From Bryobacteraceae bacterium (lineage in GTDB: Bacteria > Acidobacteriota > Terriglobia > Bryobacterales > Bryobacteraceae), in assembly GCA_026129905.1 (NCBI GenBank), contig JAHCHE010000007.1, positions 1-64,000 of the forward strand: 64,000 nucleotides of DNA. Reading direction: 5' to 3'. The position numbers were made by a program, and so were the translations under genes. Each line of letters starts with the position of its first letter. The stretch's first letter is position 1. Below the pieces are notes generated by a model. That model was not told where the DNA came from. It did not search any database and was given only the letters and a program-made list of their open reading frames with translations. Below are positions 1-64,000 of this stretch, piece after piece.

Positions 1-283
1 CCCAAAATCGGACACTTCCCCGCCCCCGCCTCCTTCGCCCGCCGAACCCGCTCCCCACCTCGCCCCCCCCCCCCAACAACCCACCGGCCCCCTCGTTGTC
101 CCGCACAACCTCGCCACGCCGGCGTCCGATGCGCCCCCGCAACCGGACCCGCCCGCCCTTCGCCCCGCCGCCCGAGTTCGCGTCCCGCAAGGCCGCCATA
201 CGCACGGCCTTCTTGCCAGTGGCGGTCAGGCGCTGGAAAAGCCGTTCCCGGCACCTTTCAGGTTATGCTTGACGCCGGCGCCG
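1..283. other. C-rich left edge without a supportable gene
   Basis: The plus strand is strongly C-rich, with runs of C near 65-75, and carries no reading frame that looks like a protein. It lies just downstream of the broken DUF6526 gene on the minus strand and may be its decayed 3' part plus intergenic sequence. I could not recognise the missing C-terminal half of that family in any frame here. Confidence 0.4.
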
Positions 284-555
284 TCAAAGGCGACATCGGC
301 CGTAGTGGCGCAAGTTCTCCTCCGCCCGTATCGCGCGGTCCTGCGCCTTCAACGCGAACGTCCGCGCGTTACCCGCCGCGAAAAACACGCAGCCGCTTAA
401 CACCACCAGCAGTGACGCGCTGTACAGTCGCTGATGATCGCCCAGCGACCGGTACAGATTCACGCATGCGCCAACAAACGTCGCGGTGATGACCAGTAGC
501 AGCGCCCTATACCCGCCACGCGCCGCCTGCGATTCTCATAATTCTGGCGGACCAT
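284..555 (-). pseudogene. Broken DUF6526 family gene
   Basis: On the minus strand an ATG at 555 opens with MVRQNYENRR, the N-terminal signature of DUF6526 proteins. That frame then fails. One frameshift around 505-515 restores a clearly homologous stretch that runs to a stop at 284-286. It includes GDHQRLYSASLLVVL, a hydrophobic segment, and FALKAQDRAIRAEENLRHY. Family members are small proteins of about 140 residues with two membrane segments and a longer C-terminal region containing LTG-x-PLDPRL-like sequence. That part is absent. So there are two lesions, an indel near the start and loss of the C-terminus. The family assignment rests on recalled sequence patterns, but the conserved block is long and specific. 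The function of DUF6526 is not known to me. Confidence 0.72.
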
Positions 556-922
556 GCGCCTATGTTCTCACGCCGCCCTCGTCCATTCCACGCCCGTTCT
601 CCGCTCGGTCTCCCCGAACACCACCTGGCGCATCGAAGCGCCCCCCGCTAAGATCGCGCCCCGCCCAGCCACTGGACTTCCGCGATCCTCTCGTCTGTGC
701 GATAATCGGGAAAGTTCTTCAGCTACGTTCTTGAGCCATGTACGCTCCCTGGGAAATAGGAATGTAACAATGGCTACTCGCAATGAAATGAACAGACAGC
801 CCCCGTTAGACGCCCGTCCGTCCGCGGAGATCGCATGAAGCCGTTGCGATAGACGGCCCCACCCGCAAACAATTTGTCTTGTCTGCGCCTCGTCAAACGC
901 GAGAGCTGCATAAAGGAGGCCT
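556..922. other. Intergenic region, no gene seen
   Basis: A 367-base gap between the broken DUF6526 gene and the HAD-IIA gene. Short open frames exist on both strands, but none has a recognisable motif, ribosome site or sensible composition. The only clear signal is the AGGAGG ribosome-binding site at its right end, just before the start at 923. Confidence 0.5.
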
Positions 923-1696
923 ATGAAACACGGTTACCTGATCGACATGGATGGCGTGATTTACCGAGGCTCGGAAGCCATACCGGGAGCGGCGGAATTT
1001 ATCCGCTACCTTCAGGAGGAGGATATCCCGTATCTGTTTCTCACCAACAACTCGACATACACGCCGCTCGATGTTGTGGTGAAGCTGCGTAAGTTCAATA
1101 TCGAAACCTCCGTCGAACACGTTTACACCTCGGCGCTGGCGACGGCGGAGTTTGTCCAGAAGCAGAAGCCCCACGGAACCGCCTATGTCATTGGCGAGGG
1201 CGGGCTGCTTAGCGCGCTCAACGACGCCGACTATGCCATCAGCCGCGAGTCGCCCGACTACGTGATTGTGGGCGAGGGCCGCGTGCTGAATTTCGAAATG
1301 GTCGAGATCGCTCACCGGCTGATCGAGAAAGGCGCCGGCTTGCTGTCGACGAACGCGGATACCTGGTGTCCGACCGATTCCGGCCCGCGACCGGGCTGCG
1401 GCGCGATTGTCGCGTTACTGGAATCCGCCACCGGCCGCAAAGCCTATCACGTCGGCAAGCCGAACCCGTTCATGATGCGGGCGGCCCGCAAGAACATCGG
1501 TCTCAGCACCGATGAAGTGATCATGGTCGGCGACACGATGGAGACCGATATCCGCGGCGCCACCGATCTCGGCTTTCAGAGCATCCTGGTGCTGACCGGA
1601 TCCACCACGCTGGAGTCGCTCGAGCAGTATCCGTTCCGCCCCACGCGCGTGGTGGAGTCCGTCGCCGAACTCGCGCCGGCGCTGGCCGGCCTGTAG
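923..1696 (+). CDS. HAD-IIA family phosphatase, NagD-like
   Basis: 257 residues, the normal length for NagD-type HAD-IIA hydrolases, which dephosphorylate small phosphate esters such as sugar or nucleoside monophosphates in the cytoplasm. All HAD motifs are visible: the nucleophile and acid Asp at 8 and 10 (LIDMDGVIYRG), the TNNS motif at 41-44, Lys179 in GKPNP, and the metal-binding MVGDTMETDI at 201-210. The C2 cap sits between motifs II and III. The start is fixed by an AGGAGG ribosome site six bases upstream. The exact substrate cannot be told from sequence. The gene stands alone, facing away from the pseudogene, with a basic protein on the opposite strand downstream. Confidence 0.9.
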   Translation: MKHGYLIDMDGVIYRGSEAIPGAAEFIRYLQEEDIPYLFLTNNSTYTPLDVVVKLRKFNIETSVEHVYTSALATAEFVQKQKPHGTAYVIGEGGLLSALNDADYAISRESPDYVIVGEGRVLNFEMVEIAHRLIEKGAGLLSTNADTWCPTDSGPRPGCGAIVALLESATGRKAYHVGKPNPFMMRAARKNIGLSTDEVIMVGDTMETDIRGATDLGFQSILVLTGSTTLESLEQYPFRPTRVVESVAELAPALAGL

Positions 1697-1747
1697 CACA
1701 GCGGCGGCCACTCTCCCCGGCCAACCTCCCGAGGGTCATCAGGATTG

Positions 1748-2185
1748 TTATGTGAACAGTCTTGGGGCCCTCGCGGATCTCTTCGCGGTCCGCTTCTGCG
1801 CCCCCGTCTTCGCCTGGCGGGACAACGCCGGCTTGGAAGCGGCTGAGCGGCCTTCTCGCTTCAGCGCCTTCTTCGCGGCCTGGGACCGGGTGGCCGACGG
1901 AGTTCGCTTCGTTCCGGACTGGCCTTTCTCATAGTCGCGCGCGGCCGATTTGCGCGTCTTCTCCGATGTCGTCCCTTTTTTCGGCGGCTTCAACGCAACG
2001 CCGGCGCGGCGGGCTTTCGACAAGCCGATCGCAATCGCCTGTTTGGCGTTCCGCGCGCCGTGCTTGCCCTGGCGAACATGCCCGATCTCTTCGCGAACAA
2101 ATTCGCCGGCCTGCGTTGACGGCGCTTTGCCTTCTTGCGCGGCTTTTCTCGCACGCTTCACGGTTGTCTTGCTCGGCATGTGCAA
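1748..2185 (-). CDS. DUF6496 basic protein
   Basis: 145 residues, very rich in Lys, Arg, Ala and Ser. The conserved core STQAGEFVREEIGHVRQGKH followed by an AIAIGLSKARRAGV block (roughly residues 24-65) is the hallmark of DUF6496. The C-terminal half is low-complexity and histone-H1-like. There is no signal peptide or membrane segment, so a cytoplasmic, probably nucleic-acid-binding protein is plausible, but that is inference from composition. Two starts are possible, ATG at 2185 and ATG at 2179 (MPSK). The shorter form matches the usual MPSK-type beginning. The neighbouring genes are unrelated. Confidence 0.8.
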   Translation of the reverse strand: MHMPSKTTVKRARKAAQEGKAPSTQAGEFVREEIGHVRQGKHGARNAKQAIAIGLSKARRAGVALKPPKKGTTSEKTRKSAARDYEKGQSGTKRTPSATRSQAAKKALKREGRSAASKPALSRQAKTGAQKRTAKRSARAPRLFT

Positions 2186-2268
2186 AATCTCCCCTTGTAT
2201 GTGACGCGTAGAGGCGATGATTTGCTACATGCGGCTGTATCCGCGTTCCCGCGCGCGAAACATACAAT

Positions 2269-4620
2269 ATGAGAGTGCGATTATCCACTTTCCTACTGCT
2301 AGCGTGCGTTCTCCAGGCGGCAAATCCCGACCTGCTCACCAAACCCTGGCCGGCCCGCTGGATCTGGACCGCCGATTCGGACCCCTTCGGCTACGGCGTC
2401 TACCACTTCCGGCGGACGTTCGAGCTGCCGGCGAAACCGTCCGCATTTCCAGTCCACGTCACCGCCGATAACCGTTATCAGCTTTATGTGAACGGCCAGC
2501 GCGTGGCGTGGGGGCCGGCCCGCGGCGACCTGTTCCATTGGCGCTACGAGTCGGTGGATATCGCTCCGCAGTTGCGCGCCGGGAGAAACGTCCTCGCAGC
2601 CGTGGTGTGGAATGACGGCGTCCACAGGGCCGTCGCGCAGATCTCGCACCGCACCGGTTTTCTGATGCAGGGCGACACGGACCGCCAGAAACCGGCGGAC
2701 ACCGGCGCCGGCTGGAAGAGTTTCACGAATCCGGCGTATAAACCGATCCCCATCACCTTCGAGCAGGTGAACGGCTACGTCGCGATTCCGCCGGGCGAGG
2801 AAGTGGACGGAGGCCGTTACCCGTGGGGCTGGGAGCAGCCGGACTACGACGATTCGTCGTGGCGGCCCGCTACCACGGGACCGAATGGCGGACCCCGCGA
2901 TTCGTTGGACTCGCCCAGCCCGTGGTTCCTCGTGCCGCGCCCCATCCCGATGATGGAGGAAAAGCCCGAGCGGCTTTCGCGCGTCCGGCTCGCCGAGGGC
3001 GTCGCGGCCCCCGCCGGATTTCCGAAGGAGCAAAAGGAACTGGAAATACCCGCGCGCACGCGGGCAAGGCTGCTGCTCGATCAGGATTACCTCACCACTG
3101 CCTATCCCGAACTGGTCGTGAGCGGCGGGCGCGCCGCCGTCATTACCCTCAGGTATGCCGAGGCCCTCTGGGACAAGGGAGGGCGCACAAAAAGCCACCG
3201 CGACCAAATCCTGGGCAAGGAACTCAAGGGATACCGCGATGTCTTCATCGCCGGTGGCGGCGCCCGGCGTATGTGGCGCCCGCTCTTCTGGCGAACGTGG
3301 CGCTACCTGGAATTGACGATCGAGACGAAGGATGAACCGCTCACGGTATCGGACCTGCGCGGCGTTTATACCGGCTACCCGTTTACGCGCAAGGCGCGCC
3401 TCGAGACGGATTCCGACGAGATGCGAAAGATTCTGGATATCGGGTGGCGAACCGCGCGGCTGTGCGCCCACGAGACGTACATGGATTGCCCTTACTACGA
3501 GCAACTCCAGTACATCGGCGACGCCCGCATCCAGGCGCTGGTCTCGCTCTACATGACCGGCGACGCGCGGCTGATGCGCAACGCCATCGAACTGATGAAC
3601 GCCTCGCGCACCTCCGAGGGCGCCACCTACAGCCGCGCTCCGTCCGCTTTGCAGCAGTACATCCCGCCGTTCTCGCTGTGGTGGATCGGCATGGTGCGCG
3701 ACTATTGGTGGTACGTGGACGATCCCGCCTTCGTGCGCCAAATGCTGCCCGGCGTCCGCGCGGTGCTGGCGTACTTCGAGGCCCATCAGAAGCGGGGCGG
3801 CTCGCTCGGCCGGATGCCCTGGTGGAACTTCGTCGATTGGGTGGACAAGTGGCCCCGCGGCCTCGCGCCGTCCGGCGACGACGGGTCGTCGGCGCCTCTC
3901 GACCTGCAACTGCTGCTGGCCTACCAGTGGGCGGCGGAACTGGAAGAGGCGGTCGGCATCGGACAGCTTGCTCCCTTCTACAAAGGCAAGGCGGACCAAA
4001 TCCAAACGGCGATCCGACAACTCTATTGGCGTCCGGAGCGGAACCTCTTCGCCGACGCGCCGCGCCGGAACGAGTACTCCCAGCACGCGAATTCGCTCGC
4101 GGTGCTTGCCGGCATGCTTCCCGGCGACGAAGCCCGCAAGCTGATGGAGCGCGTGACCTCGGACCGCGCGCTGACGCCGGCCACGATCTATTTCCGCTAC
4201 TACCTCAACCGCGCCGCCGCCGAAGCGGGACTCGGCGACCGCTACCTCGATATGCTCGGTCCGTGGCGCCGCATGCTCGCCGACGGCCTGACCACCTGGG
4301 CCGAAACGGACGGCAACAAGGTGCGCTCGGACTGCCACGCCTGGGGCGCAAGCCCGAACATCGAACTCTTCCGCACCGTGCTGGGCATCGACTCCGCCGC
4401 GGCCGGTTTTCGCTCCGTCGTCATCCGGCCGAGCCTCGGCAAGTTCTCGAAGATCTCCGGCGCCGTCCCTCACCCCAAAGGCGAAATCCGGGTGGCCCTG
4501 GCGCTTGAGAACGGGAGATTGCAGGCGGAGGTCGATCTGCCGCCGGCCGTCGAAGGCCGTTTTGAATGGAAGGGCGAACGGCGCCCCCTCGCGAGCGGAA
4601 AATCAAGCCTGCGCTTCTAG
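2269..4620 (+). CDS. Secreted alpha-L-rhamnosidase, GH78-type
   Basis: 783 residues beginning with a short signal peptide (MRVRLSTFLLLACVLQA). After it come an N-terminal beta-rich region typical of bacterial rhamnosidases (about 25-380), the six-hairpin catalytic barrel (about 385-700) and a C-terminal beta domain. The active-site block ETYMDCPYYEQLQYIGDARI, near residue 405, is the variant of the GH78 general-acid region seen in this subgroup. The enzyme should remove terminal rhamnose from plant or microbial polysaccharide and glycosides outside the cytoplasm. It is shorter than the classical 900-1000-residue GH78 enzymes. A TACAAT hexamer directly abuts the ATG, so the start is not certain. 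It stands alone, with no rhamnose catabolic genes adjacent. Confidence 0.85.
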   Translation: MRVRLSTFLLLACVLQAANPDLLTKPWPARWIWTADSDPFGYGVYHFRRTFELPAKPSAFPVHVTADNRYQLYVNGQRVAWGPARGDLFHWRYESVDIAPQLRAGRNVLAAVVWNDGVHRAVAQISHRTGFLMQGDTDRQKPADTGAGWKSFTNPAYKPIPITFEQVNGYVAIPPGEEVDGGRYPWGWEQPDYDDSSWRPATTGPNGGPRDSLDSPSPWFLVPRPIPMMEEKPERLSRVRLAEGVAAPAGFPKEQKELEIPARTRARLLLDQDYLTTAYPELVVSGGRAAVITLRYAEALWDKGGRTKSHRDQILGKELKGYRDVFIAGGGARRMWRPLFWRTWRYLELTIETKDEPLTVSDLRGVYTGYPFTRKARLETDSDEMRKILDIGWRTARLCAHETYMDCPYYEQLQYIGDARIQALVSLYMTGDARLMRNAIELMNASRTSEGATYSRAPSALQQYIPPFSLWWIGMVRDYWWYVDDPAFVRQMLPGVRAVLAYFEAHQKRGGSLGRMPWWNFVDWVDKWPRGLAPSGDDGSSAPLDLQLLLAYQWAAELEEAVGIGQLAPFYKGKADQIQTAIRQLYWRPERNLFADAPRRNEYSQHANSLAVLAGMLPGDEARKLMERVTSDRALTPATIYFRYYLNRAAAEAGLGDRYLDMLGPWRRMLADGLTTWAETDGNKVRSDCHAWGASPNIELFRTVLGIDSAAAGFRSVVIRPSLGKFSKISGAVPHPKGEIRVALALENGRLQAEVDLPPAVEGRFEWKGERRPLASGKSSLRF

Positions 4621-4831
4621 CCCGGTCTGGAACGCGCTGCGCCATTGTGGCGCACGCTCTCAGCGACGCTCTCAGCGAGCGGAGTCTACACTCCTGTGGA
4701 CTCTTGCGCCGGCAAACCGGGGTAGGATCATAAAGGCAATCTATGGGCGAGCCTCGCGGAGCGCTCTGCCGGTTTGCGTCCAGGCGCGATCCGGCGCAGC
4801 GCTTGCTCATGCGCCTCGGCGGCGAGGCCGC

Positions 4832-6292
4832 ATGAGTTACGAATTTGACCTTGTTGTCGTCGGCGGCGGCGCCGCGGGGCTCACCGCGGCGGGCATCTCC
4901 GCTGTGCTTGGCGCGAAGACCGCCCTCATTGAAGCCCACAAGCTGGGAGGGGATTGCACCTGGTATGGCTGCGTGCCCAGCAAGAGCCTCCTGCGCGCCG
5001 CGAAGGTAGCGCATCAGACGAAGACCGCCGGCCGCTATGGACTCGCGCCTGCCGACCCGGATCATGATTTTTCACGGGTGATGGAACGCGTACATTCCAT
5101 TCGGAATCACATTTACGCCGAGGTTGACGCGCCGCCGAATCTCGAGAAGCTGGGCGTGGAAGTGATGCCGGGCCGGGCGCGTTTCCTCGACCCGCATGCG
5201 CTGGAGGTCCAGTCGGACGAGGGAGTCCGAAGACTCACCTCCCGATACTTCATCGTGGCCACCGGCAGTTCTCCACGCATTCCGAGTCTGCAAACCGACG
5301 GCTCCATCCCGGTGCTGACAAACGAGACGCTGTTCGAACTCCAGAGCCGCCCGAGGCGTCTATTGGTGTTGGGAGCGGGTCCGATCGGGATCGAGATGGC
5401 GCAGGCGTTTCAGCGCCTGGGATCTTGCGTTACAGTGGTGAGCCACTCTGACGGGATTCTCGGCCGCGACGATCGCGAGCTGGCTGGAATGTTGCTCGAG
5501 CGCCTGCGCGGCGAGGGCATCCGGTTCCTGTTAGGCGCGGAACTCGCGCGGATCGAAAACAGCGCGGCCTGGACGGCAAGCGGCGAGCCCATCGAAGCCG
5601 ACGCGGTGCTCGCAGCCATTGGCCGTAAGCCCAACCTCGAGAGCTTGCAGCTCGACAGAGCCGGCGTCCGGACGGACGAGAAGGGGATTGCGATCGATCG
5701 CCGCTGCCGGTCTTCCGCCAAACATATCTATGCCGCGGGCGATGTCGCCGGACGATTTCTGTTTACGCATATGGCCGAGCACATGGCCAAAGTCGCGGTG
5801 ACCAACGCCATCCTGCGTTTGCCGGCGCGGATCGACGATCGCCACGTTGTGTGGACCACGTTCACCGATCCGGAACTGGCGCATGTCGGCGCAACGGAGG
5901 GGGACCTGAAACGCAGCGGAACCGGCTATACCGCGCATCGTTTCCCTTTTGAGCAACTGGACCGGGCGATCGCCGACTCCGAGGTCACGGGCATGGTCAA
6001 GGCGCTGGCGAATCGCCGGGGGCGGATTCTGGGCGCTTCGATACTCGGCGCGCACGCGGGCGAGATGATTGGGGAATACGCCCTCGCGATGAGAAACCGA
6101 ATCACGCTGGGCAGGCTATCCGCCACAATTCATCCGTACCCAACTTACGGGCTGGGAAACCGCCGGGCGGCCGACCAGTTCATGGTGGCAAAGCTCACGC
6201 CGCGTCTGGTGCGCTGGCTCAAGCGCCTGTTCGGCCTGCGCGGCAGCTTGCGCGGAGTGACGGCGCTAAGTCAGGCGAAGCGCAGCGTGTAG
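4832..6292 (+). CDS. FAD-dependent pyridine nucleotide-disulfide oxidoreductase, MerA-like
   Basis: 486 residues from the ATG at 4832, which I prefer because the protein then begins MSYEFDLVVVGGGAAGL, the usual N-terminal FAD-binding fold. The redox-active disulfide is the CX4C of GGDCTWYGCVPSKS, near residue 45. An NAD(P)H-binding fold follows (LLVLGAGPIGIEMAQAF), then a second FAD contact (YAAGDVAGRF) and a C-terminal dimerisation domain with HPYPTYG. It resembles the mercuric reductase/glutathione reductase branch. It lacks both the N-terminal heavy-metal domain and the C-terminal vicinal cysteines of true MerA, so Hg(II) reduction should not be assumed. It is not part of the 2-oxoacid dehydrogenase operon, which has its own lipoamide dehydrogenase. 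Confidence 0.85.
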   Translation: MSYEFDLVVVGGGAAGLTAAGISAVLGAKTALIEAHKLGGDCTWYGCVPSKSLLRAAKVAHQTKTAGRYGLAPADPDHDFSRVMERVHSIRNHIYAEVDAPPNLEKLGVEVMPGRARFLDPHALEVQSDEGVRRLTSRYFIVATGSSPRIPSLQTDGSIPVLTNETLFELQSRPRRLLVLGAGPIGIEMAQAFQRLGSCVTVVSHSDGILGRDDRELAGMLLERLRGEGIRFLLGAELARIENSAAWTASGEPIEADAVLAAIGRKPNLESLQLDRAGVRTDEKGIAIDRRCRSSAKHIYAAGDVAGRFLFTHMAEHMAKVAVTNAILRLPARIDDRHVVWTTFTDPELAHVGATEGDLKRSGTGYTAHRFPFEQLDRAIADSEVTGMVKALANRRGRILGASILGAHAGEMIGEYALAMRNRITLGRLSATIHPYPTYGLGNRRAADQFMVAKLTPRLVRWLKRLFGLRGSLRGVTALSQAKRSV

Positions 6293-6354
6293 CGGGCGGA
6301 AACACGAACGGAGTTTTGTCAACCCGCCGCCTGTGCGCTATGCTGAGTCCCGTT

Positions 6355-7125
6355 ATGGACAACCACTCCGTCAAAGGCCGGCGATTGTGGAGCCGGCGGC
6401 AGGCCGTGAATCTGACTCTTCTCGGCGCCACCGGGGGATCCCTCTCCCGTGGCGCTCAGGAAAGCGCCGGGAGGAAGTGGAAGGTTCTGGTGGCCGGCGC
6501 GCATCCCGACGATCCGGAGACGGGGTGCGGCGGCACGATTTGCCGGTACACGGCCGCCGGGCACGACGTCGCGGTTCTGTACCTGACGCGGGGCGAAGCG
6601 GGCGTCCGCGGCGCATCGCACAAGGACGCGGCCCGGATTCGAACCGAAGAAGCGAAGCAGGCTTGCGCGGCGCTGAAAGCCCGAGCCCTCTTCGCGGGGC
6701 AGATCGATGGCGCGACCGAGATCACCGCGCGGCGATATGGCGAGATGCTGGAGATCGTTCGAGCGGAGGACCCGGACGTCATTTTCACCCACTGGCCGGT
6801 GGACACGCACCGCGACCATCGGATCTGCTCGAACCTGATTTTCGACGCCTGGCTTTCCGGCAGCCGCCGCGCGGCGCTGTACTACTACGAGGTGGCGCGT
6901 GGCTTTCAGACCCAGACGTTTTCCCCGACGGACTGGGTCAACATCGATGCCGTTATCGAGCAAAAGTGGAAAGCGTGTTTCCTCCACAAGAGCCAGGGCA
7001 TCACCCGAGAGCGATACGACCAGGATCACGGCCGAATGGAGCTGTTTCGCGGGTTGGAGGCCAGATGCCGGTACGCGGAGGCGTTTGTCCGCCAGATGCC
7101 GGGCCCGGGTGGAATGCTGCCGTAG
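6355..7125 (+). CDS. Exported PIG-L family deacetylase
   Basis: 256 residues from the ATG at 6355. An upstream in-frame TTG at 6316 is less likely. The N-terminus carries SRRQAVNLTLLGATGG, a twin-arginine-like export signal, so the enzyme probably acts outside the cytoplasm. The PIG-L zinc motif AHPDDPE follows at about residue 40, and the second metal motif is HWPVDTHRDH. The family removes acetyl groups from N-acetylglucosaminyl moieties and similar substrates. Exported members are common in acidobacteria and act on unknown glycans. It follows the disulfide reductase by 62 bases on the same strand, but a functional link is not apparent. Confidence 0.85.
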   Translation: MDNHSVKGRRLWSRRQAVNLTLLGATGGSLSRGAQESAGRKWKVLVAGAHPDDPETGCGGTICRYTAAGHDVAVLYLTRGEAGVRGASHKDAARIRTEEAKQACAALKARALFAGQIDGATEITARRYGEMLEIVRAEDPDVIFTHWPVDTHRDHRICSNLIFDAWLSGSRRAALYYYEVARGFQTQTFSPTDWVNIDAVIEQKWKACFLHKSQGITRERYDQDHGRMELFRGLEARCRYAEAFVRQMPGPGGMLP

Positions 7126-7159
7126 TTGAGACGGCTGCCGCCGGCGCGCCTCCGGCCCT

Positions 7160-7969
7160 TCAGCGTTTGGGGCGGAATTGCCTGGATGCCAGCAACGCGG
7201 GAAGATCCGCGACGCTGGGCACGATTTCCGTGTGCGGCTGCTTGCGGAGATTCTCAGCCGCCGCAGCGCCGGTCAGTACGCCAACTACGCCGCGCACGCC
7301 GGCGTTATTCCCCGCTTGCAGGTCAAGTGGAGTATCACCCACCGCAACCACTTCCGCGACGCTGTTCACAAGCGCCGCTTCCATCGCGTGAAAGATCATG
7401 TACGGAGCCGGCCGTCCTTGCGCGACATCGTCGCTGCAAATGCTGGCGGCGAAGAGCCCTTCCCAGCCAAGCCGGCGGAAAATCGACGTCGAGATGGCGC
7501 GATCGAATCCGGTCGTCGTGGCGACGAGAAACCCGCCGGCGCGCAACTGCCGGATTGCGTCCTCCGCTCCCGCGATCGGCGGGACGGACCGGTAGACCTC
7601 GATCAAGTTCGCGGTGAACTCGGCATGGATGTCGGCTATGAGCCTATCGCGGTCGACGTTCGGCGGAGGCGCTTGCTCGTCGACGAAGTGGCGTATCACT
7701 TCACGCTTGGATGCGCCGCGCCGGCGCGCGATCTCCTCGCGGTTGGAGGGCACGCCATGATGCGCCATCGCGCTGCGCAGCGCTTCAGGGACATCGCCGC
7801 GGTCTTCGATAATCGTGCCGCCGACGTCGAGAACGATAAGCCGGACCGACGGAGCCGGGATGCGCGGCGAAGCCGGAGCGCTCAATGGGATGGCGCCCGC
7901 CGCGGCCAACCGCTTCAGTGACTGTCTTCGAGAAACGCCCAGCGCAACCTCCACGCGACAGAGAAACAT
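7160..7969 (-). CDS. HAD hydrolase, phosphonatase-like, with Tat-type leader
   Basis: 269 residues. Motif I is LIVLDVGGTIIED: the nucleophilic Asp is kept, but the second Asp of DxDxT is Gly, as in phosphonatase-like HADs, which do not use an Asp general acid. A motif II/III region follows (TTTGFDRAIS and GRPAPYMIFHAM), then motif IV, VGDTPLDLQAGNNAG. Unusually for a HAD protein, the N-terminus reads VSRRQSLKRLAAAGAIPLSA, which looks like a twin-arginine leader, so export is likely. It could act on a phosphonate or phosphate ester in the periplasm. The start at 7969 gives ten residues before the twin arginine, and a GTG fifteen bases inside is an alternative. It converges on the PIG-L gene. 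Confidence 0.78.
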   Translation of the reverse strand: MFLCRVEVALGVSRRQSLKRLAAAGAIPLSAPASPRIPAPSVRLIVLDVGGTIIEDRGDVPEALRSAMAHHGVPSNREEIARRRGASKREVIRHFVDEQAPPPNVDRDRLIADIHAEFTANLIEVYRSVPPIAGAEDAIRQLRAGGFLVATTTGFDRAISTSIFRRLGWEGLFAASICSDDVAQGRPAPYMIFHAMEAALVNSVAEVVAVGDTPLDLQAGNNAGVRGVVGVLTGAAAAENLRKQPHTEIVPSVADLPALLASRQFRPKR

Positions 7970-8064
7970 CTCATCTTAGACGATAATGCTCCAGCGGCGA
8001 CCGGCGCCGCGCCGCCTTCGGTAGCATGGAAGGCAGCTTGAAGCGTTAACAGGAGGGGCATCCC

Positions 8065-8586
8065 ATGATTCGCTTACTCGCAGTTCTTGCTGCGTTCGCG
8101 GCGGCCTTGACGGCGCAGCCGCCGGAACTGGGACAAGGTTGGCTGGCCGAGTTCAACCTCGCCGCGAGGCAGTTGACGTCGTTGGCGGAGGCGACGCCCG
8201 CCGAAAAATTCGGTTGGCGTCCGGCCGAGGGTGTGCGGTCGATCGGCGAGGTGTACATGCACATCGCCCTGGGCAACTATTGGCTGCTGGAGCGGGCGGG
8301 CGTGACGCTGGGCGCCGGCGCTCCGAAATTGACCCCGGACCTGGAGCGGCAGGTGACGGAGAAACCGGAAGTGATCCGGTGGCTGAAGGAATCGATCAAG
8401 GCCGTCAAGACAAACTATCCGAAGGCCGACCTGGAGAAGAAGGTCCAGTTCTTCGGCCAGGAAACCACGTCGGGCGGCGTGTTCCTGCGAATCCTGGTAC
8501 ATAACCACGAGCACATGGGTCAGTCTGTCGCGTATGCGCGGATGAACGGGATCGCCCCGCCGTGGTCGAAAAAAGGCGGGGAGTAG
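8065..8586 (+). CDS. Secreted DinB-family protein
   Basis: 173 residues with a signal peptide (MIRLLAVLAAFAAALTAQ), followed by a four-helix DinB/YfiT fold. Putative metal ligands are the His in EVYMHIALGNYW and the pair in LVHNHEHMGQ, the usual three-histidine set. It ends with MNGIAPPWSKK, the typical terminal motif of this family. DinB-like proteins are often metal-dependent thiol transferases, but the reaction of the exported members is unknown. An AGGAGG ribosome site lies 11 bases before the ATG. The last 28 coding bases reappear exactly at 11818-11846, beyond the ADOP gene, marking a rearrangement. Confidence 0.82.
   Translation: MIRLLAVLAAFAAALTAQPPELGQGWLAEFNLAARQLTSLAEATPAEKFGWRPAEGVRSIGEVYMHIALGNYWLLERAGVTLGAGAPKLTPDLERQVTEKPEVIRWLKESIKAVKTNYPKADLEKKVQFFGQETTSGGVFLRILVHNHEHMGQSVAYARMNGIAPPWSKKGGE
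8547..8575 (+). repeat. 29-bp direct repeat, left copy
   Basis: Positions 8547-8575, starting CGGGATCGCCCCG and ending in six A then G, are identical to 11818-11846. Here they encode the C-terminus of the DinB protein. The flanking bases differ on both sides (A versus C before, G versus C after). The two copies bracket padR and the ADOP permease. Confidence 0.85.
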
Positions 8587-8695
8587 CGCGAACGCCGCTC
8601 CCCGCAGGGCCTTACTCTTCAGGCCGGTCGCCCGTAACGGAGAGACGGCGTCGCCCCAAACCCCGCCGCTCAACATGGCGCCACGGTTCGATGCC

Positions 8696-8724
8696 TTGAC
8701 CTTCGACCTATCATGCCTTATACT
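8696..8724 (+). promoter_or_regulatory. Sigma70-type promoter of padR-ADOP with possible operator
   Basis: TTGACC at 8696-8701 and TATACT at 8719-8724 are separated by exactly 17 bases, a near-consensus pair. Transcription would start near 8731, leaving about 18 bases before the padR ATG at 8749, with GAGG at 8740-8743 as ribosome site. The sequence TAC-TGAATG-GTA at 8721-8732 is a short dyad over the -10 and start point. It is a candidate PadR operator for autoregulation, which is usual for such pairs. Confidence 0.6.
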
Positions 8725-8748
8725 GAATGGTAGAAGCTTGAGGTATCT

Positions 8749-9087
8749 ATGCCCTCCACCCGCTTTCCTATCCCGCAAGGCACGCTCGACATGCTGATTC
8801 TCCAGATTCTCTCCCTTGAGCCGGCGCACGGCTACGGCATCGCGCAGCGGCTGGAGCAAATTTCGAAATCCGTCGTGCAGGTCAATCAAGGGTCGCTCTA
8901 TCCGGGCCTCCACAGGTTGGAGCAGAAGGGATGGCTCAAATCCGAGTGGAAGCAATCGGAAACGGGACGCGAAGCCAAGTTTTATTCTCTGACCTCTTCC
9001 GGACGGAAGCAGCTCAAAGTCGAGAAGGAGAGCTGGGCTCGGCTCACGGGAGCGGTCCAGTTGGTTTTTGACGAGGGCAAATCGTGA
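8749..9087 (+). CDS. PadR family transcriptional regulator
   Basis: 112 residues, a single PadR winged-helix domain without the long C-terminal helix of larger PadR proteins. It opens with IPQGTLDMLILQILSLEPAH and continues with GSLYPGLHRLEQKGWL, the recognition region typical of the acidobacterial PadR proteins found next to ADOP permeases. It should repress its own promoter and that of the downstream permease until an inducer binds. The ligand is unknown. Its stop overlaps the permease start, indicating translational coupling. Confidence 0.92.
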   Translation: MPSTRFPIPQGTLDMLILQILSLEPAHGYGIAQRLEQISKSVVQVNQGSLYPGLHRLEQKGWLKSEWKQSETGREAKFYSLTSSGRKQLKVEKESWARLTGAVQLVFDEGKS

Positions 9088-11798
9088 TGAAGCAACTACT
9101 GAACTGGCTCCGGCGCCGAAACCTTGAGGACGACCTGGACCGCGAATTGAAGTACCACTTCGAGCGGCGCGTAAACGACCTGATACTTGCGGGTTTTCCG
9201 GAGCCGGAGGCAAGAAGGCGGGCCAACCTGGAACTTGGCGGCGTCACACAGGTTCAGGAGGAAGTGCGCGACGTTTGGCTGACTCGGTGGCTGCGGGACT
9301 TCGCGTACGACCTGCGCTTCTCCGCACGTTCCTTTCTCCGCACCCCGGCGTTTATGACCACGGCGGTGCTTTCGCTGGCCCTCGGAATCGGGGCAACCAC
9401 TGCCATCTACTCTCTGGTCGATCAGGTCGTTCTTCACGCGCTCCCGGTCCACGATCCCGAACGTCTTGTTCTGATTGACTGGAAGGGAGACAACGCGTTA
9501 GTTAATGGGTTTGGCAGCTATAACTTGATGCCATACCCGGTCTGCCGCGGCCTTCATCTGCAAGACCAATTCTTCGACGGCGTATTCTGCCGTGCTCTCA
9601 CGACCATCAACCTCTCGACAAGCGGAGACGCCAAGCCGGCTGCCGCGGAAATCGTGTCGGGCACGTACTTTTCGGTGCTCGGAGTCCGCCCGGCGCTGGG
9701 CAGGCTATTGACCACCGACGATGACCAGACACCTGGCGCAAGCCCCGTAGTTGTGCTCTCCTACGACTTCTGGAAGACGCAACTGGCAGGCGCTCCGGAT
9801 GTGGTGGGACGGAAGGTTCTGATCAACAAGCACCCGATGACCGTCGTTGGCGTCGCGGCTCCCGGCTTCCATGGCATCGACGTTGGCGAGGTTCCATCGC
9901 TCTGGATTCCCGCCACCATGTCTGCCCAAGCTATTCCCGGCTTCAACGGAATGCTGGATCACCGTACGTTTTGGACGCAGATACTGGGCCGACTGAAGCC
10001 GGGCGTTACGCTGGCTCAGGCTCAGGCCGGGTTGCAACCCTGGTTTAAGGCGATGCTCGAGGAAGACACGCGCCGCGCAGGATTCCCCAGAATCACAGCC
10101 GAGCGCCGGCAGCGGTTTCTCGCATCCACTCTCGAACTCACCCCGGCTCCACAGGGCCACTCCGTCCTGCGGCGGAGGTTGACTCAGCCGCTTTGGGTTT
10201 TGCTCGCAGCGACGGGGGTGCTGTTGGGTCTGGCTTGCCTGAATGTGGCAGGTCTCTTCCTGGCACGCGGATCGGCGCGCGCCCGCGAGATCAGCACAAG
10301 ACTGGCGCTGGGCGCTGCGCGCGGGCGGATCGGTCGGCAGCTTCTTGCCGACAGTATCCTTATTGCTCTAGTTGGTGGATTGCTCGGAGTTGTTCTGGCC
10401 CCGCTTGCCATGCGAACTCTCATCGCATTCCTGCCTCAAGATGCTGCGGCGAACGCCTTGCAATCGGCCGTCGATACCCGCCTGCTGCTCTTTGCGTTGG
10501 TGGTAAGCGTGGCCACCGGCGTGCTGACCGGCTTTGCGCCGGCCCTCGAAGCCGGTCGCGACTCGTTGATCTCCTCTCTCCGAGAACGGGGTGGCACTGC
10601 CTTCGGCGGTCTCCAGCTTCGAAAGGCGATTGTGACCGCTCAGATTGCATTCACGCTCATCCTGGTCATCGGAGCGGCGTTGTTTATTCGGACGCTTACC
10701 GCATTGCTGGCAAAAGGTCCAGGGTTTGACACATCCAGCCTGATCTCATTCGGCATCGATCCGCTTCGGAACGGATATACCCCGTCCGAAGCAAGCCGGC
10801 TCATTCGCCGTATTCACGACGAAATCCGTGCTTCGACAAGCACTCAGGCATCGACCGTCTCGCGTGGCCAGTTACTGGCCGGTGGAAGCTGGAATAACTT
10901 CATGACAATTCAGACCAATCAGCGAGTTACCACGGAACGCGTGGTCCATCTGAATGCGGTCACCCCCGGATTTTTCGCGACTCTCGGGACGAGAATCGTT
11001 GTGGGACGAGATTTCGGTGAGTACGACACGCTGCCGGAGGACAAGGGCGGACAGCGCGTGGCCATTATCAACGAAGACTTCGTGAAACGATACTTCGGCG
11101 GGCGCAATCCCCTCGGCGCTCACATCTGCATCGGAACGGGTCCGGACGCCAAGCCGGATATCGAAGTTGTCGGCGTTGTGGCGAACATCAGCTATCGAGG
11201 CGTTCGCGAGGAGTGGGAGCATGCCTATTTCCCGATGGCGGCAGGCGGGAGCGTCTATGAAGGCGGCAACTACTATGTCAGAATTCAAGGCCCGTCCGAG
11301 GCAGCCGTTCAATCGATTCGAACGATTCTTCGGAATGCGGATCCGACGTTACCAACCATCTATTTCCGCACACTGGATGAGCAGGTCAGCAGGTCGTTGA
11401 ACACGGAGCGTTTGCTCGCGACGCTTTCCGGCGGCTTCGGCACGCTGGCGCTGTTGCTGTCGCTCGTCGGCCTATATGGCGTGATGTCTTTCGCGGTAAC
11501 GCAACGCACGCGCGAGATCGGCATACGGCTGGCGCTGGGAGCTACACGCTCTGGCGTCGTCTGGCTGGCGCTTCGGGACGCCCTGGCGATGATCGCCGCG
11601 GGAATCGCCATCGCTCTGCTATGTATCTGGGCGCTGGGCCGCTTGGTTGAGTCGCTGCTATACGGCATCAGGCCGACGGATCCGGCTACGATCGGCATAG
11701 CCACCTTGATTTTGTGCTCGGCGACGTTGGGCGCGGCGCTCATTCCCGCCCGCCGCGCATCGGCGGTGCACCCCACGGACGCGCTGCGATTCGAATAA
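9084..11798 (+). CDS. ADOP-type ABC transporter permease (MacB/FtsX-like)
   Basis: 904 residues. An N-terminal cytoplasmic segment (about 1-70, LEDDLDRELKYHFERRV) is characteristic of acidobacterial duplicated orphan permeases. Two MacB-core/FtsX units follow. The first membrane segment is TTAVLSLALGIGATTAIYSL, near residue 95, followed by a periplasmic MacB-PCD region. Membrane blocks lie near 370-480, a second helix near 520, a second periplasmic domain at 540-770, and the last FtsX block at about 790-890 ends IPARRASAVHPTDALRFE. No ATPase domain is encoded here or next to it, so it must borrow one or work as a mechanotransmission protein. The start is GTG 9084 or ATG 9087, overlapping the padR stop. 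Confidence 0.93.
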   Translation: MMKQLLNWLRRRNLEDDLDRELKYHFERRVNDLILAGFPEPEARRRANLELGGVTQVQEEVRDVWLTRWLRDFAYDLRFSARSFLRTPAFMTTAVLSLALGIGATTAIYSLVDQVVLHALPVHDPERLVLIDWKGDNALVNGFGSYNLMPYPVCRGLHLQDQFFDGVFCRALTTINLSTSGDAKPAAAEIVSGTYFSVLGVRPALGRLLTTDDDQTPGASPVVVLSYDFWKTQLAGAPDVVGRKVLINKHPMTVVGVAAPGFHGIDVGEVPSLWIPATMSAQAIPGFNGMLDHRTFWTQILGRLKPGVTLAQAQAGLQPWFKAMLEEDTRRAGFPRITAERRQRFLASTLELTPAPQGHSVLRRRLTQPLWVLLAATGVLLGLACLNVAGLFLARGSARAREISTRLALGAARGRIGRQLLADSILIALVGGLLGVVLAPLAMRTLIAFLPQDAAANALQSAVDTRLLLFALVVSVATGVLTGFAPALEAGRDSLISSLRERGGTAFGGLQLRKAIVTAQIAFTLILVIGAALFIRTLTALLAKGPGFDTSSLISFGIDPLRNGYTPSEASRLIRRIHDEIRASTSTQASTVSRGQLLAGGSWNNFMTIQTNQRVTTERVVHLNAVTPGFFATLGTRIVVGRDFGEYDTLPEDKGGQRVAIINEDFVKRYFGGRNPLGAHICIGTGPDAKPDIEVVGVVANISYRGVREEWEHAYFPMAAGGSVYEGGNYYVRIQGPSEAAVQSIRTILRNADPTLPTIYFRTLDEQVSRSLNTERLLATLSGGFGTLALLLSLVGLYGVMSFAVTQRTREIGIRLALGATRSGVVWLALRDALAMIAAGIAIALLCIWALGRLVESLLYGIRPTDPATIGIATLILCSATLGAALIPARRASAVHPTDALRFE

Positions 11799-11817
11799 CC
11801 GACAGGTTTCCCCATTC

Positions 11818-11846
11818 CGGGATCGCCCCGCCGTGGTCGAAAAAAG
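11818..11846 (+). repeat. 29-bp direct repeat, right copy
   Basis: Exact copy of 8547-8575. Read in the DinB frame it again gives GIAPPWSKK, but the sequence that follows is unrelated to DinB and in another frame resembles the tail of a different gene. It begins only 19 bases after the ADOP stop codon. Confidence 0.85.
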
Positions 11847-12005
11847 CGCCGCTTTCGAACGGCTCAACCAGGCGGTTCTCGAAAGGAACGGGTGGCTGCC
11901 GTATTTGCGGGCGGACCCCGCCTGGCGACCCTTTCCCCGGATCCGCGGCTCGAGGATCTCACGGCGCGAGGCGGTCATGCGCGCGGGCGGGCGACCGCGG
12001 CATGA
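11834..12005 (+). pseudogene. Remnant of a gene 3' end, kinase/TPR-type tail
   Basis: A frame from 11834 reads VEKSAAFERLNQAVLERNGW and then LPYLRADPAW. With one frame change near 11930 it continues LSPDPRLEDLTARGG to a TGA at 12003-12005. The pattern NGW-LPYLRADP followed by DPR(F/L)-x2-L resembles the C-terminal end of acidobacterial serine/threonine kinase and TPR proteins. No start, catalytic domain or upstream part exists, because the sequence is joined directly to the copied DinB end. I read it as the tail of a gene truncated by the rearrangement. The family call is from memory of such tails and is tentative. Confidence 0.35.
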
Positions 12006-12018
12006 AACGGCCTGGACT

Positions 12019-12816
12019 CTATCGGCGCCCCGCCAACCGTTTCCGCCGCCAAGCCAGTCCGGCCAAGCCGGTTCCCAGCAACAGGAAGCTGGCCGGCTCC
12101 GGGGTGAGGATTGTCTCCCCGCTGAAAAAACTGGTAACGGAATATTCGCCGGTGGAACTGAACGAATCCGAACCGAAGGTAAAAGTGCTCGGACCGACGA
12201 ACTGGTACGCGGGATTGGTCAGGCCGAGGTGAATGGTGTAGCTGAAAGCTCCGCCGCTCAAGAATTCCGCGGAGGTGACGTCGTCGCAGAGAATGCCCAG
12301 GGCGCCGCAGCCGACCAGGAGGCCGAAGAGCGGTCCGACGGCGCCGTTATTGCCCGTATGATCCACATCCGCGCCGAAGGAGAAACTCCCGCCGGCCGTG
12401 AGGCCTGACAACAGGAAGCTCGCGTTGCGCGCGGCGAGATCGAGGCCGTCGCTGAAGCCGGAATTCGGCGGGCCTGTGCTGACGGAGACGCCGGGCGAAC
12501 CGGCGGGAGCGGCGGCGCCGAATGTCAGCCAGCCCGGCGTAGCCGCGGCAACGTCGAAATAGAGCGAGCCGGCAACAGCGTTCGCGCCCGTGCCGAGCAC
12601 GAAATCCACTTGGGTAACCGTCAGCAGTCCGCTGGTGTCGGCGAGGAATTGGAAGAGGAACGCGTCGGCGGACTGTGAAATGTCGATGCTGGTGGGTGTT
12701 ACCTGAGTCCAGCTAAACGTTCCGGTGAACGAGACGGGCGTAGCCTGCGCGGGAACGGCGAGCAGGCAAACGGCGAATAGCGTTGTCAGGGTAAGCCGAG
12801 TAAAGGTGTTGCGCAT
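12019..12816 (-). CDS. PEP-CTERM sorting domain protein
   Basis: 265 residues. An N-terminal signal peptide (LTTLFAVCLLAVPAQA) precedes a beta-rich secreted body without cysteine clusters or recognised catalytic motifs. The C-terminus is a classic PEP-CTERM signal: PEPASFLLLGTGLAGLAWRR, then a basic tail. The exosortase/PEP-CTERM system would cleave at the PEP motif and route the protein to the outer surface, often in exopolysaccharide-producing bacteria. The exosortase itself is not in this window. It is divergently arranged with the 2OG oxygenase across 200 bases. Confidence 0.88.
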   Translation of the reverse strand: MRNTFTRLTLTTLFAVCLLAVPAQATPVSFTGTFSWTQVTPTSIDISQSADAFLFQFLADTSGLLTVTQVDFVLGTGANAVAGSLYFDVAAATPGWLTFGAAAPAGSPGVSVSTGPPNSGFSDGLDLAARNASFLLSGLTAGGSFSFGADVDHTGNNGAVGPLFGLLVGCGALGILCDDVTSAEFLSGGAFSYTIHLGLTNPAYQFVGPSTFTFGSDSFSSTGEYSVTSFFSGETILTPEPASFLLLGTGLAGLAWRRKRLAGRR

Positions 12817-12906
12817 TTATTCCCAATCGTGCTGAGTGCTTTTTGAGACTGTGCGTGAACGGCAACGCGTGATCCGCGTGGGGTTTCGCCAGGCGGGCCT
12901 CTGAAG

Positions 12907-12937
12907 AACATACACCAGGGGTGCGCCGGTTTGTCAA
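12907..12937 (-). promoter_or_regulatory. Candidate promoter for the PEP-CTERM gene
   Basis: On the minus strand TTGACA (12937-12932) is a perfect -35 hexamer. A weak -10 follows, either TGTATG (12914-12909, 17-base spacer) or TATGTT (12912-12907, 19-base spacer). The start codon at 12816 lies about 90 bases further on. Confidence 0.4.
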
Positions 12938-13016
12938 GCCGTCGGCGCGAATCCGCCCGAATCCTCCGGGCGCGCACATCGCTCGGCGATCCGATATAGA
13001 GTGAAACTTACGCGCT

Positions 13017-13952
13017 ATGCTCGATCTGCTTCGCCCGGAGGTCCGCGCCTCGGCCGATGCGCTCCGCGGGGACTTCGCGGCCGCGGAACCGTTCCGCCAC
13101 GTCGTAATCGACGCCTTCGTGGAAGATGCGTTCTGCCATGACCTGATCCGTGAGTTCCCGGCGTTCGATCCGGTGAATGCGCTGAATGAATTCGGCGAGG
13201 CGGGGCGCAAGGCGGTGGTGACCGGGGTCGCGCGGATCGGCCCAGCCTACGCGCGATTCGACCGGATGATCCGGTCGCGCGAGTTCCTCGACTGGCTGGG
13301 CCAGGTGGCGTCCATTGAGAACCTGGTCTACGATCCCGACTACGTCGGCGGCGGCACGCACGAAAACCTGGAAGGGCAAGACCTCGACTCGCACGTCGAT
13401 TTCAACTTTCATCCTCGACGTCCGCTGCACCGGCGGTTGAACCTGATCCTGTTCCTTAACCCGGAGTGGCGGCCGCAGTGGGGCGGTTGCCTCCAGTTGG
13501 AGCGCGACCCGTGGCACCCGGTGGCCAACGTGCTCCGGCGGAAAGTGGTCCCGCTTGCGAACCGGTGCGTGATCTTCGAGACGACGGAAACCTCGTGGCA
13601 CGGCTTCGACCGCATTCAACTGCCGGCCGAGCGGCGCAACCTGTCGCGCCGCTCCATCGCCGTCTACTTCTACACGACGACGCGCCCGCCCGCGGAGACG
13701 GCGTCATCCCACGGCACCATCTATGCGCCGCGGCCGCTGCCCCGGCAGTTCGAGGCCGGGCACACGCTCGACGCGGAAGACGTGCAGGAATTGGAGATCC
13801 TTCTGGCGCGGCGGGACCGGCAGATTCAATACCTGTACGAGCGCGAGCTGGAGTTTTCCAAGACGCTGGCGGGCATTTATCGATCGCCGTCGTTCCGGAT
13901 CGGGCGCGCGCTGACATGGCCGCTGCGGAAGATTCGGGCAAAACGGCGCTGA
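13017..13952 (+). CDS. 2OG-Fe(II) oxygenase family protein with helical tail
   Basis: 311 residues. The jelly-roll iron site is visible as HVDFNFH (HxD, near residue 126) and a distal His in ETSWHGFDRI. Arg in RRSIAVYFYTTTRP would bind 2-oxoglutarate. These proteins hydroxylate proteins or small molecules using O2. The last 55 residues form a charged helix (DVQELEILLARRDRQIQYLY) and end in SPSFRIGRALTWPLRKI. That tail is common in cell-surface glycosyltransferases and unusual on an oxygenase, hinting at envelope or glycan modification. TATAGA lies shortly upstream of the ATG as a possible -10. It stands as a single gene, 77 bases before the transaldolase operon. Confidence 0.82.
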   Translation: MLDLLRPEVRASADALRGDFAAAEPFRHVVIDAFVEDAFCHDLIREFPAFDPVNALNEFGEAGRKAVVTGVARIGPAYARFDRMIRSREFLDWLGQVASIENLVYDPDYVGGGTHENLEGQDLDSHVDFNFHPRRPLHRRLNLILFLNPEWRPQWGGCLQLERDPWHPVANVLRRKVVPLANRCVIFETTETSWHGFDRIQLPAERRNLSRRSIAVYFYTTTRPPAETASSHGTIYAPRPLPRQFEAGHTLDAEDVQELEILLARRDRQIQYLYERELEFSKTLAGIYRSPSFRIGRALTWPLRKIRAKRR

Positions 13953-14029
13953 AGTGTCCAACGCGGTAAAATAAGAAACTCGGTTCATATCGGCGGGCAC
14001 TCCTCCCGGACCCAAGAAGGACGTTCTCA

Positions 14030-15064
14030 ATGGCAAACAATGGTTATCTCGGTTGGGCGATCGCGAATACGAAGACGTGCTGGTGGCACGATTCCGCGGA
14101 ATTGGGAGAACTGGAGGTCGGGCTGGAGCGCGGGGCCGTCGGCGTGACCACGAACCCGTATCTCAGCAACCTGGCGGTGGCCCGGCACAGGACGAACTGG
14201 GCCGCGGAGATACAGAAGGCCATCGCGCAGAGCGCGAACGCGGAAGGCAAAGCCGAGGCGCTCATGCGGCTGGCGGTGACCCGCGTGGCCGAGAAGCTGA
14301 TGCCGGAATACGAGCGCAGCAAGGGTGAACGGGGATACGTCTGCGCGCAGGTGAACCCGTCGCGCGCGGGCGACCGGGAATGCATGCTGCCGATGGCGAG
14401 GCGGTTCCATGCGTGGTCGCCCAACATCGCGGTGAAACTGCCGGCCACCGCGGCGGGGCTGGACGTGCTGGAGGAATGCGCGGCGGAAGGCATCACCGTG
14501 GCGGCGACCGTGAGCTTCACGCTGCCGCAGGTTCTGAACATCGCCGAGCGGCACCGGAAGGGCGCGGCGCGGGCGCGCTCGAACGGCGTCGAGCCCGGGA
14601 GGTGTTTTTCGGTGATCATGATCGGCCGGCTCGACGACTTCTTGCGGGAAGTGGCGCACGATACGCAGGCCGCGGTGGAGGAAACCGACATCCGGCAGGC
14701 CGGCCTGGCTGTCACCAAACGGGCGTACGCGATGTACAAGGAGGAGGGCTACGAGGCGGTCCTGCTGGTGGCGGCGTTGCGCGGCGCGCACCACATGACG
14801 GAACTGTGCGGCGCGGAGCTGATCATGTCGATCGCGCCCGCCTACCAGGGGACACTGACCGCCGACAACCTTGCCTGCGAGGAGAGGATCGAGCGGCCCG
14901 TGCCCGAAGACGCCATTGAACGGCTGCGCGCGATGGCGGAGTTCGTGAAAGCCTACGAGCCGGACGGCATGCAGCCGAAAGATTTCATTTCGTACGGGGC
15001 GACGCAGCGGACGCTCGGGCAATTCGCCGAAGTCGGGTGGAATCTCCTCGAGAAATTTCAGTAA
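14030..15064 (+). CDS. Transaldolase family protein
   Basis: 344 residues with a TIM-barrel transaldolase signature. It has GVTTNPYLSNLAV near residue 38, the Schiff-base lysine K136 in PNIAVKLPATAAGLDVLEEC, the strand AEGITVAATVSFTLPQ, and a later RLDDFL. It is diverged from classical TalB, where the lysine context is KLAST, and part of the site is closer to small fructose-6-phosphate aldolase-type enzymes. It probably cleaves or transfers a dihydroxyacetone unit from a sugar phosphate in the cytoplasm. It is the first gene of an operon: the E2 gene starts 10 bases downstream. An AAGGA-like ribosome site precedes the ATG. Confidence 0.85.
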   Translation: MANNGYLGWAIANTKTCWWHDSAELGELEVGLERGAVGVTTNPYLSNLAVARHRTNWAAEIQKAIAQSANAEGKAEALMRLAVTRVAEKLMPEYERSKGERGYVCAQVNPSRAGDRECMLPMARRFHAWSPNIAVKLPATAAGLDVLEECAAEGITVAATVSFTLPQVLNIAERHRKGAARARSNGVEPGRCFSVIMIGRLDDFLREVAHDTQAAVEETDIRQAGLAVTKRAYAMYKEEGYEAVLLVAALRGAHHMTELCGAELIMSIAPAYQGTLTADNLACEERIERPVPEDAIERLRAMAEFVKAYEPDGMQPKDFISYGATQRTLGQFAEVGWNLLEKFQ

Positions 15065-15074
15065 CGGCATCGGA

Positions 15075-16385
15075 ATGGCGGTTGGATTACAAATGCCCAA
15101 GCCCGGCATCACCGTGGAGGAGTGTCTCCTGGTGGGCTGGAAGGCGGCCAAAGGCGACCGGGTGACGGCTGGGCAGGCGGTGGCAGAGATCGAGACGGAC
15201 AAGGCCGGATTCGACGTCGAGGCGCCGGTGGACGGCGTGTTGCTCGAAACATTCTTCGGTCCCGGTGAGCTGATCCCGGTGTTCACGAACATCGCGGCGA
15301 TCGGCCAGCCCGGAGAGAATTACGACGATCTGCGGCCCGCGGCGACGCCGCAAGCGGCGGAAAGCGTCAGGGCGGCCACGCCGACCGCTCCGGCGCCGGC
15401 CAGGGAAGCGGCGGCACAGGCGACCGCTCCACCCGCGCCCGCAGCGGAGATTGCGGCGCCGGCGCAAGCCGCGCCCGTGGTTCTCAGCCCCCGGGCGAGA
15501 AGGTTCGCGCAAGAGCACGGGTTTTTCCCGGCCCGAGTGAGCGGGTCGGGTCCGCAAGGGCGGGTGCTGGAAAGCGACCTGGAGGAGATCTACTACCGTT
15601 CGCCGCGCCTGTCGCTGCTGGCTCAGGCGATGATCGACGCCGGGCACGCGGCGCGGGGCGAGGGTTCCGGCGCCGGCCGGATGATTCTGTCATCGGACCT
15701 GGCGACCCCGCCCGTCAGGCTGGCGGGCATCCGGGAGACAATTGCCCGGCGCATGCGGGAATCGCTGGCGAAATCGGCGCAGTATACGCTGCACTCGTCC
15801 GCCGACGCCACCGCGCTGCTGAACCTAAGGAAACGGCTGAAAGCGAGTGGATCGCCCGCGTTGGCGTCGATCAATATCAACGACCTGGTAATGCGCTGCG
15901 CGGTCAAGACGCTGACGGAGGTGCCGGAGCTGAACGCGGAATTGATCGACGGGCAGCTCTACCGGCACGAGCGGATTCACATCGGATTTGCCTGCGACAC
16001 GCCGCGCGGGTTAGTCGTACCGATAGTTCGGGACAGCCAGGACTTGTCGCTCGAAGAACTCGCGGCGCGGATCCACTTACTAACCGACCAGGCCCTGAAC
16101 GGCGCCCTGGAACCGGACGATATGACCGGCGGAACCTTCACGGTTAGTAACCTCGGTAGCCTCGGGATCGAGTCGTTTACTCCGGTGATCAATCCGCCGC
16201 AAGTTGCCGTGCTGGGGGTGGACGCCATCCAGTTGAAACCCGCGCGCCGCGGCGACGCTGTGGAATTTGTGGATTATATCGGCCTGTCTCTTACCTGCGA
16301 TCACCAGGTGATCGACGGGGCGCCCGGCGCGCGATTCCTGAAGAAGCTGAGGGAGAACGTCGAGAACATCGAATGCACGATCTGA
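15075..16385 (+). CDS. 2-oxoacid dehydrogenase E2 (dihydrolipoamide acyltransferase)
   Basis: 436 residues in the standard E2 order. An N-terminal lipoyl domain (1-80) carries the lipoylated lysine K43 in EIETDKAGFDVEAP. An Ala/Pro/Thr-rich linker follows (about 90-135), then a peripheral-subunit-binding domain (LSPRARRFAQEHGF) and the catalytic acyltransferase domain ending with DHQVIDGAPGARFL, the His-Asp active site, near residue 410. It transfers an acyl group from lipoyl to CoA. The acyl chain (acetyl, branched or other) cannot be told from sequence. Its 3' end overlaps the E3 gene by 13 bases. Confidence 0.92.
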   Translation: MAVGLQMPKPGITVEECLLVGWKAAKGDRVTAGQAVAEIETDKAGFDVEAPVDGVLLETFFGPGELIPVFTNIAAIGQPGENYDDLRPAATPQAAESVRAATPTAPAPAREAAAQATAPPAPAAEIAAPAQAAPVVLSPRARRFAQEHGFFPARVSGSGPQGRVLESDLEEIYYRSPRLSLLAQAMIDAGHAARGEGSGAGRMILSSDLATPPVRLAGIRETIARRMRESLAKSAQYTLHSSADATALLNLRKRLKASGSPALASININDLVMRCAVKTLTEVPELNAELIDGQLYRHERIHIGFACDTPRGLVVPIVRDSQDLSLEELAARIHLLTDQALNGALEPDDMTGGTFTVSNLGSLGIESFTPVINPPQVAVLGVDAIQLKPARRGDAVEFVDYIGLSLTCDHQVIDGAPGARFLKKLRENVENIECTI

Positions 16386-17701
16386 TCGTAATCGGGGCCG
16401 GTCCCGGCGGCTACGAGGCCGCGGCGCACGCCGGTCAGATGGGGAAAAGAGTCGCGGTAGTAGAGAAGCGCCGCGTCGGTGGCGCGTGCCTGAACGTCGG
16501 CTGCATCCCCACCAAGACGTTTCTGAAGGCCTCCAAGCTTCTGTTCGAGTGCCGGAACGCCGCGAAATACGGCATCCGGGCGAGCGAGGCGCAATTGGAC
16601 ATGCCGGCGCTGCTGGCGCGGAAGGCGAGGATTGTCGGGACGCTGACGCGCGGTGTGGAGACGCTGCTGAACCGAAGCGGCGTCGAGGCGATCGCGGGCC
16701 ACGCGCGACTGGCTTCGCGAAACACGGTGAACGTGGACGGGCGCGTCCTGGAGACGAAGAACATCCTGATCGCGACCGGATCGCGGCCGGCGGTTCCGCC
16801 AGTCCCAGGCATCGATTCCTCCCGGGTGCTCGATTCCAGTTCCGCTCTCGAACTGGACCACGTACCGGAACGGCTGGCGATTATCGGCGCGGGTTACATC
16901 GGGCTGGAGTTCGCGAGCTTTTTCGCAGAGGCCGGCTCGAAAGTGACCGTACTCGAGATGCTGGAGGAAACCACCGCGGCGGGCGATGCGGAAATCTCAA
17001 AGCGCCTCACCGACGCCATCCGCCGCAGCGGCGTGGATCTCCGGTTCTCGGCCGCCGTCCGCCGCATCGACGGGAACAAGATCTACGCGGGAGACAGTGA
17101 ACTGACCGCCGACTACATTCTCAACGCGACCGGGCGGGTTCCGGTGGTGGAGGATCTGGGGCTGGATAAGGTTGGGGTGGATTACGACCGCAAGGGAATC
17201 CGGACGTCCGACCGGGGCAAGACGAATATCCCCGGCGTGTGGGCGTGCGGGGACGTGACGGGACGAAAACTCCTGGCCCACGCGGCCACGCGCGAGGGGA
17301 TCGTGGCGGTAAACAACATGTTCGGCCAGCCGGACCGCATCCGCTACCGCGGCATTCCCGCGGTGATTTACACGCACCCGGAAGTGGCGAGCGTGGGTTA
17401 CTCGGAGATGGAACTCGAGGCGCTCGGAATCGAGTACCGGAAGTCCACCGCGCCGATGGGCGTCGCGGGGCGGTTTCTCATCGAGCACGAGGGAGGCTCC
17501 GGGTTTGTGAAGGCGCTGGTGGGGGCGCGGTACGGCAACGTGCTGGGCGTGCACGCCATCGGCGACGGGGCGAGCGAATTCATTATGGCCGCGGCCTTCA
17601 TGATTGAGACGGAGATGCGGGTTTCCGACGTGAGAGAGCTCGTGTTTCCGCATCCGACCATCGGGGAGGCCCTGAAGGAAGCGATCGTACGCGCGGGATA
17701 G
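16373..17701 (+). CDS. lpdA: Dihydrolipoamide dehydrogenase (E3)
   Basis: 442 residues. It has an FAD fold (LIVIGAGPGGYEAAAHA), a redox disulfide C39/C44 in GGACLNVGCIPTK, an NAD-binding fold (LAIIGAGYIGLEFASFF), a second FAD contact (WACGDVTGRKLLAHAA) and the C-terminal active-site base region FPHPTIGEALKEAI. It reoxidises dihydrolipoyl groups on the E2 with NAD+. The ATG lies inside the E2 3' end, so the two are translationally coupled and belong to one complex. It is somewhat shorter than the usual 460-480 residues but has all domains. Confidence 0.93.
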   Translation: MHDLIVIGAGPGGYEAAAHAGQMGKRVAVVEKRRVGGACLNVGCIPTKTFLKASKLLFECRNAAKYGIRASEAQLDMPALLARKARIVGTLTRGVETLLNRSGVEAIAGHARLASRNTVNVDGRVLETKNILIATGSRPAVPPVPGIDSSRVLDSSSALELDHVPERLAIIGAGYIGLEFASFFAEAGSKVTVLEMLEETTAAGDAEISKRLTDAIRRSGVDLRFSAAVRRIDGNKIYAGDSELTADYILNATGRVPVVEDLGLDKVGVDYDRKGIRTSDRGKTNIPGVWACGDVTGRKLLAHAATREGIVAVNNMFGQPDRIRYRGIPAVIYTHPEVASVGYSEMELEALGIEYRKSTAPMGVAGRFLIEHEGGSGFVKALVGARYGNVLGVHAIGDGASEFIMAAAFMIETEMRVSDVRELVFPHPTIGEALKEAIVRAG

Positions 17702-17776
17702 CGGCGCCCGAAGGCGCCCCGTTCCGCCTGCCGGTCGGCGTTGCCGGGCAGCGCGGCCATCGAGGAGCAACAGAAC

Positions 17777-20236
17777 ATGCCGAAGTCGATTGTCATCGAG
17801 CCGCGGAAGGCGTTTGCGCGCGCGGCCATTCATTTTTCGGACATCGACGTTAATACTTACGACAAAACGTTTGAAGACGAGCTGGCGACTTACTCGCGGG
17901 AGGACTTTCTCGACATCTATCGCGATATGCGCGTGATCCGCGAGTTCGAGCTGGCTCTGAACCAGATCAAACTGAAGGGCGCCTACAAAGACGTAACTTA
18001 CAACCATTTAGGACCGGCGCACTTATCCATCGGGCAGGAAGCGGCCGCTGTCGGCATGGCTTTCACGCTGACGCCGGAGGATCATATCTACGGCTCGCAC
18101 CGGAGCCACGGCGAGATTCTCGCGAAGGGACTCTCGGCGATCCGGTCGACGGACGGCCAAAGGCTGGTGGAGATCATGCGCGGCTACCTGGACGGCTCGA
18201 TCCTCCGGGCGGTGGAGAGCGGGCGCGAAGGAAGTGAGCGCGCGCTGGCGGAGAGGTTCCTCGTCTACGGAGCGTTCGCCGAGATCTTCGCGAGGGACAC
18301 CGGGTTCAACCGCGGCTGCGGCGGCTCGATGCACGCCTTCTTCACGCCGTTCGGGATCTATCCCAACAACGCGATTGTCGGCGGTTCGGGTTCGCTCGCG
18401 CCCGGCGCGGCGCTTTTCAAGCGGGTGAATCGGAAGCCCGGCATCGTGGTGGCCAACATCGGCGACGCCTCGTTCAGTTGCGGACCGGTGTGGGAAGGAA
18501 TCACCTTCGCCGCGATGGACCAGTACCGGAAGCTCTGGGATCCGTCGCTGGGCGGCGGGCTGCCGATCGTCTTCAACTGCATGAACAACCACTACGGCAT
18601 GGGCGGGCAGCCGTACGGGGAGACGATGGGTTGCGAGTTCATCGCGCGGGTCGGCGCGGGCGTCAATCCCGACCAGATGCACGCGGAACGGATCAACGGC
18701 TACGACCCGCTGGTGGTGATCGACGCCTTCCGGCGAAAGAAGCGAATACTGGCGCAGGGCGGGGGGCCGGTTCTGCTCGACACGGTGACGTACCGCATCA
18801 GCGGGCACTCGCCGTCGGACGCTTCCAGCTACCGGTCGAAGGAAGAGATCGAGCTGTGGGAGCAGGCAGACTCGATTGCCGCGTTCGGCCGGCGGCTCAC
18901 GGAAAACGGGGTGTGCGGCGCCGGAGCGCTGGACGAGATCCGAGCCGAGGTCGAAGACCTGGTGGTCGAGATGCTGCGGCGCGCGGCGGACCTGGAGATC
19001 TCGCCGCGCGTGCCCGTGCATTCGGAAGCCATCGGGACCTACATGTTCTCCAACCGGCGCGTGGAGCGGTTTGACGACCGCGAGCCGGAAGCGCTCCAGA
19101 CGCTGGCGGAGAACCCGCGCATCCAGCAGATCAAATCGAAACTGCGATACGGCGTGGAGAACGGCAAGCCGGCGCCGAAGATGAAGGTGTTCAACATCCG
19201 GGACGGCATCTTCGAAGCGCTGGTCCACCGCTTCCTGATCGACCCGACCATGGTCGCCTTCGGAGAAGAAAACCGCGACTGGGGCGGCGCCTTCGCGGTC
19301 TACCGCGGGCTGACGGAACTGCTGCCGTACCACCGGCTGTTCAACTCGCCGATCTCGGAAGCGGCGATCGCCGGCGCCGCGGTGGGATACGCGCTCGAGG
19401 GCGGCCGGGTTGTGGCCGAGTTGATGTACGCCGATTTCATGGGACGCGCCGGAGACGAGATTTTCAACCAATTGTCGAAGTGGCAGGGCATGTCGGGCGG
19501 CTTGGTCCACATGCCGGTGGTGCTGCGCATCTCGGTGGGCGCCAAGTACGGCGCGCAGCATTCGCAGGACTGGACCGCGCTGACGCACCACATCCCGGGC
19601 CTGAAAGTGGTCTACCCGGTGACGCCGTACGACGCCAAGGGGATGATGAACGCGGCGCTGGCCGGCACGGATCCGGTGGTCTTTTTCGAGAGCCAGAAGA
19701 TCTACGATTACGGCGAACTGTTCCACGAGGCGGGCGTCCCCGAGGGCTACTACGAAATCGACCTATCGGCGCCGTCGGTGAAACGGCGCGGCCGCGACCT
19801 GACCCTGATCACGTTCGGACCAACGCTCTACGCGGCGGTAGAGGCGGCGGACGAACTCCAGAGCCGCTTCGGGCTGAGCGCGGAGCTGATCGATCTGCGC
19901 ACGGCGAACCCGATCGACTACGACGCGATCGTGGAATCCGTAGAGAAGACGGGAAAGGTAGTGCTGGCGTGCGACGCGGTGGAGCGGGGCTCGGTGATGC
20001 AGACCGTCGCCGCCACCATCACGCAACTCTGTTTCGACTCGCTGGACGCCCCGCCGGTGGTGATCGGCGCGCGCAACTGGATCACGCCGGCGGCGGAACT
20101 CGAGGCGGCGTTCTTCCCGCAGAAGAGCTGGCTGATCGACGCCATTCACGAGCGCATTTTGCCGCTGAAGGGGCATGAGCCGGCGACCGCGCAGACGCTG
20201 GGAGAGCTGGCGCGGCGCAGCCGGCTGGGGATCTGA
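17777..20236 (+). CDS. Fused 2-oxoacid dehydrogenase E1 alpha/beta
   Basis: 819 residues from the ATG at 17777, chosen because GAGGAG lies 9 bases upstream. A TTG at 17741 is the longer alternative. The alpha half (about 25-400) carries the thiamine-diphosphate motif starting [13 protein letters not shown] and ending [11 protein letters not shown], with an insertion lengthening the usual spacing. It also has [11 protein letters not shown] and a phosphorylation-loop-like [15 protein letters not shown]. The beta half (about 445-800) has [14 protein letters not shown] with the cofactor Glu, then [15 protein letters not shown]. One polypeptide therefore supplies both E1 subunits of the complex with the E2 and E3 just upstream. 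Pyruvate, a branched-chain oxoacid or an unusual oxoacid are all possible substrates. Confidence 0.9.
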
Positions 20237-20305
20237 AAACCGCGCTCCGTCGCAAGCGGTCGCGGGCTTGAGTTGCCCAGCTTGTTCCGCCAGAATGGAA
20301 GATCC

Positions 20306-21028
20306 ATGGCAACCTCCTTTTCTCCCACGCGGCAAGATGTGGAGCGATACCGGAGCTTGCGGGCCGTCAACATGGCCTTGAACCAACGAATCGTCAGAAC
20401 CATTCCGCCGCAAGCCTTCGACGACATCGGAGAGGCTCTCGGCATCCTCCACGACGGTTTTCTCGTCTTCGACAGCGAGGATATGACTAGCGTGATGATG
20501 GACTGCTGTCTTTACGATTGGTTTGAGAATGGCAAGAATCTGATCCAGCGATACGCAGAAACACACGCCGCGAAAGTGGGAACCGACGAGCGCTACCTGT
20601 TGCAGGCCAGTCTCCAGGCGAAATATCGCATCCTGTTGGTGCAGTCGACCGTGCCGGGCGCCGGCCTCTACTGCCAGGATGTCCTGAACGGCGGGGAGTT
20701 GTTCTTGATGGATCTGGCTTTCAGCCAAAGCTTTCCGGGCGGCAACGCGGCGCTGGCCACTCGGACGATTCCGCTGGGTGAGTACTCGATGACGGGCGGC
20801 GCCGCCTTGCCGATAAACGCCAAGACGAAGATTTTCGATCACCTGCGCCGGATCGAGGGTGCGCACTACAGTTGGCTCGAAGGTCCGGGCAGGACGGCGT
20901 TATCCATCGTACGCGCGTGTCTTGCCGCAGGGGCCGCCGACTACATCGTTTACGACAACTCCGCGGTGCGATCGAAAAAGTCTCGACGCGAGCCCCGCTG
21001 GATTCCCAAACGCCGCCGCCGCCGCTGA
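20306..21028 (+). CDS. Hypothetical protein, unrecognised family
   Basis: 240 residues from the ATG at 20306. A TTG at 20273 would add 11 residues. I do not recognise the family. The protein is soluble with mixed alpha/beta composition and has an aromatic, acidic region (LHDGFLVFDSEDMTSVMMDC) and YRILLVQSTVPGAGLYCQDV in the middle. The tail is very basic (SKKSRREPRWIPKRRRRR). There is no signal peptide. It begins 69 bases after the E1 stop on the same strand and could be cotranscribed, but nothing links it to the complex. The GC and codon pattern is slightly less extreme than the operon. It converges with the TIM-barrel gene, 35 bases apart. Confidence 0.65.
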   Translation: MATSFSPTRQDVERYRSLRAVNMALNQRIVRTIPPQAFDDIGEALGILHDGFLVFDSEDMTSVMMDCCLYDWFENGKNLIQRYAETHAAKVGTDERYLLQASLQAKYRILLVQSTVPGAGLYCQDVLNGGELFLMDLAFSQSFPGGNAALATRTIPLGEYSMTGGAALPINAKTKIFDHLRRIEGAHYSWLEGPGRTALSIVRACLAAGAADYIVYDNSAVRSKKSRREPRWIPKRRRRR

Positions 21029-21063
21029 CCGCGGAGGCTCAGCGAACGCGCAAAACTCCAAGG

Positions 21064-21915
21064 CTACACGTCGCACAGCGCCACGGCTTCTCGCAGCGAG
21101 GTCAGCGGATCGCGCGTCGGGATGAATTCGTGCGCGTAATAGCCGTCGAATTTCAGGTCCACGATAGCCTTTGAGATGGCTTTATAGTTCAATTCCTGCG
21201 TCTCGTCGATCTCGTGGCGGCCGGGATTGCCGCCTGTGTGGAAGTGCGCGATGTAGTCGATATTATCGCGAATGGTGCGAATCACGTCGCCTTCCATGAT
21301 CTGCATGTGGTAGATGTCGTACAGCAGTTTGAACCGCGGCGAGCCCACCCGCTTGCACAGTTCGACGCCCCAGGTCGTCTTGTCGCAATGATAGTCGGCG
21401 TGGTTCACCTTGCTGTTGAGCAGTTCCATGACGATGTTCACCCCGACGTCTTCGGCTTGCGCCTTGACGCGGTTCAGCAGGACGGCGCAATTCTCCCACG
21501 CTTCTTCGTCGGAAATCTTTCGGCGGTTGCCGGAAAAGCAGATCAGGTTCGGCACTTTATGTTTCTTCGCCAGCGGGACCAATCGGCGGATATTTGCTTC
21601 GATTTGCGCGTGGTTCGCTTTCACATTCAAGCCGTCCGGGATGGAGCAGATGCCGCCGCCCATGGCGCAGATCAGGCCGTATTTCTCCAACACCGGCCAC
21701 TCCTCGGCGGAAAGCAGGTCGATCGCCACGATGCCCATCTTCGCCGACTCCTCGCAAAGCTGGTCGAGCGTCAGGTCCTTGTAGCACCATTTGCAGACCG
21801 ACTGGTTCAGGCGCGCATTTTTCACGACCTTGCCGGTGGACGCGGAAAGAACGCCCGCTCCGGCGGCCGCCATCAGGCCGCGCCGGGAAAACCTGGCTCC
21901 GCATGCGGATCTCAT
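21064..21915 (-). CDS. Tat-exported TIM-barrel protein, hydroxypyruvate isomerase-like
   Basis: 283 residues. The N-terminus FSRRGLMAAAGAGVLSA is a twin-arginine signal, so the folded enzyme goes to the periplasm. The rest is an AP-endonuclease-2-type barrel of the sugar isomerase/epimerase family. Likely metal ligands are Glu in IVMELLNSKVNH, Asp in KLLYDIYHMQI, His in IAHFHTGGNPGRHE and Glu in YAHEFIPTRDP. The GGNPGR motif and general pattern match hydroxypyruvate isomerase (Hyi)-like proteins, but exported acidobacterial members have no assigned substrate. It points toward the unrecognised 20306-21028 gene. It carries its own start, with a GGAGG-like site before the ATG. Confidence 0.85.
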   Translation of the reverse strand: MRSACGARFSRRGLMAAAGAGVLSASTGKVVKNARLNQSVCKWCYKDLTLDQLCEESAKMGIVAIDLLSAEEWPVLEKYGLICAMGGGICSIPDGLNVKANHAQIEANIRRLVPLAKKHKVPNLICFSGNRRKISDEEAWENCAVLLNRVKAQAEDVGVNIVMELLNSKVNHADYHCDKTTWGVELCKRVGSPRFKLLYDIYHMQIMEGDVIRTIRDNIDYIAHFHTGGNPGRHEIDETQELNYKAISKAIVDLKFDGYYAHEFIPTRDPLTSLREAVALCDV

Positions 21916-21977
21916 GATCTCAGCACCTCCCTCGATGCAGGCAATGCTGCTATTAAAGCACGGATAGATCCCCGCCG

Positions 21978-22706
21978 TTACCGGTAATAACCCCGAAGCT
22001 GGTTCCAGCGGACGCGCAACAGGTCGAGAAACATGTCCAGGCTATCCCGGAACATGCTGACCTTGGTGCCTTCCACGTGGTCCCACCGCACCGGCGCCTC
22101 CACGACGCAGAAGCCCAGCTTTCGCGCCAGGAACAACGCCTCGACATCGAAGCCGAACCGGTCGAGCCTCGCCTTCTTGAACACTGCCTTGGCGGCCTCG
22201 GAGCTAAAGAGCTTAAAACCGCATTGGGTGTCCCAGAACGGCAGGCCGGTCAGCAGCCGCACGGCGAGATTGAAAACGCGGCCCGCCTGCTCGCGGAACA
22301 CGGACTGGTGGACTCCGATCAGCGAGCGGTCCAGGGCGCGCGAGCCGATCGCCACGTCGGCGCCCTGGCGGCGCACCGCTTCCATCAGCTTCGCCAGCTC
22401 TTCGATCGGCGCGGACAGATCGGCGTCGGTGAACAACACCCAGTCGCCTTTCGCATTCAGCATGCCTTGGCGCACAGAGTACCCCTTACCGCGATTTCCC
22501 GGATTGGAAAGCAGGCGGATTTCCGGGCGCCGCTCCCGCCACTCGGCTACCACTGCCGCCGTGCCGTCTGTGGACCCATCGTCCACCACCAGCGCCTCGA
22601 TCGCCGTCCACTCGCCCTGCCGGAGGTATTGCAGGATAGAATCGAGCGTCGAGGGAAGCCGCTGCTGTTCGTTGAAGGCGGGAATGACTATCGAGAGGCT
22701 CGCCAA
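21978..22706 (-). CDS. GT2 glycosyltransferase, dolichyl-phosphate-glucose synthase-like
   Basis: About 242 residues if translation starts at the TTG at 22706. The open frame extends to 22811, but the extra part overlaps the divergent gene and has no family match. It has the GT-A nucleotide-sugar motifs: LSIVIPAFNEQQRLP, the VVDDGSTDGT loop, FTDADLSAPIEE (DxD) and IGSRALDRS, and ends with WDHVEGTKVSMFRDSLDMF. It is of the polyprenyl-phosphate glycosyltransferase type that loads a sugar on undecaprenyl phosphate. The GT39-like membrane protein encoded divergently next door could use that lipid-linked sugar. A TATAAT sits 7 bases before the TTG. Confidence 0.85.
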   Translation of the reverse strand: MASLSIVIPAFNEQQRLPSTLDSILQYLRQGEWTAIEALVVDDGSTDGTAAVVAEWRERRPEIRLLSNPGNRGKGYSVRQGMLNAKGDWVLFTDADLSAPIEELAKLMEAVRRQGADVAIGSRALDRSLIGVHQSVFREQAGRVFNLAVRLLTGLPFWDTQCGFKLFSSEAAKAVFKKARLDRFGFDVEALFLARKLGFCVVEAPVRWDHVEGTKVSMFRDSLDMFLDLLRVRWNQLRGYYR

Positions 22707-22713
22707 AACGACA

Positions 22714-22719
22714 ATTATA
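22714..22719 (-). promoter_or_regulatory. TATAAT -10 box of a probably leaderless GT2 transcript
   Basis: On the minus strand TATAAT occupies 22719-22714. The predicted start of transcription, about 7 bases on, falls at or next to the TTG at 22706, and no ribosome-binding sequence precedes that codon. No good -35 was found. Confidence 0.4.
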
Positions 22720-22755
22720 TGACCGCCGCCGTTCCGCCGTGGTATTCTTTCGCGT

Positions 22756-24441
22756 GTGCAGGCCGTCCGTGCGCCAGCCAGGCTGGCATGGCTGCTGTTC
22801 ACGGTACTCACGCTGGCCGGCGTGGCGCGGATCGTGGCCTCCTATCCTCACAACAGCGTTACCGCCGATGAACGCTCCCACCTCTCCGCTGGCATGGAGT
22901 GGTGGATGCAGGGGACCTACCGATACGAACCGCAGCATCCGCCCCTGGCACGCATCGCGGCCGCGGCCGGTCCTTACCTAGCCGGCTACACGAACTTTCA
23001 GCCTGAGGGCTTCTGGGTGGACGGACACAAGATCCTGTTCGAACAGGGCGATTTCCGGCGTGTTCTGACGCTTGCCCGTCTGGGCGCCCTGCCGTTTTTC
23101 ATCGCCGGATGCCTGGTGGTTTTCCTCTGGACCCGCGAGATCCTCGGACCCGCCGCCGCCGTACTGGGGACGTTCCTGTACTCGACGGCGCCGCCCGCCC
23201 TGGCGCATGGGGGACTGGCCACCACCGACATGGCCGCCGGCAGTCTCATCCCAGCCGCCGTCTTCACGTGCTGGCGCGCGTTTCGTTCGTCCTCGCCGGT
23301 GCGATGGGCGTTGTTCGGAGCCGTGGCTGGGCTGGCGCTGCTCGCCAAGTTCACCGGGCTTCTCTACTTAGGAGTTTGCCTGCCGGCGATCGGCGTCGCG
23401 GCATTGCTTGCGGACGGCAGGCTAGGTCCGGCGCGGAAGCGGCTTCGCGCCATCTCACGGGGACTGCTGGTGGGCGGCTTGACGGCTTGCCTGGTGGTTT
23501 GGGCGGGGTTCCGGTTCTCCTTCGGGCCCCTTTCCCATGATCCCGCCCGCTCCTACCCCGCCATCGACCGCGTCGTCGGGGAACGGGGATTTCTCCACGA
23601 TACTGCTTATCGCTTCGCTCGCGTGCCCGTACCGGCGCCCGAGTTCGCGGTGGGCGTCCGTGACGTGATGGCCCATGCGGACCGGGGGCACGCGGCGTAC
23701 CTGCTGGGGCGGGTCAGTCCGCGCGGGTGGTGGTATTTCTTCCCGGTCGCGCTTGCCGTCAAGACGCCGCTGGCCAGCCTGCTCCTGTTCCTCGTCGGCG
23801 CGTCCGCCGCGCTTTTCCTCCTCCGCCGGCGTCAATTCTCCCCTGCGTTGGTCCCGCTTGGAGCGGCGGCGCTCACCGTGCTGGCGGCCATGCCGGGCTC
23901 GATCAACATCGGCGTTCGCCACGTTTTGCCGGTATACGTTTACGGATCGATCGTCGCCGCCGCCGGCGGACTCTGGCTCGCCCGCTCGTCCCGGCGGCGG
24001 TGGCTGGGACCGGCGGCGCTCGTCCTGCTGCTGCCATGGCAGGGCGCCGCCTCGGCGGCTTCGCACCCGTACCCGCTGACGTATTTCAATGAACTCGCTC
24101 TGCTGACCGACGATCCCATCCTGGTGGACAGCGACCGCGACTGGGGGCAGTACGTCTACCAGCTTCAGCGCTACGCCCTGTCTCGCGGTATCGATGAATT
24201 GCGCGTGGCGCTGCTGGGATTCAAGGAGCGCGACTGCGACGTGTACCGCCCGCCGCGATTCCGCATGCTCCGCCCGGACGAGCGCCCGGCCGGCTGGCTC
24301 GCGGTCAGCATGCACCGCTACTACGTGGTGCAAGGTTACCAGTGGCTTCACGCCTACAGGCCGGTGGATACCGTCGGCAACGCCGTGTATCTCTTTCATT
24401 TGGAAGAGAAGAAGTCGGCGGGCGTTGCTAAATCCCCCTAA
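22756..24441 (+). CDS. GT39-like polytopic glycosyltransferase
   Basis: 561 residues with about ten or eleven membrane segments. The first luminal loop has TADERSHLSAGMEWW followed by QHPPLARI, the acidic-plus-HPP pattern of ArnT/PMT-type enzymes that take sugar from a polyprenyl phosphate. Later helices include FFIAGCLVVFLWTREILG and GLALLAKFTGLLYLGV. The C-terminal soluble part has LVDSDRDWGQYVYQLQRY, a recurrent motif of this acidobacterial group. It probably decorates a protein or glycan on the outer face of the inner membrane. The start is a GTG, and the gene is divergent from GT2 with only 49 bases between starts, so both may share a regulatory region. Confidence 0.82.
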   Translation: MQAVRAPARLAWLLFTVLTLAGVARIVASYPHNSVTADERSHLSAGMEWWMQGTYRYEPQHPPLARIAAAAGPYLAGYTNFQPEGFWVDGHKILFEQGDFRRVLTLARLGALPFFIAGCLVVFLWTREILGPAAAVLGTFLYSTAPPALAHGGLATTDMAAGSLIPAAVFTCWRAFRSSSPVRWALFGAVAGLALLAKFTGLLYLGVCLPAIGVAALLADGRLGPARKRLRAISRGLLVGGLTACLVVWAGFRFSFGPLSHDPARSYPAIDRVVGERGFLHDTAYRFARVPVPAPEFAVGVRDVMAHADRGHAAYLLGRVSPRGWWYFFPVALAVKTPLASLLLFLVGASAALFLLRRRQFSPALVPLGAAALTVLAAMPGSINIGVRHVLPVYVYGSIVAAAGGLWLARSSRRRWLGPAALVLLLPWQGAASAASHPYPLTYFNELALLTDDPILVDSDRDWGQYVYQLQRYALSRGIDELRVALLGFKERDCDVYRPPRFRMLRPDERPAGWLAVSMHRYYVVQGYQWLHAYRPVDTVGNAVYLFHLEEKKSAGVAKSP

Positions 24442-24453
24442 TTTCGATATAGT
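24425..24453 (+). promoter_or_regulatory. Candidate promoter for the sulfite/nitrite reductase operon
   Basis: TTGCTA (24425-24430) and TATAGT (24448-24453) are 17 bases apart. Transcription would begin near 24460, giving a leader of about 40 bases before the ATG at 24501. The -35 overlaps the end of the preceding gene. Confidence 0.5.
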
Positions 24454-24500
24454 TTTAGGTATACGTTTGCACCCCCTGCAACCTGAATGGGGACACGTCT

Positions 24501-26765
24501 ATGAAGGCAAGCAATCAACTCTGGAAAGCCAGACTGGAAGACCGGTTGTCGGCCGGGCTTGGCGCCGAAATCGACGTCTTCGAGCACGAACTCGCCCTCC
24601 GCCGGCAAGGCAAAATCGACGAACGCGTGTTCGCCGAGACGCGCCTGCGGCGCGGCGTGTACGGCCAGCGCTACGACAATGGCCAGCGCCACGACGGGCG
24701 CGCCGCGCAGGTCCTGGCGTACCCCGAGCGGAAGCCCACCAAGGGCCCGCACACGCTCTGGGACGCCCCGGGCATGCAGCGGATCAAGATTCCCTTCGGT
24801 GGCTTGGACGCCGCGCAACTGGAAACCGTCGCGGACCTTTCGGAAGAGTACTCCGACGGCATCGCTCACGTAACGACGCGGCAGGATTTCCAGCTTCACT
24901 ACGTCCACATCGACGACACTCCGGCGCTCATGCGGCGGCTGGCCGCGGCCGGCATAACGACGCGCGAAGCCTGCGGCAATTCAATCCGCAACGTCACGGC
25001 CTGCCCGCTGGCCGGCGTCTGCCGCGACCAGACCTTCGACGTCACGGCGTACGCCAAGATGACGGCCTACTATCTCCTGGGCCACCCCGAGTGCCAGGAC
25101 TTCGGCCGGAAGTTCAAGATCGCGTTCTCCGGGTGCAAGACGAATCCGTGCGCTCTGGTGCGCATGCACGACCTGGGGGCCATCGCCGCCACGCGCGAGG
25201 TCGACGGCGAGGTCCGGCGCGGCTTCGAGATCTACGTCGGCGGCGGGCTTGGCACGGTACCCTACCAGGCGCAGCTTTTCACGGATTTCCTCCCGGTGGA
25301 AGAGCTGCTTCCGCTCTGCATCGCCATCGCGCGGGTCTATTCGCGGCTAGGCGAAAAGAAGAACCGGAACACGGCGCGCATAAAGTTTCTGGTAAACAGA
25401 CTCGGTCTCGAGGAGTTCCGAAGGCTGGTCTTCGAGGAGCGCGCGGCGCTTTCGGACGACCCCAAGTGGGCGGAAGCCCTGGGCGGGCTCGCGGAATACG
25501 ACGAGGGACCCAGCCGTCCGGCGGGCCTGCTGGAAATCGGCCCCGCTCAATCGGAAGAATTCCGCGCGTGGCGGGCCAGGAACGTGTACCAGCAGCGGCA
25601 GGCCGGCTACGCTACTGTCACTATCGCACTGCCGCTCGGCGATATCACCGCGGCGCAGTTGCGGGTAGTGGCGGACGTGGCGCGCCAGTACACGCGCGAG
25701 ACCATCCGAACCACGGTGGAGCAGAACCTGGTGTTGCGCTGGCTCAGCGAAGCGGACCTGCCCGCCGTCTATTCGGCGTTTCAGTCGGCCGGGCTGGCCG
25801 AGCCGCTCGCCGGCACGATTGTCGATATCGCAGCTTGCCCCGGGACCGACACCTGCAAGCTGGGCATCGCCTCTTCGCGAGGCCTGGCAGCGGAACTTCG
25901 CACGCGGTTGCTCGAGCGCGGGATGGAGCGCGACGAGGCGATCGGGGGGCTGCGCATCAAAATCAGCGGCTGCTTCAACTCCTGCGGCCAGCATCACGTG
26001 GCGGATATCGGTTTCTACGGCGTCAGCCGCAACAAGAACGGCTACACCGTTCCGCACTTCCAGGTCCTGCTTGGCGGGCAGTGGGACGAGAACGCCGGGG
26101 CGTACGGGCTGGCTATCGGAGCGGTGCCGTCCAAGCGCATTCCGGAGGCTCTGGAGCGGATCACGGGCCGGTACGTGGCCGAGCGGCGCGGCAACGAGCG
26201 GTTCCAGGAGTTCATCAAGCGCATCGGCAAGGCCGAGTGCAAGCGGATGATCGAGGATTTCGCCGCCGTCCCGCCCCACGACCAGGACGCGTCGTTCTAC
26301 ACCGACTGGTCCGACGCCCGAGAGTTCACCGTCGGCGACATCGGCGTAGGCGAGTGCGCCGGCGAAGTGGTTTCCCCGGTGGACTTCCAGCTCGCGGCCT
26401 GCGAGCGCGAGGCGTTCGAGGCCCAGTTGCAGCTTGAAGCGGGCCAGGTCCAGGAAGCGGCCCAGACGGCCTATCAGTCGATGATGCACGGCGCGCAGGC
26501 GCTGTTGCGGCTCCGGCTCGGCGCGCCGCCTGAAGACGCCGAACGCGTAGCCGCGGAATTCCGGACGCATTTCTACGACACGCAGCTTTTCTTCGACCCG
26601 TTTGCCCAGGGAAAATTCGCGCAATACTATTTCATGGCGCACGAGCGCAACGGCGCGGCGGTAGACGAGGACGCGGCCCGGCGCCGCATTGAAGAAGCGC
26701 AATTGTTTCTGGAGGCCGCGCACAGTTGCTACGGCCGCATCATGACCGCGCAAAGAACGTTCTAA
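24501..26765 (+). CDS. Siroheme nitrite/sulfite reductase with C-terminal helical extension
   Basis: 754 residues, about 150 longer than NirA/CysI-type enzymes. Two ferredoxin-like plus siroheme half-domains are present. The C-terminal half has the full siroheme-[4Fe-4S] ligand set, C446/C452 (ACPGTDTCKLG) and C491/C495 (GCFNSCGQHH). The N-terminal half also has C168/C174 (ACPLAGVCRD) and C212/C217 (GCKTNPCAL), a near-copy of the set. Residues about 625-754 form a separate, all-helical, HEPN-like extension rich in Ala and Glu. It should catalyse six-electron reduction of sulfite to sulfide or nitrite to ammonia in the cytoplasm, and sequence alone does not decide which. No other sulfate or nitrate assimilation gene is nearby. 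The next gene begins one base after the stop. Confidence 0.88.
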   Translation: MKASNQLWKARLEDRLSAGLGAEIDVFEHELALRRQGKIDERVFAETRLRRGVYGQRYDNGQRHDGRAAQVLAYPERKPTKGPHTLWDAPGMQRIKIPFGGLDAAQLETVADLSEEYSDGIAHVTTRQDFQLHYVHIDDTPALMRRLAAAGITTREACGNSIRNVTACPLAGVCRDQTFDVTAYAKMTAYYLLGHPECQDFGRKFKIAFSGCKTNPCALVRMHDLGAIAATREVDGEVRRGFEIYVGGGLGTVPYQAQLFTDFLPVEELLPLCIAIARVYSRLGEKKNRNTARIKFLVNRLGLEEFRRLVFEERAALSDDPKWAEALGGLAEYDEGPSRPAGLLEIGPAQSEEFRAWRARNVYQQRQAGYATVTIALPLGDITAAQLRVVADVARQYTRETIRTTVEQNLVLRWLSEADLPAVYSAFQSAGLAEPLAGTIVDIAACPGTDTCKLGIASSRGLAAELRTRLLERGMERDEAIGGLRIKISGCFNSCGQHHVADIGFYGVSRNKNGYTVPHFQVLLGGQWDENAGAYGLAIGAVPSKRIPEALERITGRYVAERRGNERFQEFIKRIGKAECKRMIEDFAAVPPHDQDASFYTDWSDAREFTVGDIGVGECAGEVVSPVDFQLAACEREAFEAQLQLEAGQVQEAAQTAYQSMMHGAQALLRLRLGAPPEDAERVAAEFRTHFYDTQLFFDPFAQGKFAQYYFMAHERNGAAVDEDAARRRIEEAQLFLEAAHSCYGRIMTAQRTF

Positions 26766-26766
26766 G

Positions 26767-27318
26767 GTGCAGCACATTAACGTCAAAATCTTCGCCCAGC
26801 AGCCGATCATGATCGATATCGGGCAGGCGATTCCCATCTTTCACCGCTGGATACAGGACCGCGCCACCGACGAGTTGTTGGTCGACGTCGCCGACTACCG
26901 GCACGTGCCGGAGGGTCCCGGCGTCATGCTGATCGGCCACCAGGCAAACTACAGCATGGACAACGCGGGAGGCCGGCTCGGACTGCTCTATAACCGGAAG
27001 TTGAGCGACAACGGTTCCATCCAGGAGCGGCTGCGCCAGGCGTACGATTCGGCGCTGGCGGCCTGCAAGCGCCTGGAAGACGAGCCGGAGTTCCGGCACA
27101 AGCTGAAATTCCATCCGGGCGACTGCGAAGTGATTTTCAACGATCGCCTGCTGGCGCCCAACGACGAACAGACCTATCAGACCCTCAAGCCGGAACTCGA
27201 ACTTTTCTTCGGGTCGCTCTGGGGACACGGGGCTTTCGATCTGGGCAAGAAGGGCGAGCCGCGCGAGCGCCTGCGGGTGCGCGCGGCGCTGCGCTCCGTC
27301 TCGCTGCCCGCGGTCTGA
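26767..27318 (+). CDS. Conserved hypothetical partner of the siroheme reductase
   Basis: 183 residues starting with GTG one base after the reductase stop, so the two are coupled. I do not know its family by name. It is soluble and single-domain, with no metal-binding cysteines. Its distinctive parts are IPIFHRWIQDRATDELLVDV near the start, MLIGHQANYSMDNAGGRLGL and FHPGDCEVIFNDRLLAPNDE. The spacing suggests a dedicated accessory for the reductase, such as an assembly, electron-delivery or regulatory subunit. That is inferred from gene order only. Confidence 0.7.
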   Translation: MQHINVKIFAQQPIMIDIGQAIPIFHRWIQDRATDELLVDVADYRHVPEGPGVMLIGHQANYSMDNAGGRLGLLYNRKLSDNGSIQERLRQAYDSALAACKRLEDEPEFRHKLKFHPGDCEVIFNDRLLAPNDEQTYQTLKPELELFFGSLWGHGAFDLGKKGEPRERLRVRAALRSVSLPAV

Positions 27319-27342
27319 ACCGGGCGTCCCCTGAAAACGCCT

Positions 27343-27348
27343 TATAAT
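27343..27348 (+). promoter_or_regulatory. TATAAT -10 box six bases before a start codon
   Basis: TATAAT at 27343-27348 is followed by six bases and then the ATG at 27355, which places the transcription start at the A of the start codon. No ribosome site is present. This is the geometry of a leaderless mRNA. Confidence 0.5.
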
Positions 27349-27354
27349 GCGGCT

Positions 27355-28329
27355 ATGGCCGCGGTCACCTGCGCCGGCGCGACTGCTCTTGTCGATCTGC
27401 GCCGGATTCGCGCCGATAGCCTGAACGATCTGCTCGAAGAAGAGACCCAACACTGGAAGGACCTCCTGGACTGGGATTTCGCTTCGTCCGCCGACCTGGT
27501 GCGGCGGTTCGTCCGGATGAAATCGCTGAGCGGATGGGTACTGGCGGCCGGCAACCGCCCCATCGGTTACTCGTATTTTGTTTGCGAAGACGCCAAGGGG
27601 CTGATCGGCGACCTGTATATTCTCGACCGGTACCGGTCGGCGGAGCTCGAATATAGGCTGCTTACGGCGGTCTTGGATTCCTTATTCGCCGCCTCGTGCC
27701 TGCACCGCGTTGAAGCGCAGTTGATGACCCTGTCCTCGCCGTTTGACCGCGCGCTGCCGCGTTCCGATTTCGTCGGCGTTCACGCGCGCAATTTCATGGT
27801 AATTCCGCTGGAGGCCGCGCATAGTCTGCCTCCCGGCAAGGCGGCGGACCAGGTGCGGGTGGAGCGGTTCACGCACAGCGCGCACGAAGAGGCGGCGCGG
27901 CTCATCGCCGCCAGCTACCGCGGCCACGTCGACGGCGAGATCAACGATCAGTACCGCTCGGTGAGCGGCGCGCGTCGATTCTTGTCGAATATCGTGCAAT
28001 ATCCCGGCTGCGGCAGTTTTTTTCCTCCCGGCTCCTTGGTGGCGGTGTTGCCGGATACCGGCGAACTCGCCGGAGTTTCCCTGAGCAGCCTGGTGGCGGG
28101 CGACGTCGGCCACATTACCCAGGTCTGCACGCTGCCCGCCGCCCGCCGCCGCGGCATCGCTTATGAACTGGTGCGGCGCTCGCTGCTCGCCCTCGCGTGG
28201 TACGGCTGCCGCAAGGCAAGCCTGACCGTGACATCTTCGAATACCGAGGCGGTCCGTCTCTACGAGCGGATGGGCTTCTCCACTACGCGCGTGTTCGCCG
28301 CCTACGTATGGAACGGCCCGGCGCGGTAG
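27355..28329 (+). CDS. Double GNAT-fold N-acetyltransferase
   Basis: 324 residues holding two GNAT folds. The first (about 1-150) is degenerate, with SGWVLAAGNRPIGYSYFVCE as the central strand pair. The second (about 165-324) keeps the acetyl-CoA-binding loop, LPAARRRGIAYELVRRSL (Q/RxxGxG/A type), and the closing SNTEAVRLYERMGFS. It should acetylate an amine using acetyl-CoA, but the substrate is unknown. It is probably transcribed from its own leaderless promoter. Its 3' end overlaps the next gene by 22 bases. Confidence 0.82.
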   Translation: MAAVTCAGATALVDLRRIRADSLNDLLEEETQHWKDLLDWDFASSADLVRRFVRMKSLSGWVLAAGNRPIGYSYFVCEDAKGLIGDLYILDRYRSAELEYRLLTAVLDSLFAASCLHRVEAQLMTLSSPFDRALPRSDFVGVHARNFMVIPLEAAHSLPPGKAADQVRVERFTHSAHEEAARLIAASYRGHVDGEINDQYRSVSGARRFLSNIVQYPGCGSFFPPGSLVAVLPDTGELAGVSLSSLVAGDVGHITQVCTLPAARRRGIAYELVRRSLLALAWYGCRKASLTVTSSNTEAVRLYERMGFSTTRVFAAYVWNGPAR

Positions 28330-30335
28330 AGCGGCGGGCGCGTTCGCTGACAGGGCTTCCCCCGCGGTTCCGAACGTTGGCGGGCGCCGCGTTTCTGCTG
28401 GCGCTGAACGCATCCATCTGCCGCGACCTGTTCGTGACCGAGTACACCCGGCACATGGGGTCGATCGAGGGAGCCTACATCGGCCTGAGCCGGTATATCC
28501 TCCAGCGCCCCTTCGAGTTCGGCTGGTTCCCGCTCTGGTATTGCGGGATTCCGTTTCAGAACGCGTATCCGCCGCTGCTGCATTACGTGGCGGCGGCGGC
28601 GTGGGCCGGCGGCGTCTCTCCCGCCCTGGCCTATCATGCGGTCGCCGCGGTTTTCTACGCGCTGGGGCCGGTGACGATTTTTGTGTTCGCGGTTGCGCTT
28701 TCCGGCGATCGCCTGGCGAGTTTCTCGGCCGCCGCCGGCTATTCTCTGATTTCACCGTCGATATTCATGGCCGAAAGCGTTCGCGCCTGGGCCGCTCCGG
28801 CGTGGACTCCGGCTCGCCTCAGGTCGCTGGTGGAGTATGGCGACGGCCCGCACGTGGCCGCGCTGACGCTGTTGCCGCTGGCGCTGATCGCGCTGGACCG
28901 CGTGTGGCGGAACGGCGGATTCGCCCGCCTGTACCTAGCGGCCGTCGCGGCCGCCGCGGTGGTTCTCACCAACTGGGTGGGGGCTTTCGGGCTGGCGCTG
29001 GCGGCGGCGAGCTACATTCTCGCCCGCTCCATCGAGCCGGGTTGGCCACGGCGGGCGGCGGTTCTGGCGGCGAGCGCCGTTGTCGCCTACGCGCTGGCGG
29101 CGCCATGGCTTCCCCCCTCCACGGTGGGCCGGATCCGCTACAACTCGCAGAACGTCATCGGCGAGTATCCGTTCACCTGGGCGCACGCGGCATGCGCGGT
29201 TCTCCTGCTGCTGGCCGGGGCCGGCTTGCGCGCCGCGCTCCGCCGCGGAGGCGTTTCCCTCGTTCCGCGCTTCGCATCCTTTTTTTTTCTGCTCACGGGG
29301 GCGATCGTACTGACGGATTCCTGGTTCGGCCTGCCGCTGGTCCCGCGTCCTCACCGCTATCACCTGGAAATGGAGATGGCCTTTTGTCTGCTGGCGGCGT
29401 TTATTGTCACTCCATTTCTTGCGCGGCTTCGCCTCCGCTACAAGTTTGTTGTCGCAATCGTCGCGATTGCTCTGGCGGCGACGCAGTTCGGTAACTACCG
29501 CCTGTCCGCGCGCTGGATGACCGAGACGGTCGACATCTCCGGAACCTTCGAATACCGGGCCTCGGTCTGGCTACAGCGGAACCTTTCCCATGCCCGCGTC
29601 TTCACCTCCGGTTCCCTCCAGTTCTGGCTGAATGCGTTCGCCGATACGCCGCAAGTGGGCGGCGGCTTCGCTCCCGGCATTGCCAACCCGCAGATTCCCA
29701 TCGTGCACTTCGGCGTGCCCTGGACCGTCGCCGACAGCGAAGCGAGCGCGATGTGGCTCAGGCTCTACGGCGCGCAGGCGGTCGCGGTGAGCGGCCCCGG
29801 CGGCCGCGACGCGTACAAAGAAGCGTGGCGCGATCCGAAGAAGTTCGACGGCGTGCTGCCCGAACTGTGGCGCGAGGGCGGCGACGTGATCTACGCGGTT
29901 CCGCAACGGTCCTCATCGCTGGCCCACGTGGTCCGGCCGGAACACGTGGCGCAACGCTCGCCGTCGCACAACGCGGATGTTGAGCCGGTTCGTGCGTTGG
30001 CGGCCGCGCTCGAGGACCCTTCGTTGCCCGAGGCGGCTTTCGCGTGGGAGGGGCCTTCGCGGGCGCGCATTCGCGCTACGCTCCTGCCCAGTCAGCTTCT
30101 GTTCATCCAGGTGAGTCACCACCCCGGCTGGAGTGCGTTCTCGGGCACCGCCGAGCGGGCGATCCGGCGCGACAGCCTCGGCTTCATGATCATCGAGCCG
30201 GACTGCGTGGGCGACTGCGAAGTCACCCTCCGTTACGACGGTGGCTGGGAGTCGGCGTTCGCCAGAACCGCATTCGCGCTCGCCTTGATCGGAGGCCTTG
30301 CAACGTTTCTGACGCGGCTTCGCCGGCGCGGATAA
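28308..30335 (+). CDS. Large polytopic membrane protein, possible PTPS-related/GT-C type
   Basis: 675 residues from the ATG at 28308. A GTG 111 bases upstream lies inside the GNAT gene and is unlikely. There are roughly ten to twelve membrane segments from 15 to 430, then a soluble C-terminal domain and a last helix near 650. The loop IPFQNAYPPLLHYVAAAAWA and the general plan recall the bacterial membrane proteins called 6-pyruvoyl-tetrahydropterin-synthase-related (PF10131), which behave like GT-C glycosyltransferases and have no pterin activity. Residues near VDISGTFEYRASVWLQRNL mark the start of the soluble part. It is probably an envelope glycan enzyme. It is overlapped by the GNAT gene upstream and followed by the MDR dehydrogenase after 18 bases. 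Confidence 0.72.
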   Translation: MERPGAVERRARSLTGLPPRFRTLAGAAFLLALNASICRDLFVTEYTRHMGSIEGAYIGLSRYILQRPFEFGWFPLWYCGIPFQNAYPPLLHYVAAAAWAGGVSPALAYHAVAAVFYALGPVTIFVFAVALSGDRLASFSAAAGYSLISPSIFMAESVRAWAAPAWTPARLRSLVEYGDGPHVAALTLLPLALIALDRVWRNGGFARLYLAAVAAAAVVLTNWVGAFGLALAAASYILARSIEPGWPRRAAVLAASAVVAYALAAPWLPPSTVGRIRYNSQNVIGEYPFTWAHAACAVLLLLAGAGLRAALRRGGVSLVPRFASFFFLLTGAIVLTDSWFGLPLVPRPHRYHLEMEMAFCLLAAFIVTPFLARLRLRYKFVVAIVAIALAATQFGNYRLSARWMTETVDISGTFEYRASVWLQRNLSHARVFTSGSLQFWLNAFADTPQVGGGFAPGIANPQIPIVHFGVPWTVADSEASAMWLRLYGAQAVAVSGPGGRDAYKEAWRDPKKFDGVLPELWREGGDVIYAVPQRSSSLAHVVRPEHVAQRSPSHNADVEPVRALAAALEDPSLPEAAFAWEGPSRARIRATLLPSQLLFIQVSHHPGWSAFSGTAERAIRRDSLGFMIIEPDCVGDCEVTLRYDGGWESAFARTAFALALIGGLATFLTRLRRRG

Positions 30336-30353
30336 TAGGACCTGGAGTAAATC

Positions 30354-31376
30354 ATGAAGGCTGCTTACTATGAAGGGCATGAAACCATCCGGGTAGGACC
30401 GTGCGCGCCCGTCGCCCCCGGCCCGGGCGAGGCGCAGATCCGGGTTTCCCATTGCGGCATCTGCGGCACCGACCTGCACATCTTCCACGGCAAGATGGAC
30501 CATCGCGTCCGCCTGCCCCAGGTGATCGGGCACGAGATGTCCGGCATCGTCGAGAGCGTGGGGCCGGACGTGGAAGGCTTCCGTCCCGGAGACCGCGTCA
30601 CCGTGATGCCGCTGGATCCGTGCGGCGACTGTCCGGCCTGCATCGCCGGCCACTCCCATATCTGCCAGCGCCTGAAGTTCATCGGCATCGACGTTCCAGG
30701 CGCGCTCCAGGGCCTTTGGACGGTACCCTCCCATACGCTGCACCGCCTACCGGAGTCGCTTTCGTTCGAACTCGGAGCGCTCATCGAGCCGGTCGCGGTC
30801 GCCTGTCACGACGTACGCCTCGGAGAGGTGAAACCGGACGAGTACGTTGTGGTGCAGGGAGGCGGGCCGATCGGGGTCCTGGTGGCGCTGGTGGCGCAAA
30901 GCGCGGGCGCGCGCGTCCTGCTCTCGGAGCTGAACCCATTCCGCGTAGCCTTGGCGAACGATCTCGGACTGCGGGCGCTCGATCCTCGCTCGGCGGACCT
31001 GCCGGCCCTGGTGGAGGAGGAAACCGGCGGCGCCGGGGCGGATGTCGTCTTCGAAGTCTCCGGCTCGGCGGCGGGCGCGGAGACGATGACGCGGCTGCCA
31101 CGCACGCGCGGGCGCATTGTCATCGTTGCCATCTTCGCCGACCGCCCTCCGGTGGACCTGTTCCGCTTTTTCTGGCGCGAACTTCGGCTCTTGGGCGCCC
31201 GCGTGTACGAGCATGAGGATTTCGAGCGAGCCATCCAACTGGCGGATTCCGCCGCGCTGCCGCTCCAGGAGCTGATCACCAACATCTGCCCGCTGGAGGA
31301 GCTCGAATGGGGCATGCGGGAGATGGAAAAAGGCGGAGAAGTGATGAAAATTCTTGTCAAATGCTCCGATAAGTAA
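30354..31376 (+). CDS. Zinc-dependent MDR alcohol/polyol dehydrogenase
   Basis: 340 residues. The catalytic zinc site is HCGICGTDLHIFHGK plus GHEMSG. The structural zinc set is the four cysteines in CGDCPACIAGHSHICQ. The nucleotide fold VVVQGGGPIGVLVALVAQSA follows. This is the sorbitol/threonine-dehydrogenase branch, which oxidises a secondary hydroxyl with NAD(P)+. The KduD-like SDR lies 26 bases downstream on the same strand, so the pair probably forms part of a sugar or sugar-acid oxidation route. A GGAG ribosome site is present before the ATG. Confidence 0.9.
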   Translation: MKAAYYEGHETIRVGPCAPVAPGPGEAQIRVSHCGICGTDLHIFHGKMDHRVRLPQVIGHEMSGIVESVGPDVEGFRPGDRVTVMPLDPCGDCPACIAGHSHICQRLKFIGIDVPGALQGLWTVPSHTLHRLPESLSFELGALIEPVAVACHDVRLGEVKPDEYVVVQGGGPIGVLVALVAQSAGARVLLSELNPFRVALANDLGLRALDPRSADLPALVEEETGGAGADVVFEVSGSAAGAETMTRLPRTRGRIVIVAIFADRPPVDLFRFFWRELRLLGARVYEHEDFERAIQLADSAALPLQELITNICPLEELEWGMREMEKGGEVMKILVKCSDK

Positions 31377-31402
31377 ATGCGAAAAAGAAAAGGATACGAC
31401 TC

Positions 31403-32173
31403 GTGAACATACTCAACCTGTTCAGACTCGACGGGAAAACCGCCCTTGTCACCGGCTGCCGGCGCGGCATCGGCAAGTCGTTCGCGGTCGCGCTAGCCGA
31501 TGCCGGGGCCGACATTGCCGGAATCAGTCAGAGCCTGGAGGCCTCCGGCAGCGCCGTGGAGCGGGAGGTGCAAGCGCGCGGCCGCCGGTTCCAGGGCTAC
31601 GCGTGCGACCTCGGCGACCGGCAGGCGCTTTACGAGGTCATCGCGCGGGTGAAGGCGGATTTCCCGGTTGTCGACATTCTCGTGAACAACGCCGGCACAA
31701 TCCTGCGCAAGCCAGCCGCGGAGCATCCGGACGAATATTGGGATCGCATTATTGAAGTAAATCTGAATGCCCAATTCATTCTCGCCCGGGAATTCGGCAA
31801 GGATATGGTCGCGCGCGGCGCGGGGAAGGTGATCTTCACCGCGTCGATGCTGAGCTTCCAGGGGGGCATCACGGTCCCCAGCTACGCCGCCGCCAAGGGG
31901 GGCGTCGCGCAGCTTACCAAGGCGCTGGCCAACGAGTGGGCCCCGCGTGGGGTGCAGGTGAACGCGATCGCGCCCGGCTACATCGCCACCGACAACACCT
32001 CCGCGTTGCAGGCAGACCCGGTGCGCAATCCGGCGATCCTGGCGAGGATTCCGGCCGGCCGTTGGGGCAACCCGGACGACCTGCGCGGCGCGGCGGTCTT
32101 CTTGGCCTCTCCGGCGTCGGATTACGTTACTGGCACAGTGCTGCTGGTGGACGGCGGGTGGCTGGCGCGATAG
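31403..32173 (+). CDS. kduD: SDR oxidoreductase, KduD-like
   Basis: 256 residues starting with GTG, with AAAGGA upstream. It has the classical SDR layout: the nucleotide site in TALVTGCRRGIGKS, NNAG, catalytic Ser and Tyr/Lys in TASMLSFQGGITVPSYAAAK, then VNAIAPGYIATDNT and the C-terminus SDYVTGTVLLVDGGWLAR. The N-terminal ILNLFRLDGKTALVTG and the IPAGRWG motif match 2-dehydro-3-deoxy-D-gluconate 5-dehydrogenase (KduD), an enzyme of pectin-type uronate breakdown. Other SDRs of the gluconate 5-dehydrogenase type are close, so the symbol is provisional. It pairs with the upstream MDR enzyme and converges with the O-antigen ligase, leaving one base. Confidence 0.82.
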   Translation: MNILNLFRLDGKTALVTGCRRGIGKSFAVALADAGADIAGISQSLEASGSAVEREVQARGRRFQGYACDLGDRQALYEVIARVKADFPVVDILVNNAGTILRKPAAEHPDEYWDRIIEVNLNAQFILAREFGKDMVARGAGKVIFTASMLSFQGGITVPSYAAAKGGVAQLTKALANEWAPRGVQVNAIAPGYIATDNTSALQADPVRNPAILARIPAGRWGNPDDLRGAAVFLASPASDYVTGTVLLVDGGWLAR

Positions 32174-32174
32174 T

Positions 32175-33389
32175 TCAGACCGCGGCGGCCGGTTTCTCGT
32201 CCAGGAGCGAATAGCCGCACGCCGCCACCGCCAGGAACAGCGTCAGCACTTCCGTGTCGCCGAGGTTGAGTTCGAAGATGCCCGCGACGAGAATTGCGAT
32301 CACGACGGCGACGCCGCTGTGCAGGATCGCCCTCCGGTCTCCCGGCGGGGACCTCACGATGCCGCGAAGGAAGTCGTAGAGAATCTTTCCCAGCATCCAC
32401 ATCAGCGCGAGCATCGCCGGGATGCCGCGCTCGGCGGCGTAGTGAATGTAGATGTTATGCAGGTGGCCGTACCACCCTTCAGGCAACGGCCTCGGGATGT
32501 CAGGCGGCACGTACCGGTCGAAATCCAGCGTCACGCGCTGCGGGCCCAGGCCGAACCACGGGTGGGCGCGGATCATATTCCATCCGGTACGCCAGCAGAC
32601 GATCCGGTGTTCGTTGGAGTCGAGTTGCCCGTGCGGCCGCGCCAACGACAGAACTCGCTGGCGGATCGACGCGGGGCCGAGCGCGACGATCGCGGCGAGG
32701 ACGACCGGTAGCAGCAAGACCGTTTTGCGCCTCCAGCGCCAGAGCAGGTAGATCCCGCCGGCGCCGGTCGCCATCCAGATGCTGCGCGTCAGTCCGAGCA
32801 CGATGGCGGCGGCCACCAGCGCGGCGCAGACGATCCACAGCGCCATTTTTCTACACGCCGACGGCGCAAACAGGATGAAGCCGGCCGCCAGCAGGAAGAC
32901 TAGCATCATGTGGCCGCCAAACGTCATCCAGTGGCTCATGAAGCCGGTGGTCCGGTCGGCGATGTAGGCTTCATAGAAGTCCTGGCCGAGCGCGCGCGCT
33001 TTCTGATACTTCTCGGAGAACTGGTACAGGCTCAGCGCTGCCGACAGCGCGCCGATGCCGACCCAGGCCTTCACCAGGCCGCGGACGCGGTCCGTCCCGC
33101 GGACAACGCTATAGACCAGCAGCAGAATGAAAAAGACGTAGAACTTACGGATCTGCGGGCGCCCCGCGGCGGCATCGCCCGAGAACGCCAACGACGCAAC
33201 CGTCAGCCCCATGAATAGCGCCAACGGCAGCTTGATGGGGGGAAAACGCAGTTTCTCGCCGGACAGCAGCAACGCGGCCAGCGCCAGCGCCATCATCGAG
33301 TGGCAGACCGCGATCGAGAACAGCGACGCCGCGGCGGCGCCGAAGGTCAGCACGAACGCCGCTCGTCCGAAAAACGATTCGGAAACCAT
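32175..33389 (-). CDS. O-antigen ligase family membrane protein
   Basis: 404 residues with about ten membrane segments. The large periplasmic loop has FGLGPQRVTLDFDRYVPPDI and the HNIYIHYAAERGIPA stretch. The latter, with His-Asn and an acidic residue, is the diagnostic region of WaaL/Wzy_C proteins, which join a lipid-linked glycan to lipid A core or to another acceptor. It lies close to the GT2, GT39-like and GT9 genes but on the strand opposite to some of them, so this is a regional grouping, not one operon. About 128 bases separate its start from the divergent sixA. Confidence 0.85.
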   Translation of the reverse strand: MVSESFFGRAAFVLTFGAAAASLFSIAVCHSMMALALAALLLSGEKLRFPPIKLPLALFMGLTVASLAFSGDAAAGRPQIRKFYVFFILLLVYSVVRGTDRVRGLVKAWVGIGALSAALSLYQFSEKYQKARALGQDFYEAYIADRTTGFMSHWMTFGGHMMLVFLLAAGFILFAPSACRKMALWIVCAALVAAAIVLGLTRSIWMATGAGGIYLLWRWRRKTVLLLPVVLAAIVALGPASIRQRVLSLARPHGQLDSNEHRIVCWRTGWNMIRAHPWFGLGPQRVTLDFDRYVPPDIPRPLPEGWYGHLHNIYIHYAAERGIPAMLALMWMLGKILYDFLRGIVRSPPGDRRAILHSGVAVVIAILVAGIFELNLGDTEVLTLFLAVAACGYSLLDEKPAAAV

Positions 33390-33517
33390 GGATTGCGCTT
33401 CTCCCGGCAGCGCGTGTCGGCGAACCGGACCAGGATTGCCGACCGGGCGCGCGAGTGAGCGCCGAACACGGATTGCCGGAGTCCCCAGTATGCCAGAATG
33501 GAATTCCGGAAGGGCGG

Positions 33518-34003
33518 ATGGAAATCTATCTGTTGCGGCACGGCATCGCCGAATCGGCCAAGGCCGGCATGAGTGACGCGGACCGGGCTTTGACGCCGGA
33601 CGGCAAAAAGAAAATGCGCGCCGTGCTCAAGGTGGCAGCCGGCGCCGGAGTTGAACCGTCGAAGATCCTCACCAGTCCGCTCCGCCGCGCGATGGAGACC
33701 GCCCAAATCGCCGCCGAGGTCTTGCGCTACGAAGGGGAGGTCGTCAAGGCCGACGTTCTGCTGCCCGGCGGCGCGCCGCAGGATGTCTGGGACGAACTTC
33801 GCAGCCTGAAGGCCGAAACAAGCATCGTGCTGTCCGGACACGAGCCTCAGTTCGGCTATCTTGCGGCGTACCTGCTGGGAGCGCCCTCGGTCCAGGTGGA
33901 CGTGAAAAAAGGATCCCTGCTGCGCATCGACGTCGACGAGTTCAGCCCCCATCCCCGCGGCGTCCTCCGCTGGTACCTGACGCCGAGACTCGCCGGGGCG
34001 TAA
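33518..34003 (+). CDS. sixA: SixA-type phosphohistidine phosphatase
   Basis: 161 residues from the ATG at 33518, which gives MEIYLLRHGIAESAK at once, with GGAAGGGCGG upstream. An upstream frame start at 33455 adds non-homologous sequence. The RHG catalytic His is in the first strand. TSPLRRAMETAQI supplies the second arginine, and the distal His is in VLSGHEPQFGYLA. SixA removes phosphate from histidine phosphotransfer proteins or related substrates in the cytoplasm. The gene is monocistronic between the O-antigen ligase and the convergent end of the egt-ABC operon, whose stop is 14 bases away. Confidence 0.88.
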   Translation: MEIYLLRHGIAESAKAGMSDADRALTPDGKKKMRAVLKVAAGAGVEPSKILTSPLRRAMETAQIAAEVLRYEGEVVKADVLLPGGAPQDVWDELRSLKAETSIVLSGHEPQFGYLAAYLLGAPSVQVDVKKGSLLRIDVDEFSPHPRGVLRWYLTPRLAGA

Positions 34004-34017
34004 ACTGCGGCGCGCGA

Positions 34018-34887
34018 TCATTCGGAAAACCCGCGCAGGAACTCCCGCGCCACCTCGTCCAGCGGGCGATGTTCGCCGTCCACCTGATAGTTCAGCCGCC
34101 GCATGGTCGCCTGTGAAATTGCGCCGGACAGCGCGGTGAGCGCCTCCTGCAACCCTTCGAATTCGTCGAGCGCCTCCGCCCGCACGACCACCGCGGCTTC
34201 GTACGGTGGAAAGACGCCCTTGTCGTCCTCCAGCACGCTCACATCAAGCTTCGATAGCATCCCGTCGGTACCGTTGGCCGCCACCATCGTCACCTGGCCC
34301 TGCTGGAGCGCCCGATAGAGCAGGCCAAGATCCATTGTCTTTGGCTGCCCGTTCCACGTGAGGTTATACGCGTTCAAGGCTGCCAGTCCGTCGGGCCGGC
34401 GCTCGAACTCGTAGCCGATGCCGAGCGTCCATCCGCCGCGGCGGGCGGCGTCGCTCAACGTCGCAAGCCCTCCCGCGCGCGCGTCGGCTCCGCGCACCAC
34501 CATCGCGAACGAGTTGTTGAAACCGAGCGGCGGGAGCCACTTCACTGAGAATTTCTCCTCGTACGCCCTCGAGACGCTCTCGAAGACGCGGGCCGCGTCC
34601 CGCTCCGGCGGCATGCGGAGAACCGCCGTCAACGCCGTCCCGGTGTACTCCGGGTACAGATCGATCCCGCCGCTCACCAGCGCCTGGTGCGCCAGCATCG
34701 TTCCGCCGAGGTTCAGCCGCCGTTCCACGCGCGTCGACAGGCGCCTCTCGACCTGTTGCGCGAGAATCTCGCCCAGCACCAGTTGCTCGGTGAAGTTCTT
34801 CGAGCCGACCACGAGGCGTCGCTCACTCGCGCACGAGATCGCCAGCCCTGCGGCGATCAGTAGGGCGAGAGCCTTCGTTCCACCCAT
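34018..34887 (-). CDS. Glycine-betaine/choline-family ABC substrate-binding lipoprotein
   Basis: 289 residues from the ATG at 34887. The N-terminus MGGTKALALLIAAGLAISCA is a lipoprotein signal with cysteine at residue 19. The mature protein starts with RLVVGSKNFTEQLVLGEILA, the OpuAC/OsmF-type opening, followed by GGIDLYPEYTGTALTAVL. The family binds trimethylammonium or similar cations in an aromatic pocket. Gene order puts it at the end of the egtB-egtD-ATPase-permease operon, overlapping the permease 3' end by 31 bases, so ergothioneine, hercynine or histidine betaine is a reasonable ligand guess. Glycine betaine, choline or proline betaine remain possible. The open frame continues upstream, but that part is the permease shadow. 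Confidence 0.88.
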   Translation of the reverse strand: MGGTKALALLIAAGLAISCASERRLVVGSKNFTEQLVLGEILAQQVERRLSTRVERRLNLGGTMLAHQALVSGGIDLYPEYTGTALTAVLRMPPERDAARVFESVSRAYEEKFSVKWLPPLGFNNSFAMVVRGADARAGGLATLSDAARRGGWTLGIGYEFERRPDGLAALNAYNLTWNGQPKTMDLGLLYRALQQGQVTMVAANGTDGMLSKLDVSVLEDDKGVFPPYEAAVVVRAEALDEFEGLQEALTALSGAISQATMRRLNYQVDGEHRPLDEVAREFLRGFSE

Positions 34888-35474
34888 CCAAGCCCCCAAT
34901 CGGTGGCCAGCGCCAACAGCGCCGCCGGAATCGCTCCCGCCAGGATTTGCGACGTGTCGACCGTGGCGATGCCGCGAAAGATGAACACGCCGAGACCGCC
35001 CGCGCCGATCGCCGCCGCGATGGTGGCCGTGCCGATGGTAGTCACCGCGGCAACGCGCACTCCGGCGAAAATCGTGCGGGCCGCCAGCGGCAATTCCACT
35101 CTCCAGAGCAATTGCCGGTCCGTCAGCCCTAGCGCGACCGCTGTTTCGCGTACCGCCGGATCCACCGTGGCGATGCCGACATACGTGTTGCGCAGGATCG
35201 GCAGGAGCGCGTACAGCACCAGCGCGATCACCGCCGCGCGCGGCCCGATGCCGCCGATCACCGGAATCGGAATCAGAAATCCGAACAGGGCGAGGCTCGG
35301 CACGGTTTGGAAGACGTTGGCGACCGAGAGCGCCCAACGCTGCGCCGCGCGGCGACGGGTGGCCAATATGCCGGTTGGAATGCCGATGAGAGCGGCGAAC
35401 GCGAGCGCGAGAGCCACCAGGCCAATGTGCTCCCAGGTGAACCGGAGCAGGTCGCGCATCAATGCCTCATTCAT
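34857..35474 (-). CDS. Glycine-betaine/choline-family ABC permease
   Basis: 205 residues with six membrane segments, such as HIGLVALALAFAALIGIPTG. The binding-protein-dependent transport loop is intact (DPAVRETAVALGLTDRQLLW, EAA-like). The length is typical of OpuBB/YehW-type permeases that are not fused to a substrate-binding domain. It imports the substrate delivered by the lipoprotein encoded immediately downstream. Its start overlaps the ATPase 3' end by 8 bases, and its end overlaps the lipoprotein gene. Confidence 0.9.
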   Translation of the reverse strand: MNEALMRDLLRFTWEHIGLVALALAFAALIGIPTGILATRRRAAQRWALSVANVFQTVPSLALFGFLIPIPVIGGIGPRAAVIALVLYALLPILRNTYVGIATVDPAVRETAVALGLTDRQLLWRVELPLAARTIFAGVRVAAVTTIGTATIAAAIGAGGLGVFIFRGIATVDTSQILAGAIPAALLALATDWGLGWVERRLSPY

Positions 35475-36207
35475 GGACGCTATCCAGGCAGCTTCGGAAG
35501 GCCCGCGCCTCCTCGTGTTCCGAGCGCAGAAAATCGGGCGGCGAGGCCATTACCGCCAGCCGGCCCTGCCACAGCAGGCCGATGCGCGTACCCACCGCCA
35601 GCGCTTCACCGATATCGTGCGTGACGAACAGCGCCGCTTTGCGGAAGCGCGTCCGCGCGTCCAGGAACTGTCGCTGCGCCTCGAGCCTCGTCACCGGGTC
35701 GAGCGCTCCGAACGGCTCGTCGAACAGGAGCAAGTCCGGATCCGCCGCCAGCGCCCGCGCCACCCCCGCCCGCTGCCGCTCTCCTCCCGACAGCTCGCGA
35801 GGATACCGTGCGGCGTACGCATCGGGCGGCAGTCCAAGCGCGAGCAGCAGCTCATCCACGCGCGCCGCGATCCGCGCGCGGTCCCACTGTAGCAGTCCGG
35901 GAACCAGGCCGACGTTCGCGCCAACCGTCAGGTGAGGAAACAGCCCGACCTCCTGGATGACGTAGCCGATCCGGCGGCGGAGTTCAATCGGGTCCCACGC
36001 GGTGGTGGCGCGCCCTTCGACGATCACCTCGCCCGAATCCGGCAGCAGCAGCGCATTCACCAGTTTGAGCGCCGTCGTCTTGCCGGAGCCGCTGCGCCCC
36101 AGCAGGACCAGCGTCTCGCCGGGCATGAGTTCGAATTCGACTTCGCGCAAAACCGGGCGTCCGCCGATGGAGCACGAAACGTTGCGGAAAGCGACCAGCG
36201 GCGTCAT
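35467..36207 (-). CDS. ABC transporter ATPase, OpuA/ProV-like without CBS domains
   Basis: 246 residues. It has Walker A LLGRSGSGKTTALKL, the Q-loop YVIQEVGLFPHLTV, signature YPRELSGGERQRAGVARAL, Walker B LLLFDEPFGALD and the switch His in LFVTHDIGEA. The tail ends just after the ABC core, lacking the two CBS domains that ProV/OpuAA use for osmotic or nucleotide sensing, so regulation must differ from osmoprotectant importers. It starts 15 bases after the egtD stop, which binds the transporter to the ergothioneine genes as one transcription unit. Confidence 0.92.
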   Translation of the reverse strand: MTPLVAFRNVSCSIGGRPVLREVEFELMPGETLVLLGRSGSGKTTALKLVNALLLPDSGEVIVEGRATTAWDPIELRRRIGYVIQEVGLFPHLTVGANVGLVPGLLQWDRARIAARVDELLLALGLPPDAYAARYPRELSGGERQRAGVARALAADPDLLLFDEPFGALDPVTRLEAQRQFLDARTRFRKAALFVTHDIGEALAVGTRIGLLWQGRLAVMASPPDFLRSEHEEARAFRSCLDSVHE

Positions 36208-36222
36208 GGCTTGGCGACGGCT

Positions 36223-37212
36223 TCAGCCGGCGATCCAGAGATTTTCCGCGAACGGCCACTCCGCGTCAACCCATTGCCGTGTAGAGCGGAAGCCCGCCCC
36301 GGCCGCCATTTGCGCGAGTTCCTCCAAAGCGTACTTGTGAGACGCTTCCGTCCAGATCGTCTCGTCCGCGCGCATCCGGCAAACGAAACCGGCCTCAGGT
36401 ATGCGCACGGTCTGATCGCGCACCGAGACCAGATGCATCTCGACGCGCCGCAACCCGCGGTTGTACCGCGCCTGATGGCGAAACGCCCGGAGATCGAAGT
36501 CGGAACCCAGTTCACGATTGATGCGGCCGAGCAGGTTGAGGTTGAAGGCCGCTGTAACTCCCGTCGGATCGTCATAGCCCTCAATCAGGACCTCGGCCGC
36601 TTTTTCTAAGTCGACGCCTAACAGCAGCGCGTCGCCGGGTGAAAGGAGACGCCGGACGTCCTTTAGAAAATCGTCGGCTTGATAGCGATCGAAGTTACCG
36701 ATGTTACTTCCGAGAAACAGAAGCAGAAGCGGCCCCGCGCCGTCTCGCCGGTTCACGGCCTGCCGGAGGCCGTCCAGGTACGAGTCCTCAAACCCGGTTA
36801 CGTCCGCGACGTCCTCCAGGTCGCGCCGGCACCGTTCCAGCGCGGCCCGGGACACGTCGATCGGCAGATACTGGGGCCGGCCTCGGGCGGCGAACGCCTC
36901 CAACACGTAGCGCGTCTTCCGGCCGCTCCCGCTGCCGAGTTCGGCAATGGTCCGGCACTGCGGAAGGTAACCGGGAAGATCGCCGGAGAGGTGTCTTATC
37001 AGACGTTCATCCGCCCGAGTTACTCCGTACTCCGGCAAGTAAGTAATCGCCTCAAATAGCGCCGATCCTAAGTCGTCGTAAAGATACTTCGACGGAAGCT
37101 CTTTCTGCCCAGGCCGGCTTAAGCCCGCCCGCACATCCCGAGCGAAAGCCGAATGGAGCGCTTCCGCGCCCGCGCCGTTCGAGCCGATAGCCGCGCCCGC
37201 GGTTTTGATCAT
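36223..37212 (-). CDS. egtD: L-histidine N-alpha-methyltransferase EgtD
   Basis: 329 residues from the ATG at 37212, which has a strong GGAGGAG ribosome site five bases upstream. EgtD trimethylates histidine with three SAM to give hercynine, the first step of ergothioneine synthesis. Family landmarks are KELPSKYLYDDLGSALFEAI (37-56), the TRADERLI motif, SAM site ELGSGSGRKT at 91-100, PIDVSRAALE, LLLFLGSNIGNFDRYQ and the C-terminal EASHKYALEEL. The length matches mycobacterial EgtD (about 320). It is the second gene of the operon, 20 bases after egtB and 15 bases before the ABC ATPase. Confidence 0.95.
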   Translation of the reverse strand: MIKTAGAAIGSNGAGAEALHSAFARDVRAGLSRPGQKELPSKYLYDDLGSALFEAITYLPEYGVTRADERLIRHLSGDLPGYLPQCRTIAELGSGSGRKTRYVLEAFAARGRPQYLPIDVSRAALERCRRDLEDVADVTGFEDSYLDGLRQAVNRRDGAGPLLLLFLGSNIGNFDRYQADDFLKDVRRLLSPGDALLLGVDLEKAAEVLIEGYDDPTGVTAAFNLNLLGRINRELGSDFDLRAFRHQARYNRGLRRVEMHLVSVRDQTVRIPEAGFVCRMRADETIWTEASHKYALEELAQMAAGAGFRSTRQWVDAEWPFAENLWIAG

Positions 37213-37232
37213 TTCTCCTCCTGTCGCCGCGA

Positions 37233-38462
37233 TTACTCGACGCACCGAAATCCGGCGTACGCGTGACGGTATTCCTTCCGGAACCAGTTCCGGAACGAGC
37301 GGCGCAGCAGCTTACTCGCGGTTCTCGCCGAAGCCCCCTTCAGCACGAAGTGATCCTCGTCGAAGAAAGGCGCCGAATACCCGGGATAGAAGTCGAACGG
37401 CCGGAACCCCGGTAGCGGCCGAAACGAGTCGCGCGTCCATTCCCACCCGTTCCCGAGCATTTGCGACGCGCCAAAGGCGCTATCGCCGGCCGGATGAGCG
37501 TCTACCGGCAGCGGGTCCCAGGCGTGGAAGTCGAAATTGCCGCGCGAGGGGTCCGGCGCTTCCGCCCCCCAGGGAAACGCCCGCTCCGGGCCGTCCGGCG
37601 TTCCATAAGCCGCGCGGTGATATTGCGCTTCGGTTGGGAGGCTTTTGCCCGCCCAGGCCGCGTACGCGCTTGCCTGGACGTGCGTGACGTACGCCGGCCA
37701 GTTCAGCGGCAGCGGAATCACGCCGAACATGGTCCGCAGCTTCCACTCGCCGCCCTCCGGTTTCCAGAAGTGCGGGGTGGGACCGCCGTCGCCGACGAAC
37801 CGGAGGTACTCGCCGTTGGTTACCTTGTAGCGCCCGACGGAGAAACCCGGCGTTTTGATTTTCGTCTCGTCGAACTCGTTGTCCCAGCCGAAGCCGCTCT
37901 CGCGCGGTTGGCCAAGCGTGGCGATCCCCGGCGGTATCTCGCAATAGCGCGTCTCGGGCGGCGGCCCGGACGGCGCAACAGAAACGGCCGGTCTTGTTTT
38001 GGCGCTCGCGGGCAGATCGTGGAGCAGGTACGACAGCGTTTCCGCATGCATCAGCCGGTGCTCGATCGCGACATGGGCCATCTCGGCCGGCGCCTCTTCG
38101 ATCAGAGCGTCGATTCTCTCTCGCGCGCGCCGGTTATACCTTGATACCTCTTCAACCGAAGGCCACTCGTCAGATCGGTCCTGAGGCAATCCGGACGCGT
38201 CGGGATCGATGCCGAAGGCAAACAGCCGGTCGAAATCCGCGTGAAACGACGGGCGATCGAGGGCGTGCCGGCCGATCAGGTTCCAGTCGAACGCCTCGAC
38301 GTGGCCAAGGTAGAAAATCAGGCGGTGACGCTCCGGCGCCGGGCGTTCGTACAGCGCATCGGGCCGTACAAGGCGAAAGAGTTCGTCGGTCCTGCCTCGA
38401 GCATGCGAGAGTTGAAGTTTGAGCGGCGCGCGTAACTGTGGTTCCGTAAGCGTGGCTTGCAT
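37233..38462 (-). CDS. egtB: Ergothioneine sulfoxide synthase EgtB
   Basis: 409 residues from the ATG at 38462, with GGAGG 11 bases upstream. It has an N-terminal DinB-like domain with the three iron ligands: H54 in YLGHVEAFDW, and H135 and H139 in IEHRLMHAETL, the usual HX3HXE. A C-terminal formylglycine-enzyme-like domain follows, with AWAGKSLPTEAQYHRAAYG, GNGWEWTRDSFRPLPGF and YAGFRCVE. EgtB couples hercynine and a thiol (gamma-glutamylcysteine or cysteine) with O2. No egtC (glutaminase) or egtA is adjacent, which fits the cysteine-using EgtB described from the acidobacterium Chloracidobacterium. No egtE C-S lyase is seen in the window. SenA (selenoneine) homology cannot be excluded, but no senB is present. 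Confidence 0.93.
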   Translation of the reverse strand: MQATLTEPQLRAPLKLQLSHARGRTDELFRLVRPDALYERPAPERHRLIFYLGHVEAFDWNLIGRHALDRPSFHADFDRLFAFGIDPDASGLPQDRSDEWPSVEEVSRYNRRARERIDALIEEAPAEMAHVAIEHRLMHAETLSYLLHDLPASAKTRPAVSVAPSGPPPETRYCEIPPGIATLGQPRESGFGWDNEFDETKIKTPGFSVGRYKVTNGEYLRFVGDGGPTPHFWKPEGGEWKLRTMFGVIPLPLNWPAYVTHVQASAYAAWAGKSLPTEAQYHRAAYGTPDGPERAFPWGAEAPDPSRGNFDFHAWDPLPVDAHPAGDSAFGASQMLGNGWEWTRDSFRPLPGFRPFDFYPGYSAPFFDEDHFVLKGASARTASKLLRRSFRNWFRKEYRHAYAGFRCVE

Positions 38463-38512
38463 CCGTATTTCCCCTCCAGTCTGAGATGACCCTCGCACTA
38501 AGCGAATTGGCC

Positions 38513-38518
38513 TTTATA
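38513..38518 (-). promoter_or_regulatory. -10 box for the egtB operon
   Basis: In the 59-base gap between the GT9 gene and egtB the minus strand has TATAAA at 38518-38513. This predicts a transcript start near 38506 and a 44-base leader carrying the egtB ribosome site. A convincing -35 is missing. If real, the egt-ABC operon is separate from GT9 upstream. Confidence 0.4.
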
Positions 38519-38521
38519 ACC

Positions 38522-39604
38522 TCAGAATGGCACAATTTTGCCGGAACTCCCATTCTTCAATTCAGAAGCCGGCTGCGTCCGGCGTTGCGCCAGCGTCGAG
38601 AAAACCGCTTCCCACGCGTCATCCACGCCGATCGCGCGGATGTGCGCGCCCTCGGGATCGTCCCTGTAGGCATGGTGCGACAGGGGCCGCATTTTCTGAA
38701 TGACGACATGACCGGCGCCCCACGGGCCGGTGCGTTCCGGCTGCGTCGGGCCGAATAGCGCGACTACCGGCGTCCCCAACGCGGCCGCGACGTGCATCGG
38801 GCCGCTGTCGCCGGTCACCATCAGCCGCGACCGCCGGTAAAGACACAGCGCCTCGTCCAACGTGAGCCTGCCGGTGAGATCGGTGGCCGTTCCCGGGGCC
38901 AGCATTCGCATGAGTTCCGCCGCCTGCTGTTCCTCTCCGGGACCTCCCGTGACAATCATCGGAACGTCGGCCTCTTTTCGAATACGCTCCATCAGCCGGG
39001 CGTATCGTTCCAGCGGCCAGCGCTTCGACTTCCAGGCGGCAAACGGATTGATCGCGACGAAGCCTTCCGCCGGAACTCCGGCTGACTGCAGGATGGCGCG
39101 GAGCGCGTCATCGTCTTCCGGTGAAACGAACACCTCCGGATCGGGATCGTCCACCGGAATGCCGGCAGCCGCGGCCACGGCAACGCAGACGCGAACCGCG
39201 TGCTGGTTCAGATCCGGTAGAACCGCGTGTTGCCAGCCCGGGCGGTTATCTCCCCGTCCCGCCTTGACTCGGGCGCCGCAAGCGTATATCCACACGGCGC
39301 TCTTTCTATTCCCCTGGAAATCGATCGCCAGATCGATCCGGCGTCGCATGAAATCCAGCCGCAACCGCGCGTAGGTTCGGAGCAGGGAAAGCGCCCTCGC
39401 ATCCCGTACCGGAGCTTCGATCAAGGAATCGACATGCGGATTGTTCCGGACGACCGCCGCGAACCGCTTCTCCACCGCCATGAGAATTTCCGCTCGCGGG
39501 AAGCGCCGCCGAATCGCTTTCAGGCACGGCGTCGCGTGGACGACATCGCCCATCGAGCTGAGCTTGACGGCCAGCACCCGCCGGACGCTCGCGGGATCGA
39601 GCAT
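38522..39604 (-). CDS. GT9 glycosyltransferase, LPS heptosyltransferase-like
   Basis: 360 residues with the GT-B layout of ADP-heptose:LPS heptosyltransferases. The N-terminal fold is VLAVKLSSMGDVVHATPCLKA (GD-x2 region), then IDLAIDFQGNRKSAVW. The C-terminal nucleotide domain contains FVAINPFAAWKSKRWPLERY and VTGDSGPMHVAAALGTPVVA, followed by LFGPTQPERTGPWG. It adds a heptose or related sugar to the core of an outer-membrane glycolipid. It begins 9 bases after the stop of the TIGR03437 protein gene on the same strand. Acceptor and donor are uncertain. Confidence 0.88.
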   Translation of the reverse strand: MLDPASVRRVLAVKLSSMGDVVHATPCLKAIRRRFPRAEILMAVEKRFAAVVRNNPHVDSLIEAPVRDARALSLLRTYARLRLDFMRRRIDLAIDFQGNRKSAVWIYACGARVKAGRGDNRPGWQHAVLPDLNQHAVRVCVAVAAAAGIPVDDPDPEVFVSPEDDDALRAILQSAGVPAEGFVAINPFAAWKSKRWPLERYARLMERIRKEADVPMIVTGGPGEEQQAAELMRMLAPGTATDLTGRLTLDEALCLYRRSRLMVTGDSGPMHVAAALGTPVVALFGPTQPERTGPWGAGHVVIQKMRPLSHHAYRDDPEGAHIRAIGVDDAWEAVFSTLAQRRTQPASELKNGSSGKIVPF

Positions 39605-39613
39605 ACGCAGGGG

Positions 39614-40963
39614 CTATTCGCTGCGCACCGGAATCGTGGCTGGCTCGGCCGTTCGCACGCCGCCGATCTCGATCGAGACCGGAACGTCACCGGGGCCGAC
39701 CCCAGCGGGAACCCGCACGTTGAACTGATAGAGGCCGCTGATCGACTGCGGCGCCAGGCCGGCGTACAAGATGTCCGACGCCGCGAGCGTGACGCCGCCG
39801 ATCGTGATGCGGTAAGGCTCGCGCAGCACGGCGTTTGCCGGAGGGATTTCACCGTCCTCATATGCGGGCTCGGTGGGGCCGAAGCCTGTTCCATAGAGGC
39901 TGATGATGTCTCCGGACCGCGCCGGGCGTCCTGCCGGATGCACCGAGGGATCCGCGACGGGAATGTTCGCGCCGCCGAACACGGCGGCGATACTCGTGCT
40001 CGGCAGGAACATGAAAAACGCCGGCGAAAACTCCGCGAAAGTGATCGTGGCCACGTCGCTGCGGAGTTCGTTCGGCAGTCCCGGGTTGAGTATCACCCGC
40101 ACCGGCAGCGGCCCTGGGGGCGTCACCGCCGGCGCCTGCGCATTGATCTGGTCCGTCTGCACGTAAACCAGCGGAGCGCGCCTGCCGCCGATCTCGACCG
40201 CCACGCAGCCGAGCATGGTCGGGAACCTGCCGTCGACAAAATCGGAAAGCGTGATCCCGCGCTTGATGCCGCCCACCTGGAAGTCCATGCCCAGCAGGCT
40301 GACCATCGCGTTAGCCGAGCCGCCGGGACGGAACGACGCGCCGTTCACCAGCGTCCGCAACTGCGGCGGTCGTGGCAGCGAGCAGGCCCCCTCGTTCGAC
40401 AGGACCAGCCGCGTCGTGTAGACCCGGTCGCCCTCGTCGGAGTTCAGCGGGTGTCCGGCGGCCACGCCGGCGGCGTACAGCGCGATGTCGCCCACGTCGT
40501 CTCCCGGCGCCGTCCACTCCACCGCCCACGCGCCGCGTTCCGGAATGCTGTCCTGCGTCGATTCGGGCCGGTGCGTGGCGAACTCGACGCCGCCGTTGCA
40601 CGGGGCCTCGCCGGACGGATCGCACCACACCCTGACCTGGCTCGTGGAGTTAAACGTACCGGCCTGCCGGCGTTCGTCGTTCGCCAGCCGCGCGGTTAGC
40701 TGGAAGCCCCAGCGCCTCCCTTCCGGATGCGCGACGCTGACCAGGATCGTCTGCCGCACGCCGGGGCGGTAGTTCTGCGTCTCGATGCGAATCGATCCGC
40801 GCGCATCGGAGTTCGCCGCTCCGAAACTGGCGTGGCACCCTGTGGCGCAAGTTTGGCCGCCGTCCGCGGGAACGCCCGTGCGGCGAATCGGGACGCTGTC
40901 GAGATGGGCCATCACCACCAAAGGTGGAATCGCCACGGTGATAGCGATCACGGTCTTTCTCAT
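39614..40963 (-). CDS. Secreted TIGR03437-type protein with N-terminal CX3CH motif
   Basis: 449 residues with a signal peptide (VIAITVAIPPLVVMA). Directly after it comes GGQTCATGCHASFGAANSDA, a cysteine-histidine motif at the start of a Reeler/choice-of-anchor-like beta domain (about 30-185) that also holds a disulfide-like pair (VWCDPSGEAPCNGG). The C-terminal 240 residues are the acidobacterial TIGR03437 fold: LRTLVNGASFRPGGSANAMV, VYVQTDQINAQAPA, GDIISLYGTGFGPTEPAYED, ILYAGLAPQSISGLYQFNV. The fold is abundant on secreted acidobacterial proteins and has no known activity. CX3CH is not a standard heme c motif (CX2CH), so heme binding should not be assumed. Confidence 0.85.
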   Translation of the reverse strand: MRKTVIAITVAIPPLVVMAHLDSVPIRRTGVPADGGQTCATGCHASFGAANSDARGSIRIETQNYRPGVRQTILVSVAHPEGRRWGFQLTARLANDERRQAGTFNSTSQVRVWCDPSGEAPCNGGVEFATHRPESTQDSIPERGAWAVEWTAPGDDVGDIALYAAGVAAGHPLNSDEGDRVYTTRLVLSNEGACSLPRPPQLRTLVNGASFRPGGSANAMVSLLGMDFQVGGIKRGITLSDFVDGRFPTMLGCVAVEIGGRRAPLVYVQTDQINAQAPAVTPPGPLPVRVILNPGLPNELRSDVATITFAEFSPAFFMFLPSTSIAAVFGGANIPVADPSVHPAGRPARSGDIISLYGTGFGPTEPAYEDGEIPPANAVLREPYRITIGGVTLAASDILYAGLAPQSISGLYQFNVRVPAGVGPGDVPVSIEIGGVRTAEPATIPVRSE

Positions 40964-41008
40964 GCCGCCAACCTTCTCCCCATTCTAGCCGCGGCGCGAA
41001 GGCTCGAC

Positions 41009-41025
41009 TATGATTTGAATGGAGG
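41009..41025 (+). promoter_or_regulatory. -10 box and ribosome site deciding the GH20 start
   Basis: TATGAT at 41009-41014 predicts transcription from about 41020. The ATG at 41019 would then lie at or before the transcript start. GGAGG at 41021-41025 sits 8 bases before a TTG at 41034, which is therefore the better start codon. Confidence 0.45.
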
Positions 41026-41033
41026 CTTATCCA

Positions 41034-42674
41034 TTGACAAGACGCATTCATCTCATGCTCGTTACACTCCTGGCCGCCGGTGGCTGTTCGCGGCAGCCAT
41101 CCGGTTCCCCCGGCGCCGAATCCACTGCCGCGGCGATTATTCCTAAACCTGTCGCCGTCGAATCCAGGAGCGGGACGTTTGAGTTCAACCGCGACACGAA
41201 GATCGTCGCCCAGCCGGCGGCCGCATCGGAAGCGCGCCTGCTCGCCGGGGCTCTGCGCGTGGCAACCGGCTTTCCGTTTGATGTGGTCGAAGCGGATAAA
41301 GGCGCCGAGAACGCGGTTTTCCTGGGGCTCGATCCGGCGCTGACGCGGCTTGGAACCGAGGGCTACATTCTCGAGGTGACGCCTCGCCAGGTCACGATTC
41401 AGGCGCCTACCGCCGCCGGCGCATTCTACGGCGCGCAGAGTCTGCGCCAGTTGCTACCCGCGGCGGCGTTTTCCTCGACGCCGCAAGAAGGCGCCGCCTG
41501 GAGCGTCGCTTGCGTGCGCATTGAAGACTACCCCCGCTTCCAGTGGCGCGGCGCGCTGTTAGACGTCGCCCGCCACTTCATGCCCAAAGAGACCGTGCTG
41601 AAGTTCATCGACGCGCTGGCGATACAGAAGATGAATCGCCTTCAACTCCATCTCACCGACGACCAGGGCTGGCGCATTGAGATCAAGAAGTACCCCAAGC
41701 TGACCGAGATCGGCTCCAAGCGAAAGGAGACGCGGGTCGGCCTGGAAAATGAAAAGCGCGGCTTCGACGGCAAGCCGCACGGCGGCTTCTATTCGCAGGC
41801 CGATATACGCGAGATGGTGAAGTACGCCGAGGAGCGTCACGTCACGTTGGTGCCGGAAATCGAAATGCCAGGCCACGCGCAAGCGGCGATCGCGGCGTAT
41901 CCGGAACTCGGCAACACGGGCGAGAAACTCGAAGTGAGCACGATGTGGGGCGTCCACAAGAACGTGTTCAACGCCAACGAAAGCACCATCAAGTTCCTGC
42001 AGGACGTGCTTACCGAGGTGCTCGACCTGTTCCCCAGCCAGTTCATCCATGTCGGCGGCGACGAGGTGCCGCTCGACCAGTGGAAGGCAAGCAAACAGGC
42101 CCAGGCCCGAATGAAGGAACTCGGGCTAAAAGAAGAAGTCCAGTTACACGGCTATATCATCCGCCGCATGGACGATTTTCTCCGGAGCAAAGGCCGGCGG
42201 CTGGTCGGCTGGGACGAGATCCTGGAAGGAGGCGTCGATCAGACCGCCGTGGTGATGTCGTGGCGCGGCTCGAAAGGCGGGATTACGGCGGCCAAGGCCG
42301 GGCACGACGTGATCATGGCCCCCAACACGCACACCTATTTCGACTACTACCAGGCGAAAGGCCCCGATGAACCGCTGGCCATCGGCGGCTTTGTGCCGCT
42401 CGAAATGGTCTACGGATTCGATCCGATCCCCAGTGAGTTCAGCCCCGCCGAAGCCGGGCGCATTCTCGGCGCGCAAGGACAACTCTGGACCGAGTACATC
42501 GCCACGCAGGACTACCTGGAGTACATGGCCTTCCCTCGGTTAACGGCGTTGGCCGAAGTCGCCTGGACGCCTGCTGAGCGGAAAGACTACCAGGATTTCA
42601 CGGCGCGCCTCCGCGAGCACGAGAAGCGGCTGGACAACCTCGGCGTGAAATACCGCCCGAGCGCCGGCCGCTGA
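41034..42674 (+). CDS. Beta-N-acetylhexosaminidase lipoprotein, GH20
   Basis: 546 residues if the TTG at 41034 is used; the ATG at 41019 would add five. The N-terminus TRRIHLMLVTLLAAGGCSR is a lipoprotein signal with the Cys of AGGC as anchor. A GH20b N-terminal domain (about 40-150) precedes the barrel: ALLDVARHFMPKETVLKFID, LQLHLTDDQGWRIEI, VPEIEMPGHAQAAIAAYPEL and the catalytic Asp-Glu pair in FIHVGGDEVPLDQW. The enzyme releases N-acetylhexosamine from chitooligosaccharides, glycans or peptidoglycan fragments by substrate-assisted catalysis at the cell surface or periplasm. It ends four bases from the convergent Nramp-like gene. Confidence 0.92.
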   Translation: MTRRIHLMLVTLLAAGGCSRQPSGSPGAESTAAAIIPKPVAVESRSGTFEFNRDTKIVAQPAAASEARLLAGALRVATGFPFDVVEADKGAENAVFLGLDPALTRLGTEGYILEVTPRQVTIQAPTAAGAFYGAQSLRQLLPAAAFSSTPQEGAAWSVACVRIEDYPRFQWRGALLDVARHFMPKETVLKFIDALAIQKMNRLQLHLTDDQGWRIEIKKYPKLTEIGSKRKETRVGLENEKRGFDGKPHGGFYSQADIREMVKYAEERHVTLVPEIEMPGHAQAAIAAYPELGNTGEKLEVSTMWGVHKNVFNANESTIKFLQDVLTEVLDLFPSQFIHVGGDEVPLDQWKASKQAQARMKELGLKEEVQLHGYIIRRMDDFLRSKGRRLVGWDEILEGGVDQTAVVMSWRGSKGGITAAKAGHDVIMAPNTHTYFDYYQAKGPDEPLAIGGFVPLEMVYGFDPIPSEFSPAEAGRILGAQGQLWTEYIATQDYLEYMAFPRLTALAEVAWTPAERKDYQDFTARLREHEKRLDNLGVKYRPSAGR

Positions 42675-42678
42675 GCGG

Positions 42679-44178
42679 CTATCCGACCAGGCGTACCCTG
42701 AAAACCGTCGCCAGCATTCCAATCACGGTGAAGGCCGTGAATAGAATACAACTGCCCCAGGCGAACCAAATCTCGAATTTCGACGGATAAAAGACTTTAT
42801 TGTCTTTCGGAATCACCGTCAGGCAGTAATAAATGTTCAGGATGAAGATCACCGGAGCGATGAAGAACGCTTGTGTAGAAGCCACCAGCACCAGGAAGAC
42901 CGGCTCAGGGATGCCGGCAATCACCAGTACCGCCGTCACCAGCGAGAAGATCATCGTGACCCGGTAGATGTTGTACTCGGAGTACCACGTGCGCCTCTGC
43001 TCCGGAGTCAGTTCGGCCTTTTCCATTCCCTGCAGCCGCGCCGTGCCCCGGAAGATGTTGCGGCAGCAGGCGGCAAATACCCGGGGCCAGCCGTCAAAGT
43101 AGCCGAACGCGGTGGCGTACAGCGCGGCGAACGCGCCCAACAGAAACAGCACCATCGACCACGAGCCGACGCTCTTGGTAAAGATGGAGGCGATCTCGCC
43201 CATCACCGCCGGCCCTTCCAGAGCGCTCGGATACAGCCACACCGCCGCCAGGACCAGGAACACCACGCCGATCCCGAACGAGACGATGTGGCCGATGCGG
43301 AAATCCCACAGCTCGATCTTGAACCAACGCTCGCAGTACTCGCGTACGTGAGGCGGCAATATCGACGTTCGGATGGCGAGATCTTCTTTGCGCGGCGCGA
43401 ACGGGTTGAACGGCCGGGCCAGGCCCGCCGCCTCCAAACGGTTCCGAATGCCCGGCAGCCCAACGTTCTTGGCTTTTCCCCATTCCGACGCTTGCAATGA
43501 TACGTCGATGCCGGTGGGCAGCAGACCGAGAAACGCCGCGATGATCAGCCAGGAGCCTTCCGGCGTGCTGATGCGGAAGAAGTTTTCCACCGCCGCCAGC
43601 GGCGCGGGCCTGAGGAAGTACACGATGCCGGTGGAAACCACCAGCACGCCCGCCAGCACGCGGCTGAATGATTCTAGAGCCTGGTAACTGCCGCGCCAGA
43701 TGATGGCCACCGAGATGACGCCGAGCACGAGAGCGTGCACCTCCATCGGAACCGGCCAGTGCAGAATGTGCGTGAATGCGTAGTAGACCACCGCCGAGGT
43801 CGCGATCAGACGTCCCGCCTGTCCGACGGCGCACTGCAGCAGCGTGATCGCCAGCAGGTACCACAGCGGCCATTTCTTCCACGCGGTGCCGTAGGCCTCC
43901 ACCAGGCTCTTTCCCGTGGCATTCGTGAAGCGGAACGCCATCTCGAAGCCGTGGTACTTGAAGATGTACGCCGCCGGCACGCACCACAGCAGGGCATAGG
44001 CGAATCGCGCGCCCGCCGTCGGCGCCGTGACCACATGGCTGGTTCCCATGCCGGTCATCATCAGTACGATCCCCGGACCAAATGCCCGGAGCATGCTGGC
44101 GAAGTCCATCGGCGGCAGCTTCAGGTCGTCCCACTCCGATACCGCGGACGTTGTCTTTACTCTTGGATCTGCGCTCAT
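42679..44178 (-). CDS. Nramp-related membrane transporter lacking canonical metal motifs
   Basis: 499 residues with about 11-12 membrane segments. Overall it matches Nramp-family proteins annotated in acidobacteria and planctomycetes. The helix 1 metal motif DPGN of true Nramp is not present: the equivalent region reads GPGIVLMMTGMGTSHVVTAP. The helix 6 MPH motif is replaced by FLGLLPTGIDVSLQASEWG. A large insertion of about 45 residues (NRLEAAGLARPFNPFAPRKE and after) lies between helices 6 and 7. Mn/Fe transport is therefore doubtful. It could move another cation, or work as one of the Nramp-related proteins of unknown substrate. The gene stands alone, convergent with GH20. Confidence 0.75.
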   Translation of the reverse strand: MSADPRVKTTSAVSEWDDLKLPPMDFASMLRAFGPGIVLMMTGMGTSHVVTAPTAGARFAYALLWCVPAAYIFKYHGFEMAFRFTNATGKSLVEAYGTAWKKWPLWYLLAITLLQCAVGQAGRLIATSAVVYYAFTHILHWPVPMEVHALVLGVISVAIIWRGSYQALESFSRVLAGVLVVSTGIVYFLRPAPLAAVENFFRISTPEGSWLIIAAFLGLLPTGIDVSLQASEWGKAKNVGLPGIRNRLEAAGLARPFNPFAPRKEDLAIRTSILPPHVREYCERWFKIELWDFRIGHIVSFGIGVVFLVLAAVWLYPSALEGPAVMGEIASIFTKSVGSWSMVLFLLGAFAALYATAFGYFDGWPRVFAACCRNIFRGTARLQGMEKAELTPEQRRTWYSEYNIYRVTMIFSLVTAVLVIAGIPEPVFLVLVASTQAFFIAPVIFILNIYYCLTVIPKDNKVFYPSKFEIWFAWGSCILFTAFTVIGMLATVFRVRLVG

Positions 44179-44262
44179 TTAGACAAGCTCGGATACTTCC
44201 ACCCTGGCCCGGTCATGGCGTCCGTTCCGGCCTCTCCGGGCCGGCCCCGCGCCTGACGCTCC

Positions 44263-46128
44263 TCACAGGCCCGCCTGATAGTTGCCGATCGCCTCGGAGG
44301 TTCGAAGGCGCCGGTCATACCATCGAAGTCTCTCCATCTTACCAATCAGGTTCGGACCGATGCGGAGCGTCGGGCCGCCTTGCGGCGTATTCAGGTTTGG
44401 ATTGAACCGGCCCCAGCCAAACTGCCGGTACTCGCCTCCGTCGCAAAGCTTTCCATCGATGATGAAGCTGATGATCTTGGGACCCCCGTCCACCACGACC
44501 GCGACGTGGTGGCGGCGGCCGGCCTCCAACATGCCCGGGTCGGACATCCACCGGCTTTCAGTCCGCGCGTCGTTGAGTATCAGTTCCAATTGGCGGTCGC
44601 CGGCAGCCTGCAGGCAGACGCCTTGGCCGCTGGAGGTCCGGTTGTCCAGCAGGATCTGTCCCTTTTCCAGCCCCTCGAACGTCACCCACAAATCGATGGA
44701 GAAGCCGCTGCGAAAGTCCTGGGCGCCGTGGTCCGGCCGGCGGGAGTCGCGAGCGAGGAAAGCCGGCAGCCGCGGCATCGGCGTCTCGCCGGGCACAGGC
44801 GCGCGAAGATCCAGCAACAGCCCCGCCGCCGCCACGGACCGGTTCTCGAACTGGCCCCACAGCCCTTCCACCAGCGCCGGCTCGATCTCGTGCACGCGGG
44901 CGGTCTCCTTCTGCGTCTCGGTGAGGAAATAGCGGCCGCCATCTTCCACCAGGTCCGGATAGCTCATCCGGATGTAGGGATCGTCGTCGTAGAGAACGAT
45001 CTCCGGCTGCGACCAGCGGATGACCTTGCCTTCCGCCGAATCCACCTCGACCCCTCCGGCAAGCCACACGGGATTGCGGTCGTTGTAAGCCATCGTCCGC
45101 CGGCTCGGGTGCTCGCGGATGAACCGCCCGCCATGGTTGTGAAACCAGTACAGGTACTTGCCGTTGGCGCAGCGCCAAGCGAAATTAGCGGCCCGCGGGT
45201 GCTTCACCAGGCGCCCGTCGGCGTACCTCATGTACCTCGGCTCATCCCAGCGCCGGCCTCCGTCGCGGCTATAGGAAACCACCGGCTGGCCGTCGATGGA
45301 CCGGTACACGCTGAAGAAGGAGCCGTCGCCGAGAACCGAGAAGCTCTGCTCCTCCGCCACGGGACCCCCGCCCGGCGGCGTCCGAAGTCCCGCCTCGCCG
45401 TCCGGCAGCGTCTCCCACCGGATCTTGCGCGGATCGGATTCCGAGAGAATGTTCTCGCTTCGCAGCAACACGCCTTCGCTGGAGGTGAAGAATCCCTCGC
45501 CGAATCCCCCCACCTTGTGCAGCGGGACGAAGCCGGCGCCGGCGTGAGCGAAGGCCTTGCCCACGTTCCAGAAGAACCGTAGCGCGCCGCCGTAAGGATT
45601 GCGGCCGTCGATCTCGAACTCTCGAACCGGAATGTCATAGCGTTCGGCCGACCAGGAGCGGCCGTGGTCGTCGCTGTACTTTAATACGAAATGCCCGAGG
45701 CTGTCCACGCGGTTGCACCAGCCGCCGGCGTACGGAGGATCGTCCGCTTTCACCCGGCGGACGTTGTCGGTGTTGTGGTTGTAGAAAATGTAGACGCGCC
45801 CCGCGGGCGCCTTGAGCATGACCGCGTACGAAGCCTCGGGCGGGCCCGCCGGTTCCACGTCCACCGGCGGCGACCAGGTCCGGCCCTGATCCTCGCTTCG
45901 GATTGTTACCACGTGCTGGCCTGCCTGCCCCTCCAGGCCCGCGCCCGTTGTAAGGCAGACGAGCCACGCGCCGTCGTTCGTCTTTACGATGTAGGGCTGG
46001 TCCGCGTACGTCTCGGTGGGTATCTCAAGGCCCGCCCGAATGTTCCTTCGATCCGGGACAGGGTGATCCTGCGCCGTCAGAGGCGCCAGCGCGAGCAGAC
46101 CCGCCATCGCGGCGGTACGGAGCGTCAT
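44263..46128 (-). CDS. Secreted sialidase-like BNR-repeat protein with LamG domain
   Basis: 621 residues with a signal peptide (MAGLLALAPLTAQ). The first 400 residues are a beta-propeller with Asp-box-like repeats: SEDQGRTWSPPVDV, YSDDHGRSWSAERY and YSRDGGRRWDEPRY. The C-terminal 200 residues form a concanavalin/LamG domain (FSIDLWVTFEGLEKGQILLD, then HHVAVVVDGGPKIISFIIDG). It probably binds or cleaves a glycan outside the cell. The full arginine triad of true sialidases could not be confirmed by eye, so sialidase activity is unproven. It is a single gene, 26 bases downstream of the VWFA gene. Confidence 0.8.
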   Translation of the reverse strand: MTLRTAAMAGLLALAPLTAQDHPVPDRRNIRAGLEIPTETYADQPYIVKTNDGAWLVCLTTGAGLEGQAGQHVVTIRSEDQGRTWSPPVDVEPAGPPEASYAVMLKAPAGRVYIFYNHNTDNVRRVKADDPPYAGGWCNRVDSLGHFVLKYSDDHGRSWSAERYDIPVREFEIDGRNPYGGALRFFWNVGKAFAHAGAGFVPLHKVGGFGEGFFTSSEGVLLRSENILSESDPRKIRWETLPDGEAGLRTPPGGGPVAEEQSFSVLGDGSFFSVYRSIDGQPVVSYSRDGGRRWDEPRYMRYADGRLVKHPRAANFAWRCANGKYLYWFHNHGGRFIREHPSRRTMAYNDRNPVWLAGGVEVDSAEGKVIRWSQPEIVLYDDDPYIRMSYPDLVEDGGRYFLTETQKETARVHEIEPALVEGLWGQFENRSVAAAGLLLDLRAPVPGETPMPRLPAFLARDSRRPDHGAQDFRSGFSIDLWVTFEGLEKGQILLDNRTSSGQGVCLQAAGDRQLELILNDARTESRWMSDPGMLEAGRRHHVAVVVDGGPKIISFIIDGKLCDGGEYRQFGWGRFNPNLNTPQGGPTLRIGPNLIGKMERLRWYDRRLRTSEAIGNYQAGL

Positions 46129-46154
46129 ACGTCGTTCATATCACGCGGGGCCGT

Positions 46155-47729
46155 TCAGTGCGCGAAGTAACCGGTCCGGCTCCGCACCTTGGCGCCCGGC
46201 CGTTTCACTTTGATCTGGACTCTGCGCCAGGAGCCGTCGAAATCCTGATTCCGCGGGTAGTAGGCGATCGTATACACGCTTCGCAGCTCTTCCGCCACTT
46301 GCGGGTAGACCGATTCGAGGTCTTGAATGGACTGCGCCGGGAACAGGCGGCCGCCGCTGACCTGCGCAAGCCACGACATCCGCTCGCGGGCCCGGCGCGC
46401 CCACGCCGGCGGCGGCACGCGCGTGAACGGATCGAGAAAGACGGGGTAGATCGCCATGTTCATGCCTTCGGCCGCGCGCGCCAGCTTGTTATAGTTCACC
46501 TTCGACGGCGCGCCGACGCCCTGAAGCTGGTTGTCCACGCCATCGCTGATAATCACCAGGGCGTTGCGCTCCGACGGCCGCTGCCGGAACTCCTGCGCGT
46601 ACGCCAGTACGATGGAGTCATAGATCGGCGAACCGCCGGAAATGTCCGGAATGGCGTCAATCAGCTCTTCCAGCTCTTTCCGGTCTTCCGTCAACGGCGC
46701 CATGACCTGGAAAATATTGTTCGCCAGCGCGTAGGCGGCCACTCGGTCGTGCCGCCGCGTGATGTCCACAAACCGCTTCGCCGCTTCTTTCATCGCTGCC
46801 CGGTCCCGCTGCGTGCTGCCGCTCAGATCGAGCAGCAACGCGAGGTTGAAAGGAACGTCTTCGGACCCGGCGAATGTCACCGTCTGCGGGACATTGTCCT
46901 CCAGCACCTCGAAATCTTCCGGCTTCAGGTCCTTGATGGGATGGCCGTCGTTGTTGTTGATGGCCGCCGTCAGGTTCACCAGGCGGACGCTCGACGTGAA
47001 AACAGGCATCCGCTCGTCCGTCGCCGCAACGCCGCCGGAGTTCGCGTCGTCCGAGGCCGTCTGAGGCGCAACCGTTTGGCCTCGCCTGCCGGGCAGAAGT
47101 CCGTCCAGGATGGGCGCCGCCAGCCAAGGGAGTTTCACCGGCGAATCGTCCGGGATCGCCGCCCTGGCCAGCGTCAGGCTGCCCGGCGCTTCCGCCCGTA
47201 CTTCCACCAGGCCGTAGGTGATCTTCATGTCCGGAAGGCGGTCGTTGAGCCGCCAACGGCCCGGCGTTTCCCGGCGCGAGAAGCGGATCCCTTCCGGCAG
47301 CTGCACGTTCGCCGGCGCATTCGCCGCTTCGATAGAAAGCCGCGTCGCTTCCCAAGGCATCGTCAGGCGGATATCTCCGCTCCGGGTCGCCAGACGCACG
47401 TGCGGAATCAGACCCTCCACGGAGATGGCGCCGGTGGTCGTCTGCGCCTGAAGAGGCACGCGGTACGGCATCTGAACTTCGATATCGATCGGCGCCCCGT
47501 CGGGCGGGTTCGCTCGAACCAGCACCACATCGCCTTGCCGGATGATCGCCACGTCGTCCGTCGTCGCCTCGCGCTGCGGAGACGAACGGTTCACCGTGAT
47601 CCGCCCGGCGTCCACTACCCGGACGGAGATGCTCCCCCCCTCGTTCTCCACCGTGACGGTGAGCGCCGGCGCCGTCCGCGCGGCGCAGACGCACAAAGCC
47701 GCAAGGATGATCTGACGTTGAAAACGCAT
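46155..47729 (-). CDS. Secreted VWFA-domain protein, acidobacterial type
   Basis: 524 residues with a signal peptide (QIILAALCVCAARTAPA). An N-terminal DUF4097-like repetitive beta region follows (about 20-195), with VPLQAQTTTGAISVEGLIPH and VRLATRSGDIRLTM. The VWFA-related domain of acidobacteria occupies about 235-524: INNNDGHPIKDLKPEDFEVL, MIDAS site LLLDLSGSTQRDRAAM, and the end SVYTIAYYPRNQDFDGSWRR with VKRPGAKVRSRTGYF. Such proteins are very common in Solibacter-like genomes and probably act in surface protein-protein contacts, not catalysis. It lies just upstream of the sialidase-like gene on the same strand. Confidence 0.88.
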   Translation of the reverse strand: MRFQRQIILAALCVCAARTAPALTVTVENEGGSISVRVVDAGRITVNRSSPQREATTDDVAIIRQGDVVLVRANPPDGAPIDIEVQMPYRVPLQAQTTTGAISVEGLIPHVRLATRSGDIRLTMPWEATRLSIEAANAPANVQLPEGIRFSRRETPGRWRLNDRLPDMKITYGLVEVRAEAPGSLTLARAAIPDDSPVKLPWLAAPILDGLLPGRRGQTVAPQTASDDANSGGVAATDERMPVFTSSVRLVNLTAAINNNDGHPIKDLKPEDFEVLEDNVPQTVTFAGSEDVPFNLALLLDLSGSTQRDRAAMKEAAKRFVDITRRHDRVAAYALANNIFQVMAPLTEDRKELEELIDAIPDISGGSPIYDSIVLAYAQEFRQRPSERNALVIISDGVDNQLQGVGAPSKVNYNKLARAAEGMNMAIYPVFLDPFTRVPPPAWARRARERMSWLAQVSGGRLFPAQSIQDLESVYPQVAEELRSVYTIAYYPRNQDFDGSWRRVQIKVKRPGAKVRSRTGYFAH

Positions 47730-47813
47730 TCCGCGGATCGGACAGCCCTCAATTTCATGTTGTCACGCGGGCGGCCTCGGCGTGGCGCGGCTGCGCACAA
47801 CCCGCGGATGGAA

Positions 47814-50054
47814 TCAGCGGGCGAGCTTTTCCAGGTCCTCCGCGGCCGATTGCACCAGCGCGGCGTGGGCATTTAGAAGCGCGCCGACCCGCGCGATCGA
47901 CGCTTCCGCCAGTTGCCATTTGTTCTGTTCGATCGCCTCGCGCACGGCGGGGATGGTCTTCACGCCATAGCCGGTGTAGTAGCCGGGCGCATAAATCTGG
48001 TGTTTGTACCAGGGCCGGTCCGGAAGTCCCGCCGGGTCGGTCAGCAGGCGTTCGCTCTGGATCAGCTTCCGATTGATCGCGTCGACCGCCTTCAGCGAGG
48101 CCTTGGAACGGGCTTGGTCGTACCGTTCCGCCGCCTGCGTCAGAGCCTCCACCGCGTTCTCGAGCGGCGCGAAGTTCAAGTGGGGCGGAACCGCCTCCAC
48201 CGGCGGCGGTATGAATGTCTTCCTCGGATCGGCGATCGCCTCGTAGACGCCCTCCTCGATCTGCCGGTTGCGCTCCTCGACCTCGTTTCGCTTGCCGGCA
48301 AGCAATTTCTGGAGTTCGTCTACATATTTCTCGATCGTATCGGCGAAATTTGTGAAATCATAGGGCAGCAATTCCGCGCTCGCCAGCCGCATCACTGCCG
48401 TTCCCACCGTCTGTGCCAGCGCCCGCCCGTAAGAGAAATCCGTGTCCGAAAAGCGGGAATACCAATAGTAATCGTCATAAATCGAATGATAAATGCCGCC
48501 GCCGTCCAGGCCTCCGAACGAGAGGTTCAGCGCCGGAATGCCAAGGTGATCGACGAACACGGTATAGTCTGAGCCGGAGCCGAGCGCTCCGATGCGGAAA
48601 TCGGGCCGGCTGCGGAGTTCCTGGCGTTCGCCCGGCGACCTTGCGATTCGCGCGAGCTGCGCGCGTTTCCATACCGTCAGCTTCGTCTCCGGATCGATGA
48701 TGTCGCGCGCGACGTCGTTGATGAATTTCTCCAGCGTGTGGGACCCGCCGGCGGACAGAAATCCACGGCCGTTCGAATCGGTATTGATGTACGCGACGGT
48801 CTTATTCTTAAGCTCGGCGGCGTGAGTTTCGCCCCATTCGGTGGAGCCCAGCAGGCCTTGCTCCTCGGCCCCCCAGGCGCAATAGATGATGGTGCGCCGA
48901 GGCTTCCATCCCTGCTTCAACAGTTCGCCCAGGGCGCGGGCTTCTTCCAGCAGCGCGATCTGGCCAGCCACCGGATCGTCGGCGCCGTTCACCCACGCGT
49001 CATGGTGATTGCCGCGAACTACCCATTCGTCCGGCCGGCCGGCGCCTGGAACGCGCGCGATGACGTTATAGGCCGGTTTGAGGTCCCAACTCGAGGTTAC
49101 CTTCAGGCGCACCCTGGCCGGCCCGGGGCCGATGCGATAGGTGATCGGCAGGCTCCCCCGCCACGGTTCCGGCGCCACCGGGCCTTCCAGCGCCGCCAGC
49201 AGCGGCTCGGCGTCGCCATAGGAAATCGGAAGCACCGGTATCCGGGTGATGGTTTTGGCATCCTTGCGGTCGAGGCGCTTAGCGTCGGCCGTCGCGCCGA
49301 TGCCGGGAGTCAGCGGATCCCCAGGATACAGCGGCATGTCCATGACGCTGCCGCGCTGGACCCCGTCGCGCGGCCGAAACGGTCCCTTGGGAAACACTTC
49401 GCCCTGGAAGTAACCGTCGTCGCGCGGGTCCGAATAGATCAGACAGCCCACCGCCCCCTGCTCGGCCGCCACTTTCGGCTTGATGCCGCGCCACGATCCG
49501 CCGTAACGCGCGATCACAATCGCCCCTTTTACCGATACCCCCAGCCGTTCAAGCTGCTCGTAGTCGGCGGGAACGCCGTGGTTCACGTAGACCAGCGGCG
49601 CGGTGACGTCGCCGTCGGCCGAGTAGGCGTTGTAGGTGGGCAACTGCTCGTCGTGCTGGCCGGACGTGTCGTCGCCGTCGACGGCGGGCTCCTGTAGCTT
49701 CGCCGTAAAGCGCCGGGGCGCCAGCAGTTCGACGGCTCGCTCCGTTGGGGTGGGGAAAAGCACGTTGAACGTCTCGATACGCGCTTCCAGTCCCCATTCC
49801 TGGAACCGCCCAAGAATCCATTCGGCGACTTCCTTGTCGTACGGCGAGCCGAGGTGATGCGGCCTGGCGGACAGCCGCTGCATGTAGGCCCGCAGGTTGT
49901 CGCGGTCAGGAATGGCGCGGAATTTCTCTTCCCAGGTCCGGTGTGGGGCCGCGGCCTCTGCCGAAAAGCCGTCCAGCCGGCGCGGAACATCGCTTGCCGG
50001 CGCCGGCAGCAGGACCACCATCGCAATCGCGGTAAGGCGAATAACTCGAGACAC
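47814..50054 (-). CDS. Secreted M28 family peptidase, glutamate carboxypeptidase II-like
   Basis: 746 residues, starting with GTG behind a perfect GGAGG at five bases. After a signal peptide (LTAIAMVVLLPAPASD) come an N-terminal part, a protease-associated domain insertion (about 130-330), the M28 zinc domain and a transferrin-receptor-like helical C-terminal domain. Zinc ligands are visible as NHHDAWVNGADDP, AWGAEEQGLLGSTEW, YINTDSNGRG and GGIYHSIYDDYYWY. It should remove C-terminal acidic residues from peptides or cleave dipeptides outside the cell. It has the full length of human PSMA-type enzymes. It is single, with 84 bases to the VWFA gene. Confidence 0.92.
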   Translation of the reverse strand: MSRVIRLTAIAMVVLLPAPASDVPRRLDGFSAEAAAPHRTWEEKFRAIPDRDNLRAYMQRLSARPHHLGSPYDKEVAEWILGRFQEWGLEARIETFNVLFPTPTERAVELLAPRRFTAKLQEPAVDGDDTSGQHDEQLPTYNAYSADGDVTAPLVYVNHGVPADYEQLERLGVSVKGAIVIARYGGSWRGIKPKVAAEQGAVGCLIYSDPRDDGYFQGEVFPKGPFRPRDGVQRGSVMDMPLYPGDPLTPGIGATADAKRLDRKDAKTITRIPVLPISYGDAEPLLAALEGPVAPEPWRGSLPITYRIGPGPARVRLKVTSSWDLKPAYNVIARVPGAGRPDEWVVRGNHHDAWVNGADDPVAGQIALLEEARALGELLKQGWKPRRTIIYCAWGAEEQGLLGSTEWGETHAAELKNKTVAYINTDSNGRGFLSAGGSHTLEKFINDVARDIIDPETKLTVWKRAQLARIARSPGERQELRSRPDFRIGALGSGSDYTVFVDHLGIPALNLSFGGLDGGGIYHSIYDDYYWYSRFSDTDFSYGRALAQTVGTAVMRLASAELLPYDFTNFADTIEKYVDELQKLLAGKRNEVEERNRQIEEGVYEAIADPRKTFIPPPVEAVPPHLNFAPLENAVEALTQAAERYDQARSKASLKAVDAINRKLIQSERLLTDPAGLPDRPWYKHQIYAPGYYTGYGVKTIPAVREAIEQNKWQLAEASIARVGALLNAHAALVQSAAEDLEKLAR

Positions 50055-50260
50055 AGTTCCTCCGTGTAACGTCCAATTCTAATCGACGGCCTTGGGGAAA
50101 GCGCGACGGTCAGCTTCGGACGCCGCTACGGCGGGGAGCGATCAGCGCGCTGAGCAGTCCGGTCTCGGGCCGGCAAAAGGTGATACTCGTGTTCGCTCGC
50201 CGATCTGGCCGAATCCGCCGCGCGGAGCTGATTGCGACGCTGAAGGCTGACCGCTTCCCC
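50055..50260. other. Intergenic region, nothing recognised
   Basis: 206 bases upstream of the M28 gene and downstream of the FxLYD-like gene. Apart from the M28 ribosome site at its left end I see no gene, hairpin with a U-tract, or promoter of good quality. Confidence 0.4.
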
Positions 50261-50728
50261 TCAGCCGAATACGATCTGCGCGATTACAAGCTGCGGCAGC
50301 GTCTGATTCCAAGTCGTGGGGATCGTATCGAACGGCAGCCGGAACCGGCGGGACTCCCCGGGATTCAGCACGCCTTCCTTCGCCCGGACGATCGGAACCC
50401 GCTCCCGCAGGATCACCGCTCCATAAGGGTCGTAGAAGACGCAGTTCAACTCCACGAGCCGCACCGGCCGGTCCCCGGCGTTGGTAATTCGCCCCACAAT
50501 CTCCACCAGCGTGTTCCCGAGGGCGTTGTCGGTCGCCTTCATGTCCACTTCGCTGAGCTGGAGATTCCGCGTGTACTGTCTCGCCTCGGCCGTCAGAACG
50601 GGTTCCTCCGGCCCTTCCGCCGGCGTCCTCTCCAGGTAAAAGTAGAGGCCCCCGCCGAGCAGCGCGAGCACGAGCGGAATAAGCAACCGGGCGAGGCGTT
50701 TCGAACGAGGTTTTTCGGTAGGGGTCAT
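50261..50728 (-). CDS. Membrane-anchored FxLYD/DUF2393-like protein
   Basis: 155 residues from ATG 50728 (MTPTEKPRSK). An ATG at 50737 adds three. A basic N-terminus and one membrane helix (LLIPLVLALLGGGLYFYL) are followed by a periplasmic beta-sandwich with LVEIVGRITNAGDRPVRLVE, NCVFYDPYGAVI and GESRRFRLPFDTIP. This is the pattern of FxLYD-type domains, which are typical single-helix-anchored sandwich proteins of unknown role. It follows pmbA by a 12-base gap in the same orientation, so it may be in the tldD-pmbA transcript. No activity can be proposed. Confidence 0.75.
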   Translation of the reverse strand: MTPTEKPRSKRLARLLIPLVLALLGGGLYFYLERTPAEGPEEPVLTAEARQYTRNLQLSEVDMKATDNALGNTLVEIVGRITNAGDRPVRLVELNCVFYDPYGAVILRERVPIVRAKEGVLNPGESRRFRLPFDTIPTTWNQTLPQLVIAQIVFG

Positions 50729-50740
50729 AACCAACAAGCG

Positions 50741-52090
50741 CTATTGGCCGCTGACAGTCATCTCCCGGATCAGGATCGTCGGAGAGGCCGCCGACCCGCG
50801 GAACTCCAAATCGTCGCCTACCTGTTCGATATCCTGAAACATCCGCAACAGGTTGCCCGCGATGGTGATTTCCGAAACCGGGTAAGCCAGCTCGCCATTC
50901 TCGATCCACAGACCCGCCGCGCCGCGCGAGTAGTCTCCCGTCACGTTGTTCACGCCGAAACCCATCAGTTCGGTGACGTACAGGCCGCTCGGCACGGACT
51001 TGATGATGTCGGCCGGCTTCGCCGCGCCTTTCTCCAGATAGAAGTTACCATGGCCGACGCTCGTGTTGCCCGTTACGCCGCGGCTGGCGCAGCCCGTCGT
51101 CCGCAGACCCAGTTTTCGCGCGGTGTACGTGTTCAGCAGGTAGTTCTTCAGGACGCCGTTCTCCACCACCACCGTACGCCGCGACGGCGTCCCCTCGTCG
51201 TCGAATGGCGACGTGCCGAACAGACCCGGAATCGTCGCGTCGTCCACTACCGTGAATGAATCCGAAGCGACCTTCTCCCCCAGCTTACCCGCCAGAAACG
51301 ACGCCTTCCGGTAGACCGCGTCGCCGCTCACCGCGTCGAACAGGTGGCCCACCAGCGAGCGCGCCGCCCACGGTTCAAAGACCACCGGGACCGTTTGCGT
51401 CCGGACTTTCCGGCGGTGCAACCGCCGCAATGCCCTTTGCGCCGCAATCCGCCCCACCAGCTCCGCCGGTTCCAGTTCGGCCGCGCTCCGCGCCGCGGTG
51501 AACCAGTAGTCCCGCTCCATCGACTCGCCCTCGCGAGCTACCGGCAGCGCCGACAGCGAGCAACTGCTCGTCCGGTACGAGCCGGCGAAGCCCCGCGAAT
51601 TGGCGAACGCCCGCCGCCCCAGCGTCGAAGAGAACGTCGCGCCCTCGGAATTGCCGATGCGCGGATCGTACGCGAACGCGGCCTCTTCGGCTTCCCGCGC
51701 CCGCCGGATCTTCTCCTCGGCCTGCATCTCCTCGACATCCGGATGGTAGAGATTCAGAGCGCCCTTCAGCGACCCGAGTTCCTCCGTCTCCGGCAGCCCT
51801 GCAAACGGGTCTTCACCCGTCACCTCCGCCAATTGCAGCGCCGCATCCACCATTCGGTCCAGCCCCTCGGCCGTCAAATCCGACGTATACGCCGAACCGC
51901 TCCGCTTGCCTTTCAGCACCCGCACGCCCGCGGCCCGCGAGCCCGCTTCCTTCAAATTCTCCACTTCGCGCATCCGTACGGTCGTGGAGAACTCCGTCCG
52001 GTCGAGCACGGTGCATTCGGCGTCGCTCGCGCCGCCCCGCAGCGCCTTCCGTACCACCGCCTGCGCCATCTCTTCCAGCGCTTCCTTCAT
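50741..52090 (-). CDS. pmbA: TldE/PmbA-type metalloprotease subunit
   Basis: 449 residues. The open frame runs further upstream, but the ATG at 52090 overlaps the tldD stop (ATGA) and gives the usual N-terminus KEALEEMAQAVVRKALRGGA. It lacks the HExxxH metal motif found in TldD, as expected for the PmbA/TldE partner. It keeps conserved elements such as VEPWAARSLVGHLFDAVSG-like sequence (VFEPWAARSLVGHLF), TVVVENGVLKNYLLNTYTAR, GNTSVGHGNFYLEKG and MGFGVNNVTGDYSRGAAGLW. TldD and TldE form a heterodimeric protease that trims leader peptides or degrades unfolded peptides. Substrates here are unknown. Confidence 0.92.
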   Translation of the reverse strand: MKEALEEMAQAVVRKALRGGASDAECTVLDRTEFSTTVRMREVENLKEAGSRAAGVRVLKGKRSGSAYTSDLTAEGLDRMVDAALQLAEVTGEDPFAGLPETEELGSLKGALNLYHPDVEEMQAEEKIRRAREAEEAAFAYDPRIGNSEGATFSSTLGRRAFANSRGFAGSYRTSSCSLSALPVAREGESMERDYWFTAARSAAELEPAELVGRIAAQRALRRLHRRKVRTQTVPVVFEPWAARSLVGHLFDAVSGDAVYRKASFLAGKLGEKVASDSFTVVDDATIPGLFGTSPFDDEGTPSRRTVVVENGVLKNYLLNTYTARKLGLRTTGCASRGVTGNTSVGHGNFYLEKGAAKPADIIKSVPSGLYVTELMGFGVNNVTGDYSRGAAGLWIENGELAYPVSEITIAGNLLRMFQDIEQVGDDLEFRGSAASPTILIREMTVSGQ

Positions 52091-53517
52091 CGGCCCGTGC
52101 CTCCCACCGTCACCCGGTCCAGCTTGATCGTGGGTATGCCCACGCCCACGGGAACGCTCTGTCCTTCCTTGCCGCAGATGCCCACGCCCTCGTCCAGACG
52201 GAGATCGGACCCCACCATGCTGACGTACTTCAGCGTCTCCGGTCCGTTGCCGATCAGCGACGCTCCGCGCACCGGCCGCGTCAGCTTCCCGTCCTCGATG
52301 AGGTAGCTTTCCGTCGCCGAGAACACGAAATTCCCGCTGGTGATGTCCACCTGTCCTCCGCCGAACATCGAGCAGTAGAGCCCTTTCGACACCGAACCGA
52401 TGATCTCTTCCGGATCGCTTTCCCCGGCCAGCATGAACGTGTTTGTCATGCGCGGCATCGGGAAATGTTGATAGCTTTCCCTCCGCCCGCTGCCCGTCGG
52501 CGCCGCTCCGGTGAGACGGCTGGAGAGCCTGTCCTGCATGTACCCGCGCAGAATCCCGTTCTCGATCAGTACGTTCCGCTGCGTAGGGAAGCCCTCGTCG
52601 TCCACGTTCAACGAACCGCGCCGGTTCCGGAGCGTTCCGTCGTCCACCACCGTCACCAGCGGGCTCGCCACGCGCTCCCCAACCCGGTCGCTGAACGCCG
52701 AGACCCGCTTCCGGTTGAAGTCCGCCTCCAGCCCGTGCCCCACCGCTTCGTGCAGCAGGATTCCGGGCCAACCGGGTCCCAGCACCACCGTCATCTCTCC
52801 CGCCGGAGCGGGCTCGGCGCTGAGTTGCACGATGGCTTGGCGCGCGGCCTCGGCGGCGAAGTATTCCGGCGTCTTCTCGCCCTGGAAAAACTCGATCCCG
52901 CTGCGCCCCCCGCCGCCCGAATAGCCCCGCTGCGGCGCGCCGCCGTCCTCGCGCGCCAGCGCGAATACGTTCAGCCGGACCATCGGCTGGGCGTCGAAAT
53001 TGAGCGCGCCGTCGCTGGTGGCGACCAGGATGTGCCGCACGCTGTCGGCGTAGGCGGACTGCACCTGAAAAATCCTGCGATCGAACGCCCGGGCTGCCGC
53101 ATCGGCCCGCTTCACCAGCTCGATGCGCTCCGCCAGGCCGGCGCCGTCGCCGTCAACCACCGGATAGAGGTCGCGCCGGACCTCCTCGCGCAGCCCCGTC
53201 TTGAGTACGCGGGAAGGACCCGCGGCGATGCATGCCGCCGTACGCGCCGCCTTGCGGATCTTCTCCGGCGCCAGGTCGTCGCAGTAGGCGTAACCGGTTC
53301 GCTCCCCGCTGATGACGCGCACCCCCACGCCCAGCGAGACGCCCTGCGTTGCGCTCTTCACGATCGCTTCGTCGATCCCGACCATGCTGGTGGCGAGATA
53401 CTCGAAGTACAGGTCCGCGTAATCGCCCCCCGAACCCAGCGCCTCGGAAAGATACGCCTCCAGGTCGCGCTCGGTTATTCCGAACTTTCGCGCGAAGAAG
53501 GAGCCGTGAAAACCCAT
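52087..53517 (-). CDS. tldD: TldD-type metalloprotease subunit
   Basis: 476 residues. The catalytic zinc motif HEAVGHGLEADF is at 256-267 (HExxxH). Other family blocks are VLGPGWPGILLHEAVGH, VDDGTLRNRRGSLNVDDEG, VLIENGILRGYMQDRLSSR, MPRMTNTFMLAGESDPEE and YCSMFGGGQVDITSGNFVF. Its stop overlaps the pmbA start by 4 bases, so the two subunits are made together. Such pairs mature modified peptides (microcin, pyrroloquinoline-type or antitoxin CcdA turnover), but no precursor peptide gene was spotted in the window. A GGGCGGC/GCCGCCC hairpin lies upstream at 53542-53563. Confidence 0.93.
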   Translation of the reverse strand: MGFHGSFFARKFGITERDLEAYLSEALGSGGDYADLYFEYLATSMVGIDEAIVKSATQGVSLGVGVRVISGERTGYAYCDDLAPEKIRKAARTAACIAAGPSRVLKTGLREEVRRDLYPVVDGDGAGLAERIELVKRADAAARAFDRRIFQVQSAYADSVRHILVATSDGALNFDAQPMVRLNVFALAREDGGAPQRGYSGGGGRSGIEFFQGEKTPEYFAAEAARQAIVQLSAEPAPAGEMTVVLGPGWPGILLHEAVGHGLEADFNRKRVSAFSDRVGERVASPLVTVVDDGTLRNRRGSLNVDDEGFPTQRNVLIENGILRGYMQDRLSSRLTGAAPTGSGRRESYQHFPMPRMTNTFMLAGESDPEEIIGSVSKGLYCSMFGGGQVDITSGNFVFSATESYLIEDGKLTRPVRGASLIGNGPETLKYVSMVGSDLRLDEGVGICGKEGQSVPVGVGIPTIKLDRVTVGGTGR

Positions 53518-53784
53518 AATTTAGCGTAACATGCAGGCGCTGGGCGGCCCTTGGGCGCCGCCCGCGGAGACGAGCGAACGTCAATCGGGCCAAGCGAATT
53601 CTGAAGCGGGCCGGCCGGGGAAAACCTCCAGTTCCAGGCGACGAACTCTGATCGATCCCCCGCGCCGTGACGCGGGAATGCGCGGCGCTGCCGCGTCCGG
53701 ATCCAACCCGGCTTACCCTTCGCCCGGCGGCGTCCTCCGCATCGCGCGCCGCGCCCGCCACCGCCGGCCGGGTGATAAAATCAA
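53518..53784. other. Divergent intergenic region with a strong hairpin
   Basis: Between tldD (minus) and pcrA (plus). A 7-base perfect stem, GGGCGGC at 53542-53548 with GCCGCCC at 53557-53563, lies in the tldD leader. No U-tract follows on either side. TAAAAT at 53776-53781, next to the helicase ATG, may be its -10. No gene is recognised. Confidence 0.4.
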
Positions 53785-56121
53785 ATGATTCCTCGCCTTC
53801 TCCGAATGGATTTCCTAGAGGGACTCAATCCGCCGCAACGCCAGGCCGTCGCGCACGCCGAGGGTCCGCTGCTGATCCTTGCCGGCGCCGGCAGCGGCAA
53901 GACCCGCGTCATCACGCATCGCATCTGCCACCTGATGCACGCCCACGCGGTGCCGGGCTACGCGATTCTGGCCGTCACCTTCACCAATAAGGCCGCCGGC
54001 GAAATGCGCGACCGGGTGGGGGCGATGCTCGCCCGCGCGGGCCTCTACGATACGCCGCTGCTGTCCACCTTCCACTCCTTTTGCGTCCGCCTGCTGCGGC
54101 GCGACGGCGCTTCGCTGGCGGACCTGCGCCCCGGATTCACGCCGCGTTTTCTCATCTATGACGAGGACGACCAGACCGCGGTCATGAAGGCCGTCTACCG
54201 GGACGCCGGGCTCAACGACGACTTCATGCCCTGCCGCGCCGCCCTCTCCGCCATCAGCCGCGCCAAGAACCGCGGCGAGACGCCCGAGGATTTCTACAAG
54301 CAGACCGGCGACCCGAACAGCGCCAGGCTCGGCCATGTTTTCGAGCGCTATGAAGGCGCCCTGCGTCAGGCCAACGCCGTCGATTTCGACGACCTCCTCC
54401 TGCTCGCCGTGCGCCTGCTCCGCCACGATAGCCGCGTGCGGGAACTGTACGCCCATCGTCTCCACCACCTGCTGGTCGACGAATATCAGGACACCAACCG
54501 CAGCCAGTACGACCTGATGCGCCTGCTGGCCGGCGTCCACCGGAACGTCTGCGCGGTCGGCGACGAGGACCAGTCGATTTACAGTTGGCGCGGCGCCGAT
54601 ATCAAGAACATCCTCGATTTCGAGCGCGATTATCCGGACGCCGCCACCATTCGCCTGGAACAGAACTACCGCTCGACGAAAACCATTCTCAAGGCGGCCG
54701 GGGCGGTCGTCGCCAATAACCTCCGCCGCAAAGGCAAAACCCTTTGGACCAATGCCGCCCAGGGCGAAAAAGTCGGCCTTTATCAGGCGCATGACGCCGA
54801 AAATGAAGCGCTTTTCATCGCCGACACGATCGAGCGTCTCCTCCAGCGGGATGCTTCCGACCGTATCGCCATTCTTTACCGGACGAACTGGCAGTCCCGG
54901 CAAATTGAGGAAGCGCTGCGGCGTTATTCAAGGAAATACATCGTCGTCGGCGGGCTGAGTTTCTATCAGCGCGCCGAAATCAAGGATATTCTCGCCTATC
55001 TCAAGCTGCTGCTGAACCCTCACGACCCCGTCAGCTTCCATCGCGTCGTCAACAAGCCTGCCCGCGGCCTCGGCCGCACCACCGTCGAGCAGATCGAGGC
55101 GCACGCCCGTGAACAGGGCCTCAGCCTCTGGGCCGCCGCCGGCTCGCTGCTCGAGCAAAGACTCCTTTCCGGCCGCGCCGCCGCCGCCCTCTCCGGCTTC
55201 CGCTCCTTGATCGAGCGGCTGTCGGCCGCGAAGGAGCCTGTCGACGAGCTTCTGCGGCGCGCGATCGACGAGTCGGGATACCGCCAGATGCTGGCGGCGT
55301 CCGCCGATTCGCAGGACGCCTCGCGGCTGGAGAACCTGGAAGAATTGGTCAACGCGGCCTCCGACGCGGCCGAGCGGGGAGAGGGACCGGCGGAGTTCCT
55401 CGATCACGCCGCCCTGGTCGCCGACGCCGACGCGTTGGATGAAAAAGCCCAGGTATCGCTGCTGACTCTGCACAACGCCAAGGGGCTGGAATGGCCCATC
55501 GTCTTCATGGCGGGCCTCGAGGACGGGCTGTTTCCGCATTCGCGCTCGCGCGACTCCGAAGAAGCGCTCGAGGAAGAACGCCGCCTCTGCTACGTCGGCA
55601 TGACGCGCGCCCAGAAGGTCCTCGTGCTCTCGTGGGCCCGCTCGCGGCGGCGCTTCGGCGGCGGCCCGTACGAGGAACAGATGCCGTCTCGGTTCCTCAA
55701 GGAAGTCCCAAGGGAGCACCTTCAAATCGTGGGCCGGCGGGAAACCGCGCCCGAAGTGGAACTCGTCGTCGAGCGCCACGAGGTCCGCGAATCCGTCCGC
55801 CGCAATACGTACACCGGAAAGACTTATAATTCATTGGAGAATATCTCGCAGTTTTTCCAGGAGCGCGGGCTTCCGGTTCCGCCCTCCAAACCGATGCCCC
55901 CGTTGCGGCCGCCGCCTAAGGCCGCCGCCCCGCAGCCGCAGCCGAAACGGCTCAAGGGCAAGTATCGTCCCGGCGCCACCGTCGAGCACCCGCGGTATGG
56001 CAAGGGACTGGTGTTGCGGCGCGAAGGCGAAGGCGACGACGAGAAGCTGACCATCAGCTTTCCGGGCTACGGCTTGAAGAAACTGGTAGCGAAGTTCGCA
56101 GGATTGAAATTAGAGGAATGA
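53785..56121 (+). CDS. pcrA: UvrD/PcrA superfamily 1 DNA helicase
   Basis: 778 residues from ATG 53785. The ATG at 53806 (MDFLEGLNPPQRQAVAH) is an equally good start. It has Walker A ILAGAGSGKTRVITHRI at 31-47, motif Ia VTFTNKAAGEMRDRV, motif II LLVDEYQDTNRSQY, motif III VGDEDQSIYSWRGAD, motif IV LEQNYRSTKTI, motif V SLLTLHNAKGLEWP and motif VI CYVGMTRAQKVL. The C-terminal 110 residues carry the Tudor-like module of PcrA, with the GATVEHPRYGKGLVLRREGE and FPGYGLKKLVAKFAGLK strands. It unwinds DNA 3'-5' in repair and replication restart. The stop overlaps the following small gene by 4 bases. Confidence 0.95.
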   Translation: MIPRLLRMDFLEGLNPPQRQAVAHAEGPLLILAGAGSGKTRVITHRICHLMHAHAVPGYAILAVTFTNKAAGEMRDRVGAMLARAGLYDTPLLSTFHSFCVRLLRRDGASLADLRPGFTPRFLIYDEDDQTAVMKAVYRDAGLNDDFMPCRAALSAISRAKNRGETPEDFYKQTGDPNSARLGHVFERYEGALRQANAVDFDDLLLLAVRLLRHDSRVRELYAHRLHHLLVDEYQDTNRSQYDLMRLLAGVHRNVCAVGDEDQSIYSWRGADIKNILDFERDYPDAATIRLEQNYRSTKTILKAAGAVVANNLRRKGKTLWTNAAQGEKVGLYQAHDAENEALFIADTIERLLQRDASDRIAILYRTNWQSRQIEEALRRYSRKYIVVGGLSFYQRAEIKDILAYLKLLLNPHDPVSFHRVVNKPARGLGRTTVEQIEAHAREQGLSLWAAAGSLLEQRLLSGRAAAALSGFRSLIERLSAAKEPVDELLRRAIDESGYRQMLAASADSQDASRLENLEELVNAASDAAERGEGPAEFLDHAALVADADALDEKAQVSLLTLHNAKGLEWPIVFMAGLEDGLFPHSRSRDSEEALEEERRLCYVGMTRAQKVLVLSWARSRRRFGGGPYEEQMPSRFLKEVPREHLQIVGRRETAPEVELVVERHEVRESVRRNTYTGKTYNSLENISQFFQERGLPVPPSKPMPPLRPPPKAAAPQPQPKRLKGKYRPGATVEHPRYGKGLVLRREGEGDDEKLTISFPGYGLKKLVAKFAGLKLEE

Positions 56122-56276
56122 ACACCAAGCACGTCGAAAATCCAGAAGAACGCAAGAAGTTGAAGCGCGAGGCCCGCAAGAAGGCGCCGCCGAAGGCCAA
56201 GCGGGCTGCCGGCGTCGCTCGCGGCTCGACCAAACGCAAGGTCCAGAAGATGGTCAAGGGCCAGCGCAAGCGCTGA
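56118..56276 (+). CDS. Small basic protein, 52 residues
   Basis: An ATG overlapping the helicase stop (ATGA at 56118-56121) opens a 52-codon frame ending in TGA at 56274-56276. The preceding GAGG at 56113-56116, inside the helicase end, can serve as ribosome site. The product is lysine/arginine-rich: MNTKHVENPEERKKLKREAR at the start, then KKAPPKAKRAAGV and STKRKVQKMVKGQRKR at the end. It has no hydrophobic segment. The close coupling to pcrA and to the permease 15 bases on suggests a real gene, perhaps a nucleic-acid-binding helper of the helicase. This is inference from composition and order, and no family is recognised. Confidence 0.6.
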   Translation: MNTKHVENPEERKKLKREARKKAPPKAKRAAGVARGSTKRKVQKMVKGQRKR

Positions 56277-56290
56277 CGGGAAGCCCGGTC

Positions 56291-57784
56291 GTGGCCGGCG
56301 GACTGTTCCGCACGAAAAGCATCGAGGCTCTGGTTTCCGCTTCCGATCAGGAAGGAAGGCGGCTGCGCCGGAGCCTCGGCCCCTGGAGCCTCACCGCCCT
56401 CGGACTCGGCGCGGTCATCGGCTCCGGCATTTTCGTCCTTACGGGAACGGCTGCGGCCGGCGAAACGCTCAGCTTCCATTCCGTACTCCACGCGCCGGTT
56501 CTCGACCTGCTTGTCTACGGTCCGGGCGCCATCTCCACCATCGGCCGGCCGGGCGCCGGTCCCGCCATCGCGCTTTCGTTCGTGCTGGTGGGGTTCGCCT
56601 GCGCGTTCGCCGCCTTGTGCTTCGCGGAACTGGCCTCGATGATTCCGGTCGCGGGGAGCACGTACACCTACGCCTACGCGACGCTGGGAGAAATCGTCGC
56701 CTGGATCATCGGCTGGGACCTCATCCTGGAGTACGCCGTCTCGAACATGGCGGTGGCCGTCGGCTTTTCCGCCTACCTCAACGACGTTCTCGATAACGTG
56801 TTCGGCTTTCGCATTCCGCGGGAGCTGTCCGAGCCGATGATCGCCGGCGGGCAGTTCACCGGCGCCTGGTTCAATCTCCCCACGCTGATCGTCCTGCTGA
56901 TTTTGACCTGGCTGCTGGTGCGCGGCATTCGAGAAAGCTCGGGCGCCAACAACGTCATGGTCATGGTGAAGCTGGGGGCGATTCTCCTGTTCGTTTTCGC
57001 CGCGTCGCGCGCCGTTGACACGGCCAACTGGCGGCCGTTCATGCCCAACGGCATTCAGGGCGTGCTCACCGGCGGGGCGATCGTCTTCTTCACCTACATC
57101 GGCTTCGATTCCGTCTCCACCGCCGCGGAGGAGACCCGCCGCCCTCAGCGCGACCTGCCGATCGGCATTATCGCCACCCTCGCCATCTGCACGGTGCTCT
57201 ACACGTCGGTGGCGCTGACGCTGACGGGCATCGCGAACTGGACGACGCTGGCCAACGCCGCGCCGGTTGCCAACGCGCTGAAGGCTTTGGGATACGATAC
57301 GGTCCGGCAGTGGGTGAGCATCGGCGCCGTCGTCGGAATGGTGTCTTCACTGCTGGTCTACCAGTACGGACAGGCGCGGGTCTGGTTCGCCATGTCGCGC
57401 GACCGCCTGCTGCCGGCGGTCTTCTCCCGAGTCCACCCGGTGCATCGCACGCCGCACGTCAGCACGTGGGTGGCGGGCCTCGCGGTCGGCATTCCCGCCG
57501 GGATTTGGGACATCGGGACGTTCGCCGACCTTTCGAACATCGGGACGCTGTTCGCCTTCATCATCGTCTCCACCGGCGTCATCGTGCTGCGCAAGCGCCG
57601 GCCGGATCTGCCGCGCGGCTTCCGCGTGCCTCTTGTGCCGTGGCTGCCGCTGGTCTCCATAGTCTTCTGCCTTGTGCTGATGCTCAGCCTCCCGCTGCAG
57701 ACCTGGATACGCTTCATGATCTGGCTGGCTATCGGCATGGCGATTTACTTCAGCTTCAGCAGAAAACGGAGCGGACTGGCATGA
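56291..57784 (+). CDS. APC superfamily amino acid permease, cationic amino acid transporter-like
   Basis: 497 residues starting with GTG, with about 12-13 membrane helices. The helix 1 motif LTALGLGAVIGSGIFVLTGT identifies the CAT/YfnA branch of the APC superfamily. A short insertion between helices 1 and 2 (LLVYGPGAISTIGRPGAGPA) is typical of this group. Others are YTYAYATLGEIVAWIIGWDL and FFTYIGFDSVSTAAEETRRP. It imports amino acids with protons. Which ones is not decided by sequence, though a histidine- or cationic-amino-acid role would fit the nearby decarboxylase. The last codon overlaps the methyltransferase start (ATGA). Confidence 0.92.
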   Translation: MAGGLFRTKSIEALVSASDQEGRRLRRSLGPWSLTALGLGAVIGSGIFVLTGTAAAGETLSFHSVLHAPVLDLLVYGPGAISTIGRPGAGPAIALSFVLVGFACAFAALCFAELASMIPVAGSTYTYAYATLGEIVAWIIGWDLILEYAVSNMAVAVGFSAYLNDVLDNVFGFRIPRELSEPMIAGGQFTGAWFNLPTLIVLLILTWLLVRGIRESSGANNVMVMVKLGAILLFVFAASRAVDTANWRPFMPNGIQGVLTGGAIVFFTYIGFDSVSTAAEETRRPQRDLPIGIIATLAICTVLYTSVALTLTGIANWTTLANAAPVANALKALGYDTVRQWVSIGAVVGMVSSLLVYQYGQARVWFAMSRDRLLPAVFSRVHPVHRTPHVSTWVAGLAVGIPAGIWDIGTFADLSNIGTLFAFIIVSTGVIVLRKRRPDLPRGFRVPLVPWLPLVSIVFCLVLMLSLPLQTWIRFMIWLAIGMAIYFSFSRKRSGLA

Positions 57785-58413
57785 TACTCGAACTCTCTCT
57801 CGCCGCCGGACTGGCGGCCTTGTTCCAGGTTCCTCATCAGCACGAGCATCCGCCGCGATCGGCCGAAGGCTACGCCCGCATCCTCGAGGATCCCTCCCGC
57901 GACGCCTGGCAGAAGCCGCACGAGGTTGTCCAGGCGCTCGAAATTCGGCCCGAGGAGGTGGTCGCCGATATCGGCGCCGGCAGCGGCTATTTCTCGCGGC
58001 GGCTGGCGCGCCACGCCGCCAAGGTCTACGCCGTCGATATCGACCCGAAGCTGCTGGACCGCGCGGCCAAGGACGCCCCGAAAACGCTCGAAACCGTCCT
58101 CGCCGAGCCGGACGACCCCAAACTGCGGGCCGCTTCCGTGGATACCATCTTCTTCTGCAATGTGCTCCACCACATCGACAATCGCGCCGCCTATTACGAG
58201 AAGCTCGACGCCGCGCTCAAGCCCGGCGGGCGGATCGTGATGTTGGACTTCCAGAAACGCGACCTGCCGGTCGGTCCGCCGGTCTCGATGAAGCTCTCCG
58301 AGCAGGAGGTCATCGACGAGATGGCCGCCGCCGGCTTCGTCAAGGCGCGGAGCTTCGACTTTCTGGCCTACCAGTACTTCCTGGTGTTCGAGCGCCGGGC
58401 GGCTTCGAATTAG
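57781..58413 (+). CDS. Class I SAM-dependent methyltransferase, possibly exported
   Basis: 210 residues. The Rossmann core has VVADIGAGSGYFSRRLARHA (motif I), YAVDIDPKLLDRA, FFCNVLHHIDNRAAYYEKLD and LKPGGRIVMLDFQKRDLPVG. The N-terminus MILELSLAAGLAALFQVPHQ looks like a short signal or anchor, which occurs in a number of exported-looking acidobacterial methyltransferases. Its HQHEHPP segment could bind metal. The substrate is unknown. It is coupled to the permease by ATGA overlap and converges with the ACT gene, sharing 4 bases. Confidence 0.85.
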   Translation: MILELSLAAGLAALFQVPHQHEHPPRSAEGYARILEDPSRDAWQKPHEVVQALEIRPEEVVADIGAGSGYFSRRLARHAAKVYAVDIDPKLLDRAAKDAPKTLETVLAEPDDPKLRAASVDTIFFCNVLHHIDNRAAYYEKLDAALKPGGRIVMLDFQKRDLPVGPPVSMKLSEQEVIDEMAAAGFVKARSFDFLAYQYFLVFERRAASN

Positions 58414-58811
58414 CCGTTGGCGAGGTAGTCCTTCACCAGCGCCCGGGCTTCGCCGGGCCGCGTCGTCGCCAGCGCCACCAGCGCCGAGCCTTCCTGGCGC
58501 AGGATGATGCGCAGGCTGCGGATGTCGATGTTGGCGTCCTTGAACCGCCGCGCCACCTTCGCCAGCGCGCCGGGCTCGTCCCGCAGCCGGATCACGATGG
58601 CGTCCTCGGTCACCGCGTCGAAGCCGGCGTTGCGGAGGATCTGGAGCGCTTCGTCGTAGCGGTTCACCGTCAGCTCGAGGATCGCCATCCCGTGGACCTC
58701 TTCGGCATTGAGCGTTTCGATGTTGATGCCCCGCGAGGCCAGGCTCTCCGACACGTCGGCGAGCAGCCCGGCCCGGTTCCGGGTCACGATGACGATCTCT
58801 TTCATGTTCAT
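58410..58811 (-). CDS. Tandem ACT-domain protein
   Basis: 133 residues made of two ACT domains (about 4-70 and 72-130): VTRNRAGLLADVSESLASRG and IRLRDEPGALAKVARRFKDA. ACT domains bind amino acids and act as allosteric modules, and stand-alone tandem ACT proteins form regulatory partners. The start overlaps the stop of the decarboxylase gene (ATGA), so the two products are made in step. The natural reading is that this protein senses an amino acid, probably histidine or a related one, and controls the decarboxylase. This is inferred from gene order. No DNA-binding domain is present. Confidence 0.85.
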   Translation of the reverse strand: MNMKEIVIVTRNRAGLLADVSESLASRGINIETLNAEEVHGMAILELTVNRYDEALQILRNAGFDAVTEDAIVIRLRDEPGALAKVARRFKDANIDIRSLRIILRQEGSALVALATTRPGEARALVKDYLANG

Positions 58812-59989
58812 GCCTTCACCTCTTCGCGCGCCGCCTCAATGTCGCTCACCAGTTCGTCGATCTGCTCCTTCGAGATGGTTTGCATGGTGATGATGTGGGC
58901 GCGATCCCGCTGAACGGCGATCTGCCATTTCTGCAATACGGACGGCGCCGGCCGCTCGAAAACGACGGTGATCGCGAACGGGTTCCGCCACGCCTCCATG
59001 CCGATCTCGCGGAGCCGCCTGACCGCGTACTTGGCCTTCTCGACGCACGCGGCCACTTCCCGCCGGAAGCCGTCCGCCCCGCGGCTGCGGATTGCGTACC
59101 ACAGCACCAGCGGGCTGATGCCGTTGCGCGAACCCGTCAGCGTCGTGTCCAGCGTGCCGACGTACTCGATCGACCGCGCGATGCGGTCCACATACCGCTT
59201 CTTCGCCAGCACCACGCCGCAGGGAATCGGCGAGCCGATGAACTTGTGCCCGCTGATCGAAATACTGTCGATGCCCGCGCGGAAATCGTACTCCGGCGCC
59301 CCGTCGAGGAACGGCAGCGTCATCCCGCACAGCGCCGCGTCGCAGTGGATGTACGATTCCGGGATGGCCAGCTCGCGCAGCATCCGCCGGATCCGCGTCA
59401 CGTCGTCCACGGCCTCGGTCATCGTTGTGCCGACGTTGGCGAAGACGATCGGCGGGACGTCACGATGGATGCGGATGGTCTCGTACAGGTCGTCGTAGTC
59501 GATTTCTCCATTCGGCTGCGCCTTAATCATGATGTGCTTCATGTTCAGGACGCGGAGATTTTTGGCCACGCTGTAGTGGGTATCCTCCGAATAATAGACC
59601 ATGCCCGAGGGGTACAGTTCGCGGGCCAGAAAGAGCCCGTAGATGTTGCCCTCGGTCCCGCCGTTGGTGACGTAGCCCCAGTACTGCTCGGCGGAAATGT
59701 GCGTCAGCTCGGCGAACCACGCCAGTACTTCCAGCTCGATTTCCCGGGTATGAACGCGATAGGTGGACGGCGCGAACGGGTCGCCCACATTGTTAATCGG
59801 GTAGTTCAGGAACCGGTGCAGGGGCGAGTAGTCGAACCGCCCGCGGCAGGGGTAGCCGACGAAGGTCTCGGCCTGCTCCTTGACGTACGCGAACATCTCG
59901 TCCAGCCGCCGTTCGTCCTCCGGCGACAGCGCGCCCAACGGCGCCGTTGTTTCGGTGGTCTTCAGCATCGGCTTGGCTTCCGATTTCAT
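58808..59989 (-). CDS. PLP-dependent histidine decarboxylase-like enzyme
   Basis: 393 residues from the ATG at 59989. The open frame continues upstream without homologous sequence. It is a group II PLP decarboxylase: the SISISGHKFIGSPIPCG block holds the cofactor lysine, FANVGTTMTEAVDDV the substrate side, and GYVTNGGTEGNIYGLFLARE with EDTHYSVAKNLR the phosphate and ring contacts. These features and the length are those of the PLP-type histidine decarboxylases of Gram-negative bacteria. Aromatic or other amino acid decarboxylation cannot be excluded. Product amine would be histamine if correct. It is coupled to the ACT gene downstream; the amino acid permease is on the opposite strand nearby. 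Confidence 0.87.
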   Translation of the reverse strand: MKSEAKPMLKTTETTAPLGALSPEDERRLDEMFAYVKEQAETFVGYPCRGRFDYSPLHRFLNYPINNVGDPFAPSTYRVHTREIELEVLAWFAELTHISAEQYWGYVTNGGTEGNIYGLFLARELYPSGMVYYSEDTHYSVAKNLRVLNMKHIMIKAQPNGEIDYDDLYETIRIHRDVPPIVFANVGTTMTEAVDDVTRIRRMLRELAIPESYIHCDAALCGMTLPFLDGAPEYDFRAGIDSISISGHKFIGSPIPCGVVLAKKRYVDRIARSIEYVGTLDTTLTGSRNGISPLVLWYAIRSRGADGFRREVAACVEKAKYAVRRLREIGMEAWRNPFAITVVFERPAPSVLQKWQIAVQRDRAHIITMQTISKEQIDELVSDIEAAREEVKA

Positions 59990-60090
59990 GGTAAGCCATC
60001 GGAGGGAAAGCGGACGCGAATATCCGAACCGCCGGCGACGCGCCGTTGGTTGGCCGAGGCAACCTGCGGGAGGATTGGCGATCACCCAGG

Positions 60091-60109
60091 CGGCGGTTGG
60101 GAACCGCCG
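60091..60109. terminator. Hairpin in the gap between two minus-strand genes
   Basis: CGGCGGTT (60091-60098), loop GGG, AACCGCCG (60102-60109): an 8-base perfect stem. It lies 33 bases beyond the stop of the 60142-62034 gene and upstream of the decarboxylase. No U-tract follows, so it may be a weak terminator or a dispersed palindrome. The flanking sequence, with two copies of the GCAGGAT word, also looks repeat-like. Confidence 0.35.
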
Positions 60110-60141
60110 CGCAGGATGAGATCCTGCCCCACGACGGAGCC

Positions 60142-62034
60142 TTAGCAGGAGAAGCAGAAGAACGCGCGTTCGGCCGTGTCGAGCGAGAGCTTCAGCCGTG
60201 GCAGGATTGCCATTCCTGCGTGCGCCTCCGGGCTGTCGGGATACGCGCGGATCAGCTCTTCGTACAACTCGATCGCCCGCTTGCGGGCCGCGTCGCCCGA
60301 GCGCTGATCCACCTGCACGTCCATCGACGTCGAGTCGTCCTCCGCGGCCTGGCTCAGCGACCACCAGGTCTCGTTCGCCAGCGCCAGGTGATAGAGCTGC
60401 TCTCTGCGGAACGGCGTATCGGGGTAGTCCTGGAGGAATTTCTCCCCTTCCTCGATCACCTGGCGGAAGCAGCTAAAGTCCTTGCATTCGAAACCGGGGC
60501 CCGAGCAGTAGAGCCGTTGCAGCATCAGGAAGGCGCGCTGTCCCCATGCGGTGTCGGGGAATTCTTTCCAGGCGCGGCGGAGCAGGCTGTGATCGTACTC
60601 GAGCGCGCCGCTGTAGTGGCCGATGCCGTCATACTTGACGCCGTACGAGGCGAGATTGCGGCGCACGCCGGCCGCGGACGGAACCTCATGCGAGATCTCG
60701 CCTCTTCCATCCTGGTACGGGTGCACCACCAACAGGCCGCCGAGGCGGGTGGCGAGGTCGTCGGCGGCGACCAGGACCGCAGGACGTTCCGCTCGTTCGC
60801 CCTGGACCGCCCGGCGCAGCAGGGTGAAGAGCGCTTCGCGCGCTTCATGCTCGGCCCGGGCCCGCGCCCGATCGGTCCGCGGATGCTCCGAGGGCTCGAT
60901 GTACGCGCCGCCCAACTCCTGCTTCAGATCCCGCGCGATGGCGGCGTGCGCCAGAAGGGTGGAGGTACGGAAGGCCTCGTCCAACGCGCGGCGCCGCTCG
61001 CGCTCGTCGAGCACTTCGCGGCGGACGGCAATGAGCTGGACCCCTTCGCGGACGCCCACCGGCGCCAGGTAGTGCCGGCTCCGGTGGAGGAAGATGGCGA
61101 TCTGCCCCGCGTTCCACGAAAGCCCGGGCTCCGGCGGATGGACGCCGATCTCGAAGAGATGATCGGGAACCGCGCCGGGACCGTACGCCCGGGTCAGCCG
61201 GTCGCGCAGCAGCCGCTCCATCTCGACGCTTATCTCGGGATAGCCGTTGGCCAACCGAAAATCGGCGCGGCGCAGCAGAACCTTCGGCTTCCGGTAGTCC
61301 ACCGGATAGTAGAGCGATTCGGCGACGATGTCCTGCCGAGTCTCGGCGCAATAGTACGCGTAGCCGTACAGCCCGCCGCGCATATCCTTGTGCTGCGTCA
61401 CCACCTGGCATGCCGTCGCGCTCCCCCGAGCCGGCGTTGCGTACGGCGCGTCCCATTCCACCGCCTGAAAAGCGGACCAGATCCGTTCGGCGAGCGTGGC
61501 GGCCGGCGCGGTGTCGCGGACGCGGCTCGTGACGACCAGCGCCTCCGGTCCGAGGCGGCCCCGGTAGGAGACCTGAACGTTCACGGCGGCTTCCAGCGGC
61601 ATCTCTTGCGGGACCTTGAAGTTGATCTGGCTCGCGCCGACGTACAGCAGTCCGGCCGCGGCGCCGCCGATCAGCACCTCGGTATCGCACAGGCGCTTGG
61701 GGAACACCTGCCTCTCGATGGCGGTCTGGTTGGGCCGCTGCGGATTCGGCGTTTCCAGGCGCTCTGCCTCCGGGGTCCCGTGGCATGGCGTCGACGGCCC
61801 CAGGTTGGTCCCGTAGATGGAAGCGAGCATGCCGGGCGCCAGCGGACCCGGTTCGCGGCCGCCGCTCGGGATGATGGTGGCCTCCGAATAGGCCGGCAGG
61901 GCGATAGCCGCGGCAGCCGGCGATTCCGCCCGTTTCGCTTCCGGCCCCGGCGCCGGGCGTGGACTCGAGCAGCTCACGAGAAAAGCCGCCGAGGTAACCC
62001 AAAGCGCCAGGCGGTTCGCGGTCATCTGATACAT
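60142..62034 (-). CDS. Secreted lipoprotein with TIGR03437-like half domain and tetratricopeptide-like tail
   Basis: 630 residues. MTANRLALWVTSAAFLVSCS is a lipoprotein signal (an ATG at 62025 is as likely as 62034), with a Cys in VSCSS. Residues about 50-170 correspond to part of the TIGR03437 fold: LAPGMLASIYGTNLGPSTPC, CDTEVLIGGAAAGLLYVGAS and INFKVPQEMPLEAAVNVQVS. The rest is a helical region with repeats such as WGQRAFLMLQRLYCSG and a YPDTPFRREQLYHLA stretch recalling tetratricopeptide units. The sequence near 280 contains VEMERLLRDRLTRAYG. No catalytic motif is recognised. It may be an outer-surface or periplasmic scaffold. The hybrid arrangement is not one I know. Confidence 0.7.
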   Translation of the reverse strand: MYQMTANRLALWVTSAAFLVSCSSPRPAPGPEAKRAESPAAAAIALPAYSEATIIPSGGREPGPLAPGMLASIYGTNLGPSTPCHGTPEAERLETPNPQRPNQTAIERQVFPKRLCDTEVLIGGAAAGLLYVGASQINFKVPQEMPLEAAVNVQVSYRGRLGPEALVVTSRVRDTAPAATLAERIWSAFQAVEWDAPYATPARGSATACQVVTQHKDMRGGLYGYAYYCAETRQDIVAESLYYPVDYRKPKVLLRRADFRLANGYPEISVEMERLLRDRLTRAYGPGAVPDHLFEIGVHPPEPGLSWNAGQIAIFLHRSRHYLAPVGVREGVQLIAVRREVLDERERRRALDEAFRTSTLLAHAAIARDLKQELGGAYIEPSEHPRTDRARARAEHEAREALFTLLRRAVQGERAERPAVLVAADDLATRLGGLLVVHPYQDGRGEISHEVPSAAGVRRNLASYGVKYDGIGHYSGALEYDHSLLRRAWKEFPDTAWGQRAFLMLQRLYCSGPGFECKDFSCFRQVIEEGEKFLQDYPDTPFRREQLYHLALANETWWSLSQAAEDDSTSMDVQVDQRSGDAARKRAIELYEELIRAYPDSPEAHAGMAILPRLKLSLDTAERAFFCFSC

Positions 62035-62064
62035 AGACCGGCGGCGGCCTCCGCCGCGTTTCGC

Positions 62065-63282
62065 CTAAATCGCCTTCAGCCCGAGCAGCTTCGCGGCGTT
62101 GTTGTGGTAGACCTTCCTGAGCGTGGCGTCGGGCAGCCCGATGCCGTAGATTCTCCATCGCCCCTGAGGCGGAACGTCGCTGGGCGCATAGTCGAAGTAC
62201 TCGTCCTCGGTCTCCAGGAAGCGGAAGTAGCACTGGAACATCGCCGGCCTCAGGTCCTGCTGCGGCACGTTGGTCCCGTTGGGCGTCGCGTCGGTGCCGA
62301 ACATGATGCGGTCCGCGAACTCGTCGAAGAAGCGCCGGGCGCGCCGGGGTTGACGGCCCAACTCGCCGAGCCGGGCGCCGATTTCGCAGTGCAGGTTCGG
62401 GTATTTCTTCAGCCAGGAGGAGACTTCGTCGAGGTTCTCCGGGCGATTGGCCACGTGGAGCCCGACGAAGGTGGTTTTCGGGTGGCGCTCGATGACGCGG
62501 TTGCGGGCCTCGAGCAGGGCCTGCTTGGGCGGAAAGTCCTTGCCGTAGAACGACCAGTCGGGGTGATTGGCGAGTTCCTCCCAGCGCTCGTTGTGCCGGT
62601 CGATGGGCGTGAAGAACGCGTCCGGATCGGAGACGTGGATGAAGACGGGGAGGTTCAACTTGCCCGCGGCGTCCCACATCGGGTCGAAGCGCGGGTCGTC
62701 GATCTTGACCAGCGGTCCCTCCTTGCCCTGTTCCCGCAGGTACAGGCCGAGGGTCTTGGTGATCTTGAGGCCGACCGCGCCGGCTTTCTTGGCCCGCTCG
62801 AGTTCGGCGGCCTGCCAGGAGGAATAGTCCGGCTCGCGGATCTTGTCCCAGCCGGGCGTGACGCAGTTGAGGAAATGAGCGCCGTACTTGCCGAGCGTAG
62901 CGATATTCCGCTCGAGGTTCTCACCGAAGCCGCCGGTGAGATTGACGAGGGTCTTCAGGTTGATCTGGTCCATCCACTGGGCGATCTGGTCGAGCTGTTT
63001 CACGGCATCGGGCGCCGGGCCGGAAGCTTCGGGGGCGCGGCCGCGTCCGAAGACGCTCGACAGGTGCGTATGGACATCGATGACGGGATATTTCGCGCGT
63101 TCGACCGGATGCTGGTCGACGACGAGCATGCTCTTGGGCTGATAGTTCTCGAGCTCCAGTTTCGGGCTGCCCGCCTGTTCGGCGGCGGGCGGCGACGACG
63201 GCCGTGAACAGGACGACAGCGCGGCGGCGCCAAAGAAAAAGAAAGAGCGACGAGAGGTCAAGGTTCGAATCTCCTCAAGCAT
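62065..63282 (-). CDS. Tat-exported amidohydrolase-like lipoprotein
   Basis: About 400 residues. The start is ATG 63282, or more likely TTG 63261, which has GAGGAG ten bases upstream. The N-terminus TSRRSFFFFGAAALSSCS combines a twin arginine with a lipobox (LSSC). The body is the PF04909-type amidohydrolase barrel: the first metal motif VIDVHTHLSSVFGR (HxH), VGLKITKTLGLYL, PVFIHVSDPDAFF, TTFVGLHVANRPENLDE, IMFGTDATPNG (the late Asp) and the end VYHNNAAKLLGL. It hydrolyses or decarboxylates a small molecule outside the cytoplasm, but the substrate is unknown. It is followed after 30 bases by the lipoprotein gene at 60142-62034. A TATAAT overlaps the ATG at 63286-63281. Confidence 0.83.
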   Translation of the reverse strand: MLEEIRTLTSRRSFFFFGAAALSSCSRPSSPPAAEQAGSPKLELENYQPKSMLVVDQHPVERAKYPVIDVHTHLSSVFGRGRAPEASGPAPDAVKQLDQIAQWMDQINLKTLVNLTGGFGENLERNIATLGKYGAHFLNCVTPGWDKIREPDYSSWQAAELERAKKAGAVGLKITKTLGLYLREQGKEGPLVKIDDPRFDPMWDAAGKLNLPVFIHVSDPDAFFTPIDRHNERWEELANHPDWSFYGKDFPPKQALLEARNRVIERHPKTTFVGLHVANRPENLDEVSSWLKKYPNLHCEIGARLGELGRQPRRARRFFDEFADRIMFGTDATPNGTNVPQQDLRPAMFQCYFRFLETEDEYFDYAPSDVPPQGRWRIYGIGLPDATLRKVYHNNAAKLLGLKAI

Positions 63283-63303
63283 TATATGCGCCCGGGGCGT
63301 CAA

Positions 63304-63574
63304 GGGGGAGCCGACGGGCGCCGAGCAGCGCCCGGCTCCGCGCGCCGTTCTCCGTCGGAGTTACTCGCCGGTCCCGCACGATCCTGCGGGAGTTTCGTCA
63401 CGGGCTCGACCAGATCCCCGTCAATCCTCAAAGATTTCTGAGACTTCACCACAGGAGACGCGGAGGACGCAGAGAAGAAGAAGAGAGGCGGGCGCGACGC
63501 ATGATGGACCTTCGGGCATGTCTTCGGCAATTGGCTTTGTTTCGCAAAACGCATTCCCGCCTTTTCCTGAAGCA
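63304..63574. other. Intergenic region with repeat-like sequence
   Basis: No gene is recognised. 63449-63485 reads CCACAGGAGACGCGGAGGAC and continues with AG-rich sequence. 63515-63560 on the minus strand would read NAFCETKPIAEDMPEG. Both phrases are common in spurious intergenic translations of planctomycete and acidobacterial genomes, which suggests dispersed intergenic repeats. I found no second copy in this window. Confidence 0.3.
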
Positions 63575-64000
63575 TCAACTCCGATGGCTGTCGGTTCCGC
63601 GCGCTTGAGCATCCCCGTCGGCCGACGCGCTGGTCTCAGGCGCCGGGTTCCCAAGATACCCTCCTGCGTCGCTTCTGAGCGAGCCCGCATCCCGATTTCC
63701 CGTTTGATCCGTCCCCTCCGGCTCGCCCGCCCAGGAATCGTTCCGTTCGGTCCGGTCGCGATGAAACGCCGCCACAACCCGACTGCTGGCCTCCGTCAAC
63801 GGGCGATCGGCCCGGTATTTCGATTCGGTCAGACCACTACGCGGGGGACTTGCCGGCTCGAACCGGTCCGGATTCTCTCCAACCGCGGGAAACCGCCGCA
63901 TGCGCTGCAGGCGATAGGGGTCGATGTTATCGCGACGCGCGTACTGCAGCCGCTCCAGTTCCTTGACGGCGTTGGCGAGTTTGCGATCCAAATGCGTTTC
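63575..64000 (-). CDS. Hypothetical protein, cut by the window edge
   Basis: The minus-strand frame is open from the right edge (64000) to a stop at 63575-63577. At the edge it reads ETHLDRKLANAVKELERLQY, in frame with and upstream of the in-window ATG at 63991, so the true start lies outside. The ETxLDR-x4-A-x-ELERLQ motif is typical of hypothetical proteins frequently seen in Solibacter-like and planctomycete genomes, sometimes near mobile elements. The remainder is hydrophilic and low in conserved features. At least 141 residues are visible. No function can be proposed. Confidence 0.55.
   Translation of the reverse strand, partial: ETHLDRKLANAVKELERLQYARRDNIDPYRLQRMRRFPAVGENPDRFEPASPPRSGLTESKYRADRPLTEASSRVVAAFHRDRTERNDSWAGEPEGTDQTGNRDAGSLRSDAGGYLGNPAPETSASADGDAQARGTDSHRS

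Follow-up and report, generated by a model that had tools for sequence, protein, structure and literature searches.

A putative ABC importer coupled to ergothioneine genes in a soil Bryobacteraceae bacterium probably carries ergothioneine or its precursor

A soil bacterium of the Bryobacteraceae encodes, next to its egtB-like and egtD genes, an importer whose cargo is probably ergothioneine or the precursor of that compound, because the pairing of such transporters with ergothioneine genes recurs in several phyla and in differing gene orders. The functional coupling of the transporter with the ergothioneine genes is well supported. Within the window (the whole stretch of 64,000 nucleotides that was analyzed), the locus consists of the following genes:

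37233..38462, minus strand: egtB-like sulfoxide synthase, 409 aa; nearest to EgtB-IV, below all NCBIfam cut-offs
36223..37212, minus strand: egtD, L-histidine N-alpha-methyltransferase, 329 aa; 294.2 bits against a cut-off of 290.9, with equivalents of Asn166 and Glu282
35467..36207, minus strand: ABC transporter ATPase, 246 aa; ABC_tran, no CBS domain listed
34857..35474, minus strand: single ABC permease, 205 aa; BPD_transp_1, without a fused binding domain
34018..34887, minus strand: binding lipoprotein, 289 aa, family PF04069 (OpuAC); 185 bits, conserved Cys19

The five-gene locus

The preliminary description placed these five genes on a single strand, and the coordinates reproduce that arrangement in full, with gaps of 20 bases between egtB and egtD and 15 bases between egtD and the ATPase gene, and overlaps of 8 bases (ATPase-permease) and 31 bases (permease-binding protein). 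A scan of the locus for promoters and terminators gave a signal no better than that of shuffles; a family 9 glycosyltransferase gene, conceivably with a SenB role, adjoins the locus.

EgtD was recognized by the Pfam domain Methyltransf_33 and by the TIGR03438 egtD model, and in an alignment Asn and Glu occupy the places of Asn166 and Glu282, which we take to be functional residues of EgtD that contact the imidazole. The EgtB-like protein combines FGE-sulfatase and DinB_2 domains (Pfam). Because all curated NCBIfam models stayed below their cut-offs (225 of 400 bits for the OvoA N-terminal model, 195 of 420 for SenA, and 185 of 360 for EgtB) and, among solved structures, it comes nearest to EgtB-IV (8vih, 212 bits; EgtB 4x8b, 151 bits), the product of 37233..38462 is, judged by its sequence, described as EgtB-like and not filed as a member of TIGR03440. 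It contains H-R-L-M-H-A-E, a sequence that conforms to the HX3HXE iron motif. Selenoneine synthesis at the locus was considered as a possibility; the SenA model scores, yet below its cut-off. In the window's genome, no EgtE-type lyase was found above its cut-off, and there were 17 weak matches.

The binding protein and permease are encoded by two separate genes, and the Pfam domain listing of the ATPase is free of CBS domains, so that the anatomy proposed earlier, a separate binding lipoprotein with an ATPase lacking CBS domains, is borne out. The ATPase scores 215 bits with the ProV family, below the cut-off of 326.6, and the only NCBIfam match of the binding protein is NF049931 (OsmF; 118.9 bits, cut-off 400). 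The presumed lipidation cysteine, C19, falls in the column class of 90% or more among 18 aligned homologues.

Recurrence of the transporter beside ergothioneine genes

The tie to ergothioneine biosynthesis that the preliminary description drew from this one locus recurs far outside it. In a class sample of 250 genomes, for which 150 matches each to the binding protein and to egtD were used, at least 49 of the 150 listed binding-protein matches have a listed egtD no more than 10 kb away, whereas 0.5 (5-Mb genomes) to 0.9 (3-Mb genomes) would be expected by chance for the 122 matches in genomes with a listed egtD. With relatedness ignored, 130 of the 250 genomes carry both genes, 19 the binding protein only, 39 egtD only, and 62 neither; that is, egtD is present in 130 of the 149 genomes that have the binding protein.

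The five-gene order, for which a search in other Acidobacteriota genomes had been suggested, is retained in relatives. One search for relatives covered the best 80 of 574, and organism names throughout follow MAG titles. The pairing was seen in Acidobacteriota, Nitrospirota, Gemmatimonadota, Binatota, and Cyanobacteriota. The 49 linked loci comprise 11 order strings, or 7 when loci on cut contigs and a single distant fusion are not counted, and the linked neighbors persist across differing orders and strands. In Rhizobium, a related binding protein adjoins a lyase that, among solved structures, is most closely related to an ergothionase.

Neighborhoods and pockets were compared in a set of 143 binding proteins, 120 of them with an ATPase or permease near; identical sequences, fragments of fewer than 200 residues, and loci L211 to L218 were left out. 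The preliminary description had held that ABC genes standing without egt genes in relatives would count against its reading, and on this point the result is divided: of the 120 ABC-accompanied proteins, 49 are accompanied by an egt gene within the sequence examined, another 49 lack one over 3.5 kb or more on both sides, and 22 could not be judged. A binding-protein tree of 106 proteins out of 110, made by a quick method without bootstrap and containing long branches, forces at least nine changes of the egt-linked label; it omits L102 and L105, which share their contigs with L063 and L070, as well as L091, whose frame is split, and L092, the distant fusion. The Nitrospirota copies nest within those of Acidobacteriota in this tree, and therefore one cassette has traveled.

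Binding pocket and candidate cargo

The EgtU carboxylate contacts Lys242, Thr296, and Arg379 correspond to K30, T84, and R164 in the window protein, present in 120, 119, and 120 of the 120 ABC-accompanied relatives, and the imidazole-side Glu375 and Thr275 correspond to E160 and T63, kept in 115 and 94 of the 120. The roles of the EgtU pocket residues have been described, as has the invariance of Gly244 and Phe293 in EgtU (PMC9732360). At these two hallmark places all 120 relatives have Phe (F32 in the window) and Tyr (Y81), the state found in the glycine-betaine-binding AfProX (PMC9732360). The EgtU cage residues Tyr341, Tyr419, and Tyr443 correspond to F127, N205, and Y229, so that one of the three is kept; the Tyr419 place is Asn in 98 of 120 relatives, and another AfProX cage Tyr is Phe in 111 of 120. 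Gly at the Thr274 place is no obstacle to ergothioneine, because there is a solved ergothioneine complex of the T274G mutant of SpEgtUC (9egi, entry title). Over 14 pocket sites, agreement with the window averages 13.2 for linked and 13.0 for unlinked copies, and a distinct pocket for the egt-linked copies was rejected on these values.

We propose that the ATPase, permease, and lipoprotein would form a binding-protein-dependent ABC importer serving the ergothioneine pathway. On the outer side of the inner membrane, the lipoprotein would capture a trimethylated amino-acid betaine, the likeliest cargo being ergothioneine that has leaked out or is present in soil, or its precursor hercynine, and transport would proceed by a pair of the single permease plus the ATPase. 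Each regained molecule would spare three SAM and one histidine; hercynine, if it is the cargo, would feed EgtB. That transport is inward we infer from the presence of a binding protein and from the transporter family, and we likewise infer the class of ligand, the pairing of the permease, and the purpose of recapture. Recapture is plausible because a passage of PMC12689799 cites a suggestion that M. smegmatis secretes ergothioneine and the same study found ergothioneine in the medium around an engineered producer. Hercynine is poorly bound by EgtU-type proteins (PMC9732360) and would for this reason need another binding mode.

The unlinked copies and the traveled cassette are what might be seen if these genes were chance neighbors, co-inherited and with no functional link. 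Such a neighborhood was rejected and is very improbable, given at least 49 pairs among 150 listed matches against fewer than one expected and an association that survives different orders and strands. An ordinary osmoprotectant importer (for glycine betaine, choline, proline betaine, or carnitine), which would share an operon with egt genes as part of a joint response to one stress (drying, salt, oxidation), would agree with the compounds bound by the family and the closest solved structures. It would also agree with the AfProX-like residues that the window protein has at three positions described as switches in PMC9732360 (F32, Y81, and F123). The window importer may also be its genome's only one of the kind, because neither a second PF04069 match nor a BCCT carrier was found there. 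We nevertheless consider this explanation unlikely, in view of the replaced cage tyrosines, the ATPase without a CBS domain, and the recurrent neighbors, which are egt genes; no other family occurs in more than 9 of the 120 loci, barring ORF clusters that overlap these genes.

It is also conceivable, if doubtful, that the importer goes with the methyltransferase and not with ergothioneine, its ligand being common to EgtD and a second system (a different amino-acid betaine, or else a source of methyl groups or amino acids required by the two enzymes). In seven loci that have a full transporter (L261, L114, L112, L078, L126, L142, and L146), the gene before the ATPase is not EgtD but MT2, a divergent PF10017 methyltransferase without the imidazole contacts of EgtD; the same holds for an eighth, L265, whose transporter lacks a binding protein. 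Four Acidobacteriota genomes with the MT2-transporter pairing were checked and contained no EgtD and no full-length EgtB match; MT2 pairing in such genomes speaks against a strictly ergothioneine cargo. Six MT2-linked binding proteins that were compared share 12 to 14 of the 14 pocket sites with the window, and EgtD adjoins the transporter without EgtB in L237, L239, L157, and L171 (the last a short stretch). However, EgtB stands alongside EgtD in 41 of the 49 egt-linked loci, and few genomes have MT2 (15 of 250, including 11 distant ones that belong to the window's family). What determines the cargo may be N-methylation of an amino acid and not the thiol. Tentatively, one could envisage a two-part cassette of a PF10017 amino-acid N-trimethyltransferase and an importer for its betaine, of which ergothioneine producers would be the commonest users, while some MT2-bearing Acidobacteriota and Gemmatimonadota would import another, undescribed amino-acid betaine without EgtB.

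A dedicated importer that recaptures or scavenges ergothioneine or hercynine is the reading that we favor, with modest confidence. The points counted for it were the five-gene order, the 49 pairs against fewer than one, the variety of orders, the tree changes, the co-occurrence, the EgtU contacts, and the Rhizobium lyase neighbor; those counted against it were the absent hallmarks, Asn for a cage Tyr, the 49 of 120 unlinked copies, the MT2 loci, choline sensors as closest structures, and poor hercynine binding by EgtU-type proteins. If it is true, ergothioneine producers would recapture or share ergothioneine or hercynine, which would turn the compound into a commodity exchanged in soil, and the altered pocket would represent a second mode of recognition for such betaines. 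The MT2 loci suggest a so far undescribed methylated amino acid, and the linked gene set provides concrete material for testing the coupling of importer and biosynthesis. Among titles and abstract beginnings of open-licence articles in PMC, no paper announcing an importer linked to ergothioneine biosynthesis was found.

Comparison with known systems

EgtU (EgtUBC of S. pneumoniae, BilEB of Listeria, and EgtU of H. pylori) has the binding-protein fold in common with the window protein (Z of 33.9 to 8dp6 and about 33 to 7txk) and, by the residues described in PMC9732360, the carboxylate contacts and the equivalents of Glu375 and Thr275. In EgtU, and in a Ligilactobacillus comparison protein, the binding domain is fused to the permease, whereas the window has separate genes. 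The ATPase of EgtU carries CBS domains, unlike that of the window. The hallmarks Gly244 and Phe293 are missing from the window protein, and its Tyr419 place is Asn; filing as EgtU was rejected on the hallmarks. EgtU has been described for bacteria unable to make ergothioneine, whereas the window importer adjoins biosynthetic genes (PMC9732360 for EgtU). The earlier reading of the locus is in this sense supported in part: the tie to biosynthesis stands, but the pocket is not of the EgtU type as defined in PMC9732360.

AfProX, OpuBC, OpuCC, and the choline-sensor proteins derived from the family share PF04069 and the fold with the window protein, and the choline-sensor proteins rank first among its matches by both sequence and structure (191.7 bits, Z of 36). 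The AfProX cage consists of four Tyr (PMC9732360), whereas the window protein has Y81, F127, N205, and Y229 instead, and the gene context in the window is that of ergothioneine rather than of osmoprotection. The score with OsmF/YehZ (NF049931) is far under its cut-off, with a Z of 31.4 to 4wep. Compared with bacterial ergothioneine biosynthesis by EgtB and EgtD, the window set is additionally joined to an ABC importer.

The five-gene operon and its counterparts

The window belongs to a genome of 8.57 Mb in 71 contigs. The preliminary description had placed five genes on one strand, with gaps of 20 and 15 bases followed by overlaps of 8 and 31 bases, and the coordinates confirm this arrangement.

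Genes of the operon
37233-38462 (-), egtB-like; no curated model passed, nearest EgtB-IV
36223-37212 (-), egtD; curated model passed
35467-36207 (-), ABC ATPase; no CBS domain listed by Pfam
34857-35474 (-), permease; no binding domain listed by Pfam
34018-34887 (-), binding lipoprotein (PF04069), last of the five

It had also described an ATPase without CBS domains and a separate binding protein, in agreement with Pfam, which lists neither a CBS domain nor a permease-fused binding domain. No EgtE-type lyase, which would take the last step of the pathway, exceeded its cut-off in this genome (17 weak matches, all ≤400 bits). A family 9 glycosyltransferase (heptosyltransferase) gene on the same strand (38522-39604, -) stops 59 bases upstream of egtB and could be co-read with the operon; a histidine-phosphatase-superfamily gene (33455-34003, +) is oriented towards the operon end.

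In a set of 61 genomes, EgtD was matched in 36 and the binding protein in 32 (E 0.001). The order egtB-egtD-ATPase-permease-binding protein, which the preliminary description proposed to seek in relatives, was found in seven (G000, G008, G014, G022, G026, G032, and G033). G037 has egtD-ATPase-permease-binding protein on a cut contig, G027 has the transporter genes preceding egtB-egtD, and G029 has a distant transporter, its binding protein and permease fused, divergent from egtBD. The transporter lies apart from egtBD in G001, G030, and G057; G032 has a second copy on another contig, and contig ends obscure the arrangement in G034. In one genus of the order, egtBD and a BCCT betaine carrier share a contig, ~20 kb apart (G042:C59, G045:C26, and G046:C36).

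Linkage across phyla

GTDB contigs were scanned with the binding-protein alignment, and the best 80 of 574 relatives were kept. Among these, the transporter genes are convergent with egtD-egtB in Nitrospirota, egtD is divergent from them in Gemmatimonadales and Binatia, one Nostocales genome has egtD at a distance of 4.7 kb, and Terriglobia show several gene orders. Across all loci read, the set came to 143 distinct binding proteins. An ATPase or permease lay near 120 of them, of which 49 count as egt-linked, 49 as unlinked (≥3.5 kb covered on both sides), and 22 as undecided. ABC genes without egt genes, the result that the preliminary description had named as refuting, are thus found in 49 of 120, against 49 of 120 linked. 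The linked loci form 11 order strings: the window's order in 20, transporter-egtB-egtD in 9, egtB-egtD divergent from the transporter in 7 and convergent with it in 3, egtD alone divergent in 3, and six rarer or cut strings. EgtB and EgtD are both present in 41, EgtD only in 5, and EgtB only in 3, in all of which EgtB lies near a contig end.

In a class sample of 250 genomes, the binding protein (E 1e-50) occurred in 149 and EgtD (E 1e-40) in 169, with both in 130, binding protein only in 19, egtD only in 39, and neither in 62 (Fisher p ~9e-16, genomes being treated as independent despite relatedness). Among the matches listed, 49 of 150 binding-protein matches lay ≤10 kb from a listed egtD; the chance expectation, over 122 listed matches in genomes with a listed egtD, was 0.5 (5-Mb genomes) to 0.9 (3-Mb genomes). 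A tree was built of 106 binding proteins, and mapping the linked label onto it took 13 changes, at least 9 of them forced by starred branches (shuffled mean, 23.3); egt linkage is clustered on the tree yet was gained, lost, or rearranged many times. Nitrospirota binding proteins nest among those of Acidobacteriota, which suggests transfer of the cassette. An EgtD tree (59 rows) was set against the binding-protein tree by eye.

Redox proteins are encoded beside egtBD in some loci. The one at L098:2643-4289 (relatives in L103, L107, and L117) has a cyclic-nucleotide-binding part and a thioredoxin-reductase-like part; in the L117 member, the cyclic-nucleotide domain is instead joined to a histidine-kinase ATPase. 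A MerA/RclA-like FAD oxidoreductase neighbors egtBD at L075:7532-8941. Unlinked transporter copies in L121, L129, and L141 (partly L127) share neighbors that by eye resemble coenzyme F420 biosynthesis genes. In the window's family, L084 to L090 and L093 hold fast-changing orphan PF04069 binding proteins; their pocket residues are altered, and no related ATPase-permease pair adjoins them. An Rrf2-like or alpha-glucan phosphorylase-like gene (named by eye) lies near several of these proteins. On Rhizobium johnstonii plasmid pRL12 (L211:2321-4828), a related binding protein adjoins hutC and a protein of the histidine-ammonia-lyase family; among solved structures, the latter is closest to an ergothionase (6s7j, 267 bits; HAL, 239), and it falls under the hutH cut-off.

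A second methyltransferase partner

Among the 19 genomes that have the binding protein but no EgtD at the cut-off, six carry PF10017 over its own cut-off. In G094 it is an EgtD, in G146 a fragment close to the binding protein, and in G138, G195, G142, and G059 a divergent methyltransferase, MT2. Twelve others had no match, and G118 had one under the cut-off. For the G138 protein (P0007), the score is 77 bits against PF10017 and 58 bits against the egtD model TIGR03438 (cut-off, 291). MT2 immediately precedes the ATPase in all four genomes; only its end is on the G142 contig (L112; the G195 contig is L114) and the G059 binding protein is on a separate contig. The same order occurs in L078 (G039) and in Gemmatimonadota L126, L142, and L146 (MT2 split in two pieces), so that MT2 beside the same ABC genes spans Acidobacteriota and Gemmatimonadota; seven MT2 loci have the full transporter.

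MT2 genes directly before the ABC genes
L261:6622-7566
L142:1599-2531 (Gemmatimonadota)
L126:2730-3653 (Gemmatimonadota)
L078:3261-4208

No EgtD reached the cut-off in G138, G195, G142, and G059. EgtB matches were partial in G138 and G195 (≤50.7 bits; G195 83% complete), absent from genome searches of G142 (84% complete) and G059, and ≤28.5 bits in the genomes of L126, L142, and L146. At the places of Asn166 and Glu282, which we take to be the imidazole-holding residues of EgtD, EgtD proteins carry Asn in 60 of 61, the other being a gap, and Glu in all 61; in MT2, the first place is Val, Ile, or Ala in 5 of 5 proteins and the second Asn or Ser in 6 of 6. Placing the MT2 label on the binding-protein tree takes 4 changes, of which no fewer than 3 are forced, and the six MT2-linked binding proteins that were compared share 12 to 14 of the window's 14 pocket residues. 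Fifteen genomes had an MT2-type match; in 11 of them, all from the window's family, the proteins are distant and MT2-like, and in the two such loci covered (L266 and L267) their genes do not adjoin the transporter.

Cargo and binding pocket

The transporter is firmly coupled with an amino-acid N-methyltransferase, mostly EgtD. The tie to biosynthesis in the preliminary description is supported, as linked loci recur in several phyla. The chief evidence against a cargo of ergothioneine only comes from the MT2 loci. Where EgtD and EgtB are both present, import of ergothioneine or hercynine would explain the transporter most simply. PMC12689799 mentions ergothioneine secretion by Mycobacterium smegmatis as suggested. 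The paper also found that an engineered producer had ergothioneine in its medium, and deleting a betaine importer reportedly raised ergothioneine slightly; leakage and re-uptake in producers are thus plausible. It is also possible that the transporter is an osmolyte importer, as the window's genome has no other PF04069 match and no BCCT carrier.

SpEgtUC (the Streptococcus pneumoniae EgtU binding domain) contacts were taken from PMC9732360 and placed via a Ligilactobacillus EgtU-type protein, aligned to 7txl and then to the window protein.

Window residues and corresponding SpEgtUC contacts
K30, Lys242; N31, Ile243; F32, Gly244
G62, Thr274; T63, Thr275; Y81, Phe293; T84, Thr296
F123, Tyr337; N125, Asn339; F127, Tyr341
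E160, Glu375; R164, Arg379; N205, Tyr419; Y229, Tyr443

Of the 120 ABC-accompanied proteins, 93 match the window protein at all or all but one of the 14 sites; K30, F32, Y81, R164, and Y229 are invariant, and at site 205 Asn occurs in 98, with Ser (11), Asp (7), Phe (2), and Tyr (2) in the others. The pocket does not differ between linked and unlinked copies, which argues for a single cargo. The AlphaFold model of the binding protein (mean pLDDT, 93.8) best matched choline-sensor binding proteins (Z 36.0), followed by Opu proteins, then by Helicobacter pylori EgtU (Z 33.9), with AfProX, a glycine-betaine-binding protein, and SpEgtU at Z 33.1 each, a narrow spread that does not single out a ligand. 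Set against the contacts available for EgtU and AfProX, the window pocket matches neither, and of those in EgtU it retains the carboxylate contacts and the imidazole-side Glu.
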